From Halosolutus gelatinilyticus (GTDB lineage: Archaea > Halobacteriota > Halobacteria > Halobacteriales > Natrialbaceae): DNA of 64,000 bases. The position numbers and the translations under genes were made by a program. Position 1 is the first letter of the stretch. The number at the start of each line of letters is the position of its first letter. The notes under the pieces were generated by a model. The model made no database searches, was not told the DNA's origin, and saw only the letters and a list, made by a program, of their open reading frames with translations. This document shows, in pieces, positions 1 to 64,000 of the stretch. The stretch is taken from contig NZ_CP095491.1 in assembly GCF_023028105.1 (NCBI RefSeq), positions 1,860,001 to 1,924,000 of the forward strand, read 5' to 3'.

Positions 1-1
1 G

Positions 2-640
2 GCCCGCGACGACGGTGACGACGGCACTGCCGTCGACGAAACCGACGCGACGGCCGCCGAGACGGACGCGACCGAGCGCGACGCCGCCGCCGACGCGGAG
101 AGCGCGGCGATGCCGGGCGTTCCGGACCCCGAGCCGGAGGGATCCGACGTCCCTGAGGACGTCCGAAAGTACGCCCGCTTCAAGAAGATGGACGGCGCCC
201 AGTACGATCGGGTCAACGAGTTCCTCCGCGATCGAACGTACGTCACGGCCCGCGAATGGGCGATCGCCCGGCTCTGCTCGGACTTTCGGACGGAGACGGG
301 CGTCGAGATGACCAAGATCGGGGAAAACCTGCCCGAACTCGTCCCCTTCATGACCGACACGTACACACCCCAGGCGGTCAACCAGGCGCGATCTTCGTTC
401 GAGGAGAAGGTGCGCAAGGCCGGCGCGACCTTTCTGTACGGCGCGATGTGCGACTTCTTCACCGCCGAAGAGCTCGACGACGTGATGTACGAGGCGACGG
501 AGGTCGCGAAGTTCCTCCTCGAGGTCGAGGGCGTCGATCTCTCCGTCGAGGAGGAACTCGAGGCCGAAGAGCGCATCTCGTCGGTGATGCGGGAGGTCCG
601 GGCGGCGAGCGAAGAATTGCGGGAACAGGACGAGGAGTAG
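2..640 (+). CDS. DUF5806 family protein, 5' end outside the window
   Basis: Conserved haloarchaeal protein of unknown function. The reading frame is open from base 2, so the gene very probably begins to the left of the window; the first internal ATG is at 110. The visible N-terminal part (about 36 residues before that ATG) is a low-complexity Ala/Asp/Glu/Thr tail typical of haloarchaeal linkers. The body from KYARFKKMDGAQYDRVNEFL onward is an all-alpha, strongly conserved region (TREWAIARLCSDF-like, then KVRKAGATFLYGAMCDFF) ending in an acidic tail. Family assignment rests on recall of this conserved core. No catalytic motif is visible. Confidence 0.8.
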   Translation, partial: ARDDGDDGTAVDETDATAAETDATERDAAADAESAAMPGVPDPEPEGSDVPEDVRKYARFKKMDGAQYDRVNEFLRDRTYVTAREWAIARLCSDFRTETGVEMTKIGENLPELVPFMTDTYTPQAVNQARSSFEEKVRKAGATFLYGAMCDFFTAEELDDVMYEATEVAKFLLEVEGVDLSVEEELEAEERISSVMREVRAASEELREQDEE

Positions 641-721
641 CGACCCTCCGCCGGACGGGCCGCGGGACAGGGCGACGAGTGTTCGTCCGGTCGTGCGGAT
701 AATGTGGATGGATCCTGATGG

Positions 722-880
722 CTACACGTCCTCGAAAAAGGCGGGAGACACGCGACAGCCACAGGGGGCCGCGATCCCGTCCGTCGGGCCGATGACGGTG
801 ACGATCGAGATCGGCGTCGAACAGTAGGGGCAATTGACGAACGGCCACGCCTGGTTGCCCGCCTCGAGATCGTCGCTCAT
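722..880 (-). CDS. 52-aa small zinc-ribbon-like protein
   Basis: Short acidic-start protein MSDDLEAGNQAWPF followed by CPYC and later CGCR, giving a CxxC...CxC pattern that could bind zinc. The start at 880 was chosen because the N-terminus from there is acidic and plausible, while the longer upstream extension is Arg/Ser-rich junk that looks like read-through of noncoding DNA. Haloarchaea encode many such one-domain zinc proteins of unknown role. No operon partner is evident; the next gene on the same strand begins beyond 1.6 kb. Confidence 0.6.
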   Translation of the reverse strand: MSDDLEAGNQAWPFVNCPYCSTPISIVTVIGPTDGIAAPCGCRVSPAFFEDV

Positions 881-1616
881 CGTGATCGCGCCTCGTCTCG
901 CGGCCGGCGACGGCGCGGGGCTGCGGGCGGTCGCGGCGAGCGATTCGGCGGTTTCGGTCGACAGGCTTCCCCCGGCGAAACGTGTGCAACCATGGCTTCG
1001 ATCGGTAACTCGGAAGCTGCGTCGCGGCGGTGCGCCGGAGACGGTTCGCTGTCCGTCCCGAGCGGCGACCGCGTACGGCTTCCATGTGACGAATCGTGCC
1101 ACACTCACTTATGTCTATGTGTGATTACCAAAAACCATGTCTCCGATGCTACCGAGTAACGCGTGTCGACCTCGGTACCGATCGGTTTCGGAGCGGCGCT
1201 CGATCGCGTCGCGGATCGCCGATCGGCGGACGCTCGGCTCCAGGTCGCTGCGGAGGCATCCGGAGAACGCTCGTCCCGCGGTGACGCCGCGTGCGAGGCG
1301 AGAACCGCTCCGCTCGCACGATCCGTGTCCCTGTTCCCTGTCGAGACCGCACCGGGCCGTCCGACCCGGCGGGACGCCACCGGCGTTCAGACGTGTTCCG
1401 GCGCAGGCCATATATTTTCCGACCATTTTCAAGAACGAAGTATCGCAAGACGGAGCGGTGATACGGTTCCCGACTCGACGGCCCACGAGACCGCTCGAAT
1501 CGCCGCCAGACGGAGCAACGGGCCGGATCCGTCGCTCCTCGGACGAACCCGTCGTCGCGGCAGCTCGTAGACGCAGTGGTTGTGGACGCCGGACGATCGG
1601 CTGGGCGTAAACCGGA
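881..1616. other. Intergenic stretch without a convincing gene
   Basis: About 735 bases. Several open frames exist on both strands but all translate to Arg/Ser/Pro-rich sequence expected from GC-rich noncoding DNA. A weak TATA-like AT patch (CATATATTTT) lies near 1409. No tRNA, hairpin cluster or IS end was recognised. Confidence 0.5.
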
Positions 1617-2357
1617 TCAGGAGTCCCGCGGACCGCCCCGCTCGCCGGTCTCGTCGACGCGCTCGAGGACGATCGACTCGGCGTCGGGATCCGCGTCGAC
1701 GAGCGCGTCCTCGACCGCCCGTCGAAGTCGGTCGGGGTCGGTCGATTCGCCGCCGTCCCGAACGCTTCCGACGGACGACGGATCGAACGGGACTCCGAGC
1801 GCGTCGTAGACGGCGTCGAGGACGGCCGCGAGTTCGTCGCGGTTGGCGACGAGCACGATGCCGGCGACGAGCGCGGCGTCGCGCCGAACGCGCTGGGCGA
1901 TCCCGACGACTTTCCGCCGGGTTCCGGCGGCGCCGATCGTCGACAGCGAGTGCGTGCCGGGACAGAAGGAGTCGGCCGGTTCGCCCCGCTCGACGTCGAG
2001 TCCGGACTCACTGAGAACCGTCTCCAGCGCGGCCGTAAGCGCCTCGTACCGCTCCGACGTCCCCTGGCGGAAGTCCGCGATCGGTTCGGCTCGCGCGAAC
2101 GCGATCGTCGTCTCCCCGTCGTAGGCGACCGCTCGCCCGCCGACGTCGCGCTCGACCGGCGGGAATCCGTGCGTCCGCGCGGCCTCGCCGGCTCGCTCGT
2201 AGCCATCGCGACGGGTGTCTCGGCGGCCGAAGGCGACCTGCCGGTGCGGGCGCCAGACGCGAACCGCGCGCTCGCCGCCGGTCGCGACCGAGAGGAGCCG
2301 TCGGCTCAGATCGCGATCGGCGTCGATCGTCGGCGCCCGCCCGCGGAACACGCGCAT
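1617..2357 (-). CDS. Lipoate--protein ligase family protein
   Basis: 246 aa, matching the biotin/lipoate A/B protein ligase fold (LplA-like). Visible motifs: RDVGGRAVAY around residues 90-100 corresponds to the RRxGGG substrate loop; RKVVGIAQR near residue 147 carries the conserved lysine of the ligase active site, followed by the AALVAGIVLV strand. Proteins of this family attach lipoyl or octanoyl groups to E2/GcvH domains, using ATP in the ligase version. It lacks a C-terminal accessory domain, as do other short archaeal members, so a partner subunit elsewhere may be needed. ATG start at 2357. Function as ligase versus transferase is not resolved. Confidence 0.8.
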   Translation of the reverse strand: MRVFRGRAPTIDADRDLSRRLLSVATGGERAVRVWRPHRQVAFGRRDTRRDGYERAGEAARTHGFPPVERDVGGRAVAYDGETTIAFARAEPIADFRQGTSERYEALTAALETVLSESGLDVERGEPADSFCPGTHSLSTIGAAGTRRKVVGIAQRVRRDAALVAGIVLVANRDELAAVLDAVYDALGVPFDPSSVGSVRDGGESTDPDRLRRAVEDALVDADPDAESIVLERVDETGERGGPRDS

Positions 2358-2422
2358 GGGGGCCGTTCGTCCCGGTGCACCTAAACGCTCCCGGCGCCCA
2401 CGTGCGACCCACCGGTGTCTCG

Positions 2423-3346
2423 ATGGTCGTCACGTTACCCCCGTCGCTGCTGAGCCAGTACGAACGATTCTCGCTGTACAACTCGCCGTACCGCGCCCAC
2501 GACGAGGGTCGTGCGATCGACCTGTACCCCGGCACCCTTCGCGACGGCAGAACCAGCGCCGCGCCGAGTCCGGTCTCCGGAACGGTGATCGAGACCCGGA
2601 CCGTGAGGGCGCCGCCGAAACCCTACGCGCCCGAGCACGACCACCTGATCCTGCTCGAGTGCGACGGGCCGGGCGACGTAGCGGGGATGACGGCCCGCGT
2701 GCTGCACGTCGAGCCGTCGGTTGACGCGGGCGATCGCGTCGATCGCGGCGATTCTCTCGGCGCCCTCGTCCGCGCCGGCTTCTTCGCGCCGTGGGTCGAC
2801 AACCACCTTCACGTCGGCTTCCGGGCGCCCGATCGGGACCCCTACCGGGCGTCGGGATCGCTCCCGATCGATCTCGGAATCGACGTTCGCCCGCTCGCGT
2901 GGAACGGGACCGGAACCGTCGTCGAGACCGGCGACACCTACGCCGTCCTCGACGCGCCCGCCCACCCGGACCCCGACGAGACGTTCGTCGGCGTTCGCGC
3001 GGACGTCGGTGCACCGAGCGGCGAGGAACGACGCTTCGACGCAGGCGGGGTTCTCGACGGCGGCCTCCCCCACTACGACGGCGGCGGCCTGCTCGGCCGC
3101 GGGCGTTCTGTCGCGGACGGCGATTCGGTCTCGCTGAACGGCGATCGTCTCGGCGTCGTCGACGGTCGGGCGATCGCCTGGGACGACGTGACCGTCACTG
3201 CGAACGGCGAGCCGATCACCGGACTGTCGCTGTTCTGCGCTCGCGATGCCGACTTCGGCGCCAAGCTGATCTGTCCGGATCGATCGTTCGCGGTGGGCGA
3301 TCGAGTCGACGTGGCGGTTCGCGGCGGGCCATCGTGCGGGCGATGA
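2423..3346 (+). CDS. Haloarchaeal protein with M23 (LytM)-like domain
   Basis: 307 aa from the ATG at 2423 (an ATG at 2375 is also open but adds a weak prefix). The N-terminal half resembles the M23 peptidase/duplicated hybrid-motif fold: HDEGRAIDLYPG gives an H...D metal-ligand pair, an SPVSGTV strand follows, then GDRVDRGDSLG and DNHLHVGF, where HLH matches the second M23 HxH motif. The C-terminal half (about 175-307) is unrelated and Gly/Asp-rich. No signal peptide or lipobox is seen, so the protein may be cytoplasmic, which is odd for an M23 fold because haloarchaea lack murein. Catalysis is an inference from motif spacing only. Confidence 0.6.
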   Translation: MVVTLPPSLLSQYERFSLYNSPYRAHDEGRAIDLYPGTLRDGRTSAAPSPVSGTVIETRTVRAPPKPYAPEHDHLILLECDGPGDVAGMTARVLHVEPSVDAGDRVDRGDSLGALVRAGFFAPWVDNHLHVGFRAPDRDPYRASGSLPIDLGIDVRPLAWNGTGTVVETGDTYAVLDAPAHPDPDETFVGVRADVGAPSGEERRFDAGGVLDGGLPHYDGGGLLGRGRSVADGDSVSLNGDRLGVVDGRAIAWDDVTVTANGEPITGLSLFCARDADFGAKLICPDRSFAVGDRVDVAVRGGPSCGR

Positions 3347-3438
3347 CGGTCGTCGTGGCTATCGTTCACGGCCCGCCGACTGTTTCGTTCTCGGTCATAC
3401 GGTACTAACACCGTGAACCGCATAGACGGTGTCGAGGA

Positions 3439-4101
3439 ATGGTTGTCATCCTCCGCTTCCGTACGCCGGTCGTTCACTCCGAATTCGGCATGGCGCTTCA
3501 CATCGAGGACGAGAGTACCGTGGAACTCGAAACGCTCGTTCCGAGCGGCGAACGGCCGATCCCGTTCTTCTGGATCTACGCCGAGACGCCCGATCGGGTC
3601 GTCGAGTCGCTCCGCGATCACGGCGCCGTCGAAACCGTCGAAATCGTCGATCGGCTCGACGACGCGACGCTGGTCGCGATCGAGTGGCAGCCCGATTCGG
3701 ACACCGTCTTCCACGATATCGAGGCTTACGGCGGACAGATTCTCCGGGCCGTCTGTCGAGACCAACACTGGGAGTTCGTCGTCCGGTTCGCCGAACACGA
3801 GTACCTCTCCGGATTCAGACGCCGGTGCGATCGCGACGACGTCAACATCCACGTCGAGCGGATATTTCACGGCGCCGAACCGGGGGACGACCCGTGGTTC
3901 GGGCTGACCGACGCGCAACGCGAGGCGCTGTCGCTCGCGGTCGACCGGGGATACTACGACATTCCGCGGCAGTGTTCCACGGCCGACCTGGCCGACGAAC
4001 TCGATATTTCGAGTCAAGCGATGACCGAGCGCCTCAGGCGCGCGGTCGCAAACCTCGCCCGACACACGGTCCTCACCTCGGAACCAACGACCCAGCGGTG
4101 A
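3439..4101 (+). CDS. Bacterio-opsin activator-type HTH regulator
   Basis: 220 aa. The first ~150 residues form a sensor-like alpha/beta domain seen in haloarchaeal Bat/HTH_10 proteins. The C-terminus from about 160 (LTDAQREALSLAVDRGYYDIP, then ADLADELDISSQAMTERLRR) is the classic HTH_10 domain with its LT..Q...L..A...GYY signature. Acts as a DNA-binding transcription regulator in the cytoplasm; targets unknown. It sits alone between an M23-like gene and a small ORF. ATG at 3439; a second ATG at 3490 is possible. Confidence 0.85.
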   Translation: MVVILRFRTPVVHSEFGMALHIEDESTVELETLVPSGERPIPFFWIYAETPDRVVESLRDHGAVETVEIVDRLDDATLVAIEWQPDSDTVFHDIEAYGGQILRAVCRDQHWEFVVRFAEHEYLSGFRRRCDRDDVNIHVERIFHGAEPGDDPWFGLTDAQREALSLAVDRGYYDIPRQCSTADLADELDISSQAMTERLRRAVANLARHTVLTSEPTTQR

Positions 4102-4232
4102 CCGATCGTCCGTGGAGCGAGGTCGTACCCACTCACCGCAGGATCGACGAATCGTGGCGTGTTCGAGGACCTTGGTACACCAAGCGTCGAGGTCATCTCG
4201 ATCGCCGGTGTATAGTACCGAGTGGAAGATCG

Positions 4233-4415
4233 ATGACCATTTCGAACGCCGACGATACGCCGCGCGAGAGCGAACGGATGTCCGGACCGGAGGCCATCCC
4301 CGGTGACGAACTTTACATGATCACGGGCCGCGTATTCATCCTGTGTAGCGTCACGCATCCGTCGACGCGGTGGATCTCGGCAGCCGCGGTCGCCGAACTG
4401 GACGACTGGCAGTAG
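4233..4415 (+). CDS. 60-aa small protein, DUF7511-like
   Basis: Starts MTISNADDTPRESERMS and ends with TRWISAAAVAELDDWQ. The N-terminus with TPRE/ESE acidic residues and the TxWISA...V.L....  end resemble the haloarchaeal DUF7511 family, although the middle TLYP-type segment is replaced by CSVTHPS. It could be a diverged or slightly frameshifted member. Function unknown; no membrane segment. Confidence 0.45.
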   Translation: MTISNADDTPRESERMSGPEAIPGDELYMITGRVFILCSVTHPSTRWISAAAVAELDDWQ

Positions 4416-4608
4416 CAGTCTCTCCTCGATCGGCCGCGTTTTCGATTCGAACTGGCTGTAGACACGAGTGCGACGGTGGTCGCCGACGATCGGTGCCACC
4501 GTCGCGCCCGAAGCGTCGGCCCGTCTGCGACCCGACTCGAATGAACCGTCGACAACGGGAAACCCGCGAAGCGCAGGGGTCAAAAGGGCCGCGAGCGGAC
4601 GAGGGGGC

Positions 4609-5094
4609 ATGGGCCCGGAACCACCGGATTCGATCGAGGATTACGACGACCTGGAGGCGCTGCTGCAGGGATACATCGAGGAGTACCAGGAGTTCCTCTC
4701 GTGGATCGGGACGACCGTCGACGACATCGGCCCTGGCACGATGACGCTCTCGATTCCCTATGACGACAAACTGACCAACGTCCGCCCCTACGCCGACGAG
4801 GACGCCCGGCCGGACATCCACGGCGGTATCGCGGCGACGCTCATCGACACCGCGGGCGGGTTCGTCCTCCGGACCGACCTCGAGAACCCGATCGCCGCGA
4901 ACATCGCGACGATCAACCTGAACGTCAACTACCTCCGACCCGCGACGGGCGATCTCACGGCGACGGCGGACGTGATCCGGGTCGGCAGCACCGTCGGCGT
5001 CAGCGAGGTGACGGTCGAGAGCACCACGCCGGACGGGGAGACGCGCGAGGTCGCGACCGGCCAGGGGGCATACCGGATCTTCCGGGAGGAGTGA
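4609..5094 (+). CDS. PaaI-type hotdog-fold thioesterase
   Basis: 161 aa from the ATG at 4609, chosen because the upstream in-frame extension is low-complexity. Contains the hotdog core: DIHGGIAATLIDTAGGFVL (the HGG..A.L.D.A motif of PaaI acyl-CoA thioesterases, with the conserved Asp), then NIATINLNVNYLRPATG and the closing GDL.A.A.V...G strand. Predicted to hydrolyse acyl- or phenylacetyl-CoA esters in the cytoplasm; the exact substrate is not readable. Ends with AYRIFREE, normal for the family length. Confidence 0.85.
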   Translation: MGPEPPDSIEDYDDLEALLQGYIEEYQEFLSWIGTTVDDIGPGTMTLSIPYDDKLTNVRPYADEDARPDIHGGIAATLIDTAGGFVLRTDLENPIAANIATINLNVNYLRPATGDLTATADVIRVGSTVGVSEVTVESTTPDGETREVATGQGAYRIFREE

Positions 5095-5167
5095 TCGAGA
5101 CGGGGATCCGCGATCGATCGCCACCGGAACCGTCGACGGAGATGGCTGCGCTCCGAGGAGCGGCGAG

Positions 5168-5311
5168 TTACGCTCGCCCCTCCGCTCGGACCCGTTCGGT
5201 CGATCGCGCGTCCCGCCAGAGCCAGTGATACAGGTAGCAACCGAGGACGGCCACGAGGCCGAAGTAGCAGTAGATGGCCGCTTCGACGTAGGCGGGGACC
5301 GAATCGAGCAT
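5168..5311 (-). CDS. 47-aa single-span membrane protein
   Basis: Read directly from the sequence: MLDSVPAYVEAAIYCYFGLV, then a hydrophobic span ending YLYHWLWRDARS and a charged Arg/Glu tail. One transmembrane helix at about residues 10-32 with positive residues after it. Lies just downstream of the potassium-channel gene on the same strand, about 100 bases from its stop, so it could be co-transcribed. Small size and membrane topology are the only evidence; function unknown. Confidence 0.55.
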   Translation of the reverse strand: MLDSVPAYVEAAIYCYFGLVAVLGCYLYHWLWRDARSTERVRAEGRA

Positions 5312-5410
5312 CGGGAGACCGATCGATCCTCCGCCCGATAGGACTAGGGCTGAACGGATACACGCTCTTTACGTCGGCGAGCGAGACGACCGTCCGCGAA
5401 CGGGCCCGAC

Positions 5411-7036
5411 TCAGGCGAACGTCGTCAGGAACCGATCGATGTTCGGGTCGGTGCCGGCGACCACGAGTTCGTCCCCCGGCTCGACGACGAAATCGCCGTG
5501 GAGGTCCGTGACCGCCTCGTCGACCCGTTCGACGACGACCACGGTACACCCGGTCCGGTTCCGGATGCGCAGGTCCGCGAGCGATCGCGGCTCGTCGATC
5601 GCGATCGGCGTTCGGACGAGTTTGATCTGCGTGCTCGGCGAGATGATCCGCTCGTCGAGGACGATCGACGCGAGCATACGGCCGCTGACCGTCGCGAGCG
5701 AGAGGGCGTAGTCCGCCCCGGCGCTGTACAGCTTGGAGACGCTCTCGACGTTGTCCGCCCGGGCGATGAGTTCGACGGCGGGATTCAGTTCGCGAACGAC
5801 GAACGCGGCGAAGATGGTCGCCGCGTCGTCCGGGAGCGCGAGGACGACAGTCGCCGCCTCGTCGGCGCCCGCGGCCTCCAGGACGTCCCGATCGGTCGCC
5901 TCGCCGACGACGTCGACGTCCGGCCCGCTCGCGAGATCGACCGTCGCGTACGAGAGCCCGGCGGCGTCGAGTTCGGCGGCGATCGTCCGCCCGACGACGC
6001 CCATCCCGACGACCACGACGTGTCCTTGGTGCGGTCGCCGCTCCGTGAGGGTCATCTCTTTCAGCCGATCGAGTTCGGGCTCGGTGCCGGCCGCGAGGAT
6101 GATACTTCGGGCGTCGAACCGCGCGTCGGCCGGCGGCGGACTCTCGAACGTCCCGCGGTACCACGCGCCGATGACGGCCGCGCCCGTCTGCTCGCGGATG
6201 CCGCTGTCGACGATCGTCCGACCGATCAGCTCGCTCCCGCTCTGAAGCGGGAATTCGGCGACTTCGAACTCCTCGTCGATCGAGATGGCCTCGACCGCCT
6301 CCGGGGAGAACGCGCCGATAGCCTTGTCCGCGAGGTTCTCGCCGAGCGCTTCCCGCGGCGCGAAGACGTGATCCGCGCCGGCGTACCGGTGGTAGTCGGC
6401 GCGCTCGGGCTCCTCGACGATGCTGATCGCCCGAGCGTCGGGATCGACCTCCCAGCCGGCGAGCAGGACGCTCGGATTCGTCTCGTCGTCGATGTCGACG
6501 ATCAACGTCCTCGCGTGCTCGAGGCGGGCGCGTTCGAGCGTCTCGTCCTGCTCGGGGTTCCCGTAGATCACCGAGTAGCCGTCGGTGTACAGGTCCGTCG
6601 CGACGTCCCGATCGGCGTGGACGATCACGTAGTCGACGTCGCGGCGGAGGAGTTCCTCGATCAGGACCTCCTCCCGGGGGCCGTAGTTGCAGATGACGAT
6701 GTGATCCTCGAGACCGCTGACGGCCGTCGGCGCGGTCGTCCGGAAGGCGTCCTCGAACAGGGGCACGACGAGCACCGGCAGCGCCGCGAAGATGAGCACG
6801 AGACTTGAAAGCTGGACGATCGAGAGGAAGTAGTTCATCTGCGGGCTGGTGTGCGGGGCGTCACCGCCGTAGCCGACGGTCGTCACCGTCTGCACGATCC
6901 CCTGAACCGATCGGTGGATCGGCTGCGGATTCCCCTCCCAGACGGCCATCCCGTAGTTGTAGATGGCGATGTAGGCGGCCAGGACGGCGACGACGAGACC
7001 GACGTAGCCGACGACGAGCCGTCGCTGACGATCCAT
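5411..7036 (-). CDS. Potassium channel with two RCK (TrkA-N/TrkA-C) modules
   Basis: 541 aa. N-terminal TM helix at about 8-26, pore loop with selectivity filter TVTTVGYGGD near 50-60 (TVGYGG instead of the commoner TVGYGD), second TM helix at about 66-90. A first RCK domain follows (HIVICNYGPREEVLIEELL, near 110) with a TrkA-C part, then a second Rossmann domain (HVVVVGMGVVGRTIAAEL, near 340, GxGxxG dinucleotide site) and a second TrkA-C (SLADLRIRNRTG...). The layout is a 2-TM ligand-gated K+ channel with both RCK units on one chain, as in several haloarchaeal Pch proteins. Role: K+ uptake or release for salt-in osmoadaptation. Ligand unknown. Confidence 0.9.
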   Translation of the reverse strand: MDRQRRLVVGYVGLVVAVLAAYIAIYNYGMAVWEGNPQPIHRSVQGIVQTVTTVGYGGDAPHTSPQMNYFLSIVQLSSLVLIFAALPVLVVPLFEDAFRTTAPTAVSGLEDHIVICNYGPREEVLIEELLRRDVDYVIVHADRDVATDLYTDGYSVIYGNPEQDETLERARLEHARTLIVDIDDETNPSVLLAGWEVDPDARAISIVEEPERADYHRYAGADHVFAPREALGENLADKAIGAFSPEAVEAISIDEEFEVAEFPLQSGSELIGRTIVDSGIREQTGAAVIGAWYRGTFESPPPADARFDARSIILAAGTEPELDRLKEMTLTERRPHQGHVVVVGMGVVGRTIAAELDAAGLSYATVDLASGPDVDVVGEATDRDVLEAAGADEAATVVLALPDDAATIFAAFVVRELNPAVELIARADNVESVSKLYSAGADYALSLATVSGRMLASIVLDERIISPSTQIKLVRTPIAIDEPRSLADLRIRNRTGCTVVVVERVDEAVTDLHGDFVVEPGDELVVAGTDPNIDRFLTTFA

Positions 7037-7169
7037 GACTCGCCGTCTAACCCGGAGGAGTATTAGCCTGTGGTTCGGTGCCTCGTCTTTCCGAGAGTGG
7101 GCCGATCGGCGACGTTCGAGTCGCGCGAGTCCGATCGGTTCCGTCGGCGCCGAACTCCGTCGGAACCGG

Positions 7170-7331
7170 TCAGTCCCGGCCGATCATCCAGTACCGGAGG
7201 CCGAGGTAGACGACGACGAGGCCGAACGTCACCGCGAACAGCGGCGAGCCGTCCATCGCCGCGTACACCAGCGCGATCACGTTCAGGCCGATCCCCAGCG
7301 CGTAGATCGATCGGAGCCGCCGCGCGTTCAT
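7170..7331 (-). CDS. 53-aa small two-helix membrane protein
   Basis: Starts MNARRLRSIYALGIGLNVIA and ends RYWMIGRD. Two hydrophobic segments (about 9-26 and 32-47) separated by AAMDGSP, with arginines on both outer ends. It lies upstream of the potassium channel on the same strand, about 130 bases away. No family recognised; supported by amphipathic layout and clean start/stop. Confidence 0.5.
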   Translation of the reverse strand: MNARRLRSIYALGIGLNVIALVYAAMDGSPLFAVTFGLVVVYLGLRYWMIGRD

Positions 7332-7529
7332 CGCTCGTCCCCTGTCCGGATGCGCGTGCCGAACACCGTCGCCGTTCGATCGATTCGCCCCGCTTCCTGT
7401 CGGTCTCGACCGATCCGAACTCCTGTCATCGGTGGGCGTTAGAACGCGAGGGTGAAAACAGTCTCAGTTCCGCGCCGACGCGATCGTCGAGGGAGGCCGA
7501 TCGACGGCCGTCGCGCCCCTCGCCGGGAC

Positions 7530-8105
7530 TCAGTCGACGAAGTCGAGATCGTCGAGCGAGACGATCTCGCCGAACAGCCAGTCGGCGTGATCGAGTGCGT
7601 ACTCGTGGTGCTCGTCCTCGATCGCGCCGATGCAGTCCTCGACCAGGATCGGCCGGAAATCGCGCAGGCCGGCGCTGCCGGCGGTGTGGAGGACGCAGAC
7701 GTTCGCGAGGGTTCCGGCGAAGACCAGGTCCGTGACGCCGCGGGCGCGGAGCCACCCTTCCAACTCCGTCTTCTGGAACGCGTCGTAGGTGTGCTTCTCG
7801 ACGACGTGGTCGGCCTCCTCGACCGGTAGGTCCTCGACGACCTCGGCCTCCCAGGACCCTTCGAGGACGTGCTCGCCCCAGCGCTCGAACTCGTCGTAGT
7901 AATGGTTGTCGTCGAACTGGTCGGGCGGGTGGACGTCCCGCGTGAAGACGATTCGCGCCCCCGCCTCGCGAGCTCGCGAGGCGAGGTCGGCGATCGGTTC
8001 GATGACCTCCTCGCTGCCCGGCGCGTACAGCGACCCGTCCGGGTGACAGAACCCGTTTTGCATGTCGACGACGACGATCGCGGTGGTGTCGGGTTCGAGG
8101 CGCAT
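7530..8105 (-). CDS. Isochorismatase-family cysteine hydrolase
   Basis: 191 aa from the ATG at 8105; an upstream in-frame start adds only 9 weak residues. Catalytic triad of the nicotinamidase/isochorismatase family is visible: Asp in VVVDMQNGF, Lys in VVEKHTYDAF, Cys in GTLANVCVLHTA. FTRDVHPPDQF carries the Asp/His positions used for metal binding in nicotinamidases. Likely hydrolyses an amide such as nicotinamide; the presence of nicotinate phosphoribosyltransferase at 12.3 kb makes a nicotinamidase role attractive but unproven. Confidence 0.85.
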   Translation of the reverse strand: MRLEPDTTAIVVVDMQNGFCHPDGSLYAPGSEEVIEPIADLASRAREAGARIVFTRDVHPPDQFDDNHYYDEFERWGEHVLEGSWEAEVVEDLPVEEADHVVEKHTYDAFQKTELEGWLRARGVTDLVFAGTLANVCVLHTAGSAGLRDFRPILVEDCIGAIEDEHHEYALDHADWLFGEIVSLDDLDFVD

Positions 8106-8224
8106 GTGTGAACGTAGGAACAGCATCGTCAAACCTTCTGCGATCGATTCGATAGATATCTACACAGTGTGCGGTTTCGTTTTCTGGACCGGTGCGATCG
8201 AGAACACCGCGAAAGCCCCTGGCG

Positions 8225-8465
8225 TTGAGCGGAAGCGAAGCTTCCGCGATGTTCGGGAGAGCAGCTCTCCCGTTGGTCTCCGGTCGAGGGGCTTGCTGCG
8301 CGCTTCCCTCACTGCGTTCGGTCAGTGCTTACTCAGCGAGACGCTTCGCGTCTCGCAGAGCCCTCGCTCCGCTCGCAAGGACTGCGCCCGTCTTCCCGGA
8401 TGCCGGCAGCCCCTTTCAGTCCCACCCGCAGTGGCAGCCCGATCAGCCGTCACGGGTGGGGTTTT
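8225..8465. repeat. Cluster of short perfect stem-loops
   Basis: Noncoding patch upstream of the first Hvo_1808-like gene. Perfect hairpins with 3-nt loops: GCGGAAGC-GAA-GCTTCCGC (8229-8247), GGGAGAG-CAG-CTCTCCC (8255-8271), GCGAGACGC-TTC-GCGTCTCGC (8336-8356); CACTG...CAGTG lies at 8310-8327. The block is framed by AAGCCCCT near 8213 and AGCCCCTTT near 8410, and CCCACCC/GGGTGGG pair around 8425-8460. The same loop style (arms around TTC) reappears inside cca at 19341-19361. Looks like a dispersed haloarchaeal repeat rather than a gene. Confidence 0.55.
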
Positions 8466-8591
8466 CGTGGCGTTTCAAGCGACGACTTGGCGGTTACCGG
8501 GAATTATCGCACACTGGTACTCGAACACGCCGCCCCGATCGGATCACCGGGCTTTTTGCAGTCGCCTCCGTACCGATCGCTATCCCCGTCC

Positions 8592-10310
8592 ATGAGATCG
8601 ACGCGCCCACCGCTGCTCGCCCTCCTCGTCGTCCTGTCACTGTTCGCGGTTCCGCTTTCGGCGGTCGGCACCGCTCCGGTCTCCGACGGCCCGCAGTCGT
8701 CGTCGGTCGATACGGCCCGGCAGGCCGGGTCCTCGGCCGACTTGGCCGCCGCTGGCGCCGTCCAGGAGCAGGAACAGGAGCGAGATCCCGATCCCTCGAC
8801 CGAAGAGACGATCGGCTACGTCGAGGGCTACTGGTACGACGACGAGTTGCCCGTCGACGACCGCGACAACGCCAGCCTTGACGACGACGAGCTCGAGGCG
8901 GTCGTCTACCGGTCCATGGCCCGGGTCGAGGTGATCCGGGGGTTGACCTTCCAAGACGACGTGCCGGTCGAGGTCGTCTCCCGCGACGAGTTCGAGTCCG
9001 AGCACGACGTCGTCGCCAACCTGAGCGGGGCCGAACGCCTTCAGGAGAACGTCAACTACGAGGCGCTGTTTATGGTCAACCGCTCTTCGAGCGCGATCGG
9101 CGGCATGGAGACGCTGTACGGCGGCGCGGTCGACGGCTACTACGAACCCGAGACCGATCGGATCGTTATCGTCTCGAACACCCCGGACGAGCCCGAGCTG
9201 AACGAAGTCGTCCTCGGCCACGAGCTGGTCCACGCCCTCCAGGACCAGCACTTCAACCTGACGAGTTTCGACCGCGAGACGATCGATCGCGACGCCGCGA
9301 CGAACGGGCTCGTCGAGGGTGACGCCGTCACCGTCGAAACCGAGTACCAGAAGCGCTGCGAGGGCGAGTGGGAGTGTACGCTCCCCGAGGGACAGCCGGC
9401 GGTTCCCCCCGAGGTCAACTGGGGGATGTACTTCGCGGTCTTTCAGCCGTACGACGACGGCCCCAACTACGTCGAGACCCTTCGCGAGCGGGGCGGCTGG
9501 GCGGCCGTCAACGACGCCTACGACGACCCGCCGGCCAGCACGGCCGAAGTGATCCGGCCCGGCGAGGATCGCGACCCGGCCGCGATCGACGTCGAGGACC
9601 GATCGAGCGACGGGTGGCGGCAACTCGAGATCGACGGCGAACCCGCGAGCGAGACGGTCGGCGAGGCCGCGATGGTCGCGATGTTCGCCGGGACCGCGAT
9701 CGATCCGTCCCAGCCATCGGTAATCGATCGCGGCTCGTTCCTCAACCTCGACGCGCAGGGCTACGTCGACGAGATCGACTACGATCAGTCGTACACGGAC
9801 GGCTGGGCGGGCGACGAACTGGTGACGTACGTCGCCGACGACGTCGACGAGATCGACGATCCGACCGCCGCGGCGGACGACGCCGGCTACGTGTGGCGGA
9901 CCGAGTGGAACTCGTCCGAGGACGCCGACGAGTTCGTCGACGGCTACCTCCGACTGCTCGCCATCCACGGTGCCGAACCCGTCGACGGCCGCCAGGACAC
10001 GTTCAAGATCGACGACGACTACCCCGGCGCCTACTACGTCAACGTCGACAACGAGACGGTGACGATCGTCCGCGCGCCGTCCGTGGACGCGCTCGACGGT
10101 ATCGAGGCGGGCGCCGCACCCGAGGGCGAGGACACGCTCGAATTCTCCGGCGCGGCGAGCGCCGAGGGCGGGGATACGGCGGGTGACGGCGACGGCGGCG
10201 CGGAATCCAGCGAGTCGATCCCCGGATTCGGCCTCCCCGTCGCGATCCTCTCGCTCTCGACCGGGACGCTCGCGATCCGATCGCGCCGATTGCGGTCGCG
10301 ACGGTCATGA
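8592..10310 (+). CDS. Hvo_1808-like surface protein with HExxH motif
   Basis: 572 aa from the ATG at 8592, selected because MRSTRPPLLALLVVLSLFAV is a clear signal peptide. Core contains LEAVVYRSMARVEVIRGL, then GHELVHALQDQHFN near residues 212-222 (HExxH), and NGLVEGDAV about 18 residues later with a candidate third ligand glutamate. The C-terminus has a Gly/Glu/Ser linker, IPGFGLPVAILSLSTG (a PGF-CTERM-like PGFG motif plus TM helix) and an Arg-rich end, so the protein is probably exported and anchored by archaeosortase processing. Predicted surface metalloprotease-like protein; activity unproven. The paralogue follows 39 bases downstream. Confidence 0.85.
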   Translation: MRSTRPPLLALLVVLSLFAVPLSAVGTAPVSDGPQSSSVDTARQAGSSADLAAAGAVQEQEQERDPDPSTEETIGYVEGYWYDDELPVDDRDNASLDDDELEAVVYRSMARVEVIRGLTFQDDVPVEVVSRDEFESEHDVVANLSGAERLQENVNYEALFMVNRSSSAIGGMETLYGGAVDGYYEPETDRIVIVSNTPDEPELNEVVLGHELVHALQDQHFNLTSFDRETIDRDAATNGLVEGDAVTVETEYQKRCEGEWECTLPEGQPAVPPEVNWGMYFAVFQPYDDGPNYVETLRERGGWAAVNDAYDDPPASTAEVIRPGEDRDPAAIDVEDRSSDGWRQLEIDGEPASETVGEAAMVAMFAGTAIDPSQPSVIDRGSFLNLDAQGYVDEIDYDQSYTDGWAGDELVTYVADDVDEIDDPTAAADDAGYVWRTEWNSSEDADEFVDGYLRLLAIHGAEPVDGRQDTFKIDDDYPGAYYVNVDNETVTIVRAPSVDALDGIEAGAAPEGEDTLEFSGAASAEGGDTAGDGDGGAESSESIPGFGLPVAILSLSTGTLAIRSRRLRSRRS

Positions 10311-10349
10311 TCGACGAAGCTTAGGATTCGTCGTTCGAAAGGAGACCGA

Positions 10350-11771
10350 ATGGGCCGGGCCAGACTGTTCGCGGCCGTCGCGCTGGTAGTGCTGTCGGGG
10401 TGTGCGCTTCCCGGGAGTTCGGGACAGTTCGATACCGATCGCGAACTGGGCGCCGTCGACGACTACGCGCACGACGACGAGTTCGCGTTCGACGCGAGCG
10501 ACGGCCTCACCGAACGCCAGCTCGAGGCGGTCAAGTACCGTTCGATGGCCCGAATCGAGGTCCTTCGCGGGCTCAAGTACGAGCGCGACGTGGAGCTCGA
10601 GGTGATCGACAGGGCGGAGTACCGCGAGCGCCGCGGCGAGAGCAACCCGGCCTCGCGGTTCGACGACGAGCTGTGGCGCGGCGCGTTCGTCGTCGACGAA
10701 GGGGCGGACCCGAACCGCGCGCTGGACGACCTTTACGGCGACGCGGTCCAGGGCTACTACGCGAACGATCGGATCGTCATCGTTACCGACGACCCCGACG
10801 AGATACGGATCGATCGCCGGGTGCTGGCCCACGAACTGGCCCACGCCCTCCAGGACCAGCACTTCGGACTCGGCCGCGACGGCGAGACGATCGACGAGCG
10901 CCGTGCCGAACTGGGGATCATCGAGGGCGAGGCGGAGTTCCTGGCGCGGCTGTACGACCGGCGCTGCGGCGGGACGTGGCAGTGTCTGCCCGACCGCGAC
11001 CGCCCGGTGTCGGCGCCCGACGATCGGCGGTTCAACGTCGGGCTCTTCCTCTCGATCTACGCGCCGTACTCCGAGGGGCCGACGTTCGTCTCGCACCTCC
11101 GCGAGGCCGACGGCTGGCGCGGGGTCGATCGAGCCCACGACGAGCGGCCCGCGAGTACGGCGCAACTGATCCACCCCGAACGGTACCCCGATACTCGACC
11201 GGTCGACGTCGAGATCGAGGACCGATCGACCGACGAGTGGGACCCCATCACGGACGACGGCGGCGAGGTCCAGACCGAGACGATCGGCGAGGCGACCCTG
11301 TTCGCGACCCTTGTCGACAACGAGGTCGTCGACCCCGCGTCGATCGTCGGCGGCGAGGCCGACCTCTCGCCGTACAACTACTCCCACTCGTACACGGACG
11401 GCTGGGCCGGCGACGCCTTCCAGGCGTACGCGGACGGCGATCGGACGGGCCACGTCTGGCGCCTCCGGTGGGAGAGTACGGCGGACGCGGACGAGTTCGC
11501 CGACGCGTACCGCGAGTTACTCGGGAACAACGGCGCGGAGCGAGTCGACGACGGCATCTACCGCATCGCCGAGGACGAGTCCTTCACCGGCGCCTACCGC
11601 GTAACCGTCGCGGGCGATACCGTCACGATCGTCGGCGCCCCGACGGTGGACGATCTCGACGAGATCCGCGCCGAAGCCGACGCCGACGCGTCCATTTCGT
11701 CGACGCCAGCGGTCGCGTCCCCCGCGACTGTCGCCTCGTCGTCACCCGGACCGGCGCCCATCGGCGCCTGA
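10350..11771 (+). CDS. Second Hvo_1808-like protein, lipoprotein form
   Basis: 473 aa paralogue of the preceding gene and probably co-transcribed with it. Starts MGRARLFAAVALVVLSGCAL, whose LSGC is a lipobox, so it is likely a lipoprotein rather than a PGF-CTERM protein. Shares the LEAVKYRSMARIEVLRGLKY block, AHELAHALQDQHFG (HExxH) and GIIEGEAEF (candidate distal glutamate), and the SYTDGWAGD block. Ends in a Thr/Ser/Pro/Ala tail without a TM helix. Same predicted fold and possible gluzincin activity, different anchoring. Confidence 0.85.
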   Translation: MGRARLFAAVALVVLSGCALPGSSGQFDTDRELGAVDDYAHDDEFAFDASDGLTERQLEAVKYRSMARIEVLRGLKYERDVELEVIDRAEYRERRGESNPASRFDDELWRGAFVVDEGADPNRALDDLYGDAVQGYYANDRIVIVTDDPDEIRIDRRVLAHELAHALQDQHFGLGRDGETIDERRAELGIIEGEAEFLARLYDRRCGGTWQCLPDRDRPVSAPDDRRFNVGLFLSIYAPYSEGPTFVSHLREADGWRGVDRAHDERPASTAQLIHPERYPDTRPVDVEIEDRSTDEWDPITDDGGEVQTETIGEATLFATLVDNEVVDPASIVGGEADLSPYNYSHSYTDGWAGDAFQAYADGDRTGHVWRLRWESTADADEFADAYRELLGNNGAERVDDGIYRIAEDESFTGAYRVTVAGDTVTIVGAPTVDDLDEIRAEADADASISSTPAVASPATVASSSPGPAPIGA

Positions 11772-11867
11772 TCGCCACCGGCTGGCGAGACGACCGCCGA
11801 GCAGCCCCTCAATGATCACTCACGTGCGAACCGAAAGAAACACGTCTCGGTCCCGAGATGGAGCGGT

Positions 11868-12146
11868 ATGCCGGCGTTCCGCCCGAACTCCACCGGATCG
11901 ACCGTTCGACTCGCGACCTGGCTGTCTGTTCGGATCGTCGCGGCGGTCGTCCTCGTAACGTTCGCTTCATTCGCTCTCTCGAGCGTGCTGTTTCCCGGGC
12001 CGCCCTGGTTCGCCGTTACCCAGGCCATCGCGCTCCTGATCGCGCTCTGGCTGAGCCTGGTGTTGCTGTTCGAGGCGCTCGACGCCTTCCTCGACGCGAA
12101 ACTCGAATCCGCCCACGGAGACGGCGAGTTCGAGGACGGAGGATAG
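11868..12146 (+). CDS. 92-aa small membrane protein
   Basis: Two hydrophobic segments at about 20-42 (VRIVAAVVLVTFASFALSSV) and 48-68, followed by an acidic cytoplasmic tail ending GEFEDGG. ATG start at 11868. Sits alone between the surface-protein pair and nicotinate phosphoribosyltransferase. No family recognised. Confidence 0.6.
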   Translation: MPAFRPNSTGSTVRLATWLSVRIVAAVVLVTFASFALSSVLFPGPPWFAVTQAIALLIALWLSLVLLFEALDAFLDAKLESAHGDGEFEDGG

Positions 12147-12294
12147 CGGTCAGCTCAGGTCCACAGACTCGAACCGCCAGTAGCCGATCGCTAGCGGGAT
12201 TCCGCCGGGTAGCTCGGTATCCCCGAAAACCGGATCGACGGCACCGGCCGCCGCAGACGGGCAGCTTTTTTGCCTCCGATCGGAAACTGCTGGT

Positions 12295-13503
12295 ATGTCG
12301 AACCCGTTCGGAACCGTTCCGCCAGACGCTATTCTCGAGGGATCCGCGACCGACGCTTACTTCGAACGCACCCGATCGACGCTCGAACACGCGGGGAAGA
12401 ACCCGCACGTTGTCGCCGAGGTAACGTCGGATCAGTTCCCGACCGGCGACTTTCAGGTCCTGACCGGCGTCGAGGACGTCGCGACGCTGTTCGAGGGTCG
12501 CGACGTCGACGTCGACGCGCTTCCGGACGGCCAACTGTTCGACGGCGGTCCCGTGGTGCGGATCGAGGGCCCGTACCTCGAGTTCGCCGAACTCGAGACG
12601 TCGCTGCTCGGGCTGTTGTCCCAGGCGAGCGGCTTCGCGACCGCCGCGCTGGAGGCCCGGCTGGCCGCGCCCGACTCGCTCGTGCTCTCGTTCGGCGCGC
12701 GCCACGTTCACCCGTCGATCTCGTCGATCGTCGAGCGCTCCTCGCTGCTGGCCGGCCTCGACGGCATCTCCCACGTCGCGGCAGGCGAGATCCTCGGTCG
12801 TGAGGCGAGCGGGACGATGCCCCACGCGCTCATGTTCTGTTTCGGCGAGGGAAACCAGGCCGACGCGTGGCGGGCGTTCGACGAGGCCGTTCCCGAGGAA
12901 ACGCCGCGGATCGCCCTCGTCGACACGTTCTGGGACGAGAAAAGCGAGAGCCTGCTCGCCGCCGAGACGCTGGGTGACGATTTAGACGGCGTCCGCATCG
13001 ACACGACGGGGTCGCGCCGGGGCGACTTCCGGCACATCGTCCGCGAGGTGCGCTGGGAACTCGACGCGCGCGGCTACGAGGACGTCGACATCTTCTGCAG
13101 CGGCGGCCTCGACCCCGATCGGCTCCGCGAGCTGCGGGACGTCGCCGACGGCTTCGGCGTCGGCAGTTACGTCACCAACCGCGACCCGATCGACTTCAGC
13201 CTCGACATCGTCGAGATCAGCGAGGGATCGTCCGATCCCTCGAGCAGCCGGACGCAGTCCGGCGACGACGGCGAGCCGATCTCGAAGCGCGGCAAGCTCT
13301 CGGGCGTCAAGGAGGTCTACCGCACCCCCGACGGCGGCCACCACGTCGCGCTGGCCGATCGGGACGGGCCGGCGGACGGCGAGGCGCTGCTCGAACCGCT
13401 CGTCCGCGACGGCGACGTCGTCCGCGAGTTCGATCTCGACGCGGCGAGCGATCGTTGTCTCGCGGACGCGGAGGTAGTCGGGTTCGGCGGTTTCGAGGAG
13501 TAA
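12295..13503 (+). CDS. Nicotinate phosphoribosyltransferase
   Basis: 402 aa. Catalyses nicotinate + PRPP (+ ATP) to NaMN in the Preiss-Handler NAD salvage route. Motifs: TDAYFERT at the N-terminus, SFGARHVHP near residues 140-148 (the catalytic His loop), GTMPHALMF, LVDTFWDEK, and IFCSGGLDPDRL for phosphoribosyl phosphate binding. C-terminal SKRGKLSGVKEVYR is typical of the archaeal short form. A GC-rich insert (SEGSSDPSSSRTQSGDDGEP) precedes it. Could use products of the hydrolase at 7.5-8.1 kb if that is a nicotinamidase. Confidence 0.93.
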   Translation: MSNPFGTVPPDAILEGSATDAYFERTRSTLEHAGKNPHVVAEVTSDQFPTGDFQVLTGVEDVATLFEGRDVDVDALPDGQLFDGGPVVRIEGPYLEFAELETSLLGLLSQASGFATAALEARLAAPDSLVLSFGARHVHPSISSIVERSSLLAGLDGISHVAAGEILGREASGTMPHALMFCFGEGNQADAWRAFDEAVPEETPRIALVDTFWDEKSESLLAAETLGDDLDGVRIDTTGSRRGDFRHIVREVRWELDARGYEDVDIFCSGGLDPDRLRELRDVADGFGVGSYVTNRDPIDFSLDIVEISEGSSDPSSSRTQSGDDGEPISKRGKLSGVKEVYRTPDGGHHVALADRDGPADGEALLEPLVRDGDVVREFDLDAASDRCLADAEVVGFGGFEE

Positions 13504-13753
13504 TCCTTCCGAAGAGCGGTTTCCAGCCGGGTACGGTTGTTCCGTCCGTTCCCGGAGGAGAACCTAACGGTGTAGCGAACGTTCCGTCGGGGACGTCGTG
13601 AGTGGGAGATAACCCGAGCGGCCGATTCGTATCCATCGGCGACTCGTATCGTCGACCGCGACCGTCGTCGCGACGATCGACGGTCATGAAATCGTCCCAG
13701 GTGCGCCTCTCGGCCGGTCGCGACGGGTGTAAGCCGACGCTCGCGCCGTCGCG

Positions 13754-14356
13754 CTAGACCTGTTCGATGCTGCCGTCGCCCGCCCGCTCGCGGAACACCT
13801 GCCCCTCGAACAGCGTCACGACGACGTCGTCGTTCTGCCAGGCGGTCGGCGGCAGTCCCGCCTTTCGACAGGTTCGATCGAGGTACTCGTGTGCGCTCCA
13901 GTTGTTTTCGACGGGGACGGTCGGGTAGAGCCAGCCGCTCTTGCCGCCGCCGTCGACGGCGACGCCGTGGATGCCGAGTTCGAGATCCACCACCGGATCG
14001 TCGGTCAAGAGGACGTTCTTGACCGCACACACGGAGACGGTGAGGTTGGGGAGCTCGGAGGGGCTGACCTCGGAGCCACACGAATCCTCGCTCGCGGCTT
14101 CGATCGCCGCGTCGACGATCACGTGACCGAGTTGCTCGCCCGATCGGTAGCCGCCGGCGCAGCCGCGGAGGCTCCCGCGTCCGCGGGTCGATTCCAGTCG
14201 AACGAACGCACCGGTTCGCTCGTAGAAGGCCTCGCGCATGCTGCCCGGTTGTTCTCGCTGTCCGTGTCGTACGTAAGATTCGACGGCCTCGCGCGCGAGT
14301 TCGACCGCGCGCGCTCCGTCCTCGTAGGAGAGGTCGACGCCCTGTCGCTGGGACAT
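13754..14356 (-). CDS. AMMECR1 / TIGR00296 family protein
   Basis: 200 aa from the ATG at 14356 (MSQRQGVDLSYEDGARAVEL); longer upstream frame is implausible. Conserved features: GAFVRLE...GRGSLRGCAGG (the LRGC motif, close to residues 55-70), then LTVSVCAVKN and GIHGVAVDGGGKSGWLYPTVPVENNW. The family is universal in archaea and eukaryotes, in some archaea fused to or neighbouring MEMO1-type proteins; biochemical role unknown. Convergent with the NAPRT gene; divergent from RNase P RNA. Confidence 0.9.
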   Translation of the reverse strand: MSQRQGVDLSYEDGARAVELAREAVESYVRHGQREQPGSMREAFYERTGAFVRLESTRGRGSLRGCAGGYRSGEQLGHVIVDAAIEAASEDSCGSEVSPSELPNLTVSVCAVKNVLLTDDPVVDLELGIHGVAVDGGGKSGWLYPTVPVENNWSAHEYLDRTCRKAGLPPTAWQNDDVVVTLFEGQVFRERAGDGSIEQV

Positions 14357-14431
14357 ACAGATGTACATGGGAATAGTTCTCCTAAAACGCTTCCATTCGG
14401 TTCGAACCCCCGCTACGGTCGCGACCGAGGG

Positions 14432-14438
14432 ACTTATT
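14432..14438 (+). promoter_or_regulatory. TATA box of the RNase P RNA gene
   Basis: ACTTATT lies about 22-28 bases before the proposed RNA 5' end at 14459-14460, the usual spacing for an archaeal TATA element. Confidence 0.5.
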
Positions 14439-14458
14439 CGCGTCACGGTCGTACGATA

Positions 14459-14975
14459 TGTGGGAGAGAGAGCCCGGCCGCCGCGACGATCGTACCGGCA
14501 ACGGTGCGATCGCATACCGTGGACCGTCCCTTCGGGGCGCCCCACGCTCGCGAGGAAAGTCCCCCCACCTGTTCGGGCAGGTGACCGGACGCAAGTCCGG
14601 AGCGGGAGACCGCTGGCTCTGGAACAGAAACGACACGTCTCGGCCCGATCGATGACGCGAGCGAACCCGACCGAGAGGAAGGGGAGCTAACCCGCAGAGA
14701 GCGTGTGGTCGCAACATGTGGTTCGAACCCACGGGTTACGAGCGCGGTTCGGAGTGCCTTCGGCACGAGAACCGCGGATGTGAGACGGCGCGAGCCGTCG
14801 AACGCACTCGGCGTGACCGACCGCACACAGACGGCCGAGGACCGATGGAACGGCGAACCCTCACCGGTGCAAGTCCGCGCCGTGGTAGCCCGAACGCCCC
14901 GCGGCCTCGCCGCGGACGGCGCGGACGCTCAGCCGAATGCCGGGACGAACAGAAGGGGGCTTACTCCTCTCACCC
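14459..14975 (+). ncRNA. rnpB: RNase P RNA, archaeal type A
   Basis: Catalytic RNA that matures tRNA 5' ends. CR-I signature GAGGAAAGTCC at 14552-14562 followed by CCCCC, and CR-V ACAGAAGGGGGCTTAC at 14949-14964; GTCCCCCC pairs with GGGGGC as helix P4. A possible P1 is GTGGGAG (14460-14466) with CTCTCAC (14967-14973), which sets the ends. CGTCCC-TTCG-GGGCG near 14525 is a P3-type hairpin. The sequence between 14740 and 14790 contains further hairpins. Length about 515 nt, on the long side for halophiles; ends are estimates. Confidence 0.9.
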
Positions 14976-15059
14976 AGTTTCAATTGTCCGGAGTGGGGAC
15001 GCTATGGGCCGTTTTGTCGCCTGTGTACTCGGTTCGATCGACTCGTTGTCCGCGTGAAA

Positions 15060-15113
15060 AGCGTCCTGACGGAGTCCAACGCGAGCGGATGCGAGCGTTG
15101 GGCACGTCAGGAC
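15060..15113. repeat. Hairpin reusing the tRNA-Arg acceptor sequence
   Basis: The 15 bases AGCGTCCTGACGGAG (15060-15074) are identical to 15162-15176, the 3' end of tRNA-Arg. Here they form a stem: GTCCTGACG (15063-15071) pairs with CGTCAGGAC (15105-15113), and inside it CCAACGC (15076-15082) pairs with GCGTTGG (15095-15101). Could be a terminator of the minus-strand tRNA transcript or a remnant of an integration event. Confidence 0.5.
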
Positions 15114-15163
15114 CGAACGACGCAGCGAGCGCTGAACAACGTGAAGCACTCGCAAGGAGTGAG

Positions 15164-15236
15164 CGTCCTGACGGAGATTTGAACTCCGGTCCCTGGCTCC
15201 GCAAGCCAAGAGGATAGTCCACTACCCTATCAGGAC
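15164..15236 (-). tRNA. tRNA-Arg (anticodon GCG)
   Basis: 73 nt. Acceptor stem GTCCTGA/TCAGGAC closes 15236-15230 with 15171-15165, discriminator G. Anticodon loop TTGCGGA between stems TTGGC and GCCAG gives GCG, reading CGC/CGU codons. T-loop TTCAAAT is normal. CCA is not encoded, so it is added by the cca product nearby. No intron. Confidence 0.95.
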
Positions 15237-15478
15237 TCAACTCAACGTAGCCGGGTGACCATTAAAGCCCTTTCGAAAGCGATCGGGCCGCCGCCTGCGA
15301 ATTTTCCCCGTGAGAACCGCTCTCGAGCGAGTTCCGTTCTTCGCGACGTTGGAGACGAACCGATATCCCACACGCCGCGATCGCCGGTGCGGAGGACGTC
15401 GTCGAGGACCGGACGTCGTCGTATTCGTTCCCCTGCGATCGGGAGCGGATCGGTCGCCGCGGCTCGAGACGCCGAGAT

Positions 15479-15486
15479 TTTATATA
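15479..15486 (+). promoter_or_regulatory. TATA box for the rpa-histone-HDAC run
   Basis: TTTATATA lies 23 bases before the ATG of the short ORF at 15509, consistent with an almost leaderless transcript that would include the short ORF and rpa. Confidence 0.6.
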
Positions 15487-15508
15487 CGGGCGCGGAGCCA
15501 GGAGAAAT

Positions 15509-15628
15509 ATGAGTTCGAACGCGAACCGCGTCGTCCCGCCGTCAGGGCGTTTCGGAATCGATCGACAGCGGCTCCAGGCGGGCGGAATGGACAACGCTTA
15601 TGCGCGGGCTACGCATGCACGAGCATAA
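15509..15628 (+). CDS. Possible 39-aa leader ORF upstream of rpa
   Basis: Starts MSSNANRVVPPSGRFGIDRQ and ends YARATHARA. It is preceded by GGAGA five bases before its ATG, follows a good TATA box, and its stop is two bases before the rpa ATG, so translation could be coupled. Its end overlaps an inverted repeat CTTATGC...GCATAAG (about 15597-15628) that could form a hairpin close to the rpa start. No homology known to me; could be a leader peptide or a small protein. Confidence 0.45.
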   Translation: MSSNANRVVPPSGRFGIDRQRLQAGGMDNAYARATHARA

Positions 15629-15630
15629 GA

Positions 15631-17082
15631 ATGAGCGACATCGAGGGCGTGTACGAAGACCTCGACGCCGACGTTTCTCTCGAGGAGTTTCGCGAGGCGG
15701 TCGAGGCCAAAGTCGAGCAGATGGGGGGGCTCGCTGACGAAGAGACGGCCGCGATGCTCGTCGCGCACGAACTCGGCGAGAGCGAGGTCGGCGGGGTCGC
15801 CGACGTCGAACCCGGCATGGAGGAAGCGAAGTTCGTCGCCAAAGTGACGAGCATCGGCGAACTCCGGACGTTCGAACGCGACGGCGAGGACGAGGACGGC
15901 CGCGTCGTCAACGTCGAGGTCGCGGACGAAACCGGGTCGATTCGAGCGGCGTTCTGGGACGAACACGCCGAGGCCGCGGTCGAAGAACTCGAAGCGGGCG
16001 ACGTGTTACGAATCAAGGGCCGGCCGAAGGAGGGTTACAGCGGCGTCGAGGTTAGCGTCGACGATGTCGAACCCGACGCGGACACCGAGATCGACGTTCA
16101 GCTCTCGGACACCCACACCGTCGAGGACCTCTCGCTGGGACTCTCGAACGTCAACCTCGTCGGACTCGTGCTCGATACCGACGCCGTCCGCACGTTCGAT
16201 CGCGACGACGGCTCCGAGGGAAAAGTGTCGAACCTCACGCTCGGCGACTCGACCGGCCGCGTGCGCGTCACCCTCTGGGACGAAAAGGCCGATCGAGCCG
16301 ACGAACTCGACGCGGGTTCGACCGTCGAGGTCGTCGACGGCTACGTCCGCGAGCGCGACGGAACCCTGGAACTCCACGTCGGCAACCGCGGCGCGATCGA
16401 AGAGGTCGACGAGGACGTCGAGTACGTTCCCGAGAGCACCCCGATCGAGGCCCTGGAGATCGGTCAGACGGTCGACGTCGCGGGCGTCGTTCGCTCCGCC
16501 GATCCCAAGCGCACGTTCGACCGCGACGACGGCTCCGAGGGACAGGTCAGGAACATCCGCGTCCAGGACGCGACGGGCGACATCCGCGTCGCGCTCTGGG
16601 GCGAGAAGGCCGACGTCGACGTCGGGCCGGGCGACGAGGTCGCGCTGGCCGACGTCGAGATCCAGGACGGTTGGCAGGACGACCTCGAGGCGTCGGCGGG
16701 ATGGCGGTCGACGGTCACCGTTCTGGAGGGCGATTCGACCGGCGGCGATAGGACCGAGGGATCCAGCGAGGGCGAGCCGAGCGGCGGGCTCGCCGCGTTC
16801 TCCGATAGCGGCGGCGGTTCCGACGGCGACGGGGATCCCAGTGGAACGACGGAGCCGTCGACCAACGCCGACGATGGGGGCGATGGTGGAACGGACGCTC
16901 CCGACGACGGCGAGGAGATCGAGTTCACCGGCGTCGTCGTCCAGGCCGGGGACCCGGTCGTCCTGGACGACGGGGAGACGACGATGAGCGTCTCGACCGA
17001 CACCGACGTCGGCCTCGGCGAGGAAGTGACCGCACGCGGCGTCGTCCGCGACGGTCGCCTCGACGCGAACGACGTGTTCTGA
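15631..17082 (+). CDS. rpa: Replication protein A, multi-OB-fold ssDNA-binding protein
   Basis: 483 aa from the ATG at 15631. After an N-terminal helical region come three similar OB folds at about 70-155, 165-255 and 275-375, each with the [F]DGxEGxVxNxxxxDxTGxxRxxxWxEKAD-type pattern (for example SEGKVSNLTLGDSTGRVRV and SEGQVRNIRVQDATGDIRV). A Ser/Gly/Asp-rich linker follows, then a small fourth OB-like C-terminal domain (EFTGVVVQAGDPVVLDDG). Binds single-stranded DNA during replication and repair. First large gene of a run with histone and HDAC-like genes. A separate broken RPA-type gene lies in the island at 45.6 kb. Confidence 0.93.
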   Translation: MSDIEGVYEDLDADVSLEEFREAVEAKVEQMGGLADEETAAMLVAHELGESEVGGVADVEPGMEEAKFVAKVTSIGELRTFERDGEDEDGRVVNVEVADETGSIRAAFWDEHAEAAVEELEAGDVLRIKGRPKEGYSGVEVSVDDVEPDADTEIDVQLSDTHTVEDLSLGLSNVNLVGLVLDTDAVRTFDRDDGSEGKVSNLTLGDSTGRVRVTLWDEKADRADELDAGSTVEVVDGYVRERDGTLELHVGNRGAIEEVDEDVEYVPESTPIEALEIGQTVDVAGVVRSADPKRTFDRDDGSEGQVRNIRVQDATGDIRVALWGEKADVDVGPGDEVALADVEIQDGWQDDLEASAGWRSTVTVLEGDSTGGDRTEGSSEGEPSGGLAAFSDSGGGSDGDGDPSGTTEPSTNADDGGDGGTDAPDDGEEIEFTGVVVQAGDPVVLDDGETTMSVSTDTDVGLGEEVTARGVVRDGRLDANDVF

Positions 17083-17148
17083 GGCGGCGAGCACCGCGAT
17101 CGAGCGGTTAGGAAAAGCGTTAAGGGAGTCAGCTTCGCCTATCATGAT

Positions 17149-17580
17149 ATGAACGTCGAACTCCCGTTCGCCCCGGTTGACACGATCATCCGGCGGAACG
17201 CGGGCGATCTTCGGGTGAGTGCCGACGCGTCGGAGGAGCTCGCGAAACGAATTCAGGACCACGGGAGCGAGCTGGCGATCGGCGCCGCCGATCGAGCGAC
17301 CGCCGACGGGCGAAAGACGCTGATGGCGGCGGACTTCGAGGTCAAACAGGTCGTCGACAAGGACGATCTCGAGCTACCGGTCGCCCCGGTCGATCGGATC
17401 GCGCGCCTCGAGATCGACGACCGGTATCGCGTCTCGATGGATGCCCGCGTCGCCCTCGCCGACATCCTCGAGGATTACGCGGACAACGTCGCCCGGGCGG
17501 CGGCGACCCTTGCACACCACGCCGATCGGCGAACGATCACGGACGACGACATCGAGACGTACTTCTCGCTGTTCGAGTGA
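17149..17580 (+). CDS. Archaeal histone, fused doublet
   Basis: 143 aa with two consecutive histone folds: MNVELPFAPVDTIIRRNAG (fold 1, residues 1-68) and LELPVAPVDRIARLEIDD (fold 2, about 75-143), each with the P-[VL]-D-x-I-x-R start and a closing ADF/DDDIE strand-helix. One chain therefore makes a pseudo-dimer. Compacts DNA and influences transcription. Its TGA is separated by a single base from the ATG of the deacetylase-like gene, suggesting a shared transcript. Confidence 0.95.
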   Translation: MNVELPFAPVDTIIRRNAGDLRVSADASEELAKRIQDHGSELAIGAADRATADGRKTLMAADFEVKQVVDKDDLELPVAPVDRIARLEIDDRYRVSMDARVALADILEDYADNVARAAATLAHHADRRTITDDDIETYFSLFE

Positions 17581-17581
17581 G

Positions 17582-18610
17582 ATGCAATTCGGCTACAGCG
17601 AGGACTGTCTCGCACACGATCCCGGCGCGCGCCACCCCGAGGCACCGGACCGATTGCGGGCGATTCGAGAGGGGTTGAAGCGGAAACACGGCGTCGAGTA
17701 CATCGACGCCGATCCCTGCGACATCGATCGGCTGGCGACCGTCCACGACCGCGACTACCTCGAGTCGGTGCGGGAGTTTTGTGCCGACGGCGGCGGGAGC
17801 TGGGACCCGGACACCAGCGCCGTCGAAGCGACGTGGGACGCGGCCTGCAAGAGTACCGGGCTCGCGTGCTGGGCCGCCGAGGCGGCGCTGGACGGCGCGG
17901 ACGGCCGAGAAACCCCGTTTTCGATCGGCCGACCGCCGGGCCACCACGCGATCGAGGACGACGCGATGGGCTTTTGCTTCGTCAACAACGTCGCGGTCGC
18001 CGCCCAGTACGCCCTGGATCACGACGAGTTCGACGTCGATCGGGTCGCGATCGTCGACTGGGACGTCCACCACGGGAACGGCACACAGGACATCTTCTAC
18101 GACAGGGGGGACGTGTTCTTCATCTCGATACACGAGCAGGGGCTCTACCCTGGCACCGGCGATATCGACGAGACGGGAACCGGCGAGGGCGAGGGGACGA
18201 CGATGAACCTCCCGATGCCGGCCGGCAGCGACGACGCGGACTACCTCGCCGCGTTCGAGGGGCCGATCGATAGCGCGCTCCGGGCATACGATCCCGATCT
18301 CCTGTTAGTCAGCGCGGGGTTCGATGCGCACAAACACGATCCGATCTCGCGGATTCGACTCTCGACGGAAGCCTACGCGTTGCTGACCGATCGGCTCCGA
18401 ACCACGGCCGACGAAACGGACGCCGCTCTCGCGATCGTCCTCGAAGGCGGCTATGGGCTGGACGTGCTCGCCGACAGCGTCGCCCTCGTCCACGAGACGT
18501 TCGACGGGCGCGAGCCACTCGAACCCGATTCCGCGTCCGACGGGGACGCCAGAGCGACCATCGAGTCGGTCGTCGACGAACACGGGCTTGACGTCGACCT
18601 CGACGGGTGA
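17582..18610 (+). CDS. Class II histone deacetylase-like / acetoin utilisation-type hydrolase
   Basis: 342 aa. Zinc-dependent deacetylase fold: RPPGHHAIEDDAMGFCFVNN (active-site HH), DWDVHHGNGTQDIFY (Asp/His zinc ligands), LLVSAGFDAHKHDP (Asp ligand) and EGGYG near residue 291. Could remove acetyl groups from protein lysines or from small amines. Direct adjacency to a histone gene makes a chromatin role appealing, but haloarchaeal histone acetylation is not shown by sequence. Its stop ends at 18610 and the convergent cca stop begins at 18611, so the two genes have no intergenic DNA. Confidence 0.92.
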   Translation: MQFGYSEDCLAHDPGARHPEAPDRLRAIREGLKRKHGVEYIDADPCDIDRLATVHDRDYLESVREFCADGGGSWDPDTSAVEATWDAACKSTGLACWAAEAALDGADGRETPFSIGRPPGHHAIEDDAMGFCFVNNVAVAAQYALDHDEFDVDRVAIVDWDVHHGNGTQDIFYDRGDVFFISIHEQGLYPGTGDIDETGTGEGEGTTMNLPMPAGSDDADYLAAFEGPIDSALRAYDPDLLLVSAGFDAHKHDPISRIRLSTEAYALLTDRLRTTADETDAALAIVLEGGYGLDVLADSVALVHETFDGREPLEPDSASDGDARATIESVVDEHGLDVDLDG

Positions 18611-20062
18611 CTACGGTTCGGGATCGAAGTACGTCGCGAGGGCCGTCCCGAACTCCGGCAACAACGCGGTCACGTCCTCGCCGATCAGCGCCTCGTATTC
18701 CTCCTTCAGTGCGGTTTCGACGTGCGTGCCGAGGGCGACGTCGAACAGTCGATCGCTCTCCAGGAACGCGCGTGCAGTGGTGAATTCGCGTTCGCGCTCG
18801 GTGACGTACCGATCGTCGTCGATGAACGGACCGTAAGCGTTCGGATCGTCGGCGTATGCATCGTAGAACCCCTCCGCGTGGCCGCGAACGCGAACCGGCG
18901 GCCCCTCGTGGCGTTCGACGGCGGGTCGCTCGGCGACGGCGAGTTCGACGAACAGAACGGCGATGTCGTCTGCGAACGTCGTCGCGCGGAAGACGTCGAA
19001 GCCGCGGTCGTCGAGCCCGCCGGTGACGCCGGCGAGCGACTTGCGAAGCTGGGGGTAAAGCTGGTCGTCGACGAGGTCGGGAGCGTCGAACCGGATCGCG
19101 ACGGGCGTGGTACCCCGGCGCCCCACGTGTTCGAGCAGCGCGGGTTCGTCGAGCGGGTCGGGATCGGCGGGTTCGAAGTACGCGGCGGCGGGCGCTGCGA
19201 GGAATTCGCGGGCGTAGTGTTGCAGCCGGGCGACGTTTTCGGCGTCGCAGACTGCCGCGACGTTGCGCTCTGGGTCGGTCGGATCGATGACGACAAGTGG
19301 ATCGTCGAACGGGAGGTCAGCGTTGCCGACCTCCTCATTCCGAGACGGCTTCGCCGTCTCGCGCGCCCGTCCGTGGTCTTCGGGATCGAGTTCGACCGGC
19401 GGGTGCCAGTCGGCCGCCGCCTCGAACAGCGGCCGAAAGCCGCCGTACTCGAGGACGAGCAGCTCCGTCAGGTAGCCGCTAAATCCCCGCGTCCGGAGGT
19501 CGCTTCCGTAGGCGCCGATGCCTTTCAGAAACTGTTTCGCGAGTCGCACGTCGGCTGCGAGGTCGTCGTCGAGGCGCCGTTCGAGGTATCGCGCGTGAAA
19601 CGGCGTCCGATCGACCGCCGATCGGATCTCGGTGGCCGACTCGAGTCGGAAACAGGGGACGACGTCGACGTCGAACCCGTCGACGGTCCCCTTCACGTAG
19701 GGATGTTCAGCGTACTCTTCGTGGCCTTCGGGGAGGGTCTCGTGGCCGACCTCGAGCCCGTACCGTTCGAGGGTCTCCCGATCGAGGTCCGGCGGAAACC
19801 GGACGAAGACGTCGATGTCGCGGTCGCCGCTGATCCAGGTGTCCCTGGCCGTCGAACCGACCTGGAGCACGTCGGCCTCGGGACAGCGCTCGGTCGCTGC
19901 CACCTCCGCGCGGTCGAGCAGTCGATCGGCGACGTCCCGGAGTTCTCGGTGCTCTTCCTCGTCGGGGTCGATTCGATCGCGAACCGCGGCGACGACGTCC
20001 TCGAAGTCGGCGTCCGGGGCCTCCGACTCGCCGTCGTCGCGATCGGCGTCCTCGTCACTCAT
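18611..20062 (-). CDS. cca: CCA tRNA nucleotidyltransferase, archaeal class I
   Basis: 483 aa. Adds CCA to tRNA 3' ends; needed here because neither nearby tRNA encodes CCA. Nucleotidyltransferase core GSTARDTWISGDRDIDVFVRF (GS..[R]..W..[D]xD) near residues 69-88 with a third Asp in DVDVVPCF; central LAKQFLKGIGAYGSDLRTRGFSGYL helix region; tail domain VRVRGHAEGF. An 18-residue stretch (ARETAKPSRNEEVGNADLP) near residue 235 looks like an in-frame insert of a perfect stem-loop (19341-19361); see findings. Converges on the deacetylase-like gene with no gap. Confidence 0.95.
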   Translation of the reverse strand: MSDEDADRDDGESEAPDADFEDVVAAVRDRIDPDEEEHRELRDVADRLLDRAEVAATERCPEADVLQVGSTARDTWISGDRDIDVFVRFPPDLDRETLERYGLEVGHETLPEGHEEYAEHPYVKGTVDGFDVDVVPCFRLESATEIRSAVDRTPFHARYLERRLDDDLAADVRLAKQFLKGIGAYGSDLRTRGFSGYLTELLVLEYGGFRPLFEAAADWHPPVELDPEDHGRARETAKPSRNEEVGNADLPFDDPLVVIDPTDPERNVAAVCDAENVARLQHYAREFLAAPAAAYFEPADPDPLDEPALLEHVGRRGTTPVAIRFDAPDLVDDQLYPQLRKSLAGVTGGLDDRGFDVFRATTFADDIAVLFVELAVAERPAVERHEGPPVRVRGHAEGFYDAYADDPNAYGPFIDDDRYVTEREREFTTARAFLESDRLFDVALGTHVETALKEEYEALIGEDVTALLPEFGTALATYFDPEP

Positions 20063-20163
20063 TGGTGAGAAGTATTCGTGCGGCGCGTGAAAGTGTGTCG
20101 AACACGGGCACGGGACGGTGAAAACGAAAGCCCTATCAAATACTCCCCACTACGTGAAGATGA

Positions 20164-20236
20164 GCCGAAGTAGCTCAGATGGTAGAGCACCTCGCTGTTA
20201 ACGAGGTTGTCCCAGGTTCGAGTCCTGGCTTCGGCG
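20164..20236 (+). tRNA. tRNA-Asn (anticodon GTT)
   Basis: 73 nt. Acceptor GCCGAAG/CTTCGGC with G discriminator; anticodon stem CCTCG.../CGAGG around loop CTGTTAA gives GTT. D-arm AGCTCAGATGGTAGAGC and T-arm CCAGG-TTCGAGT-CCTGG are canonical. No intron and no encoded CCA. Confidence 0.96.
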
Positions 20237-20350
20237 CTTCTTCGTCGTTCGTGTCAATACTGCCGGGTTTGACCGACGAGACCCTCGTCATTTGAGAGGC
20301 TGTCGCACACCACAGGTAACTATTTGCACGACCGGTTGGAACGGTGACAC

Positions 20351-20959
20351 ATGTTTCCGGAGCGAATCGAAACCGATCGACTTCGACTCGAACGGCTCTG
20401 TCACGAGAACGCGGACGTCTTCGAGTTGTACGACTGTTTCGCCGATCGACACGGCGACGGCCTCGACGAGGTGTTCGAGTACGTCCCACAGACCCCGTAT
20501 CAGACGGTGATGGACGCGCGTGAACAGATCGCGAATGCAGAGGAACGCTGGGCCGAGAGGGAGGGTGCCGAATACGTCGTCCGTCCCAGAGCGGGTGAAG
20601 GCGGCGCGGGGGAACTGGCCGGAATAACGGGGTTGACCTGTCAGTGGGAGCGACGGACCGGTCAACTCGGACTGATCCTGCGGAAACCGTTCTGGGGACG
20701 CGGCTACTCGGGCGAACGGGCGGCGGCTCTGATGGGACTCGCCTTCGAGCGCCTCGACCTCGAACTCGTCACCGCCGGCCACAACGACGGCAACGAGAAG
20801 TCGAAACGGGCGATCGAGACGTACATCGAGGCTCACGGCGGCCAGTACGACGGGGTACTTCGAAACTGGGTGCCGATGGGTGACGCGGTCGCTGATCTCC
20901 ACCGGTACACGGTCACCCGAGGCCAGTACTACGACGCTGTCGGTGAGCGCAGCGAATAG
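20351..20959 (+). CDS. GNAT-family N-acetyltransferase
   Basis: 202 aa, RimJ/RimL-like. N-terminal ETDRLRLERL, then GELAGITGLT, RRTGQLGLILRKPFWGRGYS (the acetyl-CoA pyrophosphate loop with Q/R-x-x-G-x-G) and AGHNDGNEKSKRAIE with the N.KS..A.E signature near residue 150. Acetylates a small molecule or protein N-terminus; substrate unknown. Preceded by an AT-rich TAACTATTTGC about 25 bases upstream of the start. Confidence 0.85.
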   Translation: MFPERIETDRLRLERLCHENADVFELYDCFADRHGDGLDEVFEYVPQTPYQTVMDAREQIANAEERWAEREGAEYVVRPRAGEGGAGELAGITGLTCQWERRTGQLGLILRKPFWGRGYSGERAAALMGLAFERLDLELVTAGHNDGNEKSKRAIETYIEAHGGQYDGVLRNWVPMGDAVADLHRYTVTRGQYYDAVGERSE

Positions 20960-21031
20960 CCGCCTTCTGACGTATCTCTTCACGGTGGTCCGCCCCTGTA
21001 GTTTATATTCGATACCGCGGCGAATCCATGC

Positions 21032-21496
21032 ATGCCCGATCGAACGGCCTGCTACGAAGATCTCGAACAACCACAGAAACGCGGACAGGCGACGGAAGCG
21101 ATCGTCCAATCGGCGTTTGCCGTCCGCGACGTTCCCGTTCTCGTCCCCACCTACGATACCGAACCGTACGATCTGGTCGTCGAAGTGGGCGGGCGACTTC
21201 ATAGAATTCAGTGCAAGACCGCCTATCGAAAGAATGAGGGGGCCGTCGCGTTCGAAACGGTGAGTACGCGTCGTCGTGGGAGCGGGTCCGATCGGACGGA
21301 GTACGATGGTTGTGCGGAGTACTTCGCGGTGTACGATCCGATCAACGATGACGAGTATCTCGTCCCAGTTTCCGATGCTGCGACCGAAACGATGGCACTC
21401 CGGTTTCGAACGCCGAAAACTGAGCAACGAGCGGGGATCAACTGGTGCGAGGAGTACCTCCTCGACGATCGACTCGACGACCTTCGGCGGCCGTAG
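21032..21496 (+). CDS. PD-(D/E)XK endonuclease, group I intron-associated type
   Basis: 154 aa. Contains KRGQATEAIVQSAF (conserved Glu), PTYDTEPYDLVVEVGG (catalytic Asp) and LHRIQCKTAYRK (QxK), the E-D-QxK set of small archaeal PD-(D/E)XK nucleases in this family. C-terminus GINWCEEYLLDDRLD. Families of this kind are often called intron-associated but also occur as stand-alone genes. TATA-like TTTATA lies upstream. It converges on the NikR-like gene with zero gap (stops at 21496 and 21497). Confidence 0.75.
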   Translation: MPDRTACYEDLEQPQKRGQATEAIVQSAFAVRDVPVLVPTYDTEPYDLVVEVGGRLHRIQCKTAYRKNEGAVAFETVSTRRRGSGSDRTEYDGCAEYFAVYDPINDDEYLVPVSDAATETMALRFRTPKTEQRAGINWCEEYLLDDRLDDLRRP

Positions 21497-21919
21497 CTAC
21501 GTCTCCTGCAGGCGTTCGACGCCGTCTAGTGGAACCAGTGAGTAGTCGACGCGATCGACGTCAGCGATCGATCGACACCGGCTGACGAACGCCGACACGC
21601 CCGCCGGGTCGCTCTCTAGGACGAACACCTCTAGGCAGTAGTCGTCGACGTGGCTGTGGTCGTTCGAGACGATTCCCGCGTCGTGATCGTGTCGAAGTTC
21701 CGTGAGACGCCGCTCGACGCTCCGCGTGCCAAAGGGGTAGCGAACGCTGACGATCCCCGCGACGGTGCTGTCCTCGAGGGATTCGGCGTCGAACTCGGCG
21801 AGCAGCGATCGGGCCGCTTCGCGAACGACCTCGCTGCGACCGGTGTACTCGTACTCCTTCGCGAGCGCGTCGAGTTGCTCGAGGAGGGCGTCGGGCATCG
21901 AAACACTGACGACGGCCAT
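21497..21919 (-). CDS. NikR-like ribbon-helix-helix metal-responsive regulator
   Basis: 140 aa. N-terminal RHH domain: VVSVSMPDALLEQLDALAKEY with GRSEVVREAARSLL (residues 1-45). C-terminal ACT-like domain holds RHDHD and NDHSHVDDYCLEVFVLESD; the HxH followed by Cys matches the nickel-binding His-His-Cys set of E. coli NikR, and the earlier His matches its fourth ligand. Predicted metal-dependent repressor. It is divergent from two COG0523 GTPase genes and the intervening 100 bases hold two AT-rich palindromes, so it may regulate them and itself. Confidence 0.85.
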   Translation of the reverse strand: MAVVSVSMPDALLEQLDALAKEYEYTGRSEVVREAARSLLAEFDAESLEDSTVAGIVSVRYPFGTRSVERRLTELRHDHDAGIVSNDHSHVDDYCLEVFVLESDPAGVSAFVSRCRSIADVDRVDYSLVPLDGVERLQET

Positions 21920-21936
21920 ATATGAATTCTGAATTG

Positions 21937-21994
21937 CAAAATAATAGCCATTGTTATTTGAGATCCAATCAAACCGTAATAATTAATATTATTA
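21937..21994. promoter_or_regulatory. Two AT-rich palindromes between NikR-like and COG0523 genes
   Basis: First: AAATAATA-N5-TGTTATTT (21939-21959, 7 of 8 arm positions pair). Second: TAATAATTAATATTATTA (21977-21994), a perfect palindrome with 7-base arms, which overlaps the likely TATA region about 30 bases before the GTG at 22024. They stand out against GC-rich surroundings and are plausible operators for the divergent regulator. Binding is inferred. Confidence 0.6.
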
Positions 21995-22023
21995 AAACCT
22001 CATATGGGATTCACAACCGAGGT

Positions 22024-23229
22024 GTGACCGACGATCGAATCCCCGTCACCGTCCTGAGCGGCAGTCTCGGTGCCGGAAAGACTACCGTACTGAATCGCGT
22101 GCTGACCGACGACCACGGGCTCGACGTCGCCGTCGTCGTCAACGACATGGGCGAGGTGAACGTCGACGCCGAACACGTCACGCAGCAGTCCGACCTCGGC
22201 GGCGAGGAGGAGGTCATCGAGCTATCGAACGGCTGCATCTGCTGTCGCCTGTGCGGCGACATGCTGGAGGAAGTCGGTCGACTCGCCGACAGGCGCGAGT
22301 TCGACTACCTGCTGGTCGAATCGTCGGGGATCTCGGAATCGATTCCCGTCGCACAGACCTTCGCGATGGGCTTCGAGGACGCCGACTTCGATCCGACCGA
22401 CACCTACCGACTGGACACGATGGTGACGGTCGTCAACGCCCACAGCTTCTGGGAGTCGTTCGACTCCGGCGCGGCGTTGACCGGAGACGAGATCTCCGGG
22501 GATGCGGAGCGCGTTCCGGAGGCGGTCCTGCTCGACCAGATCGAGTTCTGCGACGTCCTCCTGGTGAACAAGTGCGATCTCGTGCCCGACGACGCGCTCG
22601 AGGAGATCGAGGCCGTCCTCGAGCGACTCCAGCCGCGGGCAGAGATCGTCCGAACCGAGTTCGGCGACGTCGGTCCCGAGGCGATCCTCGATACCGATCG
22701 CTTCGATTTCTCGCGCGCACAGAATTCCGCCGGCTGGAAACACGAACTCCAGCACGAGCACCACCACGATCCGCAGGAGGAACACGGCGTCGCGTCGTTC
22801 GTCTACGAACGGCGCCGTCCGTTTCACCCCGAGCGGATCGCCGCCGTCCTCTCGGATCTCACGGACGAACTGATTCGCGCGAAGGGATTCTTCTGGAGCG
22901 CCGGCCGAGAGGACGTCGCGATGGGCGTCGACAAGGCCGGCACGTCCGTCCGGGCGGGATCGTCGGGCAAGTGGCTCGCGACGCTTCCCGAAGCCGAACG
23001 GCAGCAGTTCTTCGCCGCCCGCCCCGGTCTCGAGGACGACTGGGACGACGAGTGGGGCGATCGCCTGACCCGACTCGTGTTCATCGGTCGCAAGTTCGAC
23101 GGCGAGCGATTGATCGACCGGCTCGACGAGTGTCTGCTCGCCGACGCCGAGATGGACGAGGACTGGGACGCCTACGCCGATCCCTTCGAACCGGAAGAGC
23201 GACGTGAACTCGCGCTCGCGAACGAGTAA
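22024..23229 (+). CDS. COG0523 (CobW/ZNG1-like) metal GTPase 1
   Basis: 401 aa from the GTG at 22024; the longer frame to 21922 reads through AT-rich promoter DNA and is rejected. G1 P-loop SGSLGAGKTT, metal motif NGCICCRLC (CxCC), VESSGISESIP, G4 VNKCD, then a short His run (HELQHEHHHD) and the C-terminal CobW_C domain (RRPFHPERI...GFFWSAGRE). COG0523 proteins deliver or chaperone Zn, Co or Ni using GTP. Stop and next start overlap by one base (TAATG). The NikR-like neighbour suggests metal-controlled expression. Confidence 0.92.
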   Translation: MTDDRIPVTVLSGSLGAGKTTVLNRVLTDDHGLDVAVVVNDMGEVNVDAEHVTQQSDLGGEEEVIELSNGCICCRLCGDMLEEVGRLADRREFDYLLVESSGISESIPVAQTFAMGFEDADFDPTDTYRLDTMVTVVNAHSFWESFDSGAALTGDEISGDAERVPEAVLLDQIEFCDVLLVNKCDLVPDDALEEIEAVLERLQPRAEIVRTEFGDVGPEAILDTDRFDFSRAQNSAGWKHELQHEHHHDPQEEHGVASFVYERRRPFHPERIAAVLSDLTDELIRAKGFFWSAGREDVAMGVDKAGTSVRAGSSGKWLATLPEAERQQFFAARPGLEDDWDDEWGDRLTRLVFIGRKFDGERLIDRLDECLLADAEMDEDWDAYADPFEPEERRELALANE

Positions 23230-24584
23230 TGGCAGTTCCGGTCACGATCCTCTGTGGCGAACTCGGCGCCGGCAAGACGACCCTGCTGTCGGGCCTGCTC
23301 GAATCGACCGACCGCGACATCGCGGTCCTGGTCAACGACGTCGGTGCGATCAATGTGGACGCCGACCTCGTGGAAGCTCGAACCGACTTCGACACCGGCG
23401 AGGAAGTCGTCGCCCTCGAGAACGGCTGTATCTGCTGTAGCCTCGGGAGCGAACTCTCCCGATCGGTCGTTCGACTGTGGAAGGAACACGACTTCGACGC
23501 CCTCGTCGTCGAAGCCTCCGGCGTCGGCGAACCAGAGCCGATCGCCCGGCAGTTCGTCCGCGGACCCGCGGGCGGACCGTACGACCTCGACGCGGTCGTC
23601 ACGGTCGTCGACGCGCGGCGCTTCTACGACACGTTTGCCGAGGCGGCGGACGCGCCGATCCGCGAGGGGCCGGACGAAACCGGCGCGCGCCCGATCGCGG
23701 ATCTGCTACTCGAGCAGGTGGAGTTCTGCGATCTGCTGGTCGTGAACAAGTGCGATCTCGTCGACGCAGACGAACGCGATCGCGTCGTCGCCCTGCTCGA
23801 GACGCTTCAGCCCCGCGCCGAGATCGCGACGACCGAGTACGGCGCGATCGATCCCGGGACGATCCTGGAGAGCGATCGGTTCGATCTCGAGGCCGCGAGC
23901 GAGTCGGCGGGCTGGAAACGGGCGATCGAGGCCGCCGATCGGAGCGGCAGCGAAGACGGTCGTCACGACGATCGCAGCGAGATCGATCGGGACGACAACG
24001 AGCACAACCACGGCGCTCACGGACACGATCACCACGATGACCACGATCATCACGGCGATCACGCACACCCCACTCCGCAGGATCGGTACGGGTTCCAGGT
24101 CGAAACCTACCACCGCAGGCGTCCGCTCCACCCCGAACGCTTCGAGGAGTTGCTCGCCGACCTCCCGGCCAAACTCGTGCGCGCGAAGGGACTGTGCTGG
24201 ATCGCCGGCCGCGAGAAACAGGCTATCACGATTAGCTACGCCGGCTCGGAGACGACGCTCGAAGTGACGGGGCGGTGGATCGCCAGCTTCCCCGAACAGC
24301 GCCAACAGTTGTACCGTGAGGGACAGCCCGATCTTTCGTGGGACGAGGAGTGGGGCGATCGCGAGGTCCGACTGGCGCTGATCGGCCGGAACCTCGACGT
24401 GGCCGCACTGAAATCTCGGCTCGACGGCTGTCTGCTCACCGACGCCGAGATGGACGCCGACTGGTCGACGTTCGCCAATCGAGCGCCGGCGAGAATGGGC
24501 GAGACGATCATCGTTTCGACCGATACCGGCGGCTCTGACGGCGGTGCAGACGCCGATCGGAAGTCGTCCTCGTCGGAAGACTGA
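23229..24584 (+). CDS. COG0523 (CobW/ZNG1-like) metal GTPase 2, His-rich
   Basis: 451 aa paralogue of the preceding protein. G1 CGELGAGKTT, NGCICCSLG (CxCC), VVEASGVGEPEPIA, G4 VNKCDLVD. It carries a long His/Asp/Asn-rich loop (residues about 255-285, for example HDHHDDHDHHGDHAHP) that gene 1 has only as a short version, then CobW_C with RRPLHPERFEEL. The His loop is a typical metal-storage or delivery element. Ends in a Ser/Asp-rich tail. Translationally coupled to gene 1. Confidence 0.92.
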   Translation: MAVPVTILCGELGAGKTTLLSGLLESTDRDIAVLVNDVGAINVDADLVEARTDFDTGEEVVALENGCICCSLGSELSRSVVRLWKEHDFDALVVEASGVGEPEPIARQFVRGPAGGPYDLDAVVTVVDARRFYDTFAEAADAPIREGPDETGARPIADLLLEQVEFCDLLVVNKCDLVDADERDRVVALLETLQPRAEIATTEYGAIDPGTILESDRFDLEAASESAGWKRAIEAADRSGSEDGRHDDRSEIDRDDNEHNHGAHGHDHHDDHDHHGDHAHPTPQDRYGFQVETYHRRRPLHPERFEELLADLPAKLVRAKGLCWIAGREKQAITISYAGSETTLEVTGRWIASFPEQRQQLYREGQPDLSWDEEWGDREVRLALIGRNLDVAALKSRLDGCLLTDAEMDADWSTFANRAPARMGETIIVSTDTGGSDGGADADRKSSSSED

Positions 24585-24656
24585 AACCGCACCCCTGCCG
24601 CAAGAACGGGCGGATTCGGGGGAGCTATTATCGCCCTCCGAGGTCGACGTATCCAC

Positions 24657-25241
24657 ATGGCAACCGAGGATGACGATCGACGGAGCACCGATCACCACGG
24701 CCACGACGTCATCGACCCGCTGTACGTCGGGATCGTGACCGTTTCGAGCTCCCGCGCCGCCGCAGAAGATCCGGACGACCCCGGCGGGGACACGGTTCAG
24801 GAGTGTTTCGAGGCCGAGAGCCACGAGGTTCGCGAACGCCTCCTGGTCCGGGACGACTACTCGTCGATCCGGACCGCGGTTCGGGGCCTCGTCGCTCGCC
24901 GGAATATCGACGTTGTCGTCACCACGGGCGGAACGGGTGTCACCGCAGACGACGTCTCACCCGAGGCCACCTCGTCGCTGTTCGAACGCGATCTCCCCGG
25001 CTTCGGCGAGCTGTTCCGATCGCTTTCGTGGGACGAGATCGGTACTCGCGCGATGGCCTCGCGCGCGACGGCCGGGATCGCGGTCGACACGCCGGTCTTC
25101 TGTCTGCCCGGAAGCACGGGCGCCTGTCGGACCGCCTGCGAGGAACTCATCGTCCCCGAGGCGCCGCACCTCGCGGGTCTTGCGACGCGCCACCATGCTG
25201 GGTCGAACGACCACACGCTCGCGGATTACGAGGAGGAATAA
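24657..25241 (+). CDS. moaB: MogA/MoaB-family molybdopterin-binding protein
   Basis: 194 aa. Motifs: GIVTVSSSRA, DDPGGDTV, VVVTTGGTGVTADDVSPEA (the TTGGTG..D.T signature) and CLPGSTGACRTACEEL. Family members adenylylate molybdopterin during molybdenum-cofactor synthesis; archaea commonly use MoaB. The His-containing N-terminus (TDHHGHD) is non-conserved. It follows the COG0523 pair by 72 bases, so a metal-trafficking operon is possible though not required. Confidence 0.9.
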   Translation: MATEDDDRRSTDHHGHDVIDPLYVGIVTVSSSRAAAEDPDDPGGDTVQECFEAESHEVRERLLVRDDYSSIRTAVRGLVARRNIDVVVTTGGTGVTADDVSPEATSSLFERDLPGFGELFRSLSWDEIGTRAMASRATAGIAVDTPVFCLPGSTGACRTACEELIVPEAPHLAGLATRHHAGSNDHTLADYEEE

Positions 25242-25359
25242 CGAACCCTGCGCTCGGATTTCGGTCCTTGGCGCCGTTCGAGTTCGATCGGCAGGATCGG
25301 TACCAGTCGGATCGCCTGAACCAGCCTTTATTGACGGCACGCGCGTAGCGTCGAGTGCT

Positions 25360-25488
25360 ATGTGCCACCACTTCGAATCCGTCACCGACCTCGACGCCGA
25401 AGAACGCGAGGAGGTCCTCGAATCCCACAGCGAAGACGAACTGGAGGAGGAACTGAGCGCCGAGGAACTCGAAGCACTTACCGCGTAG
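25360..25488 (+). CDS. 42-aa acidic small protein
   Basis: Starts MCHHFESVTDLDAEEREEVL and ends EELSAEELEALTA. Strongly acidic and helical, with a Cys-His-His cluster at the N-terminus. Has its own TATA-like CCTTTATTG about 30 bases before the ATG. Similar tiny proteins with MCHHFE starts are widespread in haloarchaea; function unknown. Confidence 0.6.
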   Translation: MCHHFESVTDLDAEEREEVLESHSEDELEEELSAEELEALTA

Positions 25489-25563
25489 CGATCGATCCCA
25501 GTTTTCTCCGGCGCGGACCGGACAGCAAACGTTAATTAGGACGCGCGATTCCTCCCGACTGGA

Positions 25564-25638
25564 GGGCCCTTAGCTCAGTCTGGTTAGAGCGCTCGGCTCA
25601 TAACCGAGTGGTCGATGGTTCGAATCCGTCAGGGCCCA
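25564..25638 (+). tRNA. tRNA-Met (anticodon CAT), attachment site of the island
   Basis: 75 nt. Acceptor GGGCCCT/AGGGCCC, discriminator A; anticodon loop CTCATAA gives CAT. No intron. T-stem GATGG/CCGTC with T-loop TTCGAAT. Its 3' end is duplicated at 53384-53408 and partly at 53275-53288, which marks it as the integration target of the island that follows. The acceptor form suggests elongator rather than initiator Met. Confidence 0.95.
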
Positions 25639-25641
25639 TCC
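25617..25641. other. attL in the tRNA-Met 3' end
   Basis: 25 bases covering the T-loop, T-stem and acceptor 3' strand plus three flanking bases. Matches 53384-53408 at 24 of 25 positions; the single difference is C versus T at the tenth base from the end region. Confidence 0.8.
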
Positions 25642-25955
25642 GAATTCTGGATGGTTCAAATCCAAGGGGCGGCGTCGGGGTGTATTTAAACGGCGACCGA
25701 TGCGCCGTTTAGAGTCCGTTCAATTGGTGAACGGGGGTCGGCGTTGTCGTGCGGTTCGCTAGGAGCTAAATTGTAGTATTAGCGTATAGTCGTTTCGCAC
25801 AGTCTTGGTAAGGTAAGAATGGAGTCCGGGTTCAAACACCGGTCTGGCTTCCTGCGTTTTGGTTAAACCAGGGTGTATAAAGAACGATACCGGTGGAACC
25901 GTCTCTACATCTTCCTTATTTGCGATAGTGACGGTCTGTCAGGAGGTGGGTGCGG

Positions 25956-26339
25956 GTGCAATTGATCGAGAACGAGAGTGGCCCAGTGCATGCACGCGAT
26001 GGGACAATTGCCCAACTGGGCCACCTGCTCGAGAACGACCGTACAGGGCGACGCAAACTCGTTCAGTACGACAGCGATGAACATCGAGATCGTCCCGGAT
26101 ACTATCACACGGCGACTCTCGGCCCACGACGTGTCCGTGAGGCGTTTCCATCACACGAGTTACCAAAGGAAGTGAAACACTACTACGCGCAGCAGGCGGT
26201 GAGCTTGGACAACAACCGCTCGATCGCGCATCCGAAAGTCGGTGTGTCCTACCAGCGATCGTTCTGGAAGGAGCAACTCGAAACGTACGTTAACAAACTT
26301 GGAGTGGAGGACTACTATGCTGAACTCACAGGAGTTTGA
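25956..26339 (+). CDS. Small island protein 1 (127 aa)
   Basis: First of three overlapping small genes. GTG at 25956 is preceded by a perfect AGGAGGTG at 25941-25948, unusual in haloarchaea where leaderless starts dominate; a GTG at 25950 is the alternative. Starts MQLIENESGPVHARDGTIAQ; hydrophilic, with a C-terminal SFWKEQLETYVNKLGVEDYY helix. A TATA-like CTTATTTGC lies near 25915. No family recognised. Confidence 0.6.
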   Translation: MQLIENESGPVHARDGTIAQLGHLLENDRTGRRKLVQYDSDEHRDRPGYYHTATLGPRRVREAFPSHELPKEVKHYYAQQAVSLDNNRSIAHPKVGVSYQRSFWKEQLETYVNKLGVEDYYAELTGV

Positions 26340-26547
26340 GGACGATCAACGCCGGAACACGGAGCAACGGCGTGCGATGATCAAGCGCTGGGCCGAGTAC
26401 GTTCGAACGCACGACGATGAGGAGTGGTCACGCCAGCAGAATCGCCTTATTGACTCGCAGCTTCAGTCAGCAAACAAGATGGCTGCATCTGGCGACACAG
26501 ATCCTGTTCGGTTCGCGGCCGCTCGCGATCAACTGCGCGACCGATGA
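26317..26547 (+). CDS. Small island protein 2 (76 aa)
   Basis: MLNSQEFEDDQRRNTEQRRA..., highly charged and helical, ending RFAAARDQLRDR. Overlaps the end of protein 1 by 23 bases and is preceded by GGAGTGGAGG. Probably co-translated. Function unknown; size and charge resemble small accessory proteins of archaeal plasmids. Confidence 0.55.
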   Translation: MLNSQEFEDDQRRNTEQRRAMIKRWAEYVRTHDDEEWSRQQNRLIDSQLQSANKMAASGDTDPVRFAAARDQLRDR

Positions 26548-26711
26548 CCGACGAAGACACGGTTACCCAAGAGATTGCGGCCGCTTGCTACGATGACGAA
26601 ATTACCATCGACCAGCTCACAGAGCTCGTCAGCGCCGAAGCGGCGGCAAACCTCCGGGTGTTGAAACAGCAGTTGGACGAGACCTTCATTAACGAAGTGG
26701 CTGATGCGTGA
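26544..26711 (+). CDS. Small island protein 3 (55 aa)
   Basis: MTDEDTVTQEIAAACYDDEI followed by LTELVSAEAAANLRVLKQQL and ending NEVADA. Its ATGA overlaps the stop of protein 2 by four bases, so the three genes form a tight operon. Acidic, helical, no known motif. Confidence 0.55.
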   Translation: MTDEDTVTQEIAAACYDDEITIDQLTELVSAEAAANLRVLKQQLDETFINEVADA

Positions 26712-26972
26712 CCTCTCACAGCGTCGCACCGTTAGTTCCCCTTGCTGATCCTCCTCACAAACTTCCCAGCGCTGTGGAAGGCTGTCTCGCCGCCAGTCGG
26801 TAACGACTCTTGCCGTGAGGTCGAAGCCAGAGGAGCGACCGGCGAGGAGTGCGACGGCTCTGTCGACTAGGTTGCTGAATAACAGATTGTATGGATAGTA
26901 TACTCATAATTAACCGATTAGACGTGATTTCGTGACCGAAATCGTGAAGATCGCGGCGTATCTAGCGTGTAG

Positions 26973-28043
26973 TTATTCGAGCGTCCCACCTACCTGAACC
27001 GCCGTGAAGGTGCCACCGACCAAGACAGGCATCCAGTAGATTGCGGCCCGAAACAGTAGAACACTCGCAGTCACCGTCGGTGCATCAATGCCGGTTGTCG
27101 GGACAAGCAGCGCGACGAATGCGGCCTCAATGGCACCAAGACCACCAGGGACGGGGGTAAACCCTGCGAGGTTGGCAAGCGGAATGACGAACAATAGAAC
27201 AGCAATCGAGATGTCCGGGCCTATGGCCCTGAATGCGGCGGCAAGTGCAACACTTTGGAGAACCCATCCAGACATTGACAACACGAGCGCCACTGCGAGC
27301 GTGCTTCGGTCAGCGTTAATATTCTTGAGGTGGTCGAAGAATCCGTCAATCCGAGCAGTGACATCGGTCTTCGTGACGGATGCCGACCCAGGTAGTCTCC
27401 CGCCAATACTGGCTACGATCCCTGCGAGCGCGCCCACGACTGGATCCACGAGCCGTGATCGGTATCGCCATACCACCACAAACGTAGCTATGATAACTAC
27501 AGCGACACCGAGGCCCGTACCGACGATCGAACGTACGCGAGGTACCAGCGTGAACGAACTCGCGTAGACACCGAACCCAAAGAATACAAGCACAAGCGAG
27601 GAGACTACGTTCAACACGTCAACAGTCGCAATACCGGCGAGCCCCTTTTCATATTGGGTATCGGTTACGCTTGAGATAGTCAGCGCCGAGACCGGTTCGC
27701 CGCCGGCTTGCCCAAACGGGGTTACGTTGTTCGCGAACACAACCGCGCTGTAGACAATCCCTGAATTCCCTATGGAGATTCCCACGTCTAGGGTGCTAAG
27801 GACCGTTCTGAGCGTTAATCCCCATGCAAAGATCCATAGGCACGCAAACATGAACAGTACCACCGTCCACAGGGGGTTCGCCTGGCTCAGCGCCGAGAGG
27901 ACCGCTTCCAAATCAGTTTGCCAGAGCAGTCCCGCGAGGACAATGCCAGCGCCGACAAAGCCCGCGACTATTTGGCGGCGCTGCACGAGACGCATCCACC
28001 TCCGAGACCTGTTAGCGAGCGATTTTCGACTCTCTGCAAACAC
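26973..28043 (-). CDS. Lysylphosphatidylglycerol synthase TM-domain (flippase-like) protein
   Basis: 356 aa from the GTG at 28043 (ATG at 27995 is the alternative). Multi-span membrane protein: about eight hydrophobic helices, with GQAGGEPVSAL near residue 110 and a late PVPGGLGAIEAAF motif, both signatures of the UPF0104/LPG-synthase transmembrane family that includes the C-terminus of AglD-type proteins. Such domains are thought to flip or handle lipid-linked substrates. It directly follows the broken sulfatase on the same strand. Codon use and GC are lower than in the flanking chromosome. Confidence 0.85.
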   Translation of the reverse strand: MFAESRKSLANRSRRWMRLVQRRQIVAGFVGAGIVLAGLLWQTDLEAVLSALSQANPLWTVVLFMFACLWIFAWGLTLRTVLSTLDVGISIGNSGIVYSAVVFANNVTPFGQAGGEPVSALTISSVTDTQYEKGLAGIATVDVLNVVSSLVLVFFGFGVYASSFTLVPRVRSIVGTGLGVAVVIIATFVVVWRYRSRLVDPVVGALAGIVASIGGRLPGSASVTKTDVTARIDGFFDHLKNINADRSTLAVALVLSMSGWVLQSVALAAAFRAIGPDISIAVLLFVIPLANLAGFTPVPGGLGAIEAAFVALLVPTTGIDAPTVTASVLLFRAAIYWMPVLVGGTFTAVQVGGTLE

Positions 28044-28082
28044 AGATCACTCACGGAAATGACCCCTTCGTTAATGCAGACA

Positions 28083-29137
28083 CTACAGATAGTCAAATTT
28101 CGCAAGGCGGTTTTCAACGGGATCCTTGAAGTCAACCGAATCGCGTTCGCAGTTCTCGTCGGTCGGGAACGAGCGCACAAGCGTTCGATCCGGCTTCGTT
28201 TCCTCCCCAGTTCCCGACGCACCGCTGAAGTCGCACTAGCAGGCTCTGACTCCGACTTCGCCCTGACCACGCGCCAGAACTCATTGACGACGTAGCGAAA
28301 CTGTTTGTAGTACCTGTCCCGATGGGTGGCCGGCAGTTGTCTAGTGGCGAGGTCAAGGAATCCATATCCGTCCTTGGCGACGGGGGCGCCCGCGGTGTAA
28401 CTCTCGAAGTCAGCTGTTATATCGGCCTTCAAGTACTGGAATGTGATCTGACATTCTTCCTGAGAGGCAACATCCGGGGCGTGACGCTGGCGGTATGGAT
28501 CCGACAGATAGTACGGTTTGTGGATGTCGAGCAGAATTATATAGAGGAAAAACGGGCAAAAACGATTCCTATCTTCGAGGAACGCCTGTACTTGCTCAAC
28601 GACCCACTTGGATTGAGCCGCGTCGGTATCCTGATACCGGGACCAAGCCTCGAAGAGCGAGTCCGCGAGATCGGTGAGGGTGCCTTTGAGCCGTTCAAAG
28701 CGTTGATTTGACCACCATTCGAGAATTCGCGAGCTTGCTACGAACTCCGGAAGAGAGAAGCGTCTTGGCGTAAGGAAATCATCCCAAGTGTCGAACCCGG
28801 TTGTAAGGCCAGTAAAGGACGAGACCCACGGATTCGGGGAGAACCCAGTTGTTTGGTACCCTGCGTCGGCGACGCGCCCAACGGGTGTAACGGTGGCCGA
28901 TTCGAATATTGGTGACTGTTGGGTTGCTCCGTGTTCCCAGGGATACGTTCCGGTGAACATTGACGCGTGAGAAGGAAGGGGCCACGGAGCTTGGGCGACC
29001 GCGTCAGTGAAGACCACGCTCTCTGAGCCGAGCGCTTCGAGGTTTTCGGTGAAAGTCACGTCATCGTTGTAGAGCGGAACTCGGTCCCGTTGAAGTGTAT
29101 TCAGAACCAGAAATACGACGTTTGGATGGTCACTCAT
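28083..29137 (-). pseudogene. Sulfatase-family protein with internal deletion
   Basis: Starts MSDHPNVVFLVLNTLQRDRV, matching the sulfatase/alkaline-phosphatase-superfamily opening; APWPLPSHASMFTGTYPWEHG is the active-site loop but with a Ser at the position of the maturation cysteine (PLPSHASM), so it may be a Ser-type or phosphodiesterase-like member. Homology stops near RYYKQF (28290). In another frame the sequence ends VENRLAKFDYL-stop at 28083, which looks like the usual sulfatase C-terminus. I infer that the middle C-terminal part was deleted with loss of frame; the open frame then runs on to 27968 as unrelated residues. Confidence 0.7.
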
Positions 29138-29199
29138 AATAGTCCTCGTAGGCGATCGTTTGAGGGACCCGAGCCAGACTCTGTGTTTCGATCAATGCT

Positions 29200-29400
29200 C
29201 ATCCGGGTACCCTTCTCTTCTGATGTAAATAAAGCGTGCAGACCTTTGTATCCAATACCACCCTTGTACGGCCATATACAGCTAAATTCTGGTGAATTGA
29301 TTTTCGGAAGCCAAACCGCTGAGTTCGGAGTAGCTACGTGATATACGGGCGGTATGGGAGATACACCTACATTCCAGATACAGCCCTCAACCGAAAAGAG
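29200..29400 (-). promoter_or_regulatory. Promoter module copy C, upstream of the sulfatase
   Basis: Diverged relative of the other modules. TATA AAATAAA (plus-strand reading) at 29226-29232, AGACCTTTGTATCCAATACC immediately after, and the CTGAGTTCG block at 29319-29327. On the minus strand it ends in an ATG opening MSIDRNTESG, a decayed version of the ABC-ATPase start seen in other copies, 66 bases before the sulfatase ATG. Confidence 0.65.
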
Positions 29401-29429
29401 TAACTCTCTATACCCTGTATCCGTGTAGT

Positions 29430-30173
29430 ATGGCGGGGAAGTCGGCTTCACTACTCACGAAAACCCAGCGAAATAGAATACGGGATGATTTTGCTGATCT
29501 CGATGAGGAGAAAAAACGCCGGGACCAACAACGAATTCGAGAACGGGTAAGATCGGGTCTCTTGGATTTCCAACTGCTTGCCGACTATCCAGACCGGCAG
29601 TTCGAGATGGCGCTCGACGAACTGTCGGATGACGAACTCTTGACGATACTCGCGTCTACTACCATTGTCGTTGGGCGACTCCGGGAACTCAACGATATCG
29701 ACCGTGCGGAACTGATCAAGGAGGTTCGCGCCCAGATTGAAGACGACTCCGACACAACGAATGCTGCTACCATCGATCAGATTGAACTTCAGACAACGGC
29801 AGAGATTCGCAGTCAGGCAGAAGCCGACGTTGAAGAACGGTTTGAAGAGGGTCCCTGGGATAAACGGGCAAGCAGGCTGGGAAAACTAGCCATTGTTTTT
29901 TTCATTCCTTACGCAATCCTTGAATTGTCCGATGAGTATATTGCCGAAGGAGCGGCGATAAATCTCGACCCGCTGTTACCACTATTTGGTATCCCTTTCG
30001 TCATATGCACAGTGGGATGGTTTATTATTACGTCATTGAAAATATTGAAATATAACATCATCCCAGTTCTTGTGAGGTTTCGGCGAAATCCGGCAGCAGT
30101 AGTGAGAGAGGGATTCAAAAGCCTGATCAGGGATCCGGGAAAGCAAATGCGGAAGGCGTGGGATGATTTGTAG
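29430..30173 (+). CDS. Hypothetical protein with coiled N-terminus and two TM helices
   Basis: 247 aa. N-terminal half is charged and helical (KTQRNRIRDDFADLDEEKKR, then RRDQQRIRERVRSGLLDFQL) and resembles a haloarchaeal protein family found near mobile DNA. After about residue 145 come two hydrophobic segments (LGKLAIVFFIPYAILEL and FGIPFVICTVGWFIITSL), then a basic tail. Divergent from the sulfatase unit across module C. Function unknown. Confidence 0.65.
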   Translation: MAGKSASLLTKTQRNRIRDDFADLDEEKKRRDQQRIRERVRSGLLDFQLLADYPDRQFEMALDELSDDELLTILASTTIVVGRLRELNDIDRAELIKEVRAQIEDDSDTTNAATIDQIELQTTAEIRSQAEADVEERFEEGPWDKRASRLGKLAIVFFIPYAILELSDEYIAEGAAINLDPLLPLFGIPFVICTVGWFIITSLKILKYNIIPVLVRFRRNPAAVVREGFKSLIRDPGKQMRKAWDDL

Positions 30174-30190
30174 ATCTGATATCTGAGGAC

Positions 30191-30634
30191 TTGAGGGCCA
30201 AAAGGGTAGGTAATCGCGTTCGAGAACCTACCCATATCCGCGACCGAACCGGTGCGTCGTGGGGTCACAAGTGGGCGTTCCGAACGCTCTACGAATACGT
30301 CGAGTACAAAGCCGAAGCCGTCGGTATCTCGGTGATGCAAGTCGAGTCGGCGTACACGTCGAAGCGGTGTTCCAAGTGCGGATTTACGGCAGACGAGAAT
30401 CGCTCGTCGCGCAACGACTTCCGGTGCGTGAAGTGTGGGTCGGAAGCGAATGCGGACTACAGTGCGGCGAAGAACATCGGTCTGCGGTACGTCCGTCGAG
30501 GCCAACAGTCGTCTCGGCGGATGGGTGACAGTCAGCTCGCCCTAAAGTCTGGAACGCTGAAGCCGAGGAGCGGATTTACTGCCTACCCTGATGGATTTGA
30601 GGCCGAGTTCACGAACAGGCCCCACCCTCAAAGC
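30191..30634 (+). pseudogene. TnpB (IS200/IS605, IS1341-type) C-terminal remnant
   Basis: Keeps the C-terminal RuvC/zinc-ribbon part: WAFRTLYEYVEYKAEAVGIS, CSKCGFT...CVKCG (zinc ribbon, residues about 60-82) and NADYSAAKNIG with the last catalytic Asp. The N-terminal two thirds, including the first RuvC motif, are absent, and homology ends at RPHPQS near 30634, just where the right end and omega-RNA would begin. Neither element end was found. Not functional. Confidence 0.8.
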
Positions 30635-30677
30635 ATCGAAGGCGCTTATAATAGTATAATTGATACTATTGCACGGA

Positions 30678-31379
30678 TCAAAACCGTATGCGTTCCTCTA
30701 GGCGATAGACCCAATTCTGTATCTCCTGTTGTTTAAAATAACCAACGGCCGAAAGCACTACTAAGACGCTGATGAGGACGACACCCACAACAAATCGACC
30801 ACTTGCCAATTCGCCACCAGCGTAGACGGTAAGAACGTACGCGGGGAAGCGGCCGATGATAATGGCAAATATGAATGTTCGGAGCCGCCACTTGGTGAGA
30901 CCGGCGAGGAAACACACTGCGTCGTCCGGGAGTCCAGGGATGATAATGAAGGCGATGAAGCCTGGGAGTCCTACTCGATCAATGAACCCGTCAAAACCAG
31001 CTATCACATCCTCATGGAGGACTCGTTCGACGAGAGGCCGACCATACCGCTTTGTGAGGAGGAACGCGATACTGCTCCCAACTGTGACACCGAGTAAGCT
31101 ATAGATTGTGCCATAAACTGGTCCGAAGAGGTACCCGCCAGACAACGCTAGCAACTGGCCGGGAATTGGTGCAAAAATAACTTGAGCAGTCTGGATTAGA
31201 ACGAATATGACCGGGGCAAAGATGCCGAAGCTATCGATCCATTGGAGGAGTCTTGTTGTGTCTAATAAGCCGGGTAGAAACTGATAGGTGAGCAGATATA
31301 TTGCGATGGCAGCGACAACAACCCCACCGAGAATTGCAGACTTCTGCGCTCGACTCAGTGTGGAAGCAAATACCTTCAT
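30678..31379 (-). CDS. TVP38/TMEM64 (VTT/DedA-like) membrane protein
   Basis: 233 aa from the ATG at 31379. Several TM helices with the VTT-domain signature: FAPIPGQLLALSGGYLFGP near residue 75 and GLPGFIAFIIIPGLPDDAVC near 145 (the F..R..P..P equivalent, here FIIIPGLPDD). The family handles lipid scrambling or undecaprenyl-/dolichyl-type carrier recycling. Its ATG overlaps the TGA of the glycerophosphodiesterase gene (ATGA), so both are one operon driven by module A. Confidence 0.88.
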   Translation of the reverse strand: MKVFASTLSRAQKSAILGGVVVAAIAIYLLTYQFLPGLLDTTRLLQWIDSFGIFAPVIFVLIQTAQVIFAPIPGQLLALSGGYLFGPVYGTIYSLLGVTVGSSIAFLLTKRYGRPLVERVLHEDVIAGFDGFIDRVGLPGFIAFIIIPGLPDDAVCFLAGLTKWRLRTFIFAIIIGRFPAYVLTVYAGGELASGRFVVGVVLISVLVVLSAVGYFKQQEIQNWVYRLEERIRF

Positions 31380-32548
31380 TGCCTCCACCAACCAATAACG
31401 GTTGATCTGCTCAGGGAAACGTTGTGGAGCTTGTCGGTCACTGCTGCATATACTGACAAAACGCCGTTCTGAGCCTTGTTCCAGAGCTTGTTCACTTTGG
31501 TCGCCGGCTCGGATCCTGTAAACTGAATAGGGACCGTTCCTCGGCTGAATATCGAGGAGTAGAATCGGCGAACACTAGTCAGATATAATACTCCCCGCCA
31601 TTGGCCATCACTCCGTATAGCTACTGCTTTCCCTTTCCACAGAAGGACCGATAGCTTTCGTTTCACCGTTGAACTGCTTTGCGTGATAAGACGGCCTGCA
31701 CGTCCGCTATCGGTGGCATTGAGTGGGATCGTTCCAAAATTCTGGGTGATGAGGGAGAGACAAGAGCTGACCAGAACAAACGGATACGTAATGCTACTGA
31801 GTGCGATTGGAAGTAGTGAGATGCCGATCTTCTGAACGGAGTAGTGGTCAAATTTTGTTCCTTCTTGTGAGGAATACGAGGATAGCTGGCCAACGGACAC
31901 TGGACGGTCAGCAATCACGCCGTCAGCACCGGATTTCCGAAGGATTTGTGCCCCAACGTCAGTATTTATCGTCCACACGAACGTTTTCATCTTCTTCTTG
32001 TGTGCTCGCTCAATGAGACCCGTGGATAGACAGATAACCCAATGGGGTTGAATGTGAGTGCAACCCAATTCCTCCGCGGTTTTGAGATTTTTCTCTGGAT
32101 TTATTGCAAAGATGAGTGCGGTTGGGATGTCCGGATCAACCACCCTTACCTCTCGGAGAATCTCCTTATTTGCCGACGAGATCACGATATGGGCTTCTCT
32201 GTCCCGAATCGCTTTCACAACATCTTCCGCTAAGCCATATTCTTTAAGCTCAAGGTTGAGACCGACACTCGACGGAATGGTATCAAGAACGCTATCGAGC
32301 GTCGGAGGTCCCTGCCCGGATTTAAGGGCGTTGAGATTCGCCAGCTCTGTGGCCGAAAAGCTATCTACTCGGCCACTTGCGTCAGTAACAGCATCCAAAA
32401 TTCCATCATGGATAACCACAATTTCCCCACTTCGACATCGACGGAGGTCAAATTCGATCATATCAGCGTGCTCGGGTGCGTTTTGAAACGCAGTTTGTGT
32501 GTTCTCAGGAAAGATTTCCGCGAATCCACGGTCAGCGATTAATTTCAT
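31376..32548 (-). CDS. Glycerophosphodiester phosphodiesterase with C-terminal extension
   Basis: 390 aa. GDPD domain at residues 1-225: IADRGFAEIFPENTQTAF (HRG-type motif, but with Asp-Arg-Gly in place of His-Arg-Gly), EFDLRRCRSGEIVVIHDGIL (E.D, HD), NLELKEYG and FVWTINTD. The catalytic first His is therefore apparently replaced, while the HD pair is intact. A 160-residue C-terminal extension is not GDPD-like. Would release sn-glycerol-type phosphates from headgroups if active. First gene of a two-gene operon with the VTT protein. Confidence 0.82.
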   Translation of the reverse strand: MKLIADRGFAEIFPENTQTAFQNAPEHADMIEFDLRRCRSGEIVVIHDGILDAVTDASGRVDSFSATELANLNALKSGQGPPTLDSVLDTIPSSVGLNLELKEYGLAEDVVKAIRDREAHIVISSANKEILREVRVVDPDIPTALIFAINPEKNLKTAEELGCTHIQPHWVICLSTGLIERAHKKKMKTFVWTINTDVGAQILRKSGADGVIADRPVSVGQLSSYSSQEGTKFDHYSVQKIGISLLPIALSSITYPFVLVSSCLSLITQNFGTIPLNATDSGRAGRLITQSSSTVKRKLSVLLWKGKAVAIRSDGQWRGVLYLTSVRRFYSSIFSRGTVPIQFTGSEPATKVNKLWNKAQNGVLSVYAAVTDKLHNVSLSRSTVIGWWRQ

Positions 32549-32737
32549 TGTCGGTCCGAGAATATCCTGCTCCTCTCGACAACGAGTCGATACAATCGAA
32601 ATACAATGTGCAGTAGGCTACCCTGGGTTAATTTTGGGCCGGCAAAACGCCTGAGACGACTCATATTAAATTTTTTTGAAATATAATAATTCAGGGAATT
32701 TTCCATACTGCTTCGTCAGACCGTGCGTTTCGATCAT

Positions 32738-33109
32738 GCTCATTCGAGTGCCTTTCTCTTCTGGGAGCAAATAAACCATAGAGACCTTTGTATCCAATAC
32801 CGGCTTGATACCGCCATACACCGCCAAATTCGGCGGAATTAGTTTCCACCAATCAAACCGCTGAGTTCGAGAGAGTTGCATGCTTTACAGGCGATATGGA
32901 CGTACACCCGTTTCCAGATACGGATCTCAATCGAAAAGAGGGCCTGCTAAGACACCAAAGATAACCACTCACTTCGGTAAACTAACTAATTTCACGCAGA
33001 TTCGGCGTTTTGGAGTTCTAGAAATAATAAATAAGAACGCAGGTCACAGACTCCTATCGAATTCAATGAGTTCACGTGTAGTCGCGTACCGCCGAAATGT
33101 CGCCTGCAG
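32738..33109 (-). repeat. Promoter module copy A (372 bp, near-identical to copy B)
   Basis: Same 372 bases as 43224-43595 with only a few substitutions. Reading on the minus strand it holds TATA (32769-32775), a distal CTGAGTTCG block (plus-strand 32861-32869) and CCGCC/GGCGG arms near 32821-32836. It runs into an ATG opening MSMIETHGLTKQYGKF (about 32742), the start of an ABC-transporter ATPase that is then broken at 32666. Located about 190 bases before the GDPD gene. Confidence 0.8.
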
Positions 33110-33179
33110 TAGTGGCATCAAGCCTGCTGTCTTATTTCAGTAACTCAATAAAAATATCATATATTTAGAAACTCAGGGT

Positions 33180-33902
33180 CTTCTATACATCGGCTACACT
33201 TACAATAAAAGTGAACTCGGCCTACTCAGCGCCGAGATTAATTAGAACTGTTGTTCAACCCCTGAGCGAGATACCCGGCATTCTTGAAGAACTCGGTCTC
33301 ACACGACTTCCCCATTACACGGTGTTGCGTGATTGGTTCGAGAAAATCCCGATGAAGACCTACCGAGCGTTTCTCGGCTGATGCGCCGAGAAACGCTCTG
33401 GTCACGCCGCAATCGACGCAACTGGCTTCGACCGTGATCAGCCTTCACGCCACTACGCTCAGCGATCGCACTACCGCGTTCGGTCGCTAAAGTCACCGCC
33501 CTCGTGGACGTGAAAACGCTGTACATCTTCGATGTTCACTGCACGACCACAAAGAAACACGACGCCAAGATGGGTCCGCAGGTCGCTCGGCGCAACGCCG
33601 AGGACCTGCGTTCACTAGCTGCTGACCGTGGCTACGACGGGAAACCGTTCCGTGATGAACTCCGCGAAGACGGTGTGCGTCCGCTGATCAAACACCGGAT
33701 CTACTCATCTCTCGACCTCGCTCACAACGCTCGGATGAGCAGACTCTGGTACAATCGCCGATGGATGGTAGAAACCGTCTTCTCGTCGATCAAGCGCACG
33801 CTCGGCTCCGCCGTGCGTGCACGAAGCTGGCACCTTGAGTTCCGAGAGATGGTACTCAAGTGCGCCGTCTACAATCTTCGCCGAACGGTTAGATATCTGT
33901 AG
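33180..33902 (+). pseudogene. IS5-family transposase, decayed
   Basis: Translates to GILEELGLTRLPHYTVLRDW then KTYRAFLG, a stop at about 33379, AAIDATGFDRDQPSRHYA (first catalytic Asp), a frameshift near 33500, VKTLYIFDVHCTTTKKHDA, LAADRGYDGKPFRDEL (second Asp) and RRWMVETVFSSIKRTLG (Glu). All three DDE residues remain but the frame is interrupted at least twice. No terminal repeats were identified. Confidence 0.85.
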
Positions 33903-33979
33903 AATCAACCGCAGTGTGTCGGTTTTCGGCCGGCGGTGGAGTTAGTGAAAACGCCGAAATTGAGCCTCGTCTACCGATC

Positions 33980-34807
33980 CTACGAAGCAACCCGGTCAGC
34001 ATCGCCTTCCACGCGTGCGACGATCCATTCGGCCGCGAAGACGGATCCGACCGCGAGCACGACGCCCGCCACGACATCGAGTAACCAGTGAATGCCGAGG
34101 TACATCGTCGAGAAGACGACACAGGTGACCACCAACGATGCAATCGGGAACCACCGTGGGGACTCCCGGCGCGACCGCCAAGCAAACAGCAAGACGACGA
34201 TCGACAGCGACGTGTGAAGCGACGGGAACACGTCCGTGTTCGCAGAGACCGCCGACGTGAGTTCCTGGGTCTCCGGATAGAAGGAGTACATCAAGCCATC
34301 GACGGTCGACAGGTGGTTGCGGGGTCCGTACGCGATAAACAACGTGTAACAGATCGAACCGAGCAGGTAATTGAAGAGGTACGCGATGAGCAACTCCTTG
34401 AGGTGGCGCTGGGACGACCACAGGAAATAGAGGATCGGTGCGGTCACCAGGAGGAACGGGAACCCGAACATGTACATCGCCGAGAAGAAACCTAGCGTAG
34501 CCTCGGGGACGATGTCCTGAAGGGAGGCGACGAGCTCGCCTTCGACGGCGTAGAGTTCGTCGGTAATGTCCCAGTCAAGCGCATACGAGATCTCCAGACT
34601 GTACTTATGCGTTGCTCGCTTCAGCAGGAAGAACAGCGCCGCAGCGCCGAGATAAGGCGCGACATCCAGAAGTCGACGATCGAGTTCACCGATGGTTCGT
34701 CGAAACTGTCGGGGCTGGACACAGAGAGCACACGTCATCGTCAGTCCGGTACAGACGGCGAGGGCGGTCACGATCACAACAGATGCTAATGCCGTATCTG
34801 TTTTCAT
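33980..34807 (-). CDS. PAP2-superfamily phosphatase/transferase, AUR1-like (PAP2-1)
   Basis: 275 aa, about six TM helices. Motifs YGPRN (partial C1), FPSLHTSLSIVVLLF (C2 with catalytic His) and GIHWLLDVVAG (C3 His-Asp) resemble the PAP2_3 group that includes inositol-phosphoceramide-synthase-like enzymes. Could transfer or remove phospho-headgroups on membrane lipids. The first 40 residues lack a PAP2 motif. Module D1 lies upstream. A 40-bp internal segment (34649-34688) is duplicated at the start of PAP2-2. Confidence 0.85.
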   Translation of the reverse strand: MKTDTALASVVIVTALAVCTGLTMTCALCVQPRQFRRTIGELDRRLLDVAPYLGAAALFFLLKRATHKYSLEISYALDWDITDELYAVEGELVASLQDIVPEATLGFFSAMYMFGFPFLLVTAPILYFLWSSQRHLKELLIAYLFNYLLGSICYTLFIAYGPRNHLSTVDGLMYSFYPETQELTSAVSANTDVFPSLHTSLSIVVLLFAWRSRRESPRWFPIASLVVTCVVFSTMYLGIHWLLDVVAGVVLAVGSVFAAEWIVARVEGDADRVAS

Positions 34808-34917
34808 TGTCTATCTGATAAAATAATAATCTTCTCGACAACGATTCGATGCAACCTATATGCCTCTCCCTGCACTGTGGCGAGATTCGCATAATGCTTC
34901 GTCAAAGCGCGTGTCTC

Positions 34918-35297
34918 GTTCATTCTCATCCGATTGCCCTCATCCATCGGGGATAAATAAACTCTAGAGACCTTCCAATCCAATTCTGGCGTGATATGGC
35001 CGTACAACGCCGAATTCTGGATAATTGGGTTGTGATTTTCAGGCCACTGAGTTCGAAATAGTTGCGTCTTCTATGGCCGATATGGCCATACACCATTCTC
35101 CATTATGGCTGTTACACTGGGGGAACGGTGCTTTATCTTCGGCTCTGTTGAAATCAATGGAGAGGTACGATTCAGTCGATAGTGTGAGTGAATGCAGACC
35201 CTCCCAAAATCGCAGTTACTTCGGTTTGTCGAGGAAGCATTTCACCTTGCTCAACGAGCGGTCTCACGATATTCTTTAAAGTATTCGAAACAACGCT
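34918..35297 (-). repeat. Promoter module copy D1 plus IS left end (380 bp repeat)
   Basis: Same 380 bases as 37123-37635 once the 125-bp MITE and one 8-bp target copy are removed; only one or two substitutions were noticed. Holds TATA TAAATAAA (34954-34961), CTGAGTTCG (35047-35055) and on the minus strand an ATG opening MRMNETRALTKHYANLATVQ, again a broken ABC-ATPase start. From 35141 it includes the left end of an IS5-type element and its first 35 codons. Confidence 0.85.
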
Positions 35298-36012
35298 ACA
35301 CGCTTCATCAGCACGCCGTTCTGCTCTGTCTCAAAGTTCGGAAGAACACGACCTATCGAACACTCCTCGACGAACTCATTGAAATGCCTCGTATTCGGAG
35401 TGCGATCAACCTCACCGAACTTCCTGCCCCGTTAACGCTGTGCAAAGCGTTTGATAGACTCGATATGGCTGTCTGGCGGGTACTTCTCAATCTCTCTGTT
35501 GCACTGCTCCCGACTAACGGTGTTGCAGGGATCAACGCTTCGGGGTTCGACCGAATCCATGCCTCAAAGTACTATACGAACGGGCGAAGCTGACGATTCA
35601 GCAGCTGAAAGTCACGCTCTTAGTCGATACGAGAGCAAACGCGATCCTCGATCTCCACGTCACAACGACCCGAAAACACGATACGCAGATCGCACCGTCA
35701 CTCATCAACCGCAACGTGTCTGAAATCGGAGTTTTGCTTGGAGACAAGGGGTACGACGATCAGCAGATTCGAGCGATGGCCCGCGAGAACGGGGTTCGTC
35801 CACTTATCAAACACCGTGAATTTTCCTCACTTCAGAAAGCGTGGAACGCTCGGTTGGATACTGAACTCTACGGCCAACGGAGCCAGAGCGAAACGGTGAA
35901 CTCTCGACTCAAACGAAGATACGGTGCGTTCGTCCGTTCACGACGCTGGTGGAAGCAGTTCCGTGAACTCGCCCTTGCGTGTATCGTCCATAATCTTGAC
36001 CGAGCAATCTAA
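35141..36012 (+). pseudogene. IS5-family transposase, single frameshift
   Basis: Left end GGCTCTGTTGAAATC at 35141. Frame opens at 35192 (MQTLPKSQLLRFVEEAFHLA), carries INASGFDRIHASKYYT and stops at 35593; a one-base loss near 35580 shifts the rest into another frame (AKLTIQQLKVTLLVDTRANA, LLGDKGYDDQQIR, LYGQRSQSETVNSRLKRRYG) ending at 36012. DDE residues are present across both frames. No right terminal repeat was found, so the element is also cut on the right. Confidence 0.85.
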
Positions 36013-36156
36013 CGATCAGTACAGATGAAAGAGGTATCGGAACCGAAAGTGATCCCACTGATAGCTGCCAAGAACGACGTGCTGTAACAGAGCGTGAGAT
36101 CTGCACGAGCGTTTTCCTCCGGATGAACTGACGGGCCCACGAAACGTCGAGTAAGT

Positions 36157-37134
36157 CTACCGACCTTCCGACTGCTCGACAAATCGGTTACCAATCAGCG
36201 GTGCACCAACGACACCGCCGACGGCAATAGTAGCCCCGAAAAACGTGATTGGCAGCGACGGTTTGAGGGAATTCAAGAGCGCGAAGAAGCCGCCAGCGAG
36301 TCCGAAGACGGCGAAACCGACAACAACCTCTCGGCGATTCAATGGGTGGGCTGGCGTCAAATCACCGACGGCACGCCAAGTGAGCCACGCACCAACAGCG
36401 CTCCCGACAGCAGCTACGCTATCGAAGGTAACTCCGTGAATCAATCCCAGCACTCCAATGCCCGCGGCGAACACGAGTACCCGGCCAGGGGTAGTGCCGT
36501 GATCACTGATCGTGTAGAGTCCTCCCAGAACGACTATCCCGATGACGGTTCCGACTACGACGTCAACGAGGTAGTGAACCCCCAAGACGACTCTCGAAAG
36601 CGAGACGATGAGGATTACGACGCCCGCGAGCGCGAGCCACACATGCGAACGTTTGTCTTTTCGGACAGCGAGAGCGAACCCACCCCACACCAGCGTACTC
36701 CCGAGGGCGTGGCCGCTCGGAAACCCATACCCCGTACCCGTCGAAATACTAGCGAACACCCCTTGCAGGGCGGACGGAATCCACTGAACGTCCGGTGGAG
36801 TCTCCGCCCCCGGCGGTCGGGGAACCATGAAGGACTGCTTGAGCACTCCGACGAGAGCAACGTAGGTCAGTAAGAGTCCGAGAACGAACAGACCACGTCG
36901 TCGGTCGATCCCCCACTTCGGGAACCTGTCGCCGGCGACGTAGTGTACGCCGCCCAGCAAAAAGAGAAACCAGACATCGCCAAGCTGGGTTAACAGCGCA
37001 AAGAAAACGAGAACCGGGTCCTGTGCCAACCCGTGAAGTGCCTCGCTGATTCCGATTCCGCGGTCATCACTGAGCATCTCTATGTGGGAGATAAGGCGCG
37101 ACATCCAGAAGTCGACGATCGAGTTCATTCTCAT
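36157..37134 (-). CDS. PAP2-family phosphatase (PAP2-2) with recombinant N-terminus
   Basis: 325 aa from ATG 37134 (MRMNSIVDFWMSRLISHIEM) or 37128. Real PAP2 homology begins around MLSDDRGIGISEALHG; motifs are KQSFMVPRPPG (C1), YGFPSGHALGSTLVW (C2) and SRVVLGVHYLVDVVVG (C3), all catalytic residues intact, followed by extra TM helices to about 310. The first ~17 codons come from module D2 plus a 40-base piece of PAP2-1. Probably dephosphorylates lipid phosphates on the outer membrane face. Confidence 0.88.
   Translation of the reverse strand: MRMNSIVDFWMSRLISHIEMLSDDRGIGISEALHGLAQDPVLVFFALLTQLGDVWFLFLLGGVHYVAGDRFPKWGIDRRRGLFVLGLLLTYVALVGVLKQSFMVPRPPGAETPPDVQWIPSALQGVFASISTGTGYGFPSGHALGSTLVWGGFALAVRKDKRSHVWLALAGVVILIVSLSRVVLGVHYLVDVVVGTVIGIVVLGGLYTISDHGTTPGRVLVFAAGIGVLGLIHGVTFDSVAAVGSAVGAWLTWRAVGDLTPAHPLNRREVVVGFAVFGLAGGFFALLNSLKPSLPITFFGATIAVGGVVGAPLIGNRFVEQSEGR
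37088..37127. repeat. 40-bp repeat of PAP2-1 interior at the PAP2-2 start
   Basis: Identical to 34649-34688 inside PAP2-1. In PAP2-1 it encodes GELDRRLLDVAPYLG; here it is read in another frame as NSIVDFWMSRLIS. It abuts module D2 and shares five bases (GTTCA) with the module end, the mark of a microhomology junction. Confidence 0.85.
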
Positions 37135-37635
37135 CCGATTGCCCTCATCCATCGGGGATAAATAAACTCTAGAGACCTTCCAATCCAATTCTGGCGTGAT
37201 ATGGCCGTACAACGCCGAATTCTGGATAATTGGGTTGTGATTTTCAGGCCACTGAGTTCGAAATAGTTGCGTCTTCTATGGCCGATATGGCCATACACCA
37301 TTCTCCATTATGGCTGTTACACTGGGGGAACGGTGCTTTATCTTCGGCTCTGTTGAAATCAATGGAGAGGTACGATTCAGTCGATAGTGTGAGTGAATGC
37401 AGACCCTCCCAAAATCGCAGTTACTTCGGTTTGTCGAGGAAGCATTTCACCTTGCTCAACGAGCAGTCTCACGATATTCTTTAAAGTATTCGGCTTTGTT
37501 GAAACCCTCTTCACGTCTGGCGGTTTTATCTGAGGCCGCTTTTCGAACGCATCGGCCGAGAGCCAATTTGAGGGCTGCTCTATTTAGTGTCAACGAAAAA
37601 TGGTTTCAACAGAGCCAAGTATTCGAAACAACGCT
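37123..37635 (-). repeat. Promoter module copy D2, interrupted by a MITE
   Basis: Second copy of the 380-bp repeat at 34918-35297. TATA at 37159-37166, CTGAGTTCG at 37252-37260, IS left end at 37346. Supplies the ATG of PAP2-2. The IS part ends at 37635, replaced by unrelated DNA. Confidence 0.85.
37492..37616. mobile_element. 125-bp MITE with 8-bp target duplication
   Basis: Terminal inverted repeats GGCTTTGTTGAAACC and GGTTTCAACAGAGCC (14 of 15 pair). Flanked by AAGTATTC at 37484-37491 and 37617-37624. The sister repeat has a single AAGTATTC at 35279-35286, the empty site. Its ends resemble the IS end GGCTCTGTTGAAATC at 35141, so an IS5-type transposase of that group probably moved it. It carries no ORF. 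Confidence 0.92.
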
Positions 37636-37678
37636 GCGAAACCGTATTTGCGTACGCGCCTTTGTGTTCTTCGCCCCC

Positions 37679-37970
37679 CGTAGCCCTGATAGACCGAGAA
37701 AAACCGCATTCCGGCGAGCGTCAACTCGTTGTAGAAGTCGTTGTAGTGCTCCGCGTACCGCTCTCTCCCGAGCATCGACGCGTCGTACCCCGTCGCGGCT
37801 TCGATATCAACGTCTTCGGCCGTCGGCGTCGTCCGGCTCCCGTAGACCGACGACGACGCGTAGACGATCGTCCGGCAGCCGTCCGCCAGCGCCTGTTCGA
37901 CGACGTTTACGAAGCCCTCGATATTGACTCGAGCGCCCTCCCGTGGATTTTCCTCGAGCATCTGCCGACT
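37679..37970 (-). pseudogene. NAD-dependent epimerase/dehydratase, internal fragment
   Basis: Minus-strand frame reads SSRQMLEENPREGARVNIEG, VVYASSSVYG-like (IVYASSSVYGS, the catalytic Ser strand) and a Y...-containing RERYAEHYNDFYNEL, then AGMRFFSVYQGYG. This is the middle of a sugar-nucleotide epimerase; the N-terminal GxxGxxG site and the C-terminal half are missing. It is joined head-on to the stress-protein gene at about 37970. Confidence 0.8.
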
Positions 37971-38766
37971 CGAGATCGCCGACGAGTGGGATGCGACCAT
38001 TTCCCTGCTCTACGTCGCGGATACGAACGAGTCCAGTCAGACTCGTCTCGGTACCGAGGTCGTCGACGTTCTGGAACAGGAGGGCGAAGAGATCGTTTCG
38101 AACGCTCGCGAACGAGTCGCGGAACGCGGCGTCTCCGTCACCACGGATATCGTCCAGGGGATTCCCCACGAAGCTATCGTCCAATACGCCGCGACGCACG
38201 ACGCCGACCTCGTGGTGATGGGAACCCACGGCCGGGACGGACTCGAGCGATACGTTCTCGGAAGTGTCGCGGAGCGCGTCGTCAACAGAGCGACGATACC
38301 GGTTCTGACGGTCCGCGCGGCCGACGATGTGACGACGAACTATCCGTATACCGCCGTCCTCGTCCCGACGGTCGGAAGCGATCACGCGATGGCCGCCCTG
38401 CAGCGAGGCGCGGACGTGGCGAATCGCAACAACGCCACGGTTCACCTCCTCTCCGTCCTCGAGGAGCCGATACTCGGATTAGGGAACGACCGATCCGATC
38501 GCGACGAACGGGTCCGAGAACTACTCGAGGAAGCCACGTCGACGGTACAGAACGCGGGTGTCGACGACGTCGTTACCGCCGTCAAGTCGGGATCGGTGCC
38601 GCGGGAAATCGCCTCCTACGCGGACTCGGAGGGAATCGATCTCATCGTGATGGGAACGCACGGTCGAACGGGAATCGATCAGCACCTCCTCGGGAGCATC
38701 ACCGAACGGGTACTCCGAACCGCGTCGGTCCCCGTCCTGACGACGAATCGAAAAAACCCCTCGTGA
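37924..38766 (+). CDS. Tandem universal stress protein, 5'-truncated
   Basis: 280 aa as an open frame, but USP homology begins only at EIADEWDATISLLYVADT (about 37975), lacking the usual first strand. Two USP domains follow with nucleotide loops MGTHGRDGLERYVLGSVAER and MGTHGRTGIDQHLLGSITER (G-2x-G-9x-G-S). Family members bind ATP/AMP and act in stress. The missing first ~20 residues and the joined epimerase fragment show the 5' end was lost by recombination; expression would need a new start. Confidence 0.8.
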   Translation: MTRAPSRGFSSSICRLEIADEWDATISLLYVADTNESSQTRLGTEVVDVLEQEGEEIVSNARERVAERGVSVTTDIVQGIPHEAIVQYAATHDADLVVMGTHGRDGLERYVLGSVAERVVNRATIPVLTVRAADDVTTNYPYTAVLVPTVGSDHAMAALQRGADVANRNNATVHLLSVLEEPILGLGNDRSDRDERVRELLEEATSTVQNAGVDDVVTAVKSGSVPREIASYADSEGIDLIVMGTHGRTGIDQHLLGSITERVLRTASVPVLTTNRKNPS

Positions 38767-38800
38767 TCGACGGCTCTCCGCGCCGCGAGCCACCGTGCGA

Positions 38801-39910
38801 TCAATCGAGAGAGCCCGGTGAGTCGTCGGAAAACCCCCAGTTATCGTCAGCCACGGTCGGCGTCTCGCCAGTCGACGTCTGGTTCCGGTACAGGTGCTCG
38901 AGGTGATCTAGGGTGCGACGGACATCGTACTTCTCGACGGCCGCCCTGGTGTCGCGATCCGTTCGGAGACAGCGCTCGATGGTGTCGGCCATCGCCTCGA
39001 GATCGCCGTACTCGAATCGGTCGCCGTTGTCGGGACCGATCGTCTGATCGAACGGCGCGACGTCCGCCGCGATAACGGGCGTGCCACAGGCGTTGGCCTC
39101 GAGCGTCGAGAGCCCGAGCGTGTCCGCAGTCGAGGCGGTCACGAACGCGTCGATCGAGGAGTAAAACGTCGGCAGCTCCTCTCGAGGGAGAAAATCTCGG
39201 AGTTCGACGTTCTCCGGCGCGTTCCGCTCGAGGCTGGCGCGATAGGGACCCTCGCCGACGACGACGAACTCGTACTCCGGCACCTCCTTTGCGACCTCGA
39301 GAATATCGTTGACGTTTTTTTCCATACTGAGCCGGCCGCTGTACCCGATTACCGGTTTGTCGGCGTCGGCGTACCAGTCCTCGGCGGTCGGCTGGAAGAA
39401 CTCCATGTCGATTCCCACCGGGAGCGGGACGTGGGTGACGTCCCGTTCGATCCGCTCCGTGGAGGCGGTCACGATATCGAAGCTTTCGAGGAACGCGTTC
39501 TCCAGCGGAACGTACAGTTTCGACATGGCGCTGGCGACCGACTCGAGTTTGACGTTCTGGTGGAAGTACTCCTCGAGCGGCGTGTGGTGGGTGTAAATCG
39601 TCGGCAGTTCGTGTTTTCGCGCGTAGTACCGCCCGAGGATGCCGACCGACGCGGGACCGTGACAGTGAACGACGTCGAGTTCCGGAAGCGTCGACGGCCG
39701 CCTGAAGAGCGGAATCCGGTAGCCGGCGTAGAAGGGATTCGGGAGCGATCTGACCGGAAATTCGCGATCACCGGGTTCGTAGTCGCCGTCCGGATAGACG
39801 ACGTAGACCTCGTGGCCCTTCCGTTCGAGTTCTTCTCGCCAGAGTTTGATCGTGTACGTTACGCCGTCGATCTCGGGGAAGTAGCTGTCCGTGAAGAATC
39901 CGATTTTCAT
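38801..39910 (-). CDS. GT4 glycosyltransferase 1
   Basis: 369 aa, GT-B fold. N-terminal GFFTDSYFPEIDGVTYTIKL typical of glycolipid-forming GT4 enzymes (MgdA/PimB-like), LDVVHCHGPASVG, IYTHHTPLEEYFH, and C-terminal GYSGRLSMEKN, VVVGEGPYR and STADTLGLSTLEANACGTPV (the EX7E nucleotide-sugar motif). Probably transfers a sugar to a membrane lipid. Start codon directly follows the TGA of glycosyltransferase 2 (TGAATG), so the two are coupled. Confidence 0.9.
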   Translation of the reverse strand: MKIGFFTDSYFPEIDGVTYTIKLWREELERKGHEVYVVYPDGDYEPGDREFPVRSLPNPFYAGYRIPLFRRPSTLPELDVVHCHGPASVGILGRYYARKHELPTIYTHHTPLEEYFHQNVKLESVASAMSKLYVPLENAFLESFDIVTASTERIERDVTHVPLPVGIDMEFFQPTAEDWYADADKPVIGYSGRLSMEKNVNDILEVAKEVPEYEFVVVGEGPYRASLERNAPENVELRDFLPREELPTFYSSIDAFVTASTADTLGLSTLEANACGTPVIAADVAPFDQTIGPDNGDRFEYGDLEAMADTIERCLRTDRDTRAAVEKYDVRRTLDHLEHLYRNQTSTGETPTVADDNWGFSDDSPGSLD

Positions 39911-40906
39911 TCAGGTGACCTCTTCGTACAGCGATTGATACTGGTTCGCGACCGTCTCGAGCGAGAACTGCTCGCTCCGGTCGGCCGCGTTCGATCCGAG
40001 TCGACGCCGAAGGTCGGGGTCCTCGAGTCGCTCGAGGGCGTCCACGAACGCGTCGATTCCCGATTCGGACCCCGATTCCGACGCTTTCAGACAGTCCTCG
40101 CCGTCCTCGAGCCACGAGAACGTCTCGATGTCGCGAACGAGAACCGGTTTGCCCGCGGTCATCGCTTCCAGCAGTGCGATCCCCTCGTTTTCCTCGTACG
40201 TCGGGAAACAGAAGATATCACCGGCTGCATACACACCGCGAATGTCGTCGATGTATCCGGGGAACGTACAGTTCTCCGGTGATTCCTCGATCAACCGTGT
40301 TGTCTCGCGCCCCTTCAACGAGAGATCCAACGGGCCGAACCACGCGAAATCCATGTCGGGCATCCGGCGAGCCAGTTCGACGAACGTCTCGAGGCCCTTG
40401 CGTTTGATGACGTGGCCGACGAGAAAGACGACGGGCGATTCGAGGTCGTAGCGTTCGCGGTACTCCGACTCGAGCGGTTCAAAGCCCTCGAGCTTCTCGC
40501 CGTCGACGCCGTTCGAGATGACGGTCGTCGGGGTGTCCGTGTAGGTCTCGATCAGCCGCCGGTTGTACTCCGAGGGACAGACCAGGGCGTCGGCCAGTCC
40601 GTAGGCCCACTCGAGGTACGGTTTCAGCGGTTTGGCGAGAACGTTCGTAAACCGAAAGCTGTCCCCGAAGTCCTCGGCCGTCACGTGCGTGTGGGCGACG
40701 ATCGGGATGTTGCGCGACCGTGCCCGTTTCGCACACCAGACCGAGCGAGGGCCCATAAGGTTGCAGTGGAACGCATCGGCATCGAGGGTCGGATCGGTCG
40801 TATACTGTAGATTCAGTCGGTCGAGTATCTTCCGCTGGTGGACGACGGACTCGCGGATCCCGCCGGTAACGTGCTTCTCGAATTCGAAGTAGTGGTTGAT
40901 TTTCAT
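39911..40906 (-). CDS. GT4 glycosyltransferase 2
   Basis: 331 aa from ATG 40906 (MKINHYFEFEKHVTGGIRES); the frame upstream is read-through. GT-B: VVFLVGHVIKRKGLETFVEL for the sugar-nucleotide domain and FCFPTYEENEGIALLEAMTA (EX7E). Upstream gene of the coupled pair. Likely adds a hexose to the product of, or before, glycosyltransferase 1. GC is higher here than in the IS-rich part, and its codon use resembles the chromosome. Confidence 0.9.
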   Translation of the reverse strand: MKINHYFEFEKHVTGGIRESVVHQRKILDRLNLQYTTDPTLDADAFHCNLMGPRSVWCAKRARSRNIPIVAHTHVTAEDFGDSFRFTNVLAKPLKPYLEWAYGLADALVCPSEYNRRLIETYTDTPTTVISNGVDGEKLEGFEPLESEYRERYDLESPVVFLVGHVIKRKGLETFVELARRMPDMDFAWFGPLDLSLKGRETTRLIEESPENCTFPGYIDDIRGVYAAGDIFCFPTYEENEGIALLEAMTAGKPVLVRDIETFSWLEDGEDCLKASESGSESGIDAFVDALERLEDPDLRRRLGSNAADRSEQFSLETVANQYQSLYEEVT

Positions 40907-40976
40907 TCGGCTAAGTTTTGGGTATTCGGCCCGGGTGTTGCAGTTTTGTGCCGATTCATCACGGTGCTTTTGAATA

Positions 40977-42263
40977 TCATTCGTAACGAAGGGCCTCGAT
41001 GGGGTCGATTCGAGCGCCGTTCCAAGCGGGGTACAGACCAGCAACGACACCGACGAGCACCCCGACGGCGACGGCAATCCCTGCCCATTCTATCGGGAAG
41101 GTGAACGGAAGAGCGAGTAACGTCGTCGTACCGTACCCAGCAAGTGCTCCGAGGATGATCCCGAACACGGATCCGAACAGCCCCAGGATAACTGCCTCAA
41201 CGAGGAACAACTCAAGGATATCACGGTTCTGGAACCCAACGGCTTTCATGATTCCTATCTCGCGTGTCCGTTCGGTGACGCTCACGAGCATGATGTTAGC
41301 GATACCGATCGCGCCGACAATGAGCGAGATGACCGCAATGCCCGTGACGAAGCTGGTGAAGGTACTCACCAAGCTCTGCATTTCATTGACGACCTCCTTG
41401 TCTGTCTGGACACTCACTTCGTACGACGATGGGAGAAGACCCTGCGCATCCGAGTCAGCAGTGAAGTAATCTGTGACACGTGTAGCGACCTGGTCAACTT
41501 GGTCGTAATTAACTGCTACGACAGTCAACTGCGAGTAGACGTGCTGATTTTTCCCCGTTGCTGGACTATCAAGTCGGGTCTGGTGGAACGGGTCCGTCGG
41601 ACCGTAGATTTCGGGTTGACTACCATCATCAGAATCGAATCCACTGCTACTGCCGGAATCACCTTCGAGAATGCCGACGACTGTTGCGTTAATCGTCTTA
41701 CCACCGCTCCGAGTGACTGTGATCGAGTCACCAACAGTGACGTTCTGCTCGAAGATAGTCGCCGCAGCTTCGTTCAGGACGACTTCCCGTTCACCAGGTG
41801 AGAAGGGGCCACCAGCTGAGAAATTTCCCGCCTCCGTATGGCTGAAGTAGGCCGGCGTCGTCGCCGTCATTGCTGATTTTGCAATCGACTGTCCGCTATA
41901 TGTGACGCCTGAGAGTGATACGCTCCCCTCTGGAACGACCGTTTCCACGCCTTTTGTCTCCTGGAGTTGTTGGATGTCGTACTCGGTGAAGACGGCCTGA
42001 CCGCCGCCCTCTACCGGTCCATCATCGCCGACGCCCTCCGGTCCGCCATCGGCGCCTTGCGGTTGATTCGTAACTGTTATCGTCGGAGAACCTGCAACTC
42101 CAGCCAGGTCGCCAATTATCGCGCCTTGAAGGCTCGCACCTAATGTGACAAACGTGATAACCGATCCAATGCCGATGACGACGCCGAGTGTGGTCAGCGT
42201 CGAACGAAGACGGTGCCCGCGAATCGTCCGCCATGCCATCCGTAGATTCTCAAAGAGGTCCAT
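40977..42263 (-). CDS. ABC transporter permease, MacB/FtsX type
   Basis: 428 aa. N-terminal [20 protein letters not shown] with first TM helix, a large extracytoplasmic MacB_PCD domain (about 45-290), then three TM helices in FtsX style ([40 protein letters not shown], and a last one) ending PIEALRYE. Works with the adjacent ATPase, often to extrude peptides, lipids or lipoproteins. Its ATG overlaps the ATPase stop by one base. Confidence 0.93.
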
Positions 42264-43024
42264 TACTTACCACCTCCAACTGTTGGCCGTACAGGCGAGT
42301 CAACGATCTCTTCGCGTTCGATGACACCGTCCAGTAGGTGGATGATCTTATCGGCGTGCTCGGCGATATCGCGCTCATGTGTCACCATGAGAATCGTGTT
42401 GCCACCCTCGTGGAGTTCACTGAGTAGCTCCATGATATTGGCACCAGTTTCCGAGTCCAGATTCCCCGTCGGTTCATCGGCGAGAATCAGTGCTGGGTCG
42501 TTGGCGAGGGCGCGAGCGATGGAGACCCGCTGGCGCTGACCCCCTGATAGTTCGTTTGGACGATGATCTGCCCGGTCTCCGAGTCCAACACGTTCTAAGA
42601 GTTGCTTCGCACGTTCATTTCGCTCACTTCGTGAAACTTTCTGGGCGACCATTGGCTGCACGATGTTCTCTTGGGCGGTCAGTCGAGGCATTAGGTTGAA
42701 GGTCTGAAAGACGAACCCAATCTCGCTGCCCCGTAGCCGTGTTCGTTCTCTACTGGAGAGTTGAGTCACGTCCTTCCCGTTGACGATAACTCGCCCCTCC
42801 GTCGGAGTGTCTAAACACCCGATGAGATTCATCAGCGTGCTCTTCCCTGAACCGCTCGGACCCATGACGGCAGTATATGAACCACGCTTCAACTTGAGAG
42901 ACACTCCGTCGAGAGCATGGACGGGTTCTCCCACCTGGTATGTTTTCCGGACATCCTGAACCGCGACTGCTGCCTGATTCGTGCGTTCGTTTTTCCCTAC
43001 ACCAAGTTTATCAGAAGACGACAT
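42263..43024 (-). CDS. ABC transporter ATPase, MacB/LolD type
   Basis: 253 aa from ATG 43024; a GTG at 43066 would add 14 residues. Walker [15 protein letters not shown]-loop [15 protein letters not shown], signature [15 protein letters not shown], Walker [14 protein letters not shown] and switch VTHE. Pairs with the permease downstream. It has its own intact N-terminus, so the ABC-like codons in module B just upstream are a separate broken gene, not part of it. Confidence 0.95.
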
Positions 43025-43089
43025 TTCTGACACCTCTTTGTACCGGGCTCTGTTCTGTTTGTGCACTGGACTGAGAGAATCTGAGTATT

Positions 43090-43229
43090 AGATCGGTGGT
43101 AATTGATTTACCAGCGCGCTTGCGTCCGAGGAACCTATCGATCCCTCCTTGCTCGCCAGACGGGTTAATCGCCTGTAATGCTGTGGCATCTCTAAATTGC
43201 TCCAAACCGTGCCTTTCGATTACGCTCAT
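43090..43229 (-). pseudogene. Decayed N-terminus of an ABC-transporter ATPase
   Basis: Minus-strand translation from the ATG at 43229 reads MSVIERHGLEQFRDATALQA, then PSGEQGGIDRFLGRKRAGKS and ITTDLILRF. This is a recognisable but mutated ABC-ATPase opening with Walker A (GPNGAGKST) degraded to GRKRAGKSIT. It shows what the module-encoded peptides MSMIETHGLTKQYG elsewhere derive from. Confidence 0.7.
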
Positions 43230-43595
43230 TCGAGTGTCCTTCTCTTCTGGGAGCAAATAAACCATGGAGACCTTTGTATCCAATACCGGCTTGATACCGC
43301 CATACACCGCCAAATTCGGCGGAATTAGTTTCCACCAATCAAACCGCTGAGTTCGAGAGAGTTGCATGCTTTACAGGCGATATGGACGTACACCCGTTTC
43401 CAGATACGGATCTCAATCGAAAAGAGGGCCTGCTAAGACACCAAAGATAACCACTCACTTCGGTAAACTAACTAATTTCACGCAGATTCGGCGTTTTGGA
43501 GTTCTAGAAATAATAAATAAGAACGCAGGTCACAGACTTCTATCGAATTCAATGAGTTCACGTGTAGTCGCGTACCGCCGAAATGTCGCCTGCAG
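43224..43595 (-). repeat. Promoter module copy B (372 bp, near-identical to copy A)
   Basis: Direct repeat of 32738-33109, 10.5 kb away. TATA 43255-43261, CTGAGTTCG 43347-43355. Sits about 200 bases upstream of the ABC ATPase gene, with the broken ABC start between. The right end stops at GCCTGCAG in both copies. Confidence 0.8.
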
Positions 43596-43804
43596 ACGAG
43601 GTCGAACGGGCGGACGCTGCGCTTACGGCCCTTGCTGCCCAGGAGCTCAGCGCGGGGACAGCGACGGAGGTGTACATCTACACGACCGATATCGCGGCCG
43701 GCGAAGGGGCTGAAACCGTGCTTGCCAGCGAGGGGTACGGTGACTCGGTGACGTTCGTGAACGGCTTCCGGTTCATCGAGGACCTAGTTGCGAGTCGTAG
43801 CTGA
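43583..43804 (+). pseudogene. C-terminal gene fragment of unknown family
   Basis: Frame reads ADEVERADAALTALAAQELS, TEVYIYTTDIAAGEGAETVL and GYGDSVTFVNGFRFIEDL. It begins inside module B, so its own start was lost. GC and codon use match chromosomal haloarchaeal genes. The TTD strand recalls PIN-like nucleases, but this is weak. Confidence 0.5.
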
Positions 43805-43862
43805 GGGAAGGGGACAGAAGGAGACGCATCTTACGAGGGTTTGTGGTCGCTCAGCATCCCTC

Positions 43863-44645
43863 TTATTCGATTCCCAGTACCATCGCTACAAGAGCGACCA
43901 GAAATAGACTAGCGACGACCGTCGCTTCGAACCCCGAAAACGCAGACGATGCAGCTAACCCCGCCTGAAGGTCACTTGCAGCACCAACGAGTGCGCCGCC
44001 GATGAGCACGAGCACAAAGAGGCCAACCACGAGGCGAACATCGATCTGACCACGTTGGCTGGATGCTGCAGCGTCGTTTTCTTTCCATGTACGTAGTGAT
44101 TCTCCAGTCAACCGCCAATAGACGACGTATTCAGTAACAATCGTAGCAAGCTGTGTTCCACCTCCGACGAACCACGCTGCTCCACCACCACCCGCGATGG
44201 CGTATCCCCACACGAGCAGTACGTCCGCAAAGGGGTCGACTGGCGTTGCCGCGAGTGCTGTGCTCAAGCTGGTGAAGATGAGGGCAAACCCGGTAAGGAG
44301 GATATACATTCCTAGTCGGCGGGTCATTGCAAACTGGTCTCGTATTAGGTCAAAGGCGTGAACAAGGCGGTCAATTTCAGGCGGAACTACGTCTCGCCGT
44401 TCATCTGGATGCAGATCCCAAACCAGAACGTTCCCGATTTTCTGTGATTGGACTCGATTCTCGAGTTCGAGCTCGTCTAATCGGTTCTCGACGCCCTGTC
44501 GAGACATATCTACTGCATCGGCGATATCCTGCGTCCCCATCGAAATACGGTCGTTCTCACGAAGAACGTTCAGAATCTGCTCATCTGGAACATCCTTCCG
44601 GTCATTCGTCGACACGAGGTCAACGAGAAGCGAGCGTAGTGTCAT
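43863..44645 (-). CDS. HTH protein with four TM helices
   Basis: 260 aa from ATG 44645. N-terminal winged-helix domain (residues 15-75: DEQILNVLRENDRISMGTQD, ADAVDMSRQGVENRLDELEL), then TM helices at about 108-128, 140-165, 205-225 and 235-258. Membrane-tethered transcription regulator type. Its ATG overlaps the stop of the small membrane protein (ATGA), indicating a two-gene operon. Similar architecture recurs at 50.9 kb. Confidence 0.75.
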   Translation of the reverse strand: MTLRSLLVDLVSTNDRKDVPDEQILNVLRENDRISMGTQDIADAVDMSRQGVENRLDELELENRVQSQKIGNVLVWDLHPDERRDVVPPEIDRLVHAFDLIRDQFAMTRRLGMYILLTGFALIFTSLSTALAATPVDPFADVLLVWGYAIAGGGGAAWFVGGGTQLATIVTEYVVYWRLTGESLRTWKENDAAASSQRGQIDVRLVVGLFVLVLIGGALVGAASDLQAGLAASSAFSGFEATVVASLFLVALVAMVLGIE

Positions 44646-44845
44646 ACAACCTCCGAGATGACAGCACCGGCTGCAGCTGCGGCGGCCGTTACGAGAACAA
44701 CGACACCGACGAGGACGTAGACGATCCCCCAGAAACTGAGATCGATCAGCCCCGCCGTCCCCAGCGCGCTTCCAAACAGGAGGAAAATGAATCCCCCGCA
44801 CACAAGCGCGATAGCGCCCTCGGCGGCTTCAAGCAGATCACTCAT
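44642..44845 (-). CDS. 67-aa two-TM membrane protein
   Basis: MSDLLEAAEGAIALVCGGFI, second hydrophobic segment IVYVLVGVVVLVTAAAAAAG. ATG at 44845 was preferred to longer forms. Translationally coupled to the HTH membrane protein, so possibly its sensor partner. No known family. Confidence 0.6.
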   Translation of the reverse strand: MSDLLEAAEGAIALVCGGFIFLLFGSALGTAGLIDLSFWGIVYVLVGVVVLVTAAAAAAGAVISEVV

Positions 44846-45613
44846 CTGTACATCACCGCGTTCTGATTCGAGTACGTTAGTCGCATCGTTCAGTAACACG
44901 TTACATTCCGGGGGTACAAAGGTCATATCGACCGTTTTCGTGGTTTCACGCTCTCATTAGGACTGGGGATAGACGAAGTGGCTCTTCGCCCCTGCAAACA
45001 CCGTGTTGGTCCGGAGCAAATCGCACGATAGCGTTAGGATTGCACATTCAACAATCATCGATGAAAGCCCTCGGCCGCTCGACGTCCCGCGACCGCCGCT
45101 GCGCTCCTCGTCCCTGCGGTGCTTGCGGGGTCGGGGGACGGCCGAGACGGCCTCGCCCTTTCTGAGTCCGCCAGGAGTGTCAATGGTCTACCGAGCGACG
45201 TGGTCGGCTGGACAGGTGTGTACGTACCGGCCCGCACCGCTCGCCGTGCCGCCCTCCGCGTCGCTCGCGACCGACCATTCCGGGCGTGCGGGCGCTCTCC
45301 GCACCGCCCGCGCCCGTTCCGGGCTAACATGGATGTGCCCTCGGCGCCAGCGGGTAAGCGCGAGGGGTTGCGCGGCGTGGCTGCTCACCCCCCACGCTTA
45401 CTCCGCTGGCCGCTCGCTCCGGGCGGGTCGGCGCGCGGTGCTGGTTGGGGCCACCTCATGCAGGCGCGCTCTCGCTCGCGCCCGGTAGGGCGCTCGCGAA
45501 GGCGCGAGCGAGAGCGCGCAGATGGTTCTGTCGGTCGTTGTCGTCGGAAAACCGCGATGTAGGAGTATCGCGGTGTCGGCGCGTGAGCGCCTTCGGAATC
45601 TGGTGAGATTCCA
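44846..45613. other. GC-rich leader region before the RPA-like pseudogene
   Basis: No convincing gene: all frames give Arg/Ala/Pro-rich read-through. It contains a perfect inverted repeat with 19-base arms (45464-45482 and 45501-45519) and an 18-base loop, 95 bases before the RPA-like start. GC content jumps sharply here relative to the lipid-gene part. Confidence 0.6.
45464..45519. repeat. 19-bp-arm perfect inverted repeat
   Basis: Left arm 45464-45482, right arm 45501-45519, every position paired (GCGCGCTCTCGCTCGCGCC against its complement). Strong hairpin in RNA or cruciform in DNA; possibly a terminator, a translation-control hairpin or part of a plasmid origin region. Confidence 0.8.
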
Positions 45614-46479
45614 ATGTCTAGTAACAACGCTAGCGGAAAGGTCGTTTCGGTCGATGAACAGGCATTCGAGAAAGCGGGCGAGCAGGCGGTCGATGAGGAC
45701 GGCTTCCCGGTCGTCGACGAGACGCCGGAGTTCGAGGCGACAGTCGAGCAGGAGACGCAGGCGAAGGTGGATGCGAACCACCCGGACGGGATCGCGGACA
45801 CGAGCGAGGACCGGATTCACGGCGTCACCCTCGAACAGGAGGAGCGCATTCAGGCGCGGGAAGCCGAACTGGAGCGCATCAGTGCCCAGGCCGAACTCGG
45901 GACGCAGGACGGTCGTGAGCAGCGCACGCGTGAGGTCGTCAGCGAGCTGTGTGGCCGTGACGAGCCGGCGTCGATGGAGCGCACGGATCCCCGGGAGGAA
46001 CTGACGCAAGACGAACTCGCGGAGGTGAACACGCAAGCGATGCGGATCAGTGACGAAGTGCAGGGCGGCTGGTCGAGAGCGGTCGTCGCGAAGCAGCTGG
46101 CCGAGAAGGTGGCGTGCGGCCGGGACGTCACGAAGGCGGTGCTGGAGACGCTCGAGGAGGTGAAGGCGGTGCCGGGGGCAATCGTGCCCATCGCGGATGT
46201 GCCGGACGTCCCGGTCGGTGAGGTGACGGTCCAGGTGAAATCACGCAACTCTGGGATCCAAGCGACACGTCGATCTCTCAGGTCGGGCTGATCGAGGACG
46301 ACAGTGGGAAAATCAAGTTCACCATCTGGGAAGCATCCCGGAAGACGGTGGTGAGCGAGGGTGAGACGGTCCGGTTCCGGGCCGTCAAGAAGAACTGGTA
46401 CCAGAGGCGGTGCAGCATCGCCATCACGGGCTGGAGCAGGATCGAATTCCCAGAGCGCGGTCGGTGGTGGGAAGAATAG
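45614..46479 (+). pseudogene. Island RPA-like DNA-binding protein, frameshifted
   Basis: Opens MSSNNASGKVVSVDEQAFEK and runs to a premature stop at 46291. A one-base loss near 46237 separates it from the continuing frame, which reads WDPSDTSISQVGLIEDDSGK, FTIWEASRKTVVSEGETVRF and RIEFPERGRWWEE before TAG at 46477. The second part is an OB fold of RPA type; the first is the helical region usual for plasmid-borne haloarchaeal versions. Such genes are typical of haloarchaeal plasmids and integrated elements. Confidence 0.85.
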
Positions 46480-46582
46480 GCGAGCGCGGCGCCGTTCTTT
46501 TTTGCTGTGGGCCGGACCGACCCAGGCCCCACCACCCCACCCACCGCTCCGTGCTCGCTTCGCTGCGCGCGCAGCCACGACC

Positions 46583-47122
46583 TTACTCGCTGAAGGGTAT
46601 CCTATGCGAGAGTGTGATGAGGTGTTCGATATCGCCCAAGATGTAGTCCGAAAGCATCCGCTCCGTATGCTCGAGATTACACGGACCAATATCGTCGTGG
46701 CTGTCCGAACGAGCGTGGAGCCACGTTTCCATGATTCCAGGGATGTCGCCGCTATCAACGTAGTCAGTGTCTGCATCAGCCGGGCGAATCCTCTGGAGAT
46801 CTAATTCATGGGCGTAGTCGTCGAAGAACGTCCGCCGAAGACCGACCTCCTGATGCTGGATGAGATCGTCCAGTCCAGTCCCATACCCGTATGCCTCAGC
46901 TGCGAAGTCGCCCAAATCCACAGATTTGGCACTTTCGATGATGGTCTTCAGATCGCCAGCGAGCCCATCACCGGCAGGGCCGTCAGCAGCATATACGGGT
47001 CGCTTTTTCAGCATCGGAAGATCGAAGAAATCGCCCGCATACGTTACGATCTCGTCCGGTTGGTAGGCCCACAGCTCAGCATTGATCCGTCGTAGTAGAT
47101 CCAGTTCGGACTCAAGTCCTGG
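46583..47122 (-). pseudogene. DEDD 3'-5' exonuclease C-terminal fragment
   Basis: Minus-strand frame PGLESELDLLRRINAELWAY, DEIVTYAGDFFDLPMLKKR (exonuclease motif II, N/A-GD.FDLP), VDLGDFAAEAYGYGTGLDDL and YILGDIEHLITL (motif III, YxxxD). Resembles the exonuclease domain of B-family polymerases or YprB-like RNase H proteins. Motif I is missing and the left side merges with the truncated PD-(D/E)XK gene. Confidence 0.65.
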
Positions 47123-47691
47123 AGCGCGCCGACCACCAATACCCGGTCGTCCTTCCCGCTCACGAGTTCCTCCTCTTCGTAGAGGAACCGGACCAACTCC
47201 CGAAGGAGAAACGCCTCCCGTTCCGTCGGAACGGCGAGCGACTGTTCCGTGCTACTCGGGTCCCGAGCCAGGAGCGACTCCACGGCGTCGACGACGTCGT
47301 CGAAACTCGCCCACACAACACGGTCGTCGTCAAACGCATACAATTCTGAAGGTTCCTCGTGATCGGGAGTCAGAACGACGAGACGCTCGGTGTCCGCACC
47401 TTCTTCGTCGAGATAGGCGAGGTGCTCCCGTAATTGGTCCAATTCCACCTCGTTCTGCCTCGTTTTCGTCTCGAACAACAACGACGTCGAACTCCGGATC
47501 CCGGCGTCGGGTACCGAGCCGTCACCGACGAGCTGGTTCTCGAACGTGACTAACGAAAGATCGGACTCGTCGAGCATCGCCTCGAGAAGATCCTCCGTCA
47601 GCTGGTTGTTGATGTTCTCGAAGACGGCCATCAACGTGGATGTAACTCGGTTCTCGCCTTGCGTGTACATCGAGAAGAGCGGATTCGCCAT
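47044..47691 (-). CDS. PD-(D/E)XK nuclease-like protein, C-terminally truncated
   Basis: 215 aa from ATG 47691 (MANPLFSMYTQGENRVTSTL). DAGIRSSTSLLFETKTRQN gives D...(E)xK, the PD-(D/E)XK active site. The authentic sequence continues to about DDRVLVVGA, after which residues are out of place and reach a chance stop, overlapping the exonuclease fragment. Genes of this kind are often linked to defence or mobile DNA. Probably inactive if the missing part is structural. Confidence 0.65.
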   Translation of the reverse strand: MANPLFSMYTQGENRVTSTLMAVFENINNQLTEDLLEAMLDESDLSLVTFENQLVGDGSVPDAGIRSSTSLLFETKTRQNEVELDQLREHLAYLDEEGADTERLVVLTPDHEEPSELYAFDDDRVVWASFDDVVDAVESLLARDPSSTEQSLAVPTEREAFLLRELVRFLYEEEELVSGKDDRVLVVGALQDLSPNWIYYDGSMLSCGPTNRTRS

Positions 47692-48678
47692 GTTACACCC
47701 CTGTGACATGCCATTGGCAAGTAATTTGCCCTGATCCGGAGTCGACTATGAGCCCGGTAGGTGAGCTCGACTCTGGGCCCGAGACGACATCGGTCTAGTA
47801 TCTGGATACCTCAATCGCTCTCAGTATCCAGATTTCTCCCTTTCGACCGACGCGAACGCCGATTTTACCGATGAAATGCCAGCCGGCCTCGTGCCAATAC
47901 CGGCGCGTAGTATAGTGAATTCACGGACATTGTGGGAGGAGATCTATATCGTCAAAAGACGACCCTCAACCGACCAATAGAACCGGGGGAGGCGACCGAC
48001 CCTTTGACGTTCCGGCCTTCCCGGCAGGGACATAATCAAATTACGGCGGTTCGACCGATGAGTATGCCCGAAATACGCAGATTCGGTGTAGACATGTCCG
48101 GTCGACAAACCCGGCGACTGAGTCCGATCGTTGGGACCGTTATTCGGACCGGACCCTATATCCGATCCAAGGACCGGTGAATAGGCCGACTGTTGGTGCC
48201 GGTGGTCGCACCTGACATGGGTACCCAAATCGGGGTGTAACTTCCCCATCGCGTCGATCGAGTATCGGCATCAATGATGGACCGGCTGGTCTGCAGAGCG
48301 GGCCGACGTCTTACTCGTGATCACATGGGCGCGGAATCGCACTGATCGATCGTAACTTCGGGACAACAACTAGCTAGCCGCTCCACTGGAGGGATCACAG
48401 AAACCCCCAAACCGGCAATTTTCACCAATTGATTGGCAGAATTCCGCCAATGCTTGGTGTATCCCTGGAAATTTTGGCCTCTTGATCGCGCGCGAGCCGG
48501 CGAATCACCGCGGGGCAGATTATACGTTGAAATTTGGCTCGAAATAATATGGGTTCACCGGTTCATTCAATTTCGCGGTCACCATTTCTTCCACCAATTA
48601 TCGACTGCTATCTAGCGGTTTCATCCCATCTACCAATTAATTAGTCCGCTTATATGTCACGAGGTGAACGGTAAGAGC
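47692..48678. other. Long noncoding region upstream of the RHH-integrase operon
   Basis: Nearly 1 kb without a credible gene. Holds GTCCGGTC...GACCGGAC arms near 48100-48165, a near-perfect palindrome centred on GAATTC at 48432-48451, and three ACCAATT elements at about 48425, 48594 and 48643. A TATA-like CTTATATG at 48649-48656 precedes the RHH gene. Could contain the recombination or origin region of an older element. Confidence 0.5.
48432..48451. promoter_or_regulatory. 20-bp palindrome centred on GAATTC
   Basis: ATTGGCAGAATTCCGCCAAT, 9 of 10 pairs match, with further CACCAA/TTGGTG arms at 48423-48428 and 48454-48459. Likely binding site for the RHH protein or the integrase. Confidence 0.5.
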
Positions 48679-48888
48679 ATGGGTGAGACCCACAGCAAGC
48701 CGGTCTCGGGCCGGGTTCCGGTCGACATCGCCGAGCGACTCGATCGGGCCGCCGACGAGACCGACCTCACGAGATCGAAACTCGTCGCCCGTGCAGTCGA
48801 GTACTACGTCGACGAAAATCCGGACCGGATCCGCGAGTTCTACCCGGACGATTCGTTCGCCGCATTCGTCGAGGAGCTATGCCGATGA
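48679..48888 (+). CDS. Ribbon-helix-helix protein
   Basis: 69 aa. SGRVPVDIAERLDRAADETD then LTRSKLVARAVEYYVDENPD is a standard RHH/CopG fold. Stop overlaps the integrase start (ATGA), so it is likely the autoregulator or excision co-factor of that integrase. GTG at 48664 is an alternative start. Confidence 0.8.
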   Translation: MGETHSKPVSGRVPVDIAERLDRAADETDLTRSKLVARAVEYYVDENPDRIREFYPDDSFAAFVEELCR

Positions 48889-50012
48889 GCCGGACCAACC
48901 ACGTCCCCGAAATCGCCGACGAGACGGACGCCGAGAAGCTTCTCCGCCAACTCCAACAGGCGACGGAAGCAACCCTCGAGCCGACCAAGCCCCAAGAGGC
49001 GCTCGAGCTCTACCTCGAGGACAAGGCTCGCGAGTGTCGAAAGTCGACAATCGACTCCCACAGGTCCCGACTCGGGTTCTTCGTCGAGTGGTGCGCCGAG
49101 CGGGGGATCGACGACCTCAACAACCTCTCCGCGCGCGACCTCCACGAGTATCGGGTCTGGCGACGCGACGACGGTGACCTCACCGTCAACAGTGAGAAGA
49201 CGCAGATGGACACCCTCCGGGTCTTCGTCGAGTGGTGCGAGACGATCGACGCGGTGCAACCCGGCCTATTCAAGAAAGTCAAGTCGCCGTCCATTCCAGA
49301 CGAGGAGGCCGCTCGCGAGACGACGCTCCACGTGAGCCGAGGGAAGGAGATCGTCGCGCACCTCGAGCGGTTCGAATACGCGTCGGTCGAGCACGTCGGC
49401 TGGCTTCTCCTGACCGAGACCGGCGTCCGGGTGGGGACGACCCGCGCTCTCGACGTCGAAGACTACCGGCCGGATGCCGAGCAGCCCCACATAGACGTTG
49501 TCCACCGGCCGGAGACCGATACGCCGATCAAGAACGGACCGAGAGGCGAGCGTCGGATCGGTATCTCCGCCGAGGTCTGCGCGGTCGTCGACGACTACCT
49601 CGAGCACCAGCGGCCGGACGTGACGGACGAGCACGATCGGGAGCCGCTGCTCGCGACGAGTCAGGGACGCGTAGCGACCACGACGATCCGGCGGTACGTC
49701 TACAAGTGGTCCCGGCCGTGCGCCATCGGACAGGAGTGTCCACACGACCGAGATCCGGACGAGTGCGAAGCTGCCGTCGATCTCGATCGGGCGTCGGGCT
49801 GTCCCTCGAGCGTGACTCCTCACCCGATCCGCCGCGGGTACATCACCCACCTGCTGCAGGCCGGCGTGCCGGTCGACGTCGTGAGCGATCGGTGTAACGT
49901 CTCGCCGAAGGTCATCGATCGGCACTACGACGTGCGGACGGAGGAGGACAAGATGCGACAGCGTCGGGAGGTGCTCGATGAGATTTTACCCGACGGTTCG
50001 GGCGACCGTTGA
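48885..50012 (+). CDS. Tyrosine recombinase/integrase 2
   Basis: 375 aa (ATG 48885; ATG 48879 also possible). SAM-like N-terminal domain (ALELYLEDKARECRKSTIDS) and catalytic domain with first Arg in TETGVRVGTTRALDVEDY, HPIRRGYITHLL (HxxR) and HYDVRTEEDK (Tyr nucleophile). A Cys-rich CAIGQECPHDRDPDECEA insert also occurs in integrase 1. No tRNA copy was seen beside it, so it may have served an older, now merged element. Confidence 0.9.
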   Translation: MSRTNHVPEIADETDAEKLLRQLQQATEATLEPTKPQEALELYLEDKARECRKSTIDSHRSRLGFFVEWCAERGIDDLNNLSARDLHEYRVWRRDDGDLTVNSEKTQMDTLRVFVEWCETIDAVQPGLFKKVKSPSIPDEEAARETTLHVSRGKEIVAHLERFEYASVEHVGWLLLTETGVRVGTTRALDVEDYRPDAEQPHIDVVHRPETDTPIKNGPRGERRIGISAEVCAVVDDYLEHQRPDVTDEHDREPLLATSQGRVATTTIRRYVYKWSRPCAIGQECPHDRDPDECEAAVDLDRASGCPSSVTPHPIRRGYITHLLQAGVPVDVVSDRCNVSPKVIDRHYDVRTEEDKMRQRREVLDEILPDGSGDR

Positions 50013-50047
50013 TCGATTCGTCGAGCTGATCCGCATCCGATCGGTTC

Positions 50048-50704
50048 TCACTCGTCGGTCGACCGCTCGGTCTCGTACTCGCACGCCGCTTCGAACGGAC
50101 ACGACTCGCAGTTCGGATTCCTCGCCGTGCAGACCGCCGCGCCAAAGTCGATGAGCGCGTGGAGGAAGTCGTCGCACCGACCCGAAGGAGCCAATCGATC
50201 CGAGAGATCCCACATCTCGGGCGATTCGGGTTCCGTCGATTCGTTCCCGAAAACGCGGGCCAGTACACGCGCCACGTTCGTGTCTACCGCCGAGACGTCG
50301 CGTCCGTGCGCGTGAGCGAGCACCGAAGCGGCGGTGTACTCGCCGACTCCGTGCAAATCGAGGAGTTCCGATCGGGAGGCGGGTACCCGACCATCGTGAC
50401 GCGCGAGGAGCTGGGCGGAAGCACGCCTGAAGTACTCCGTCCGCTTTCGCAACCCCAGCGGTTCGATTGACTTGGCGATGTCCACCTCCGGAGCCGCGAG
50501 GACGGTACCGGCCGTCGGATATTGTTCCACGAACTCATCGTAGACGCCGCGGACTTGCTCCGCCGACGTCTGCTGGAGCATCAGCTCGGCGACAAAAATT
50601 TCGAACGGCGAGGTGCTCGGATCGCGCCAAGGTAAGTCGTGTCGTCCGTTTTCGGCGTACCACTCGAGCAGGTTATCCACAAACTCGTCGCCGTCATCGG
50701 GCAT
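50048..50704 (-). CDS. HhH-GPD DNA glycosylase with Fe-S cluster (MutY/MIG-like)
   Basis: 218 aa. LPWRDPSTSPFEIFVAELML, LHGVGEYTAASVLAHAHG (HhH; Tyr at the position that distinguishes MIG-type thymine glycosylases from MutY), SAVDTNVARVLARVFG (catalytic Asp), and CTARNPNCESCPFEAAC (C-x6-C-x2-C-x5-C cluster). No C-terminal MutT-like domain, so shorter than MutY and close to the MIG/thymine-DNA-glycosylase size. Removes mismatched bases, probably T from G:T or A from A:GO. Confidence 0.85.
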   Translation of the reverse strand: MPDDGDEFVDNLLEWYAENGRHDLPWRDPSTSPFEIFVAELMLQQTSAEQVRGVYDEFVEQYPTAGTVLAAPEVDIAKSIEPLGLRKRTEYFRRASAQLLARHDGRVPASRSELLDLHGVGEYTAASVLAHAHGRDVSAVDTNVARVLARVFGNESTEPESPEMWDLSDRLAPSGRCDDFLHALIDFGAAVCTARNPNCESCPFEAACEYETERSTDE

Positions 50705-50925
50705 ACCGCACCCTGCTCCCCTTTTCGTACTTATGATCTTGTACCGATCTCAGCGAAGCAATCCTCCGTACCGCGACTTCGGACGATTGTGATGCATCGC
50801 GATCACGGCAACGGAGCGCGTCCGACACTCAACTATTTTGTCCAATAACGTAATTTCAACCGCGCCTCCATCTCGAGATCACCGGGCCTTTCTGCGTTTA
50901 CGAGAAGGCCGAGTCGTTTCTTCTT

Positions 50926-51570
50926 TTAGAACGCCTCTCTCCGAAGCTTGGCGCTCAATTTCTGGGCTCTCGACGAAACACTCTTTCCTAGAACCACGAA
51001 TAGCGATGCCATCATCACGAGGATAGCCGCCGTCACGAACTCGTTTTCACCGCTCACTATTATCGGGTTGCCGAGCGCTTCATTAGCGGCGCCGAGGAGA
51101 ATGAGGTGGAAGAACAATACCATCGACGAGTTTACCATCCAATCCAGAGATCCGGGTTCCCGGAGCAGGAACGTATCCCAAAACGACGACTGCTTCGGGA
51201 GTTCTACGTCGTGTAGGTCTCCGGGGACGGCGTGGGCTGACCTTTGATCGTTAACGTAGTACAGGTTCTTCCGGTTGAACTGATACCGCTTGACGACGTT
51301 CAATTCGACGAGTTCCTTGAGTCGCCTCCTGACCGTTTTATCGGATACGGTGGAGTCGAGAAGTTGCTGGATCTGATAGGCCGAAAACACGGGTTGCTCC
51401 TCCTTGAGCATCACCTCGAGGACCTCCCGTTGTCGAAGGTCCTTGCTGAGGTCGTGTTCAAGTCGAACGTCGAGATCGGCGAGGACTTTTCCGGTGTCGA
51501 TGTCGTCTAACGTCGAGATATCTACCCCTTTCCGAAGTTCGTCTTCATTTCGTTGTGTTTCTGCTCGCAT
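50926..51570 (-). CDS. HTH protein with C-terminal TM helices
   Basis: 214 aa from ATG 51570. Winged helix at about 40-110 (LRQREVLEVMLKEEQPVFSA, then SDKTVRRRLKELVELNVVKR), followed by two TM helices (MVLFFHLILLGAANEAL and FVTAAILVMMASLFVVLG). Organised like the regulator at 43.9 kb but not obviously homologous. Divergent from the next gene, which it may control. Confidence 0.75.
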   Translation of the reverse strand: MRAETQRNEDELRKGVDISTLDDIDTGKVLADLDVRLEHDLSKDLRQREVLEVMLKEEQPVFSAYQIQQLLDSTVSDKTVRRRLKELVELNVVKRYQFNRKNLYYVNDQRSAHAVPGDLHDVELPKQSSFWDTFLLREPGSLDWMVNSSMVLFFHLILLGAANEALGNPIIVSGENEFVTAAILVMMASLFVVLGKSVSSRAQKLSAKLRREAF

Positions 51571-51733
51571 GACGGGTTCGTAGTGAAGAAAACGAGTGCT
51601 GACAGGTATAACCAATTGGTGGTGACCTGCGTCTCCCAAGCGATGTCCGAGGTCGGACACGCGATATCGCGAGTCGCTCACCCCCCACCGTCTGCTGGTT
51701 TTTCTGTCTCTCCCGATCAGCCCTCTATCGTCC

Positions 51734-52141
51734 ATGACGCTCATCGGAGAAAACGCACGGTTGGTCTTTGCACAGGGTGTAGCGGTCGTTCTGGCAGCAC
51801 TGTTGCTGAACTGCGTGAAGGGGATGGTATTCGATACGGGCGACACGTATGCGCGAGTGCTGGGAGAATTCGCTTCGAAGAGGGAAACAGCCGCGATTTT
51901 GATCGTCTCGATGTTCGCAGGGCCGTACGTCGCTGGTCTCCTACAGGAGTGGTTGGTCGCTTTTTTACTTAGACCCGGGTATCTCGAGATCGGTGCGGGC
52001 TTGGGCCTGTGGGCGCTCATCCATCTAACGAATCGGCAGGTAAAAAGTTGGAAGCCGTTCAACGAGGGAGACCCCCTGTTCGTAGTGATGGCCGTCCTCG
52101 GGTTCGTTCTGATCTTCTCGGGACTAGCCTACATCGGATGA
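51734..52141 (+). CDS. 135-aa membrane protein
   Basis: Four hydrophobic segments (FAQGVAVVLAALLLNCV, ETAAILIVSMFAGPYVAGLL, LGLWALIHL and FVVMAVLGFVLIFSGLAYIG). No known motif. Divergent partner of the HTH membrane protein; the gap of 160 bases should hold both promoters. Confidence 0.6.
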   Translation: MTLIGENARLVFAQGVAVVLAALLLNCVKGMVFDTGDTYARVLGEFASKRETAAILIVSMFAGPYVAGLLQEWLVAFLLRPGYLEIGAGLGLWALIHLTNRQVKSWKPFNEGDPLFVVMAVLGFVLIFSGLAYIG

Positions 52142-52177
52142 ACTCTTCGAGACGAGTGGATCGACCCGCTCGCCTGT

Positions 52178-53188
52178 TCAGATGTTACCTAAGTACTCCC
52201 GCCGCCGCTCCATCTTTTCCTTCTCGGTGCGCTGGTCGTAGTGCATTTCGAGTACCTTCCGGCTCACGTTCGCCCGGTCACCAACGGCGGTCTCCGGCAC
52301 GTCGCTATTGAGATGGTGGGTAATGCCTCCCCGGCGGATCGCGTGCGGGCTGACGTTCGACGGACACTTGGAAAACTGGCCGGAGTTGGTCGCTTCACAC
52401 GTCTCTGGATCGCGGTCGTGCGGACACTCCTGACCGATGGCACACGGTCGCGTGTACTGGTAGCAGTATCGTCGAACGGTCGTTTTGCAGACGCGCCCGT
52501 GTGACGTCGCTAGCAGCGGCTCACGGCCGTACTCGTCCGTCACGTCCGGCCGCTGGTCGCGGACCCAGTCGTCGAGCAGCATGCACAGCTCCCCCGACAG
52601 CGCAACCAGTCGCTCGCCCTGGGACCCCTTCTTGATCGGCGTCCCAGTCTCGGGACGATGCTCGACGGTCAGGCACTGGTCCTCTGGAGAGTAGTCCCCC
52701 AGGTCGAGCGACCGCGCAGCACCAAGCCGCATCATCGTGTGCCAGAGGAGCGCGAGCGTCACGTGCGGGAGCGACGCGTACTCGTACCGCTCTAGGTAGT
52801 CCAGAACTGCCCCAGCCTGCTCGCTGTCGAGCATCACCTCTCGGACGTCGTCACCCGGATTGAGATCGGGCGATCGGACCTTTTCGTGAAGGTTGGGATG
52901 TACGCCGTCGACGGTGCCGAGGAATCGGATGAACACTCGGAGAGTGTCCATTTGGCACTTCAGGCTCGTCTTCGCGAGGTTGCCGTCGTTCCGTCGCCAG
53001 AGGCGGTACTCGTGCAGCGTCCGCCCGGTCAGCTCGTTCAAATTCTCGATGTCGCGCTCGTCACACCAGCGGACGAAGTGGCTCAACCGGGCGCGGTGCG
53101 AGCGGATAGTCGAGGCCGCGGCGTCTGCTTCTCTTTCGGCCAGGTACAGTTCGACTGCTGTTTCCGGATCGATTGGTTCGAGGTTCAT
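52178..53188 (-). CDS. Tyrosine integrase 1, next to attR
   Basis: 336 aa from ATG 53188. VELYLAEREADAAASTIRSH (SAM-like), RLGAARSLDLGDY (Arg), HAIRRGGITHHL (HxxR), HYDQRTEKEK (Tyr). Shares the CAIGQECPHDRDPETCEA insert with integrase 2, so the two belong to one subfamily. Its 5' end is 87 bases from one tRNA-Met-derived site and about 195 from the 25-nt attR, which makes it the best candidate for having inserted the island at tRNA-Met. Confidence 0.92.
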   Translation of the reverse strand: MNLEPIDPETAVELYLAEREADAAASTIRSHRARLSHFVRWCDERDIENLNELTGRTLHEYRLWRRNDGNLAKTSLKCQMDTLRVFIRFLGTVDGVHPNLHEKVRSPDLNPGDDVREVMLDSEQAGAVLDYLERYEYASLPHVTLALLWHTMMRLGAARSLDLGDYSPEDQCLTVEHRPETGTPIKKGSQGERLVALSGELCMLLDDWVRDQRPDVTDEYGREPLLATSHGRVCKTTVRRYCYQYTRPCAIGQECPHDRDPETCEATNSGQFSKCPSNVSPHAIRRGGITHHLNSDVPETAVGDRANVSRKVLEMHYDQRTEKEKMERRREYLGNI

Positions 53189-53274
53189 AGTTCGCTCGGT
53201 TGCGAACCACACGAAAACGCGACCCCAGCACCCCGATCGGTGAATCACCAATTATCTCGCCGTCTCGGCTGGAC

Positions 53275-53288
53275 CCGTCAGGGCCCAT
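53275..53288. other. Second tRNA-Met-derived att-like site
   Basis: CCGTCAGGGCCCAT, 14 of 14 identical to tRNA-Met positions 25626-25639, including the C that differs in the 53384-53408 copy. May be the true current junction or a second attachment event. Confidence 0.65.
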
Positions 53289-53383
53289 GAAGCGAGCCGA
53301 GCAATTCGCGAGGCTCGCGGAATCGATCGCTGACGGTTCGAACCAGGCCAGTCGCGCGCAGCGAAGCGAGCACGTCTGGACGA

Positions 53384-53408
53384 GGTTCGAATCCGTCAGG
53401 GCCTATCC
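53384..53408. other. attR, 25-nt copy of the tRNA-Met 3' end
   Basis: Matches 25617-25641 at 24 of 25 positions. Orientation is the same as in tRNA-Met, as required for attL/attR of one insertion. It would restore T-loop to acceptor after excision. Confidence 0.8.
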
Positions 53409-53969
53409 AGTAACTACTCGAAATGTGGCCGAATCCGATTTGGCCCATTTCAGGCACTTCAACCACCAAAGCGGCCAGTTTTCCAATCCGGAAGGCCCTG
53501 GTTCTGAAGTGGATTCGAACCAGCCACTGGTTCCGGGTTGCCGCACTCTTGCGATATTCATAGCCGAAACGGGGTGGTCGACGTGACGATCGCGCCCTAG
53601 CCGGCAGTCGACGACTCTCCGACCTGCCGTCACTGCGGTGCGCACGTCACCGATCCCGATGGGCCTACGATGACAATCGCGACTGCGTCCCCGCTATATC
53701 CTGTGTCCCAAAGTCCGAAAGCACGCGACCTACCGAACACGCCTCGACGAACGTATCGAGATGCCGCATTCGGAGCGCAGTTGGCCTGTCCACACTCCCC
53801 ACCCCGTCAACGCTATGCAAAGCGTTCGATCGACTCGATATGGTGGTCCGGCGGGTACTTCTCAATCCGAACGTGTGGCATCGTCTAGCCTTCGATCTGG
53901 ACAGGTAGAAGGTCAACAAAGCCGGTGAAATGTCTATATACCCACGAGTTGGACCTAACTTTGGTCATT
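53409..53969. other. Decayed junction with IS5 transposase remnant
   Basis: 53705-53875 is similar to 35330-35500 (for example AAAGCGTTCGATCGACTCGA, GCGGGTACTTCTCAAT), so it is a shred of the same IS5 group. Near 53620 the frame CRHCGAHVTDPDGPT looks like part of a small zinc-finger protein. No intact gene until the hydrolase. Confidence 0.55.
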
Positions 53970-54773
53970 ATGGCTCGAATAGTCGTTGAAGAGGATGTGG
54001 AACTGTTCGTTCGGGACTGGGGGTCGGGTACTCCGTTTGTGTTTATTCACGGGTGGCCACTGAGCCACAGGATGTACGAATATCAATTCATCCAACTCCC
54101 GAGAGAGGGCATCCGGTGTATCGGTATCGATCTTCGTGGCTATGGACAATCGAGTAAACCGTGGGGCACATATGATATCGACGTTTTCGCAGACGATATT
54201 AAGTCGGTTCTCGATGAACTTGCTGTCGATGATGTTACGCTCGTGGGCTTTTCAATGGGCGGTGGGGTCGCCACTCGATATATGAGTCGACATAACGAAG
54301 AACACGTGGGGCAACTGGCCCTGCTTGGTGCTGCGAGTCCCGTTCTGGCCGAAAAACCTGACTTTCCGGAAGGCATCGATAAAGCTGCATTCACGGACCT
54401 TGCTACGGGATGCTACCGCGACCGAGCAACGGTAAGCAGTGAGTTCACCGATTCGATGTTTCATTCTGAACCGAGCCCTGAGCTGAAAGATTGGTTCCAG
54501 GGTATGAGCATGGAATCATCGCCGCAGGCGATGGCCGATTCGATCGAATCGGTCGGCGAGATGGATCTTCGTCCTGACCTCGAGGACATCTCTGTTCCCA
54601 CGCTCATCTGTCATGGCGTCCACGATCAGGCCTGTCCATTCGAGCTGACGGCGGAGAAACTCCACGAGGGAATTGCAAACACGGAGCTCGTTCGCTTTGA
54701 TGAGAGTAGCCATGCGCTCTTTTACGAGGAAAAAGAGAAACTCAACCAGGAGTTGATCGAATTCAGTAAATAA
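53970..54773 (+). CDS. Alpha/beta hydrolase, chloroperoxidase-like
   Basis: 267 aa from ATG 53970. FVFIHGWPLSHRMYEYQF (oxyanion HG), GIDLRGYGQSSKPWG, LVGFSMGGGVATRYM (nucleophile Ser in GFSMGG), PTLICHGVHDQACPFE (Asp) and DESSHALFYEEKEK (His) complete the triad. The GFSMGG/HGxxDQxCP pattern suits non-haem chloroperoxidase/esterase-like enzymes. Lower GC than the chromosome, so it may be horizontally acquired. TATA-like TCTATATACC lies about 35 bases before the start. Confidence 0.88.
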   Translation: MARIVVEEDVELFVRDWGSGTPFVFIHGWPLSHRMYEYQFIQLPREGIRCIGIDLRGYGQSSKPWGTYDIDVFADDIKSVLDELAVDDVTLVGFSMGGGVATRYMSRHNEEHVGQLALLGAASPVLAEKPDFPEGIDKAAFTDLATGCYRDRATVSSEFTDSMFHSEPSPELKDWFQGMSMESSPQAMADSIESVGEMDLRPDLEDISVPTLICHGVHDQACPFELTAEKLHEGIANTELVRFDESSHALFYEEKEKLNQELIEFSK

Positions 54774-55111
54774 CTCCAACTGAGGGGTGATCTCGTTGGA
54801 ATCTGCCTCATCGTATTGTAACATCGACGTAAGTCGTCGGCCGAACACCGTCTCCGCTCTTCCGGCGACATCTACAGCCGACCAGCGAAGAGTCGGCTTC
54901 AGATCCTGAGAACTCCACGAGAAGCGAGGGGGTGAACGATGAGCCGCATCGTCGATTCCGACATCGAATCTGTGCGCAGATCTTCGCCGATCAACGCGGG
55001 CAGCCAGAAATCGGCCCCGATTTCGCCGTGACTGTTGTTTTACTTGAAAACAAATTGAAAAACGGGAAAGTATATATCATAGACCATTGTCAGTATGGCC
55101 GCCGCCTACTG

Positions 55112-55228
55112 ATGAACGACGAAAACGCCGACTCTGAGCGGTCCGAAACGGACGCTTCGCTCTCGGAAGCCTCTCAAGACGAAGTCAACGAGGCGATCGA
55201 GCGAGTCGACCCGAAACAGGATGACTGA
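55112..55228 (+). CDS. 38-aa acidic protein
   Basis: MNDENADSERSETDASLSEA..., ending VDPKQDD. TATA-like GTATATATC sits about 40 bases upstream at 55069-55077, inside an AT-rich patch. A longer frame to 54932 exists but crosses that patch and is less likely. Function unknown. Confidence 0.45.
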   Translation: MNDENADSERSETDASLSEASQDEVNEAIERVDPKQDD

Positions 55229-55363
55229 CCGTCAGTACGATTTCCCTGCAGAACGAGTCGGAAAACCCGTTGGCTAGGTGTGGATGTCTGTCGAACGGAC
55301 ATCGGTAACGAAGCTGTTCGATCGTTCTACACGATCATGTGTGTTTTCCACAAAGAGGTTTGT

Positions 55364-55528
55364 ATGAACCGTCGAACGTGGCTGACCGTCTCTATCGGAC
55401 CGATCCAAACGCTTAGCGGCTGTGTGGATAGTTGGAGGGGGAGAACTTCGCCGTCAGAAGACCGCACTTGCACTGATCAGCGCTTGCTCTGTACGGGACA
55501 AATCTCTACCGGGTTTTTACGCTCGTAA
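55364..55528 (+). pseudogene. Lipoprotein N-terminal remnant
   Basis: MNRRTWLTVSIGPIQTLSGC is a TAT-type signal with lipobox LSGC, then the frame ends after 54 residues in TGFLRS. Probably the front of a longer secreted lipoprotein that was cut. Could also be a true short lipoprotein. Confidence 0.35.
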
Positions 55529-56639
55529 AGCCCGATCGCGGTGAACGCGACGAGTATTCCGGCTACTACTTCCGGCGTTTCGAAATTTCGTTCGAAGATC
55601 ATAGCGCCCGAATTCCGGCTAATTACTGTAGTAATTTTGGATATCGTAACGCTGCGATCGAAATAAATCGCCGATCAACTCGGTTCGACACTGACCGTAG
55701 GGGTGTCAGTTCTCGCTGGCTCGACCCGTCGAATTCGACGAGCGCGACGGTAGACGTGTTCGGAGTAGCTGCGTCCGGCAGTGCGCTTAGCTCCGCAGTC
55801 GTCGGTCGTCGAATTTGGAAGCGGCGTTCTAGAAAATATTTTAAAATTGGTATATTTGCCTTCTTGCCTCGTAGATAGAACGTTCGATGTGGAATCGATC
55901 TTTGTAGTTCTTGTATCGAAATCGGCGGCCGCGCCGATCGAGTGTCGGCTGTACCCACAGCGCCGACGTGACGGGATACCTGTCGTCCTCGACGTTGCGT
56001 TTCTCGCTGGAGCGCTCCCGGAACGAACTCCGTTTGTGCTCGCCTGGCGACGAATAGGGGCCGAAGAAGGGGGGTTGGCGGTTTCCGGATCGATCTCAGC
56101 GAACAGTTGAATGCGTTGAATCGTCGGGTGTCGGCGCGAACAATGTGAACTCGTGCCGCTCGATCGGAATCCCGCTGTTTGGACCCGCGTACGGACGATC
56201 GAGCGTGCGCGGTCGAACCCGGCTGCCTTCGAGATAGAACCGATAGCGGGGAGCGAGAAAACGAACGCGGAGCGCCGGATGCCGGTCTACAGAAGCTTGG
56301 ATGTCGCTTCGAATGCCGCGACGACCGACGACTTCCGATGCTGGATCCGTCGGACGATCGGAGTCCGGCAGAATTCCGCGAACGCCGCTGCCTCGCACCG
56401 TTGCGCTCCGATTCGAACAGTGTCGATCAAGCCAGTTTGGCGTCGTTATATTGGTATTTCGAGTAGTATTTGAAAACGATAATTATGTGGCTGAGTTCGA
56501 ATACTACGTCCATCACTCTCCGACGATCCGCTTCTCGCCCGACGAGCGCTGCGGTGCATCGACGACACGAGGATCATGAAACGGGCGCTACGAGATACTG
56601 CTGGCCGACCTCAAACGATCGTTCGGTTTGACTGTGAGT

Positions 56640-56670
56640 GAATGTTGTTCTATTATCAAGAACAACATTC
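56640..56670. promoter_or_regulatory. Perfect 12-bp-arm palindrome with GTTCT-N7-AGAAC core
   Basis: Arms GAATGTTGTTCT and AGAACAACATTC around the spacer ATTATCA. Same core and spacer length as the site at 56920-56936. Suggests an operator of a dimeric regulator, perhaps of the sugar-acid locus. Confidence 0.5.
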
Positions 56671-56919
56671 TGTACACCTGGGCCCTCGGGCGGTACGAAC
56701 GGCGAGTCGTTCCAAGGACGATTCGACGTCGCTCTTCGGACCCGAGACGGCTCCGTAACGGCTTCTGCGATCGCTGTGGGCGAATCTCCTCGCGTAATCG
56801 ATCCGCGTTCCCCGGAGATTTTGACGACCATACTGTTGTAAAATTTGGGTCGTTCGAAGCCGATGACTGCTGTAATTCGGCTGCTCTGTGCCCGATATCG
56901 CGCGTTCTGCTGTTGGAAT

Positions 56920-56936
56920 GTTCTGTATTATAGAAC
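56920..56936. promoter_or_regulatory. Second GTTCT-N7-AGAAC palindrome
   Basis: GTTCTGTATTATAGAAC, 245 bases upstream of the first dehydratase start. Matches the core of the palindrome at 56647-56663. Confidence 0.5.
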
Positions 56937-57180
56937 GCTATCCAGTTATAGTCAACGAATCCGCCGTCGGCAACTCGTTCTCGACGACGGCACCCAGAAC
57001 GACGCTCGGCGGCCTCGAGCATGCCGAGCAGGCCGTCGATTGCGATCGAGCGTTCGAGAGAGCTCTCACCGGTGAACCTGCGTCTCCGTTTTCGACACGT
57101 CCCGCTTCGGGATCGAGTCGACGCGGTGATCGTGTACGCCGCCAGACGGAAGTTTTAGTATCGGGTATCGTAATTCTCGA

Positions 57181-58416
57181 ATGTCAATGGACTACAGACA
57201 GCTGTCGGACCCGAACGCAGAGTACACGATGCGCAACCTCTCCGCGGAGACGATGGGACTTTCCAACTCCCGCGGGCCGCGCGACGTCGAGATCACCGAC
57301 GTCCAGACGACGATCGTCGACGGAAACTATCCGTGGACGCTGGTCCGCGTCTACACTGACGCCGGTATCGTCGGGAACGGCGAATCCTACTGGGGCGCCG
57401 GCGAGCAGGAGATCATCGAGCGGATGGCGCCGTTCATCGAGGGGGAGAACCCGCTGGATATCGACCGGATCTACGAACACCTCGTCCAGAAGCTCTCGGG
57501 CGAGGGGTCGATCTCCGGGAAGGCGATCTCCGCGATCTCCGGAATCGAACTCGCCCTGCACGACGTCGCCGGCAAGATCCTCGAAGTCCCGGCGTACCAG
57601 CTTCTGGGCGGCAAGTACCGCGACGAGATGCGGATCTACTGCGACTGCCACACCGAAGACGAGGCCGACCCCGACGCCTGCGCGGACGAAGCCGAGCGCG
57701 TCGTAGAAGAGCTGGGATACGACGCCCTCAAGTTCGACCTCGACGTTCCCTCGGGCCACGAGAAGGACCGCGCGAACCGCCACCTGCGGAACCCGGAGAT
57801 CGAACACAAAGCCGAAATCGTCGAGAAGGTCACCGAGCGCATCGGCGATCGCGCCGACGTCGCCTTCGACTGTCACTGGTCGTTCAGCGCCGGGAGCGCA
57901 CACCGCCTCGCGAAGCGCCTCGAGGAGTACGACGTCTGGTGGCTCGAGGACCCGATCCCGCCGGAGAACCACGACGTCCAGGCGGAGGTCACGAGGCGGA
58001 CGACGACGCCGATCACCGTCGGCGAGAACGTCTACCGCGACCACGGCAACCGGCGGCTGCTCGAGGAGCAGGCGGTCGACATCGTCGCGCCGGACGTACC
58101 CCGCGTCGGCGGGATGCGCCAGACCCGGAAGATCGCCGACCTCGCGGACCTCTACTACGTGCCCGTGGCGATGCACAACGTCTCCTCGCCGATCGGGACG
58201 ATGGCCAGCATCCACGTCGGCGCGGCGATTCCGAACTCGCTGGCCGTCGAGTACCACTCCTACGAACTGGGTTGGTGGTCGGATCTCGTCGAGGAGGATA
58301 TCATCGAGGACGGCTACGCCGAGGTGCCGGAGAAGCCGGGACTCGGACTCACGCTCGATCTCGACGCCGTCGAGGAGCACTTGGTCGAAGGCGAGACGTT
58401 GTTCGATGAAGTGTAA
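57181..58416 (+). CDS. Enolase-superfamily sugar-acid dehydratase 1
   Basis: 411 aa, mandelate racemase/muconate lactonising family. N-terminal capping domain (VEITDVQTTIVDGNYPWTLV), then barrel with metal ligands in FDCHWSF (Asp), WLEDPIPPEN (Glu) and VGENVYR (Glu), acid/base candidates KFDLDVPSG (Lys) and AMHNVSSPIG (His). Haloarchaeal homologues of this length dehydrate gluconate, galactonate or xylonate/arabinonate to 2-keto-3-deoxy acids. First gene of the locus; which acid is used cannot be read. Confidence 0.88.
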   Translation: MSMDYRQLSDPNAEYTMRNLSAETMGLSNSRGPRDVEITDVQTTIVDGNYPWTLVRVYTDAGIVGNGESYWGAGEQEIIERMAPFIEGENPLDIDRIYEHLVQKLSGEGSISGKAISAISGIELALHDVAGKILEVPAYQLLGGKYRDEMRIYCDCHTEDEADPDACADEAERVVEELGYDALKFDLDVPSGHEKDRANRHLRNPEIEHKAEIVEKVTERIGDRADVAFDCHWSFSAGSAHRLAKRLEEYDVWWLEDPIPPENHDVQAEVTRRTTTPITVGENVYRDHGNRRLLEEQAVDIVAPDVPRVGGMRQTRKIADLADLYYVPVAMHNVSSPIGTMASIHVGAAIPNSLAVEYHSYELGWWSDLVEEDIIEDGYAEVPEKPGLGLTLDLDAVEEHLVEGETLFDEV

Positions 58417-58883
58417 CGTCACCGCGCTCGCAAGTCGGTGATCTGCGGTGTTTGACGGGGCGTGAGCCGACGTCAAACTCGCGGAGCGACGCACCTCGTG
58501 GTTCGGGAGGCGCGACCTGGTAGGCGCTCCATCGGTGAACGGATCGCAGCGGGATCACCGGCCAGCGACGACCGTTCCAGTCATGTGATCGGACGAATGC
58601 GATGACGTTCGTCCCGGCGGCAGCGAGGCGTCGATACCCCGTTTCGACGGCCGACTCGAGGAATCGATCGCGACTATCATTTCGGATACTCGCTCGGCTC
58701 GGATTTCAGCCGAACCCTTGTTCTGGTCTCAGTGGCGACAGCGGCCCGGTCTTCGGCGACCGGCCGGCGGACGTTGCGATCGGCGAGCGGACTGCAGACG
58801 ACCACCGCGTCACGGTCGAGACGACGGTCGTTGAGTCGAGGAGTACCGCGGTGAACGTCGAACGGCGGAAAAACGAGTTGTCC
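58417..58883. other. Intergenic region, no gene seen
   Basis: 467 bases between the first dehydratase and the convergent permease gene. Open frames here are antisense read-through of the permease. No hairpin terminator of note was recognised. Confidence 0.5.
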
Positions 58884-60281
58884 TCAGGCGAACGGCAGGA
58901 TCGTCGAAAAGATGAGCGTACTGATCAGACCCGTGATCCCGATGAGGGTCGTCGCGACGGTCCACGTCTTGAGCGTCTCGACCTGCGTGAGGCCGCCGAT
59001 CTCCTTAACGATCCAGAAGCCGCTGTCGTTGTACCACGAGCAGAACGACGCGCCCGCGCCGATCGCCATCACGAGGTACGCCACGTTGACGTCGAGCCCG
59101 CTCGCAAGCGGAGCCATGATCCCCGCGGTGGTGACGATCGCGACCGTCGCCGATCCCTGGACGACGCGGACGCCGGCGGCGATCACCCACGCCGTCACGA
59201 GCAGTCCGAGGCCGATCCCTTCGAGCCCGCTCGCGATGTACTCGCCGGCCCCGGCCGCCTGGAGCATCGCGCCGAACGCGCCGCCGGCGGCGGTGATCGC
59301 CGCGATGTTCCCGCCGCTTTTGAGCGCGTCCGTGAGTTCGTCGGAGAACACGTCGCTGTCGAGATCGCTCATGCGGTAGTACGTAAGCGCCGCCGACAGC
59401 GCGGCTACCGTGAGCGCGAGGTTCGGGTCGCCGAGGAAGCCGGTGATGTTTCTGATCGCCGCGTCCTCCCCGAGGAGCGTCTGCGCGGTTGTATCTGCGG
59501 TCACGAGGAGGATCGCGAGCAGAATCGGGAGCAACGACTCGACGAGACCGGGAAGCTGGCTCGTGGGGATCTGGTTTTGCGCCTCGAGTTCCTCGACCGT
59601 CGTGCCCATCGAATCGCGGAGCGGAATCTCGAGCCGGCGGTTGATCCAGTACCCGTACCCCAGCCCCGACACGAGCGCGGTCGGAACGCCGACGAGCAGG
59701 CCGATCAGGATCGTACTCCCGAGGTTGGCGTCGAACTCTTCGACGGCGAGCAGCGGGCCGGGCGTCGGCGGCACGAACCCGTGCGTGACGACGCCGGCGG
59801 CACCGACGGCGACGATGTAGAGGGTGTAGTTCTTCCCGATTCGCGACCGCGCGGACCGCGCGAGCGGCGCGAGCAGGTAGAAGACGTTGTCGAAGAACAC
59901 GGGGATCGACATCAGGAAACTGCTGCTGAACAGCGACAGCTCCGTGTTCTCGGCGCCGAAGACGCTCGTGAACGCGCGTACGATTCGGTTCGCAGCGCCG
60001 CTTTCGACCATCGCCTTGCCGATGATCGCGGCCATGAGAATGGGAATCCCGATCCCGGCCATATCCTCACCGAAGGCCGACGCGAACTCCCCGGGGACGT
60101 CGGCTAAGGCGACTTGCGGCGCGACGATTCCGACGGTAAACCCCGCGATGACGAGCGAGATGAACGCTGGCAAATCGAGGACGACCAGTAACAACACGAT
60201 CGCTAGGATACCCGCGACGAGCGAGATGAGGGGTGCTTGCCCCCCTACCTGTAGTACGGTATTAGTAACCATCACACTCAT
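58884..60281 (-). CDS. GntP-family gluconate/sugar-acid permease
   Basis: 465 aa, about 12 TM helices. Conserved GntP features: GIGIPILMAAIIGKAMVESG, PVFFDNVFYLLAPLA, HGFVPPTPGPLLA (the PPTPGP motif) and SWYNDSGFWIV near residue 425. H+/substrate symporter importing gluconate-like acids into the cell. ATG 60281; ATG 60272 is also possible. A perfect odd palindrome at 60286-60300 overlaps its leader and probably controls it. Confidence 0.93.
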   Translation of the reverse strand: MSVMVTNTVLQVGGQAPLISLVAGILAIVLLLVVLDLPAFISLVIAGFTVGIVAPQVALADVPGEFASAFGEDMAGIGIPILMAAIIGKAMVESGAANRIVRAFTSVFGAENTELSLFSSSFLMSIPVFFDNVFYLLAPLARSARSRIGKNYTLYIVAVGAAGVVTHGFVPPTPGPLLAVEEFDANLGSTILIGLLVGVPTALVSGLGYGYWINRRLEIPLRDSMGTTVEELEAQNQIPTSQLPGLVESLLPILLAILLVTADTTAQTLLGEDAAIRNITGFLGDPNLALTVAALSAALTYYRMSDLDSDVFSDELTDALKSGGNIAAITAAGGAFGAMLQAAGAGEYIASGLEGIGLGLLVTAWVIAAGVRVVQGSATVAIVTTAGIMAPLASGLDVNVAYLVMAIGAGASFCSWYNDSGFWIVKEIGGLTQVETLKTWTVATTLIGITGLISTLIFSTILPFA

Positions 60282-60285
60282 ACCT

Positions 60286-60300
60286 ATATGATCATCATAT
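60286..60300. promoter_or_regulatory. Palindrome at the GntP gene start
   Basis: ATATGAT-C-ATCATAT, perfect 7-base arms, five bases upstream of the permease ATG. Candidate operator. Confidence 0.5.
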
Positions 60301-60500
60301 TTTACGGTTTTTAATCGTTGCAGACGAGTTCAGCGAAAGAACAATATAAACGAGGAAAGGTTCGAATGCGACCGCCTACGACGTCCATCGAACAGGCGCC
60401 GTCTAACGGCGTCGAGCGGCGATCGCGCGGTCGTTCGGACGGAAAAATCCGGTCGGGTCGCTCCGCGGGGACGACACATCCCCTGCGATGTCGGCGTTGA

Positions 60501-61364
60501 TCAGACTTCCATGACCGGGTTCGAGAGTTCGCCGATCTCGTCGATCACGATGCGGACCTCGTCGTCCGGCTGGAGCGTGAACCCGTCGTCCGGAACGAGC
60601 GAGGTTCCGGTGAGCAAGACGCCAAGTTCGGGAACGGCGTTGTGGTCCAGCCAGTACTCGACCAGTTCGTCGCAGGTGCGGGCCATGTTGCCGGTCGAGG
60701 TCTCGCCGTGGTAGAGGACGTCGCCGTCGCGGCTGATCTCCATCGACATCGTCAGTTCGTGCGGGTCGCCGACGGAGTCGACCGACGCGATCGCGGGGCC
60801 GATCGAACAGCACCGTTCGTACATCTTCGCCTGGGGGAGGTACAACGGGTTTTCGCCCTCGATCTCGCGGCTGCTCACGTCGTTTCCGATGGTGTAGCCG
60901 ACGACCTCGCCGTCGTAGAGGACGATCCCCAGTTCCGGCTCGGGGACGTCCCACGTCGAGTCGGCGCGGATTCCGATCGCCTCGCCCGGGCCGACGGTTC
61001 GGCTGGGCGTCGCTTTGAAGAAGATCTCCGGGCGCTCGGCCTCGTAGGCCTGAAGGTACATCTCGGGCATGCCGCTTTCGGCCTCGCGGGCCTCCTCGCT
61101 GATCTCGTAGGTGACGCCCGCGGCCCACACTTCGTCCGGCCTCAGGGGACGGCGCACCGCCGCCGGGTCGACGTCAACGGCCGGCGCGGTGGCGGTTAGT
61201 TCGGACGCGAGCCGGTCGACGCTCTCGTCGGCGATGTCCGCGGCGGCCGCGAGATCGACGAAACTGTCGAGTCGCGGCTTGACGGCCGTGATATCGTACG
61301 CTGTCTCATTCTCGACGGCGAGCAGTCGATACTCACCGCCTCTGGAAAGGCGATAGTAGCGCAT
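60501..61364 (-). CDS. Fumarylacetoacetate-hydrolase-family enzyme, likely 2-keto-3-deoxy acid dehydratase
   Basis: 287 aa from ATG 61364. WAAGVTYEISEEAREAESG, EIFFKATPSRTVGPGEAIGI, PEPELGIVL (metal ligands E.E) and GYTIGNDVSSREIEGENPLY (Asp ligand) are FAH-fold signatures. In haloarchaea and Sulfolobus, homologues (XacE/KdaD type) turn 2-keto-3-deoxypentonate into alpha-ketoglutarate semialdehyde. With the adjacent aldehyde dehydrogenase and dehydratases this role fits best. Near-leaderless: TATA-like CCTTTATCA lies 24 bases before the start. Confidence 0.88.
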   Translation of the reverse strand: MRYYRLSRGGEYRLLAVENETAYDITAVKPRLDSFVDLAAAADIADESVDRLASELTATAPAVDVDPAAVRRPLRPDEVWAAGVTYEISEEAREAESGMPEMYLQAYEAERPEIFFKATPSRTVGPGEAIGIRADSTWDVPEPELGIVLYDGEVVGYTIGNDVSSREIEGENPLYLPQAKMYERCCSIGPAIASVDSVGDPHELTMSMEISRDGDVLYHGETSTGNMARTCDELVEYWLDHNAVPELGVLLTGTSLVPDDGFTLQPDDEVRIVIDEIGELSNPVMEV

Positions 61365-61387
61365 GAGAGGAGTGAATGCACCGGCCG

Positions 61388-61518
61388 TGATAAAGGTCAC
61401 CATTGCGGACAATCGCGGGTGAGGGCACGACCGGATGCCCGACACGGCGAGCCGGGTCCCCGCGCGGGAGACGCGATCGAGACAGGAGACTGAACGGTCA
61501 CGGGACACAGATTTATTA
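61388..61518. promoter_or_regulatory. Divergent promoters of FAH and dehydratase 2
   Basis: Minus-strand TATA CCTTTATCA at 61388-61396 for the FAH gene and plus-strand TATA ATTTATTA at 61511-61518 for dehydratase 2, each 24-30 bases from its ATG, consistent with leaderless or near-leaderless mRNAs. Confidence 0.6.
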
Positions 61519-61541
61519 GCCGGTCCGGGAAAAACGGTGGC

Positions 61542-62717
61542 ATGGCACCGACGATTACGCGGATCGAGAGTCGCGAATTCGAGTATCCGCTGGCGGACAT
61601 CGGCACGGACGAACACGGGTTCAATCTCGTCTACGAGCCCGGCGAGACGACCTACCGGAAACTGTTCGGGATCCGAATCCACACGGACGAGGGAATCACC
61701 GGCGAGTACGTCGGCGGGAACTCCCCGGCCGCGGCTCAATACAACATCATCGCGAAGTACCTGATCGGGAAGAATCCGCTGAAACGCGAGAAACACTGGT
61801 CGGAGATCAAGCGCGCCCTCCGCAAGTACGATCGGATGGGGATCGGCCCGATCGACATCGCGCTGTGGGACTTTGCGGGCAAGTACTACGACGCGCCGAT
61901 CCACGAGCTGCTGGGTACCTACCGCGAGCGCATTCCCGCCTACGCCTCCACCTACCACGGGGACGACGCCGGCGGCCTCGACTCGCCGGAGGCGTTCGCC
62001 GACTTCGCCGAGGACTGTCGCGATCGCGGGTTCGGCGGGTTCAAGATCCACGGCTGGGGCGGCGGCGACGAGGCCCGCGACCTGACGCGAGAGATCGAGG
62101 CCGTCCACGCCGTCGGCGAGCGGGTCGGCGACGAGATGGACCTGATGCACGATCCGGCCTGTGAACTCGAGACGTTCGCCGACGCCCTCGAACTCGGTCG
62201 CGCGCTGGATGCGGAAGGGTTCTTCTGGTACGAGGACCCGTTCCGCGACGGCGGGATTTCCCAGCACGCCCACCGGAAGCTCGCCCGGAAACTCGACACG
62301 CCGATCCTCCAGACGGAACACGTGCGCGGACTCGAGAGTAAATCGGACTTCGCCGCCAACGACGCCACGGACTTCCTGCGCGCCGACCCCGAGTACGACG
62401 CCGGCATCACGGGAGCGATCAAGGTGGCGCGGATGGCCGAGGCCTTCGGCCTCGACGTGGAGTTCCACGCGCCCGGTCCCGCACAGCGCCACTGCATCGC
62501 GGCGTGTCGAAACTCCAACTACTACGAGCTGGCGCTCGTCCATCCGAAGTGTCAGAACACCCAACCGCCCGTCTACCGGGGCGACTACTCCGACATGATG
62601 AGTGCCGTCGACGAGGACGGAACTGTCTCGGTCCCCGACGGCCCCGGCCTGGGTGTCGAGTACGACTGGGACTACATCGAGGAGAACACGACCGGAAGCG
62701 TCCACGTCTACGAGTAA
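61542..62717 (+). CDS. Enolase-superfamily sugar-acid dehydratase 2
   Basis: 391 aa, mandelate racemase/muconate lactonising family but only distantly similar to dehydratase 1. Metal ligands in LMHDPACEL (Asp), WYEDPF (Glu) and QTEHVRG (Glu); FKIHGWGGG supplies the lysine-side motif and VEFHAPGPAQRHC the His side. IGPIDIALWDFAGKYY is the family barrel start. Possibly acts on a different sugar acid from dehydratase 1 or as a racemase. Confidence 0.86.
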   Translation: MAPTITRIESREFEYPLADIGTDEHGFNLVYEPGETTYRKLFGIRIHTDEGITGEYVGGNSPAAAQYNIIAKYLIGKNPLKREKHWSEIKRALRKYDRMGIGPIDIALWDFAGKYYDAPIHELLGTYRERIPAYASTYHGDDAGGLDSPEAFADFAEDCRDRGFGGFKIHGWGGGDEARDLTREIEAVHAVGERVGDEMDLMHDPACELETFADALELGRALDAEGFFWYEDPFRDGGISQHAHRKLARKLDTPILQTEHVRGLESKSDFAANDATDFLRADPEYDAGITGAIKVARMAEAFGLDVEFHAPGPAQRHCIAACRNSNYYELALVHPKCQNTQPPVYRGDYSDMMSAVDEDGTVSVPDGPGLGVEYDWDYIEENTTGSVHVYE

Positions 62718-62898
62718 CCGGCGCGACCGCCGACCGGCGATCGACGATCGCGCTGATTTTGCGGACCATCGAAGTGAGCGTCCCCAGTACGGTCCGGGCG
62801 AGTTCGGCGACGGCGACCGTTCGATCCGCGGATCGGTTCCGCGACGGAAACTTCGGAACGGCAAGAATTATGGGCGGACGGGACGACGGCTACACTGT

Positions 62899-64000
62899 AT
62901 GTCCGACCAGCGGTTGAACTTCATTGGCGGCGAGTGGACCGAATCGCAGACCGGAGAGACGTTCGAGACGATCGACCCCGCGAATCCCGGGGAGGTCATC
63001 GCGACCTACCCGCGGTCCAACGCTGAGGACACCGAACGGGCCATCGAGGCGGCCGCCGAGGCCAGCGACGAGTGGGCCGCGACGCCCGGCCCCGAGCGCG
63101 GTCGCGTCCTCACGAAGACCGGCTCCCTGCTTGATCAGCGCGCGGACGAGCTGACCGAACTGCTCGTCCGCGAGGAGGGCAAGACCCGAAGCGAGGCCGG
63201 CGGCGAGGTACAACGGGCCATCGACATCTTCCACTACTACGGCTCGAAGGCCAGCGACCTCGGCGGCACGGTCAAAAGCTCCAGCGCCCGCGACACGAAC
63301 CTCTACACGAAAACCGAACCCCTCGGCGTCGCCGGCCTGATCACGCCGTGGAACTACCCGATCGCCATCCCGGCCTGGAAGATCGCACCGGCCCTGGCCG
63401 CCGGCAACGCGGTCGTCATCAAGCCCGCCTCGCTCGCGCCCGGCGTCGTCCACGAGATCGCCGACGCGCTCGCGGAGGCCGGCCTCCCCGACGGCGTCTG
63501 CAACGTCGTCACAGGTCCCGGCAGCGAGGTCGGCAGCACCATCGCGGGCCACGAGGACGTCGACGCCGTCTCCTTCACCGGCAGCACCGCGGTCGGCAAC
63601 ACCGTCTACGACACCGCGACCGAGGACGGCAAGCGCGTCCAGCTCGAGATGGGCGGGAAGAACCCGACGGTCGTCGGCGCCAGTGCGGACGTCGAGGAGG
63701 CGGCCGACATCGTCGCCAACGGCGCCTTCGGCGTGACCGGCCAGGCCTGTACCGCCTGCTCCCGAGCCATCGTCCACGAGGAACTTTACGAGGAGTTCGT
63801 CGACGCCGTCGTCGATCGGGCCGCGGCCATCGAGCACGGCCACGGCCTCGACGATCCGGACATGGGCCCCCACGTCAGCGAGTCCGAGCTCGAGAGCACG
63901 CTGGAGTACGTCGGAATCGCCGAGGACGAGGGCGCTACCCTCGAACACGGCGGATCCGCGCTCGATCGAGAGGGGTACTTCGTCGAGCCCACGGTCTTCT
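62899..64000 (+). CDS. Aldehyde dehydrogenase, likely alpha-ketoglutarate semialdehyde dehydrogenase (3' end outside window)
   Basis: 367 codons visible from ATG 62899. LGVAGLITPWNYPIAIPAWK (cofactor/N169 loop), KPASLAPG, SFTGSTAVG (GxxxxG NAD(P) binding), ELEMGGKNP (general-base Glu) and GQACTACSR (catalytic Cys). Family members oxidise 2,5-dioxopentanoate to 2-oxoglutarate, the final step of the oxidative pentose route, which matches the FAH enzyme and dehydratases nearby. Open at base 64000. Confidence 0.9.
   Translation, partial: MSDQRLNFIGGEWTESQTGETFETIDPANPGEVIATYPRSNAEDTERAIEAAAEASDEWAATPGPERGRVLTKTGSLLDQRADELTELLVREEGKTRSEAGGEVQRAIDIFHYYGSKASDLGGTVKSSSARDTNLYTKTEPLGVAGLITPWNYPIAIPAWKIAPALAAGNAVVIKPASLAPGVVHEIADALAEAGLPDGVCNVVTGPGSEVGSTIAGHEDVDAVSFTGSTAVGNTVYDTATEDGKRVQLEMGGKNPTVVGASADVEEAADIVANGAFGVTGQACTACSRAIVHEELYEEFVDAVVDRAAAIEHGHGLDDPDMGPHVSESELESTLEYVGIAEDEGATLEHGGSALDREGYFVEPTVF

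Follow-up and report, generated by a model that had tools for sequence, protein, structure and literature searches.

Promoter capture next to an IS, by duplication and recombination, is a described route by which a gene comes under new control, and a natural promoter swap in an IS-rich region of gene scraps is a known kind of event. The gene studied here, PAP2-2, lies in a window of 64,000 nucleotides from Halosolutus gelatinilyticus (NZ_CP095491.1, positions 1,860,001 to 1,924,000) and resembles such cases in that its own promoter appears to have been lost and the upstream region of a neighbour gained by local rearrangement. It differs in that the putative promoter is not an outward promoter of an IS but probably derives from what was once the 5' end of an ABC-ATPase gene, now decayed, and in that the module also brings an in-frame start codon, predicted to be leaderless. 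Microhomology-mediated end joining (MMEJ), which operates in haloarchaea (PMC7776575), offers a likeness for the joints, since these show overlaps of 5 nt (GTTCA) and 7 nt (AGTACAG) together with a deletion; here, however, the process is known from its products alone and the pathway is inferred. The closest described proteins are the PF01569 phosphatases encoded on plasmids of Natrinema sp. DC36, Haloterrigena turkmenica and Halalkalicoccus jeotgali, which belong to the same family and have the native start and intact motifs, whereas PAP2-2 is located on a 3.9-Mb contig (the largest of its genome, presumably the chromosome) and does not share their native promoter.

Pfam, orthologue alignments and the DC36 annotation place PAP2-2, read from its native start, at 36157..37077 on the reverse strand (306 aa, MLSDDRGIGISEALHG..., the protein beginning MLSDDRGIGI). 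The profile match to PF01569 (E=5e-20) scores 71.9 bits against a curated cut-off of 27.2 bits, and the translation contains KQSFMVPRP, PSGH and SRVVLGVHYLVD, that is, all three phosphatase motifs (KX6RP, PSGH and SRX5HX3D); by profile and motifs it is a PAP2 superfamily phosphatase with predicted enzyme activity. With dN/dS at 0.22 in the comparison with H. jeotgali (over the first 145 codons) and at 0.14 in that with Natrinema salsiterrestre, past selection on the enzyme is evident; these values are silent on the time elapsed since the swap. Both the native ATG (37075..37077, reverse strand; blastn, orthologue alignments and DC36 annotation) and the coding frame are intact, and the native fragment, comprising the 3' flank, the gene and 10 nt 5' of the ATG, spans 36018..37087 on the same strand (blastn). 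The longest ORF begins at 37212 and reads ...PMDEGNRMRMNSIVDFWMSRLISHIEMLSDDRGIGISEALHG..., and annotators should beware that this start differs from the ancestral one.

Directly upstream of the native fragment, 40 nt (37088..37127, reverse strand) are identical to 34649..34688 (reverse strand) inside PAP2-1, an intact neighbouring gene of the PAP2_3 family (33980..34807, reverse strand; 275 aa; Pfam) whose N-terminus resembles that of its relatives. The match is 100% over a maximal length of 40 nt, which is not chance, and the segment is read in different frames, GELDRRLLDVAPYLG in PAP2-1 versus MNSIVDFWMSRLIS in PAP2-2. It is followed by a second repeat, D1, made up of the PAP2-1 upstream module (up to 35140 in the donor) and an IS left end: the donor spans 34918..35297 and copy 2 spans 37123..37464 (both reverse strand), with 342 nt exact (34918-35259 = 37123-37464) and an extension to about 35297 that has one mismatch (35260) and skips a 125-nt insert of copy 2; the copies diverge at 35298. 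In copy 2 the 40-mer and D1 overlap by GTTCA (37123-37127), and the order, 34649-34688 and then 34918-35297, equals the donor 34649-35297 minus 234 bases. The preliminary description had noticed the 40-nt identity in another frame and the GTTCA shared at the seam; the former is exact, and the joint does have the look of microhomology. A whole-genome search returned two copies of the repeat pieces and no third, and when 60 relatives were searched for the D1 module, just short IS-end matches came up. Since both pieces keep the order and orientation of the donor, they are best read as a single duplicated block (34649-35297) with an internal deletion of 234 bases, and two independent insertions are disfavoured. 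The joint thus combines a short shared sequence with a loss of 234 bases relative to copy 1, as in MMEJ, but a 5-nt overlap points only weakly to any particular repair pathway, and end joining and replication template switching leave identical products.

Relatives with an unrearranged locus were found on plasmids of Natrinema sp. DC36 and H. jeotgali, for which the preliminary description had suggested a search, and at 88-91% identity they permit a direct comparison. By blastn, DC36 plasmid 2 matches window positions 36018-37084 at 88.1% DNA identity, DC36 plasmid 1 matches 36087-37090 at 88.4%, and the H. jeotgali plasmid matches 36144-37090 at 90.7%, all three matches ending at the initial bases of the 40-mer or just short of them. 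Upstream of the point at which the window diverges, the three remain alignable to each other for about 65-85 nt, and this different upstream region carries what appears to be the native promoter, in which a TATA-like TATTAACA, or a variant of it, precedes the ATG by about 38 nt; in orthologues that are more distant, TATAACA (GGCTATAACAGCAC) stands at the same distance. With the H. jeotgali sequence as query, the native upstream region had no match in the genome of the window, an empty result that is weak evidence. It is well supported by these comparisons that the window has lost the native upstream region of PAP2-2, including its promoter region, and equally well that the latter was replaced by the module of the neighbour. 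The closest relatives are thus plasmid-borne, and the H. jeotgali copy is split over two frames and that of DC36 plasmid 1 is unannotated, suggesting that the gene decays frequently.

The same comparison bears on the start codon, which PAP2-2 was initially thought to take from the recombined module. The sequence does not establish that claim, because the orthologous ATG (37077-37075) survives in the window, outside both foreign pieces; the annotated DC36 gene, like the native frame of the window 306 aa long, starts at the codon corresponding to 37077, so that PAP2-2 needed no foreign start codon.

The captured module nevertheless brings elements from which the gene may now be expressed. A TATA-like element, GTTTATTTAT, occupies 37158..37167 (reverse strand) and has a similar counterpart upstream of GDPD; the centre of the TATA-like TTTATTTAT lies 28 nt before ATG 37134, whereas no AT run was seen 28 nt before the native ATG 37077. 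The spacing of 28 nt fits a leaderless haloarchaeal transcript from a predicted promoter, and in Haloferax volcanii 72% of the protein-coding transcripts are leaderless (PMC4983044). The start codons ATG AGA ATG (37134 and 37128; 37126..37134, reverse strand), which we attribute to the 5' end of the decayed ABC-ATPase gene, are in the frame of PAP2-2, and a third in-frame ATG lies within the 40-mer (37102..37104, reverse strand); the ATGs at 37134, 37128, 37104 and 37077 share one frame that is stop-free between them. In copy 1, the counterpart of ATG 37134/37128 has the reading frame MRMNETRALTKHY, within the ORF 34804-35007, and the counterpart upstream of GDPD reads MSMIETHGLTKQYGKF; both the PAP2-1-upstream and the GDPD-upstream modules carry a GTTTATTT element 5' of the ATG. 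The GDPD-upstream frame aligns with residues 1 to 16 of many ABC ATPases from haloarchaea, two of which were confirmed as ABC_tran (Pfam), in matches that are each weak (best E=0.05), and a check by eye of the translations upstream of PAP2-1 relatives revealed no ABC gene. The IS itself was rejected as the source of the promoter, because the TATA-like box and the ATG fall outside 35141-36024.

The short ORFs before PAP2-1 (34804-35007) and before GDPD (32545-32706) both end in ...SDRQ*, their stops overlap the ATG of the next gene (ATGA), and a 60-nt similarity of 75% spans that end. The two have the look of paralogous leader ORFs, and are possibly ABC-ATPase remnants from which the middle has been deleted.

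Initiation at the module ATG would add 17-19 residues to PAP2-2 (MRMNSIVDFWMSRLISHIE), and the stretches MRMNSIVDFWMSR, LISHIEMLSDDR and NSIVDFWMSR would be specific to the extended protein. The extension NSIVDFWMSRLIS was absent from the orthologues: in none of the 93 genomes with a match did the alignment cross it; the alignments extend at most about 10 residues to the N-terminal side of the native Met, where the majority already end. This agrees with the earlier proposal that PAP2 homology begins only after the 40-mer, and no orthologue was found with the N-terminal extension, a finding that would have contradicted the recombined start put forward in the preliminary description. The idea of a new N-terminus assembled from two foreign pieces holds in so far as the upstream sequence is foreign and comes from a neighbour, but it needs a start at an upstream ATG, and one block is likelier than two pieces. 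By a rough estimate, an open in-frame extension of 19 codons would arise by chance in about one case in five, and the amphipathicity of the extension is nothing unusual, 25% of shuffles reaching it.

Since the native promoter has probably been lost and most transcripts of haloarchaea lack a leader, initiation at the module ATG is plausible, and we consider it somewhat likelier than a start at the native codon; a new N-terminus of PAP2-2 is accordingly likely, although the native ATG is intact. As the main alternative, the module might drive transcription only, with translation from the native ATG behind a 57-nt leader and an unchanged protein, as the intact native ATG, the annotation of the DC36 orthologue from the same codon and the selection on the coding region would allow; a haloarchaeal transcript with a 5' AUG, however, normally initiates at its 5' end (PMC4983044), and inspection of the sequence before the native ATG revealed no Shine-Dalgarno-like sequence, so that we regard this alternative as rather unlikely. 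PAP2-2 could also be silent, a reading frame freshly stranded amid IS debris with its native promoter gone and the module promoter dead. Scraps do surround it (a broken IS, a MITE and an epimerase fragment), and other copies are split or lack annotation, but its reading frame is unbroken, all three phosphatase motifs are preserved and the TATA-like box is well positioned, and we judge silence improbable. An assembly error that fused two repeats might be suspected from the location of the joint at a repeat; it is very improbable, as the copies differ uniquely (the 40-mer joint, the mismatch at 35260 and a MITE only in copy 2) and both lie inside one 3.9-Mb contig.

We therefore favour, as a whole account that seems to us reasonably probable, a block duplication with promoter replacement and a likely start at the module ATG. 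The block 34649-35297 of the PAP2-1 locus (part of PAP2-1, the upstream module and the IS left end) would have been duplicated to a position 5' of PAP2-2 and shortened by the 234-base deletion, the ends of which meet at GTTCA. The joint, which precedes the native ATG by 10-13 nt, would have removed the native promoter, while the module would have provided a new TATA-like box, at a distance suited to a leaderless transcript from the decayed ABC-ATPase ATG, which by chance fell in the frame of PAP2-2. The likeliest product would be PAP2-2 extended by 17-19 residues, the native ATG then offering an alternative start inside the longer frame. The present order might have come from a tandem duplication of 34649-37087 in which most of the second copy was later lost, or equally from a copied block. 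What the DNA shows directly is that a block was duplicated and suffered a deletion, that the native upstream sequence was lost, that the native ATG and coding frame are intact and that further ATGs lie in frame; the activity of the module promoter, the start codon in use and the order of events are inferred. That the swap has at once given an active membrane enzyme, its activity being predicted, a new chimeric N-terminus, we put forward tentatively, at slightly less than an even chance.

The locus is a clean case in which a gene appears to have exchanged its native promoter region for that of a neighbour a few bases from its start codon. Leaderless haloarchaeal genes fuse promoter and start codon, and to capture the one is to capture the other too; if the module ATG is used, promoter swaps in genomes with leaderless mRNAs would rewrite protein N-termini as well.

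On the other side of PAP2-2 lies copy 1 of the IS5-family element (35141..36024, forward strand), whose transposase frame is broken and which is 93.6% identical to an IS of Natronorubrum aibiense. Its right end abuts the 3' flank of PAP2-2 at AGTACAG, a 7-mer shared by the right end of the IS and the flank in DC36. In the IS5-family copies that were read, sequence sharing on the right side ends at AGTACAG or a similar sequence and no matching terminal inverted repeat was seen; the left end is conserved (GGCTCTGTTGAAATC). The IS fragment of copy 2 contains a MITE-like insert of 125 nt (37492..37616; GGCTTTGTTGAAACC...GGTTTCAACAGAGCC, with the repeated flank AAGTATTC), and the insert resembles the left terminus of the IS5-family element next to it. 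At the end of the copied IS fragment an NAD-dependent epimerase gene fragment (37593-38000; PF01370) is truncated, and a UspA-like reading frame of the opposite strand overlaps its other end.
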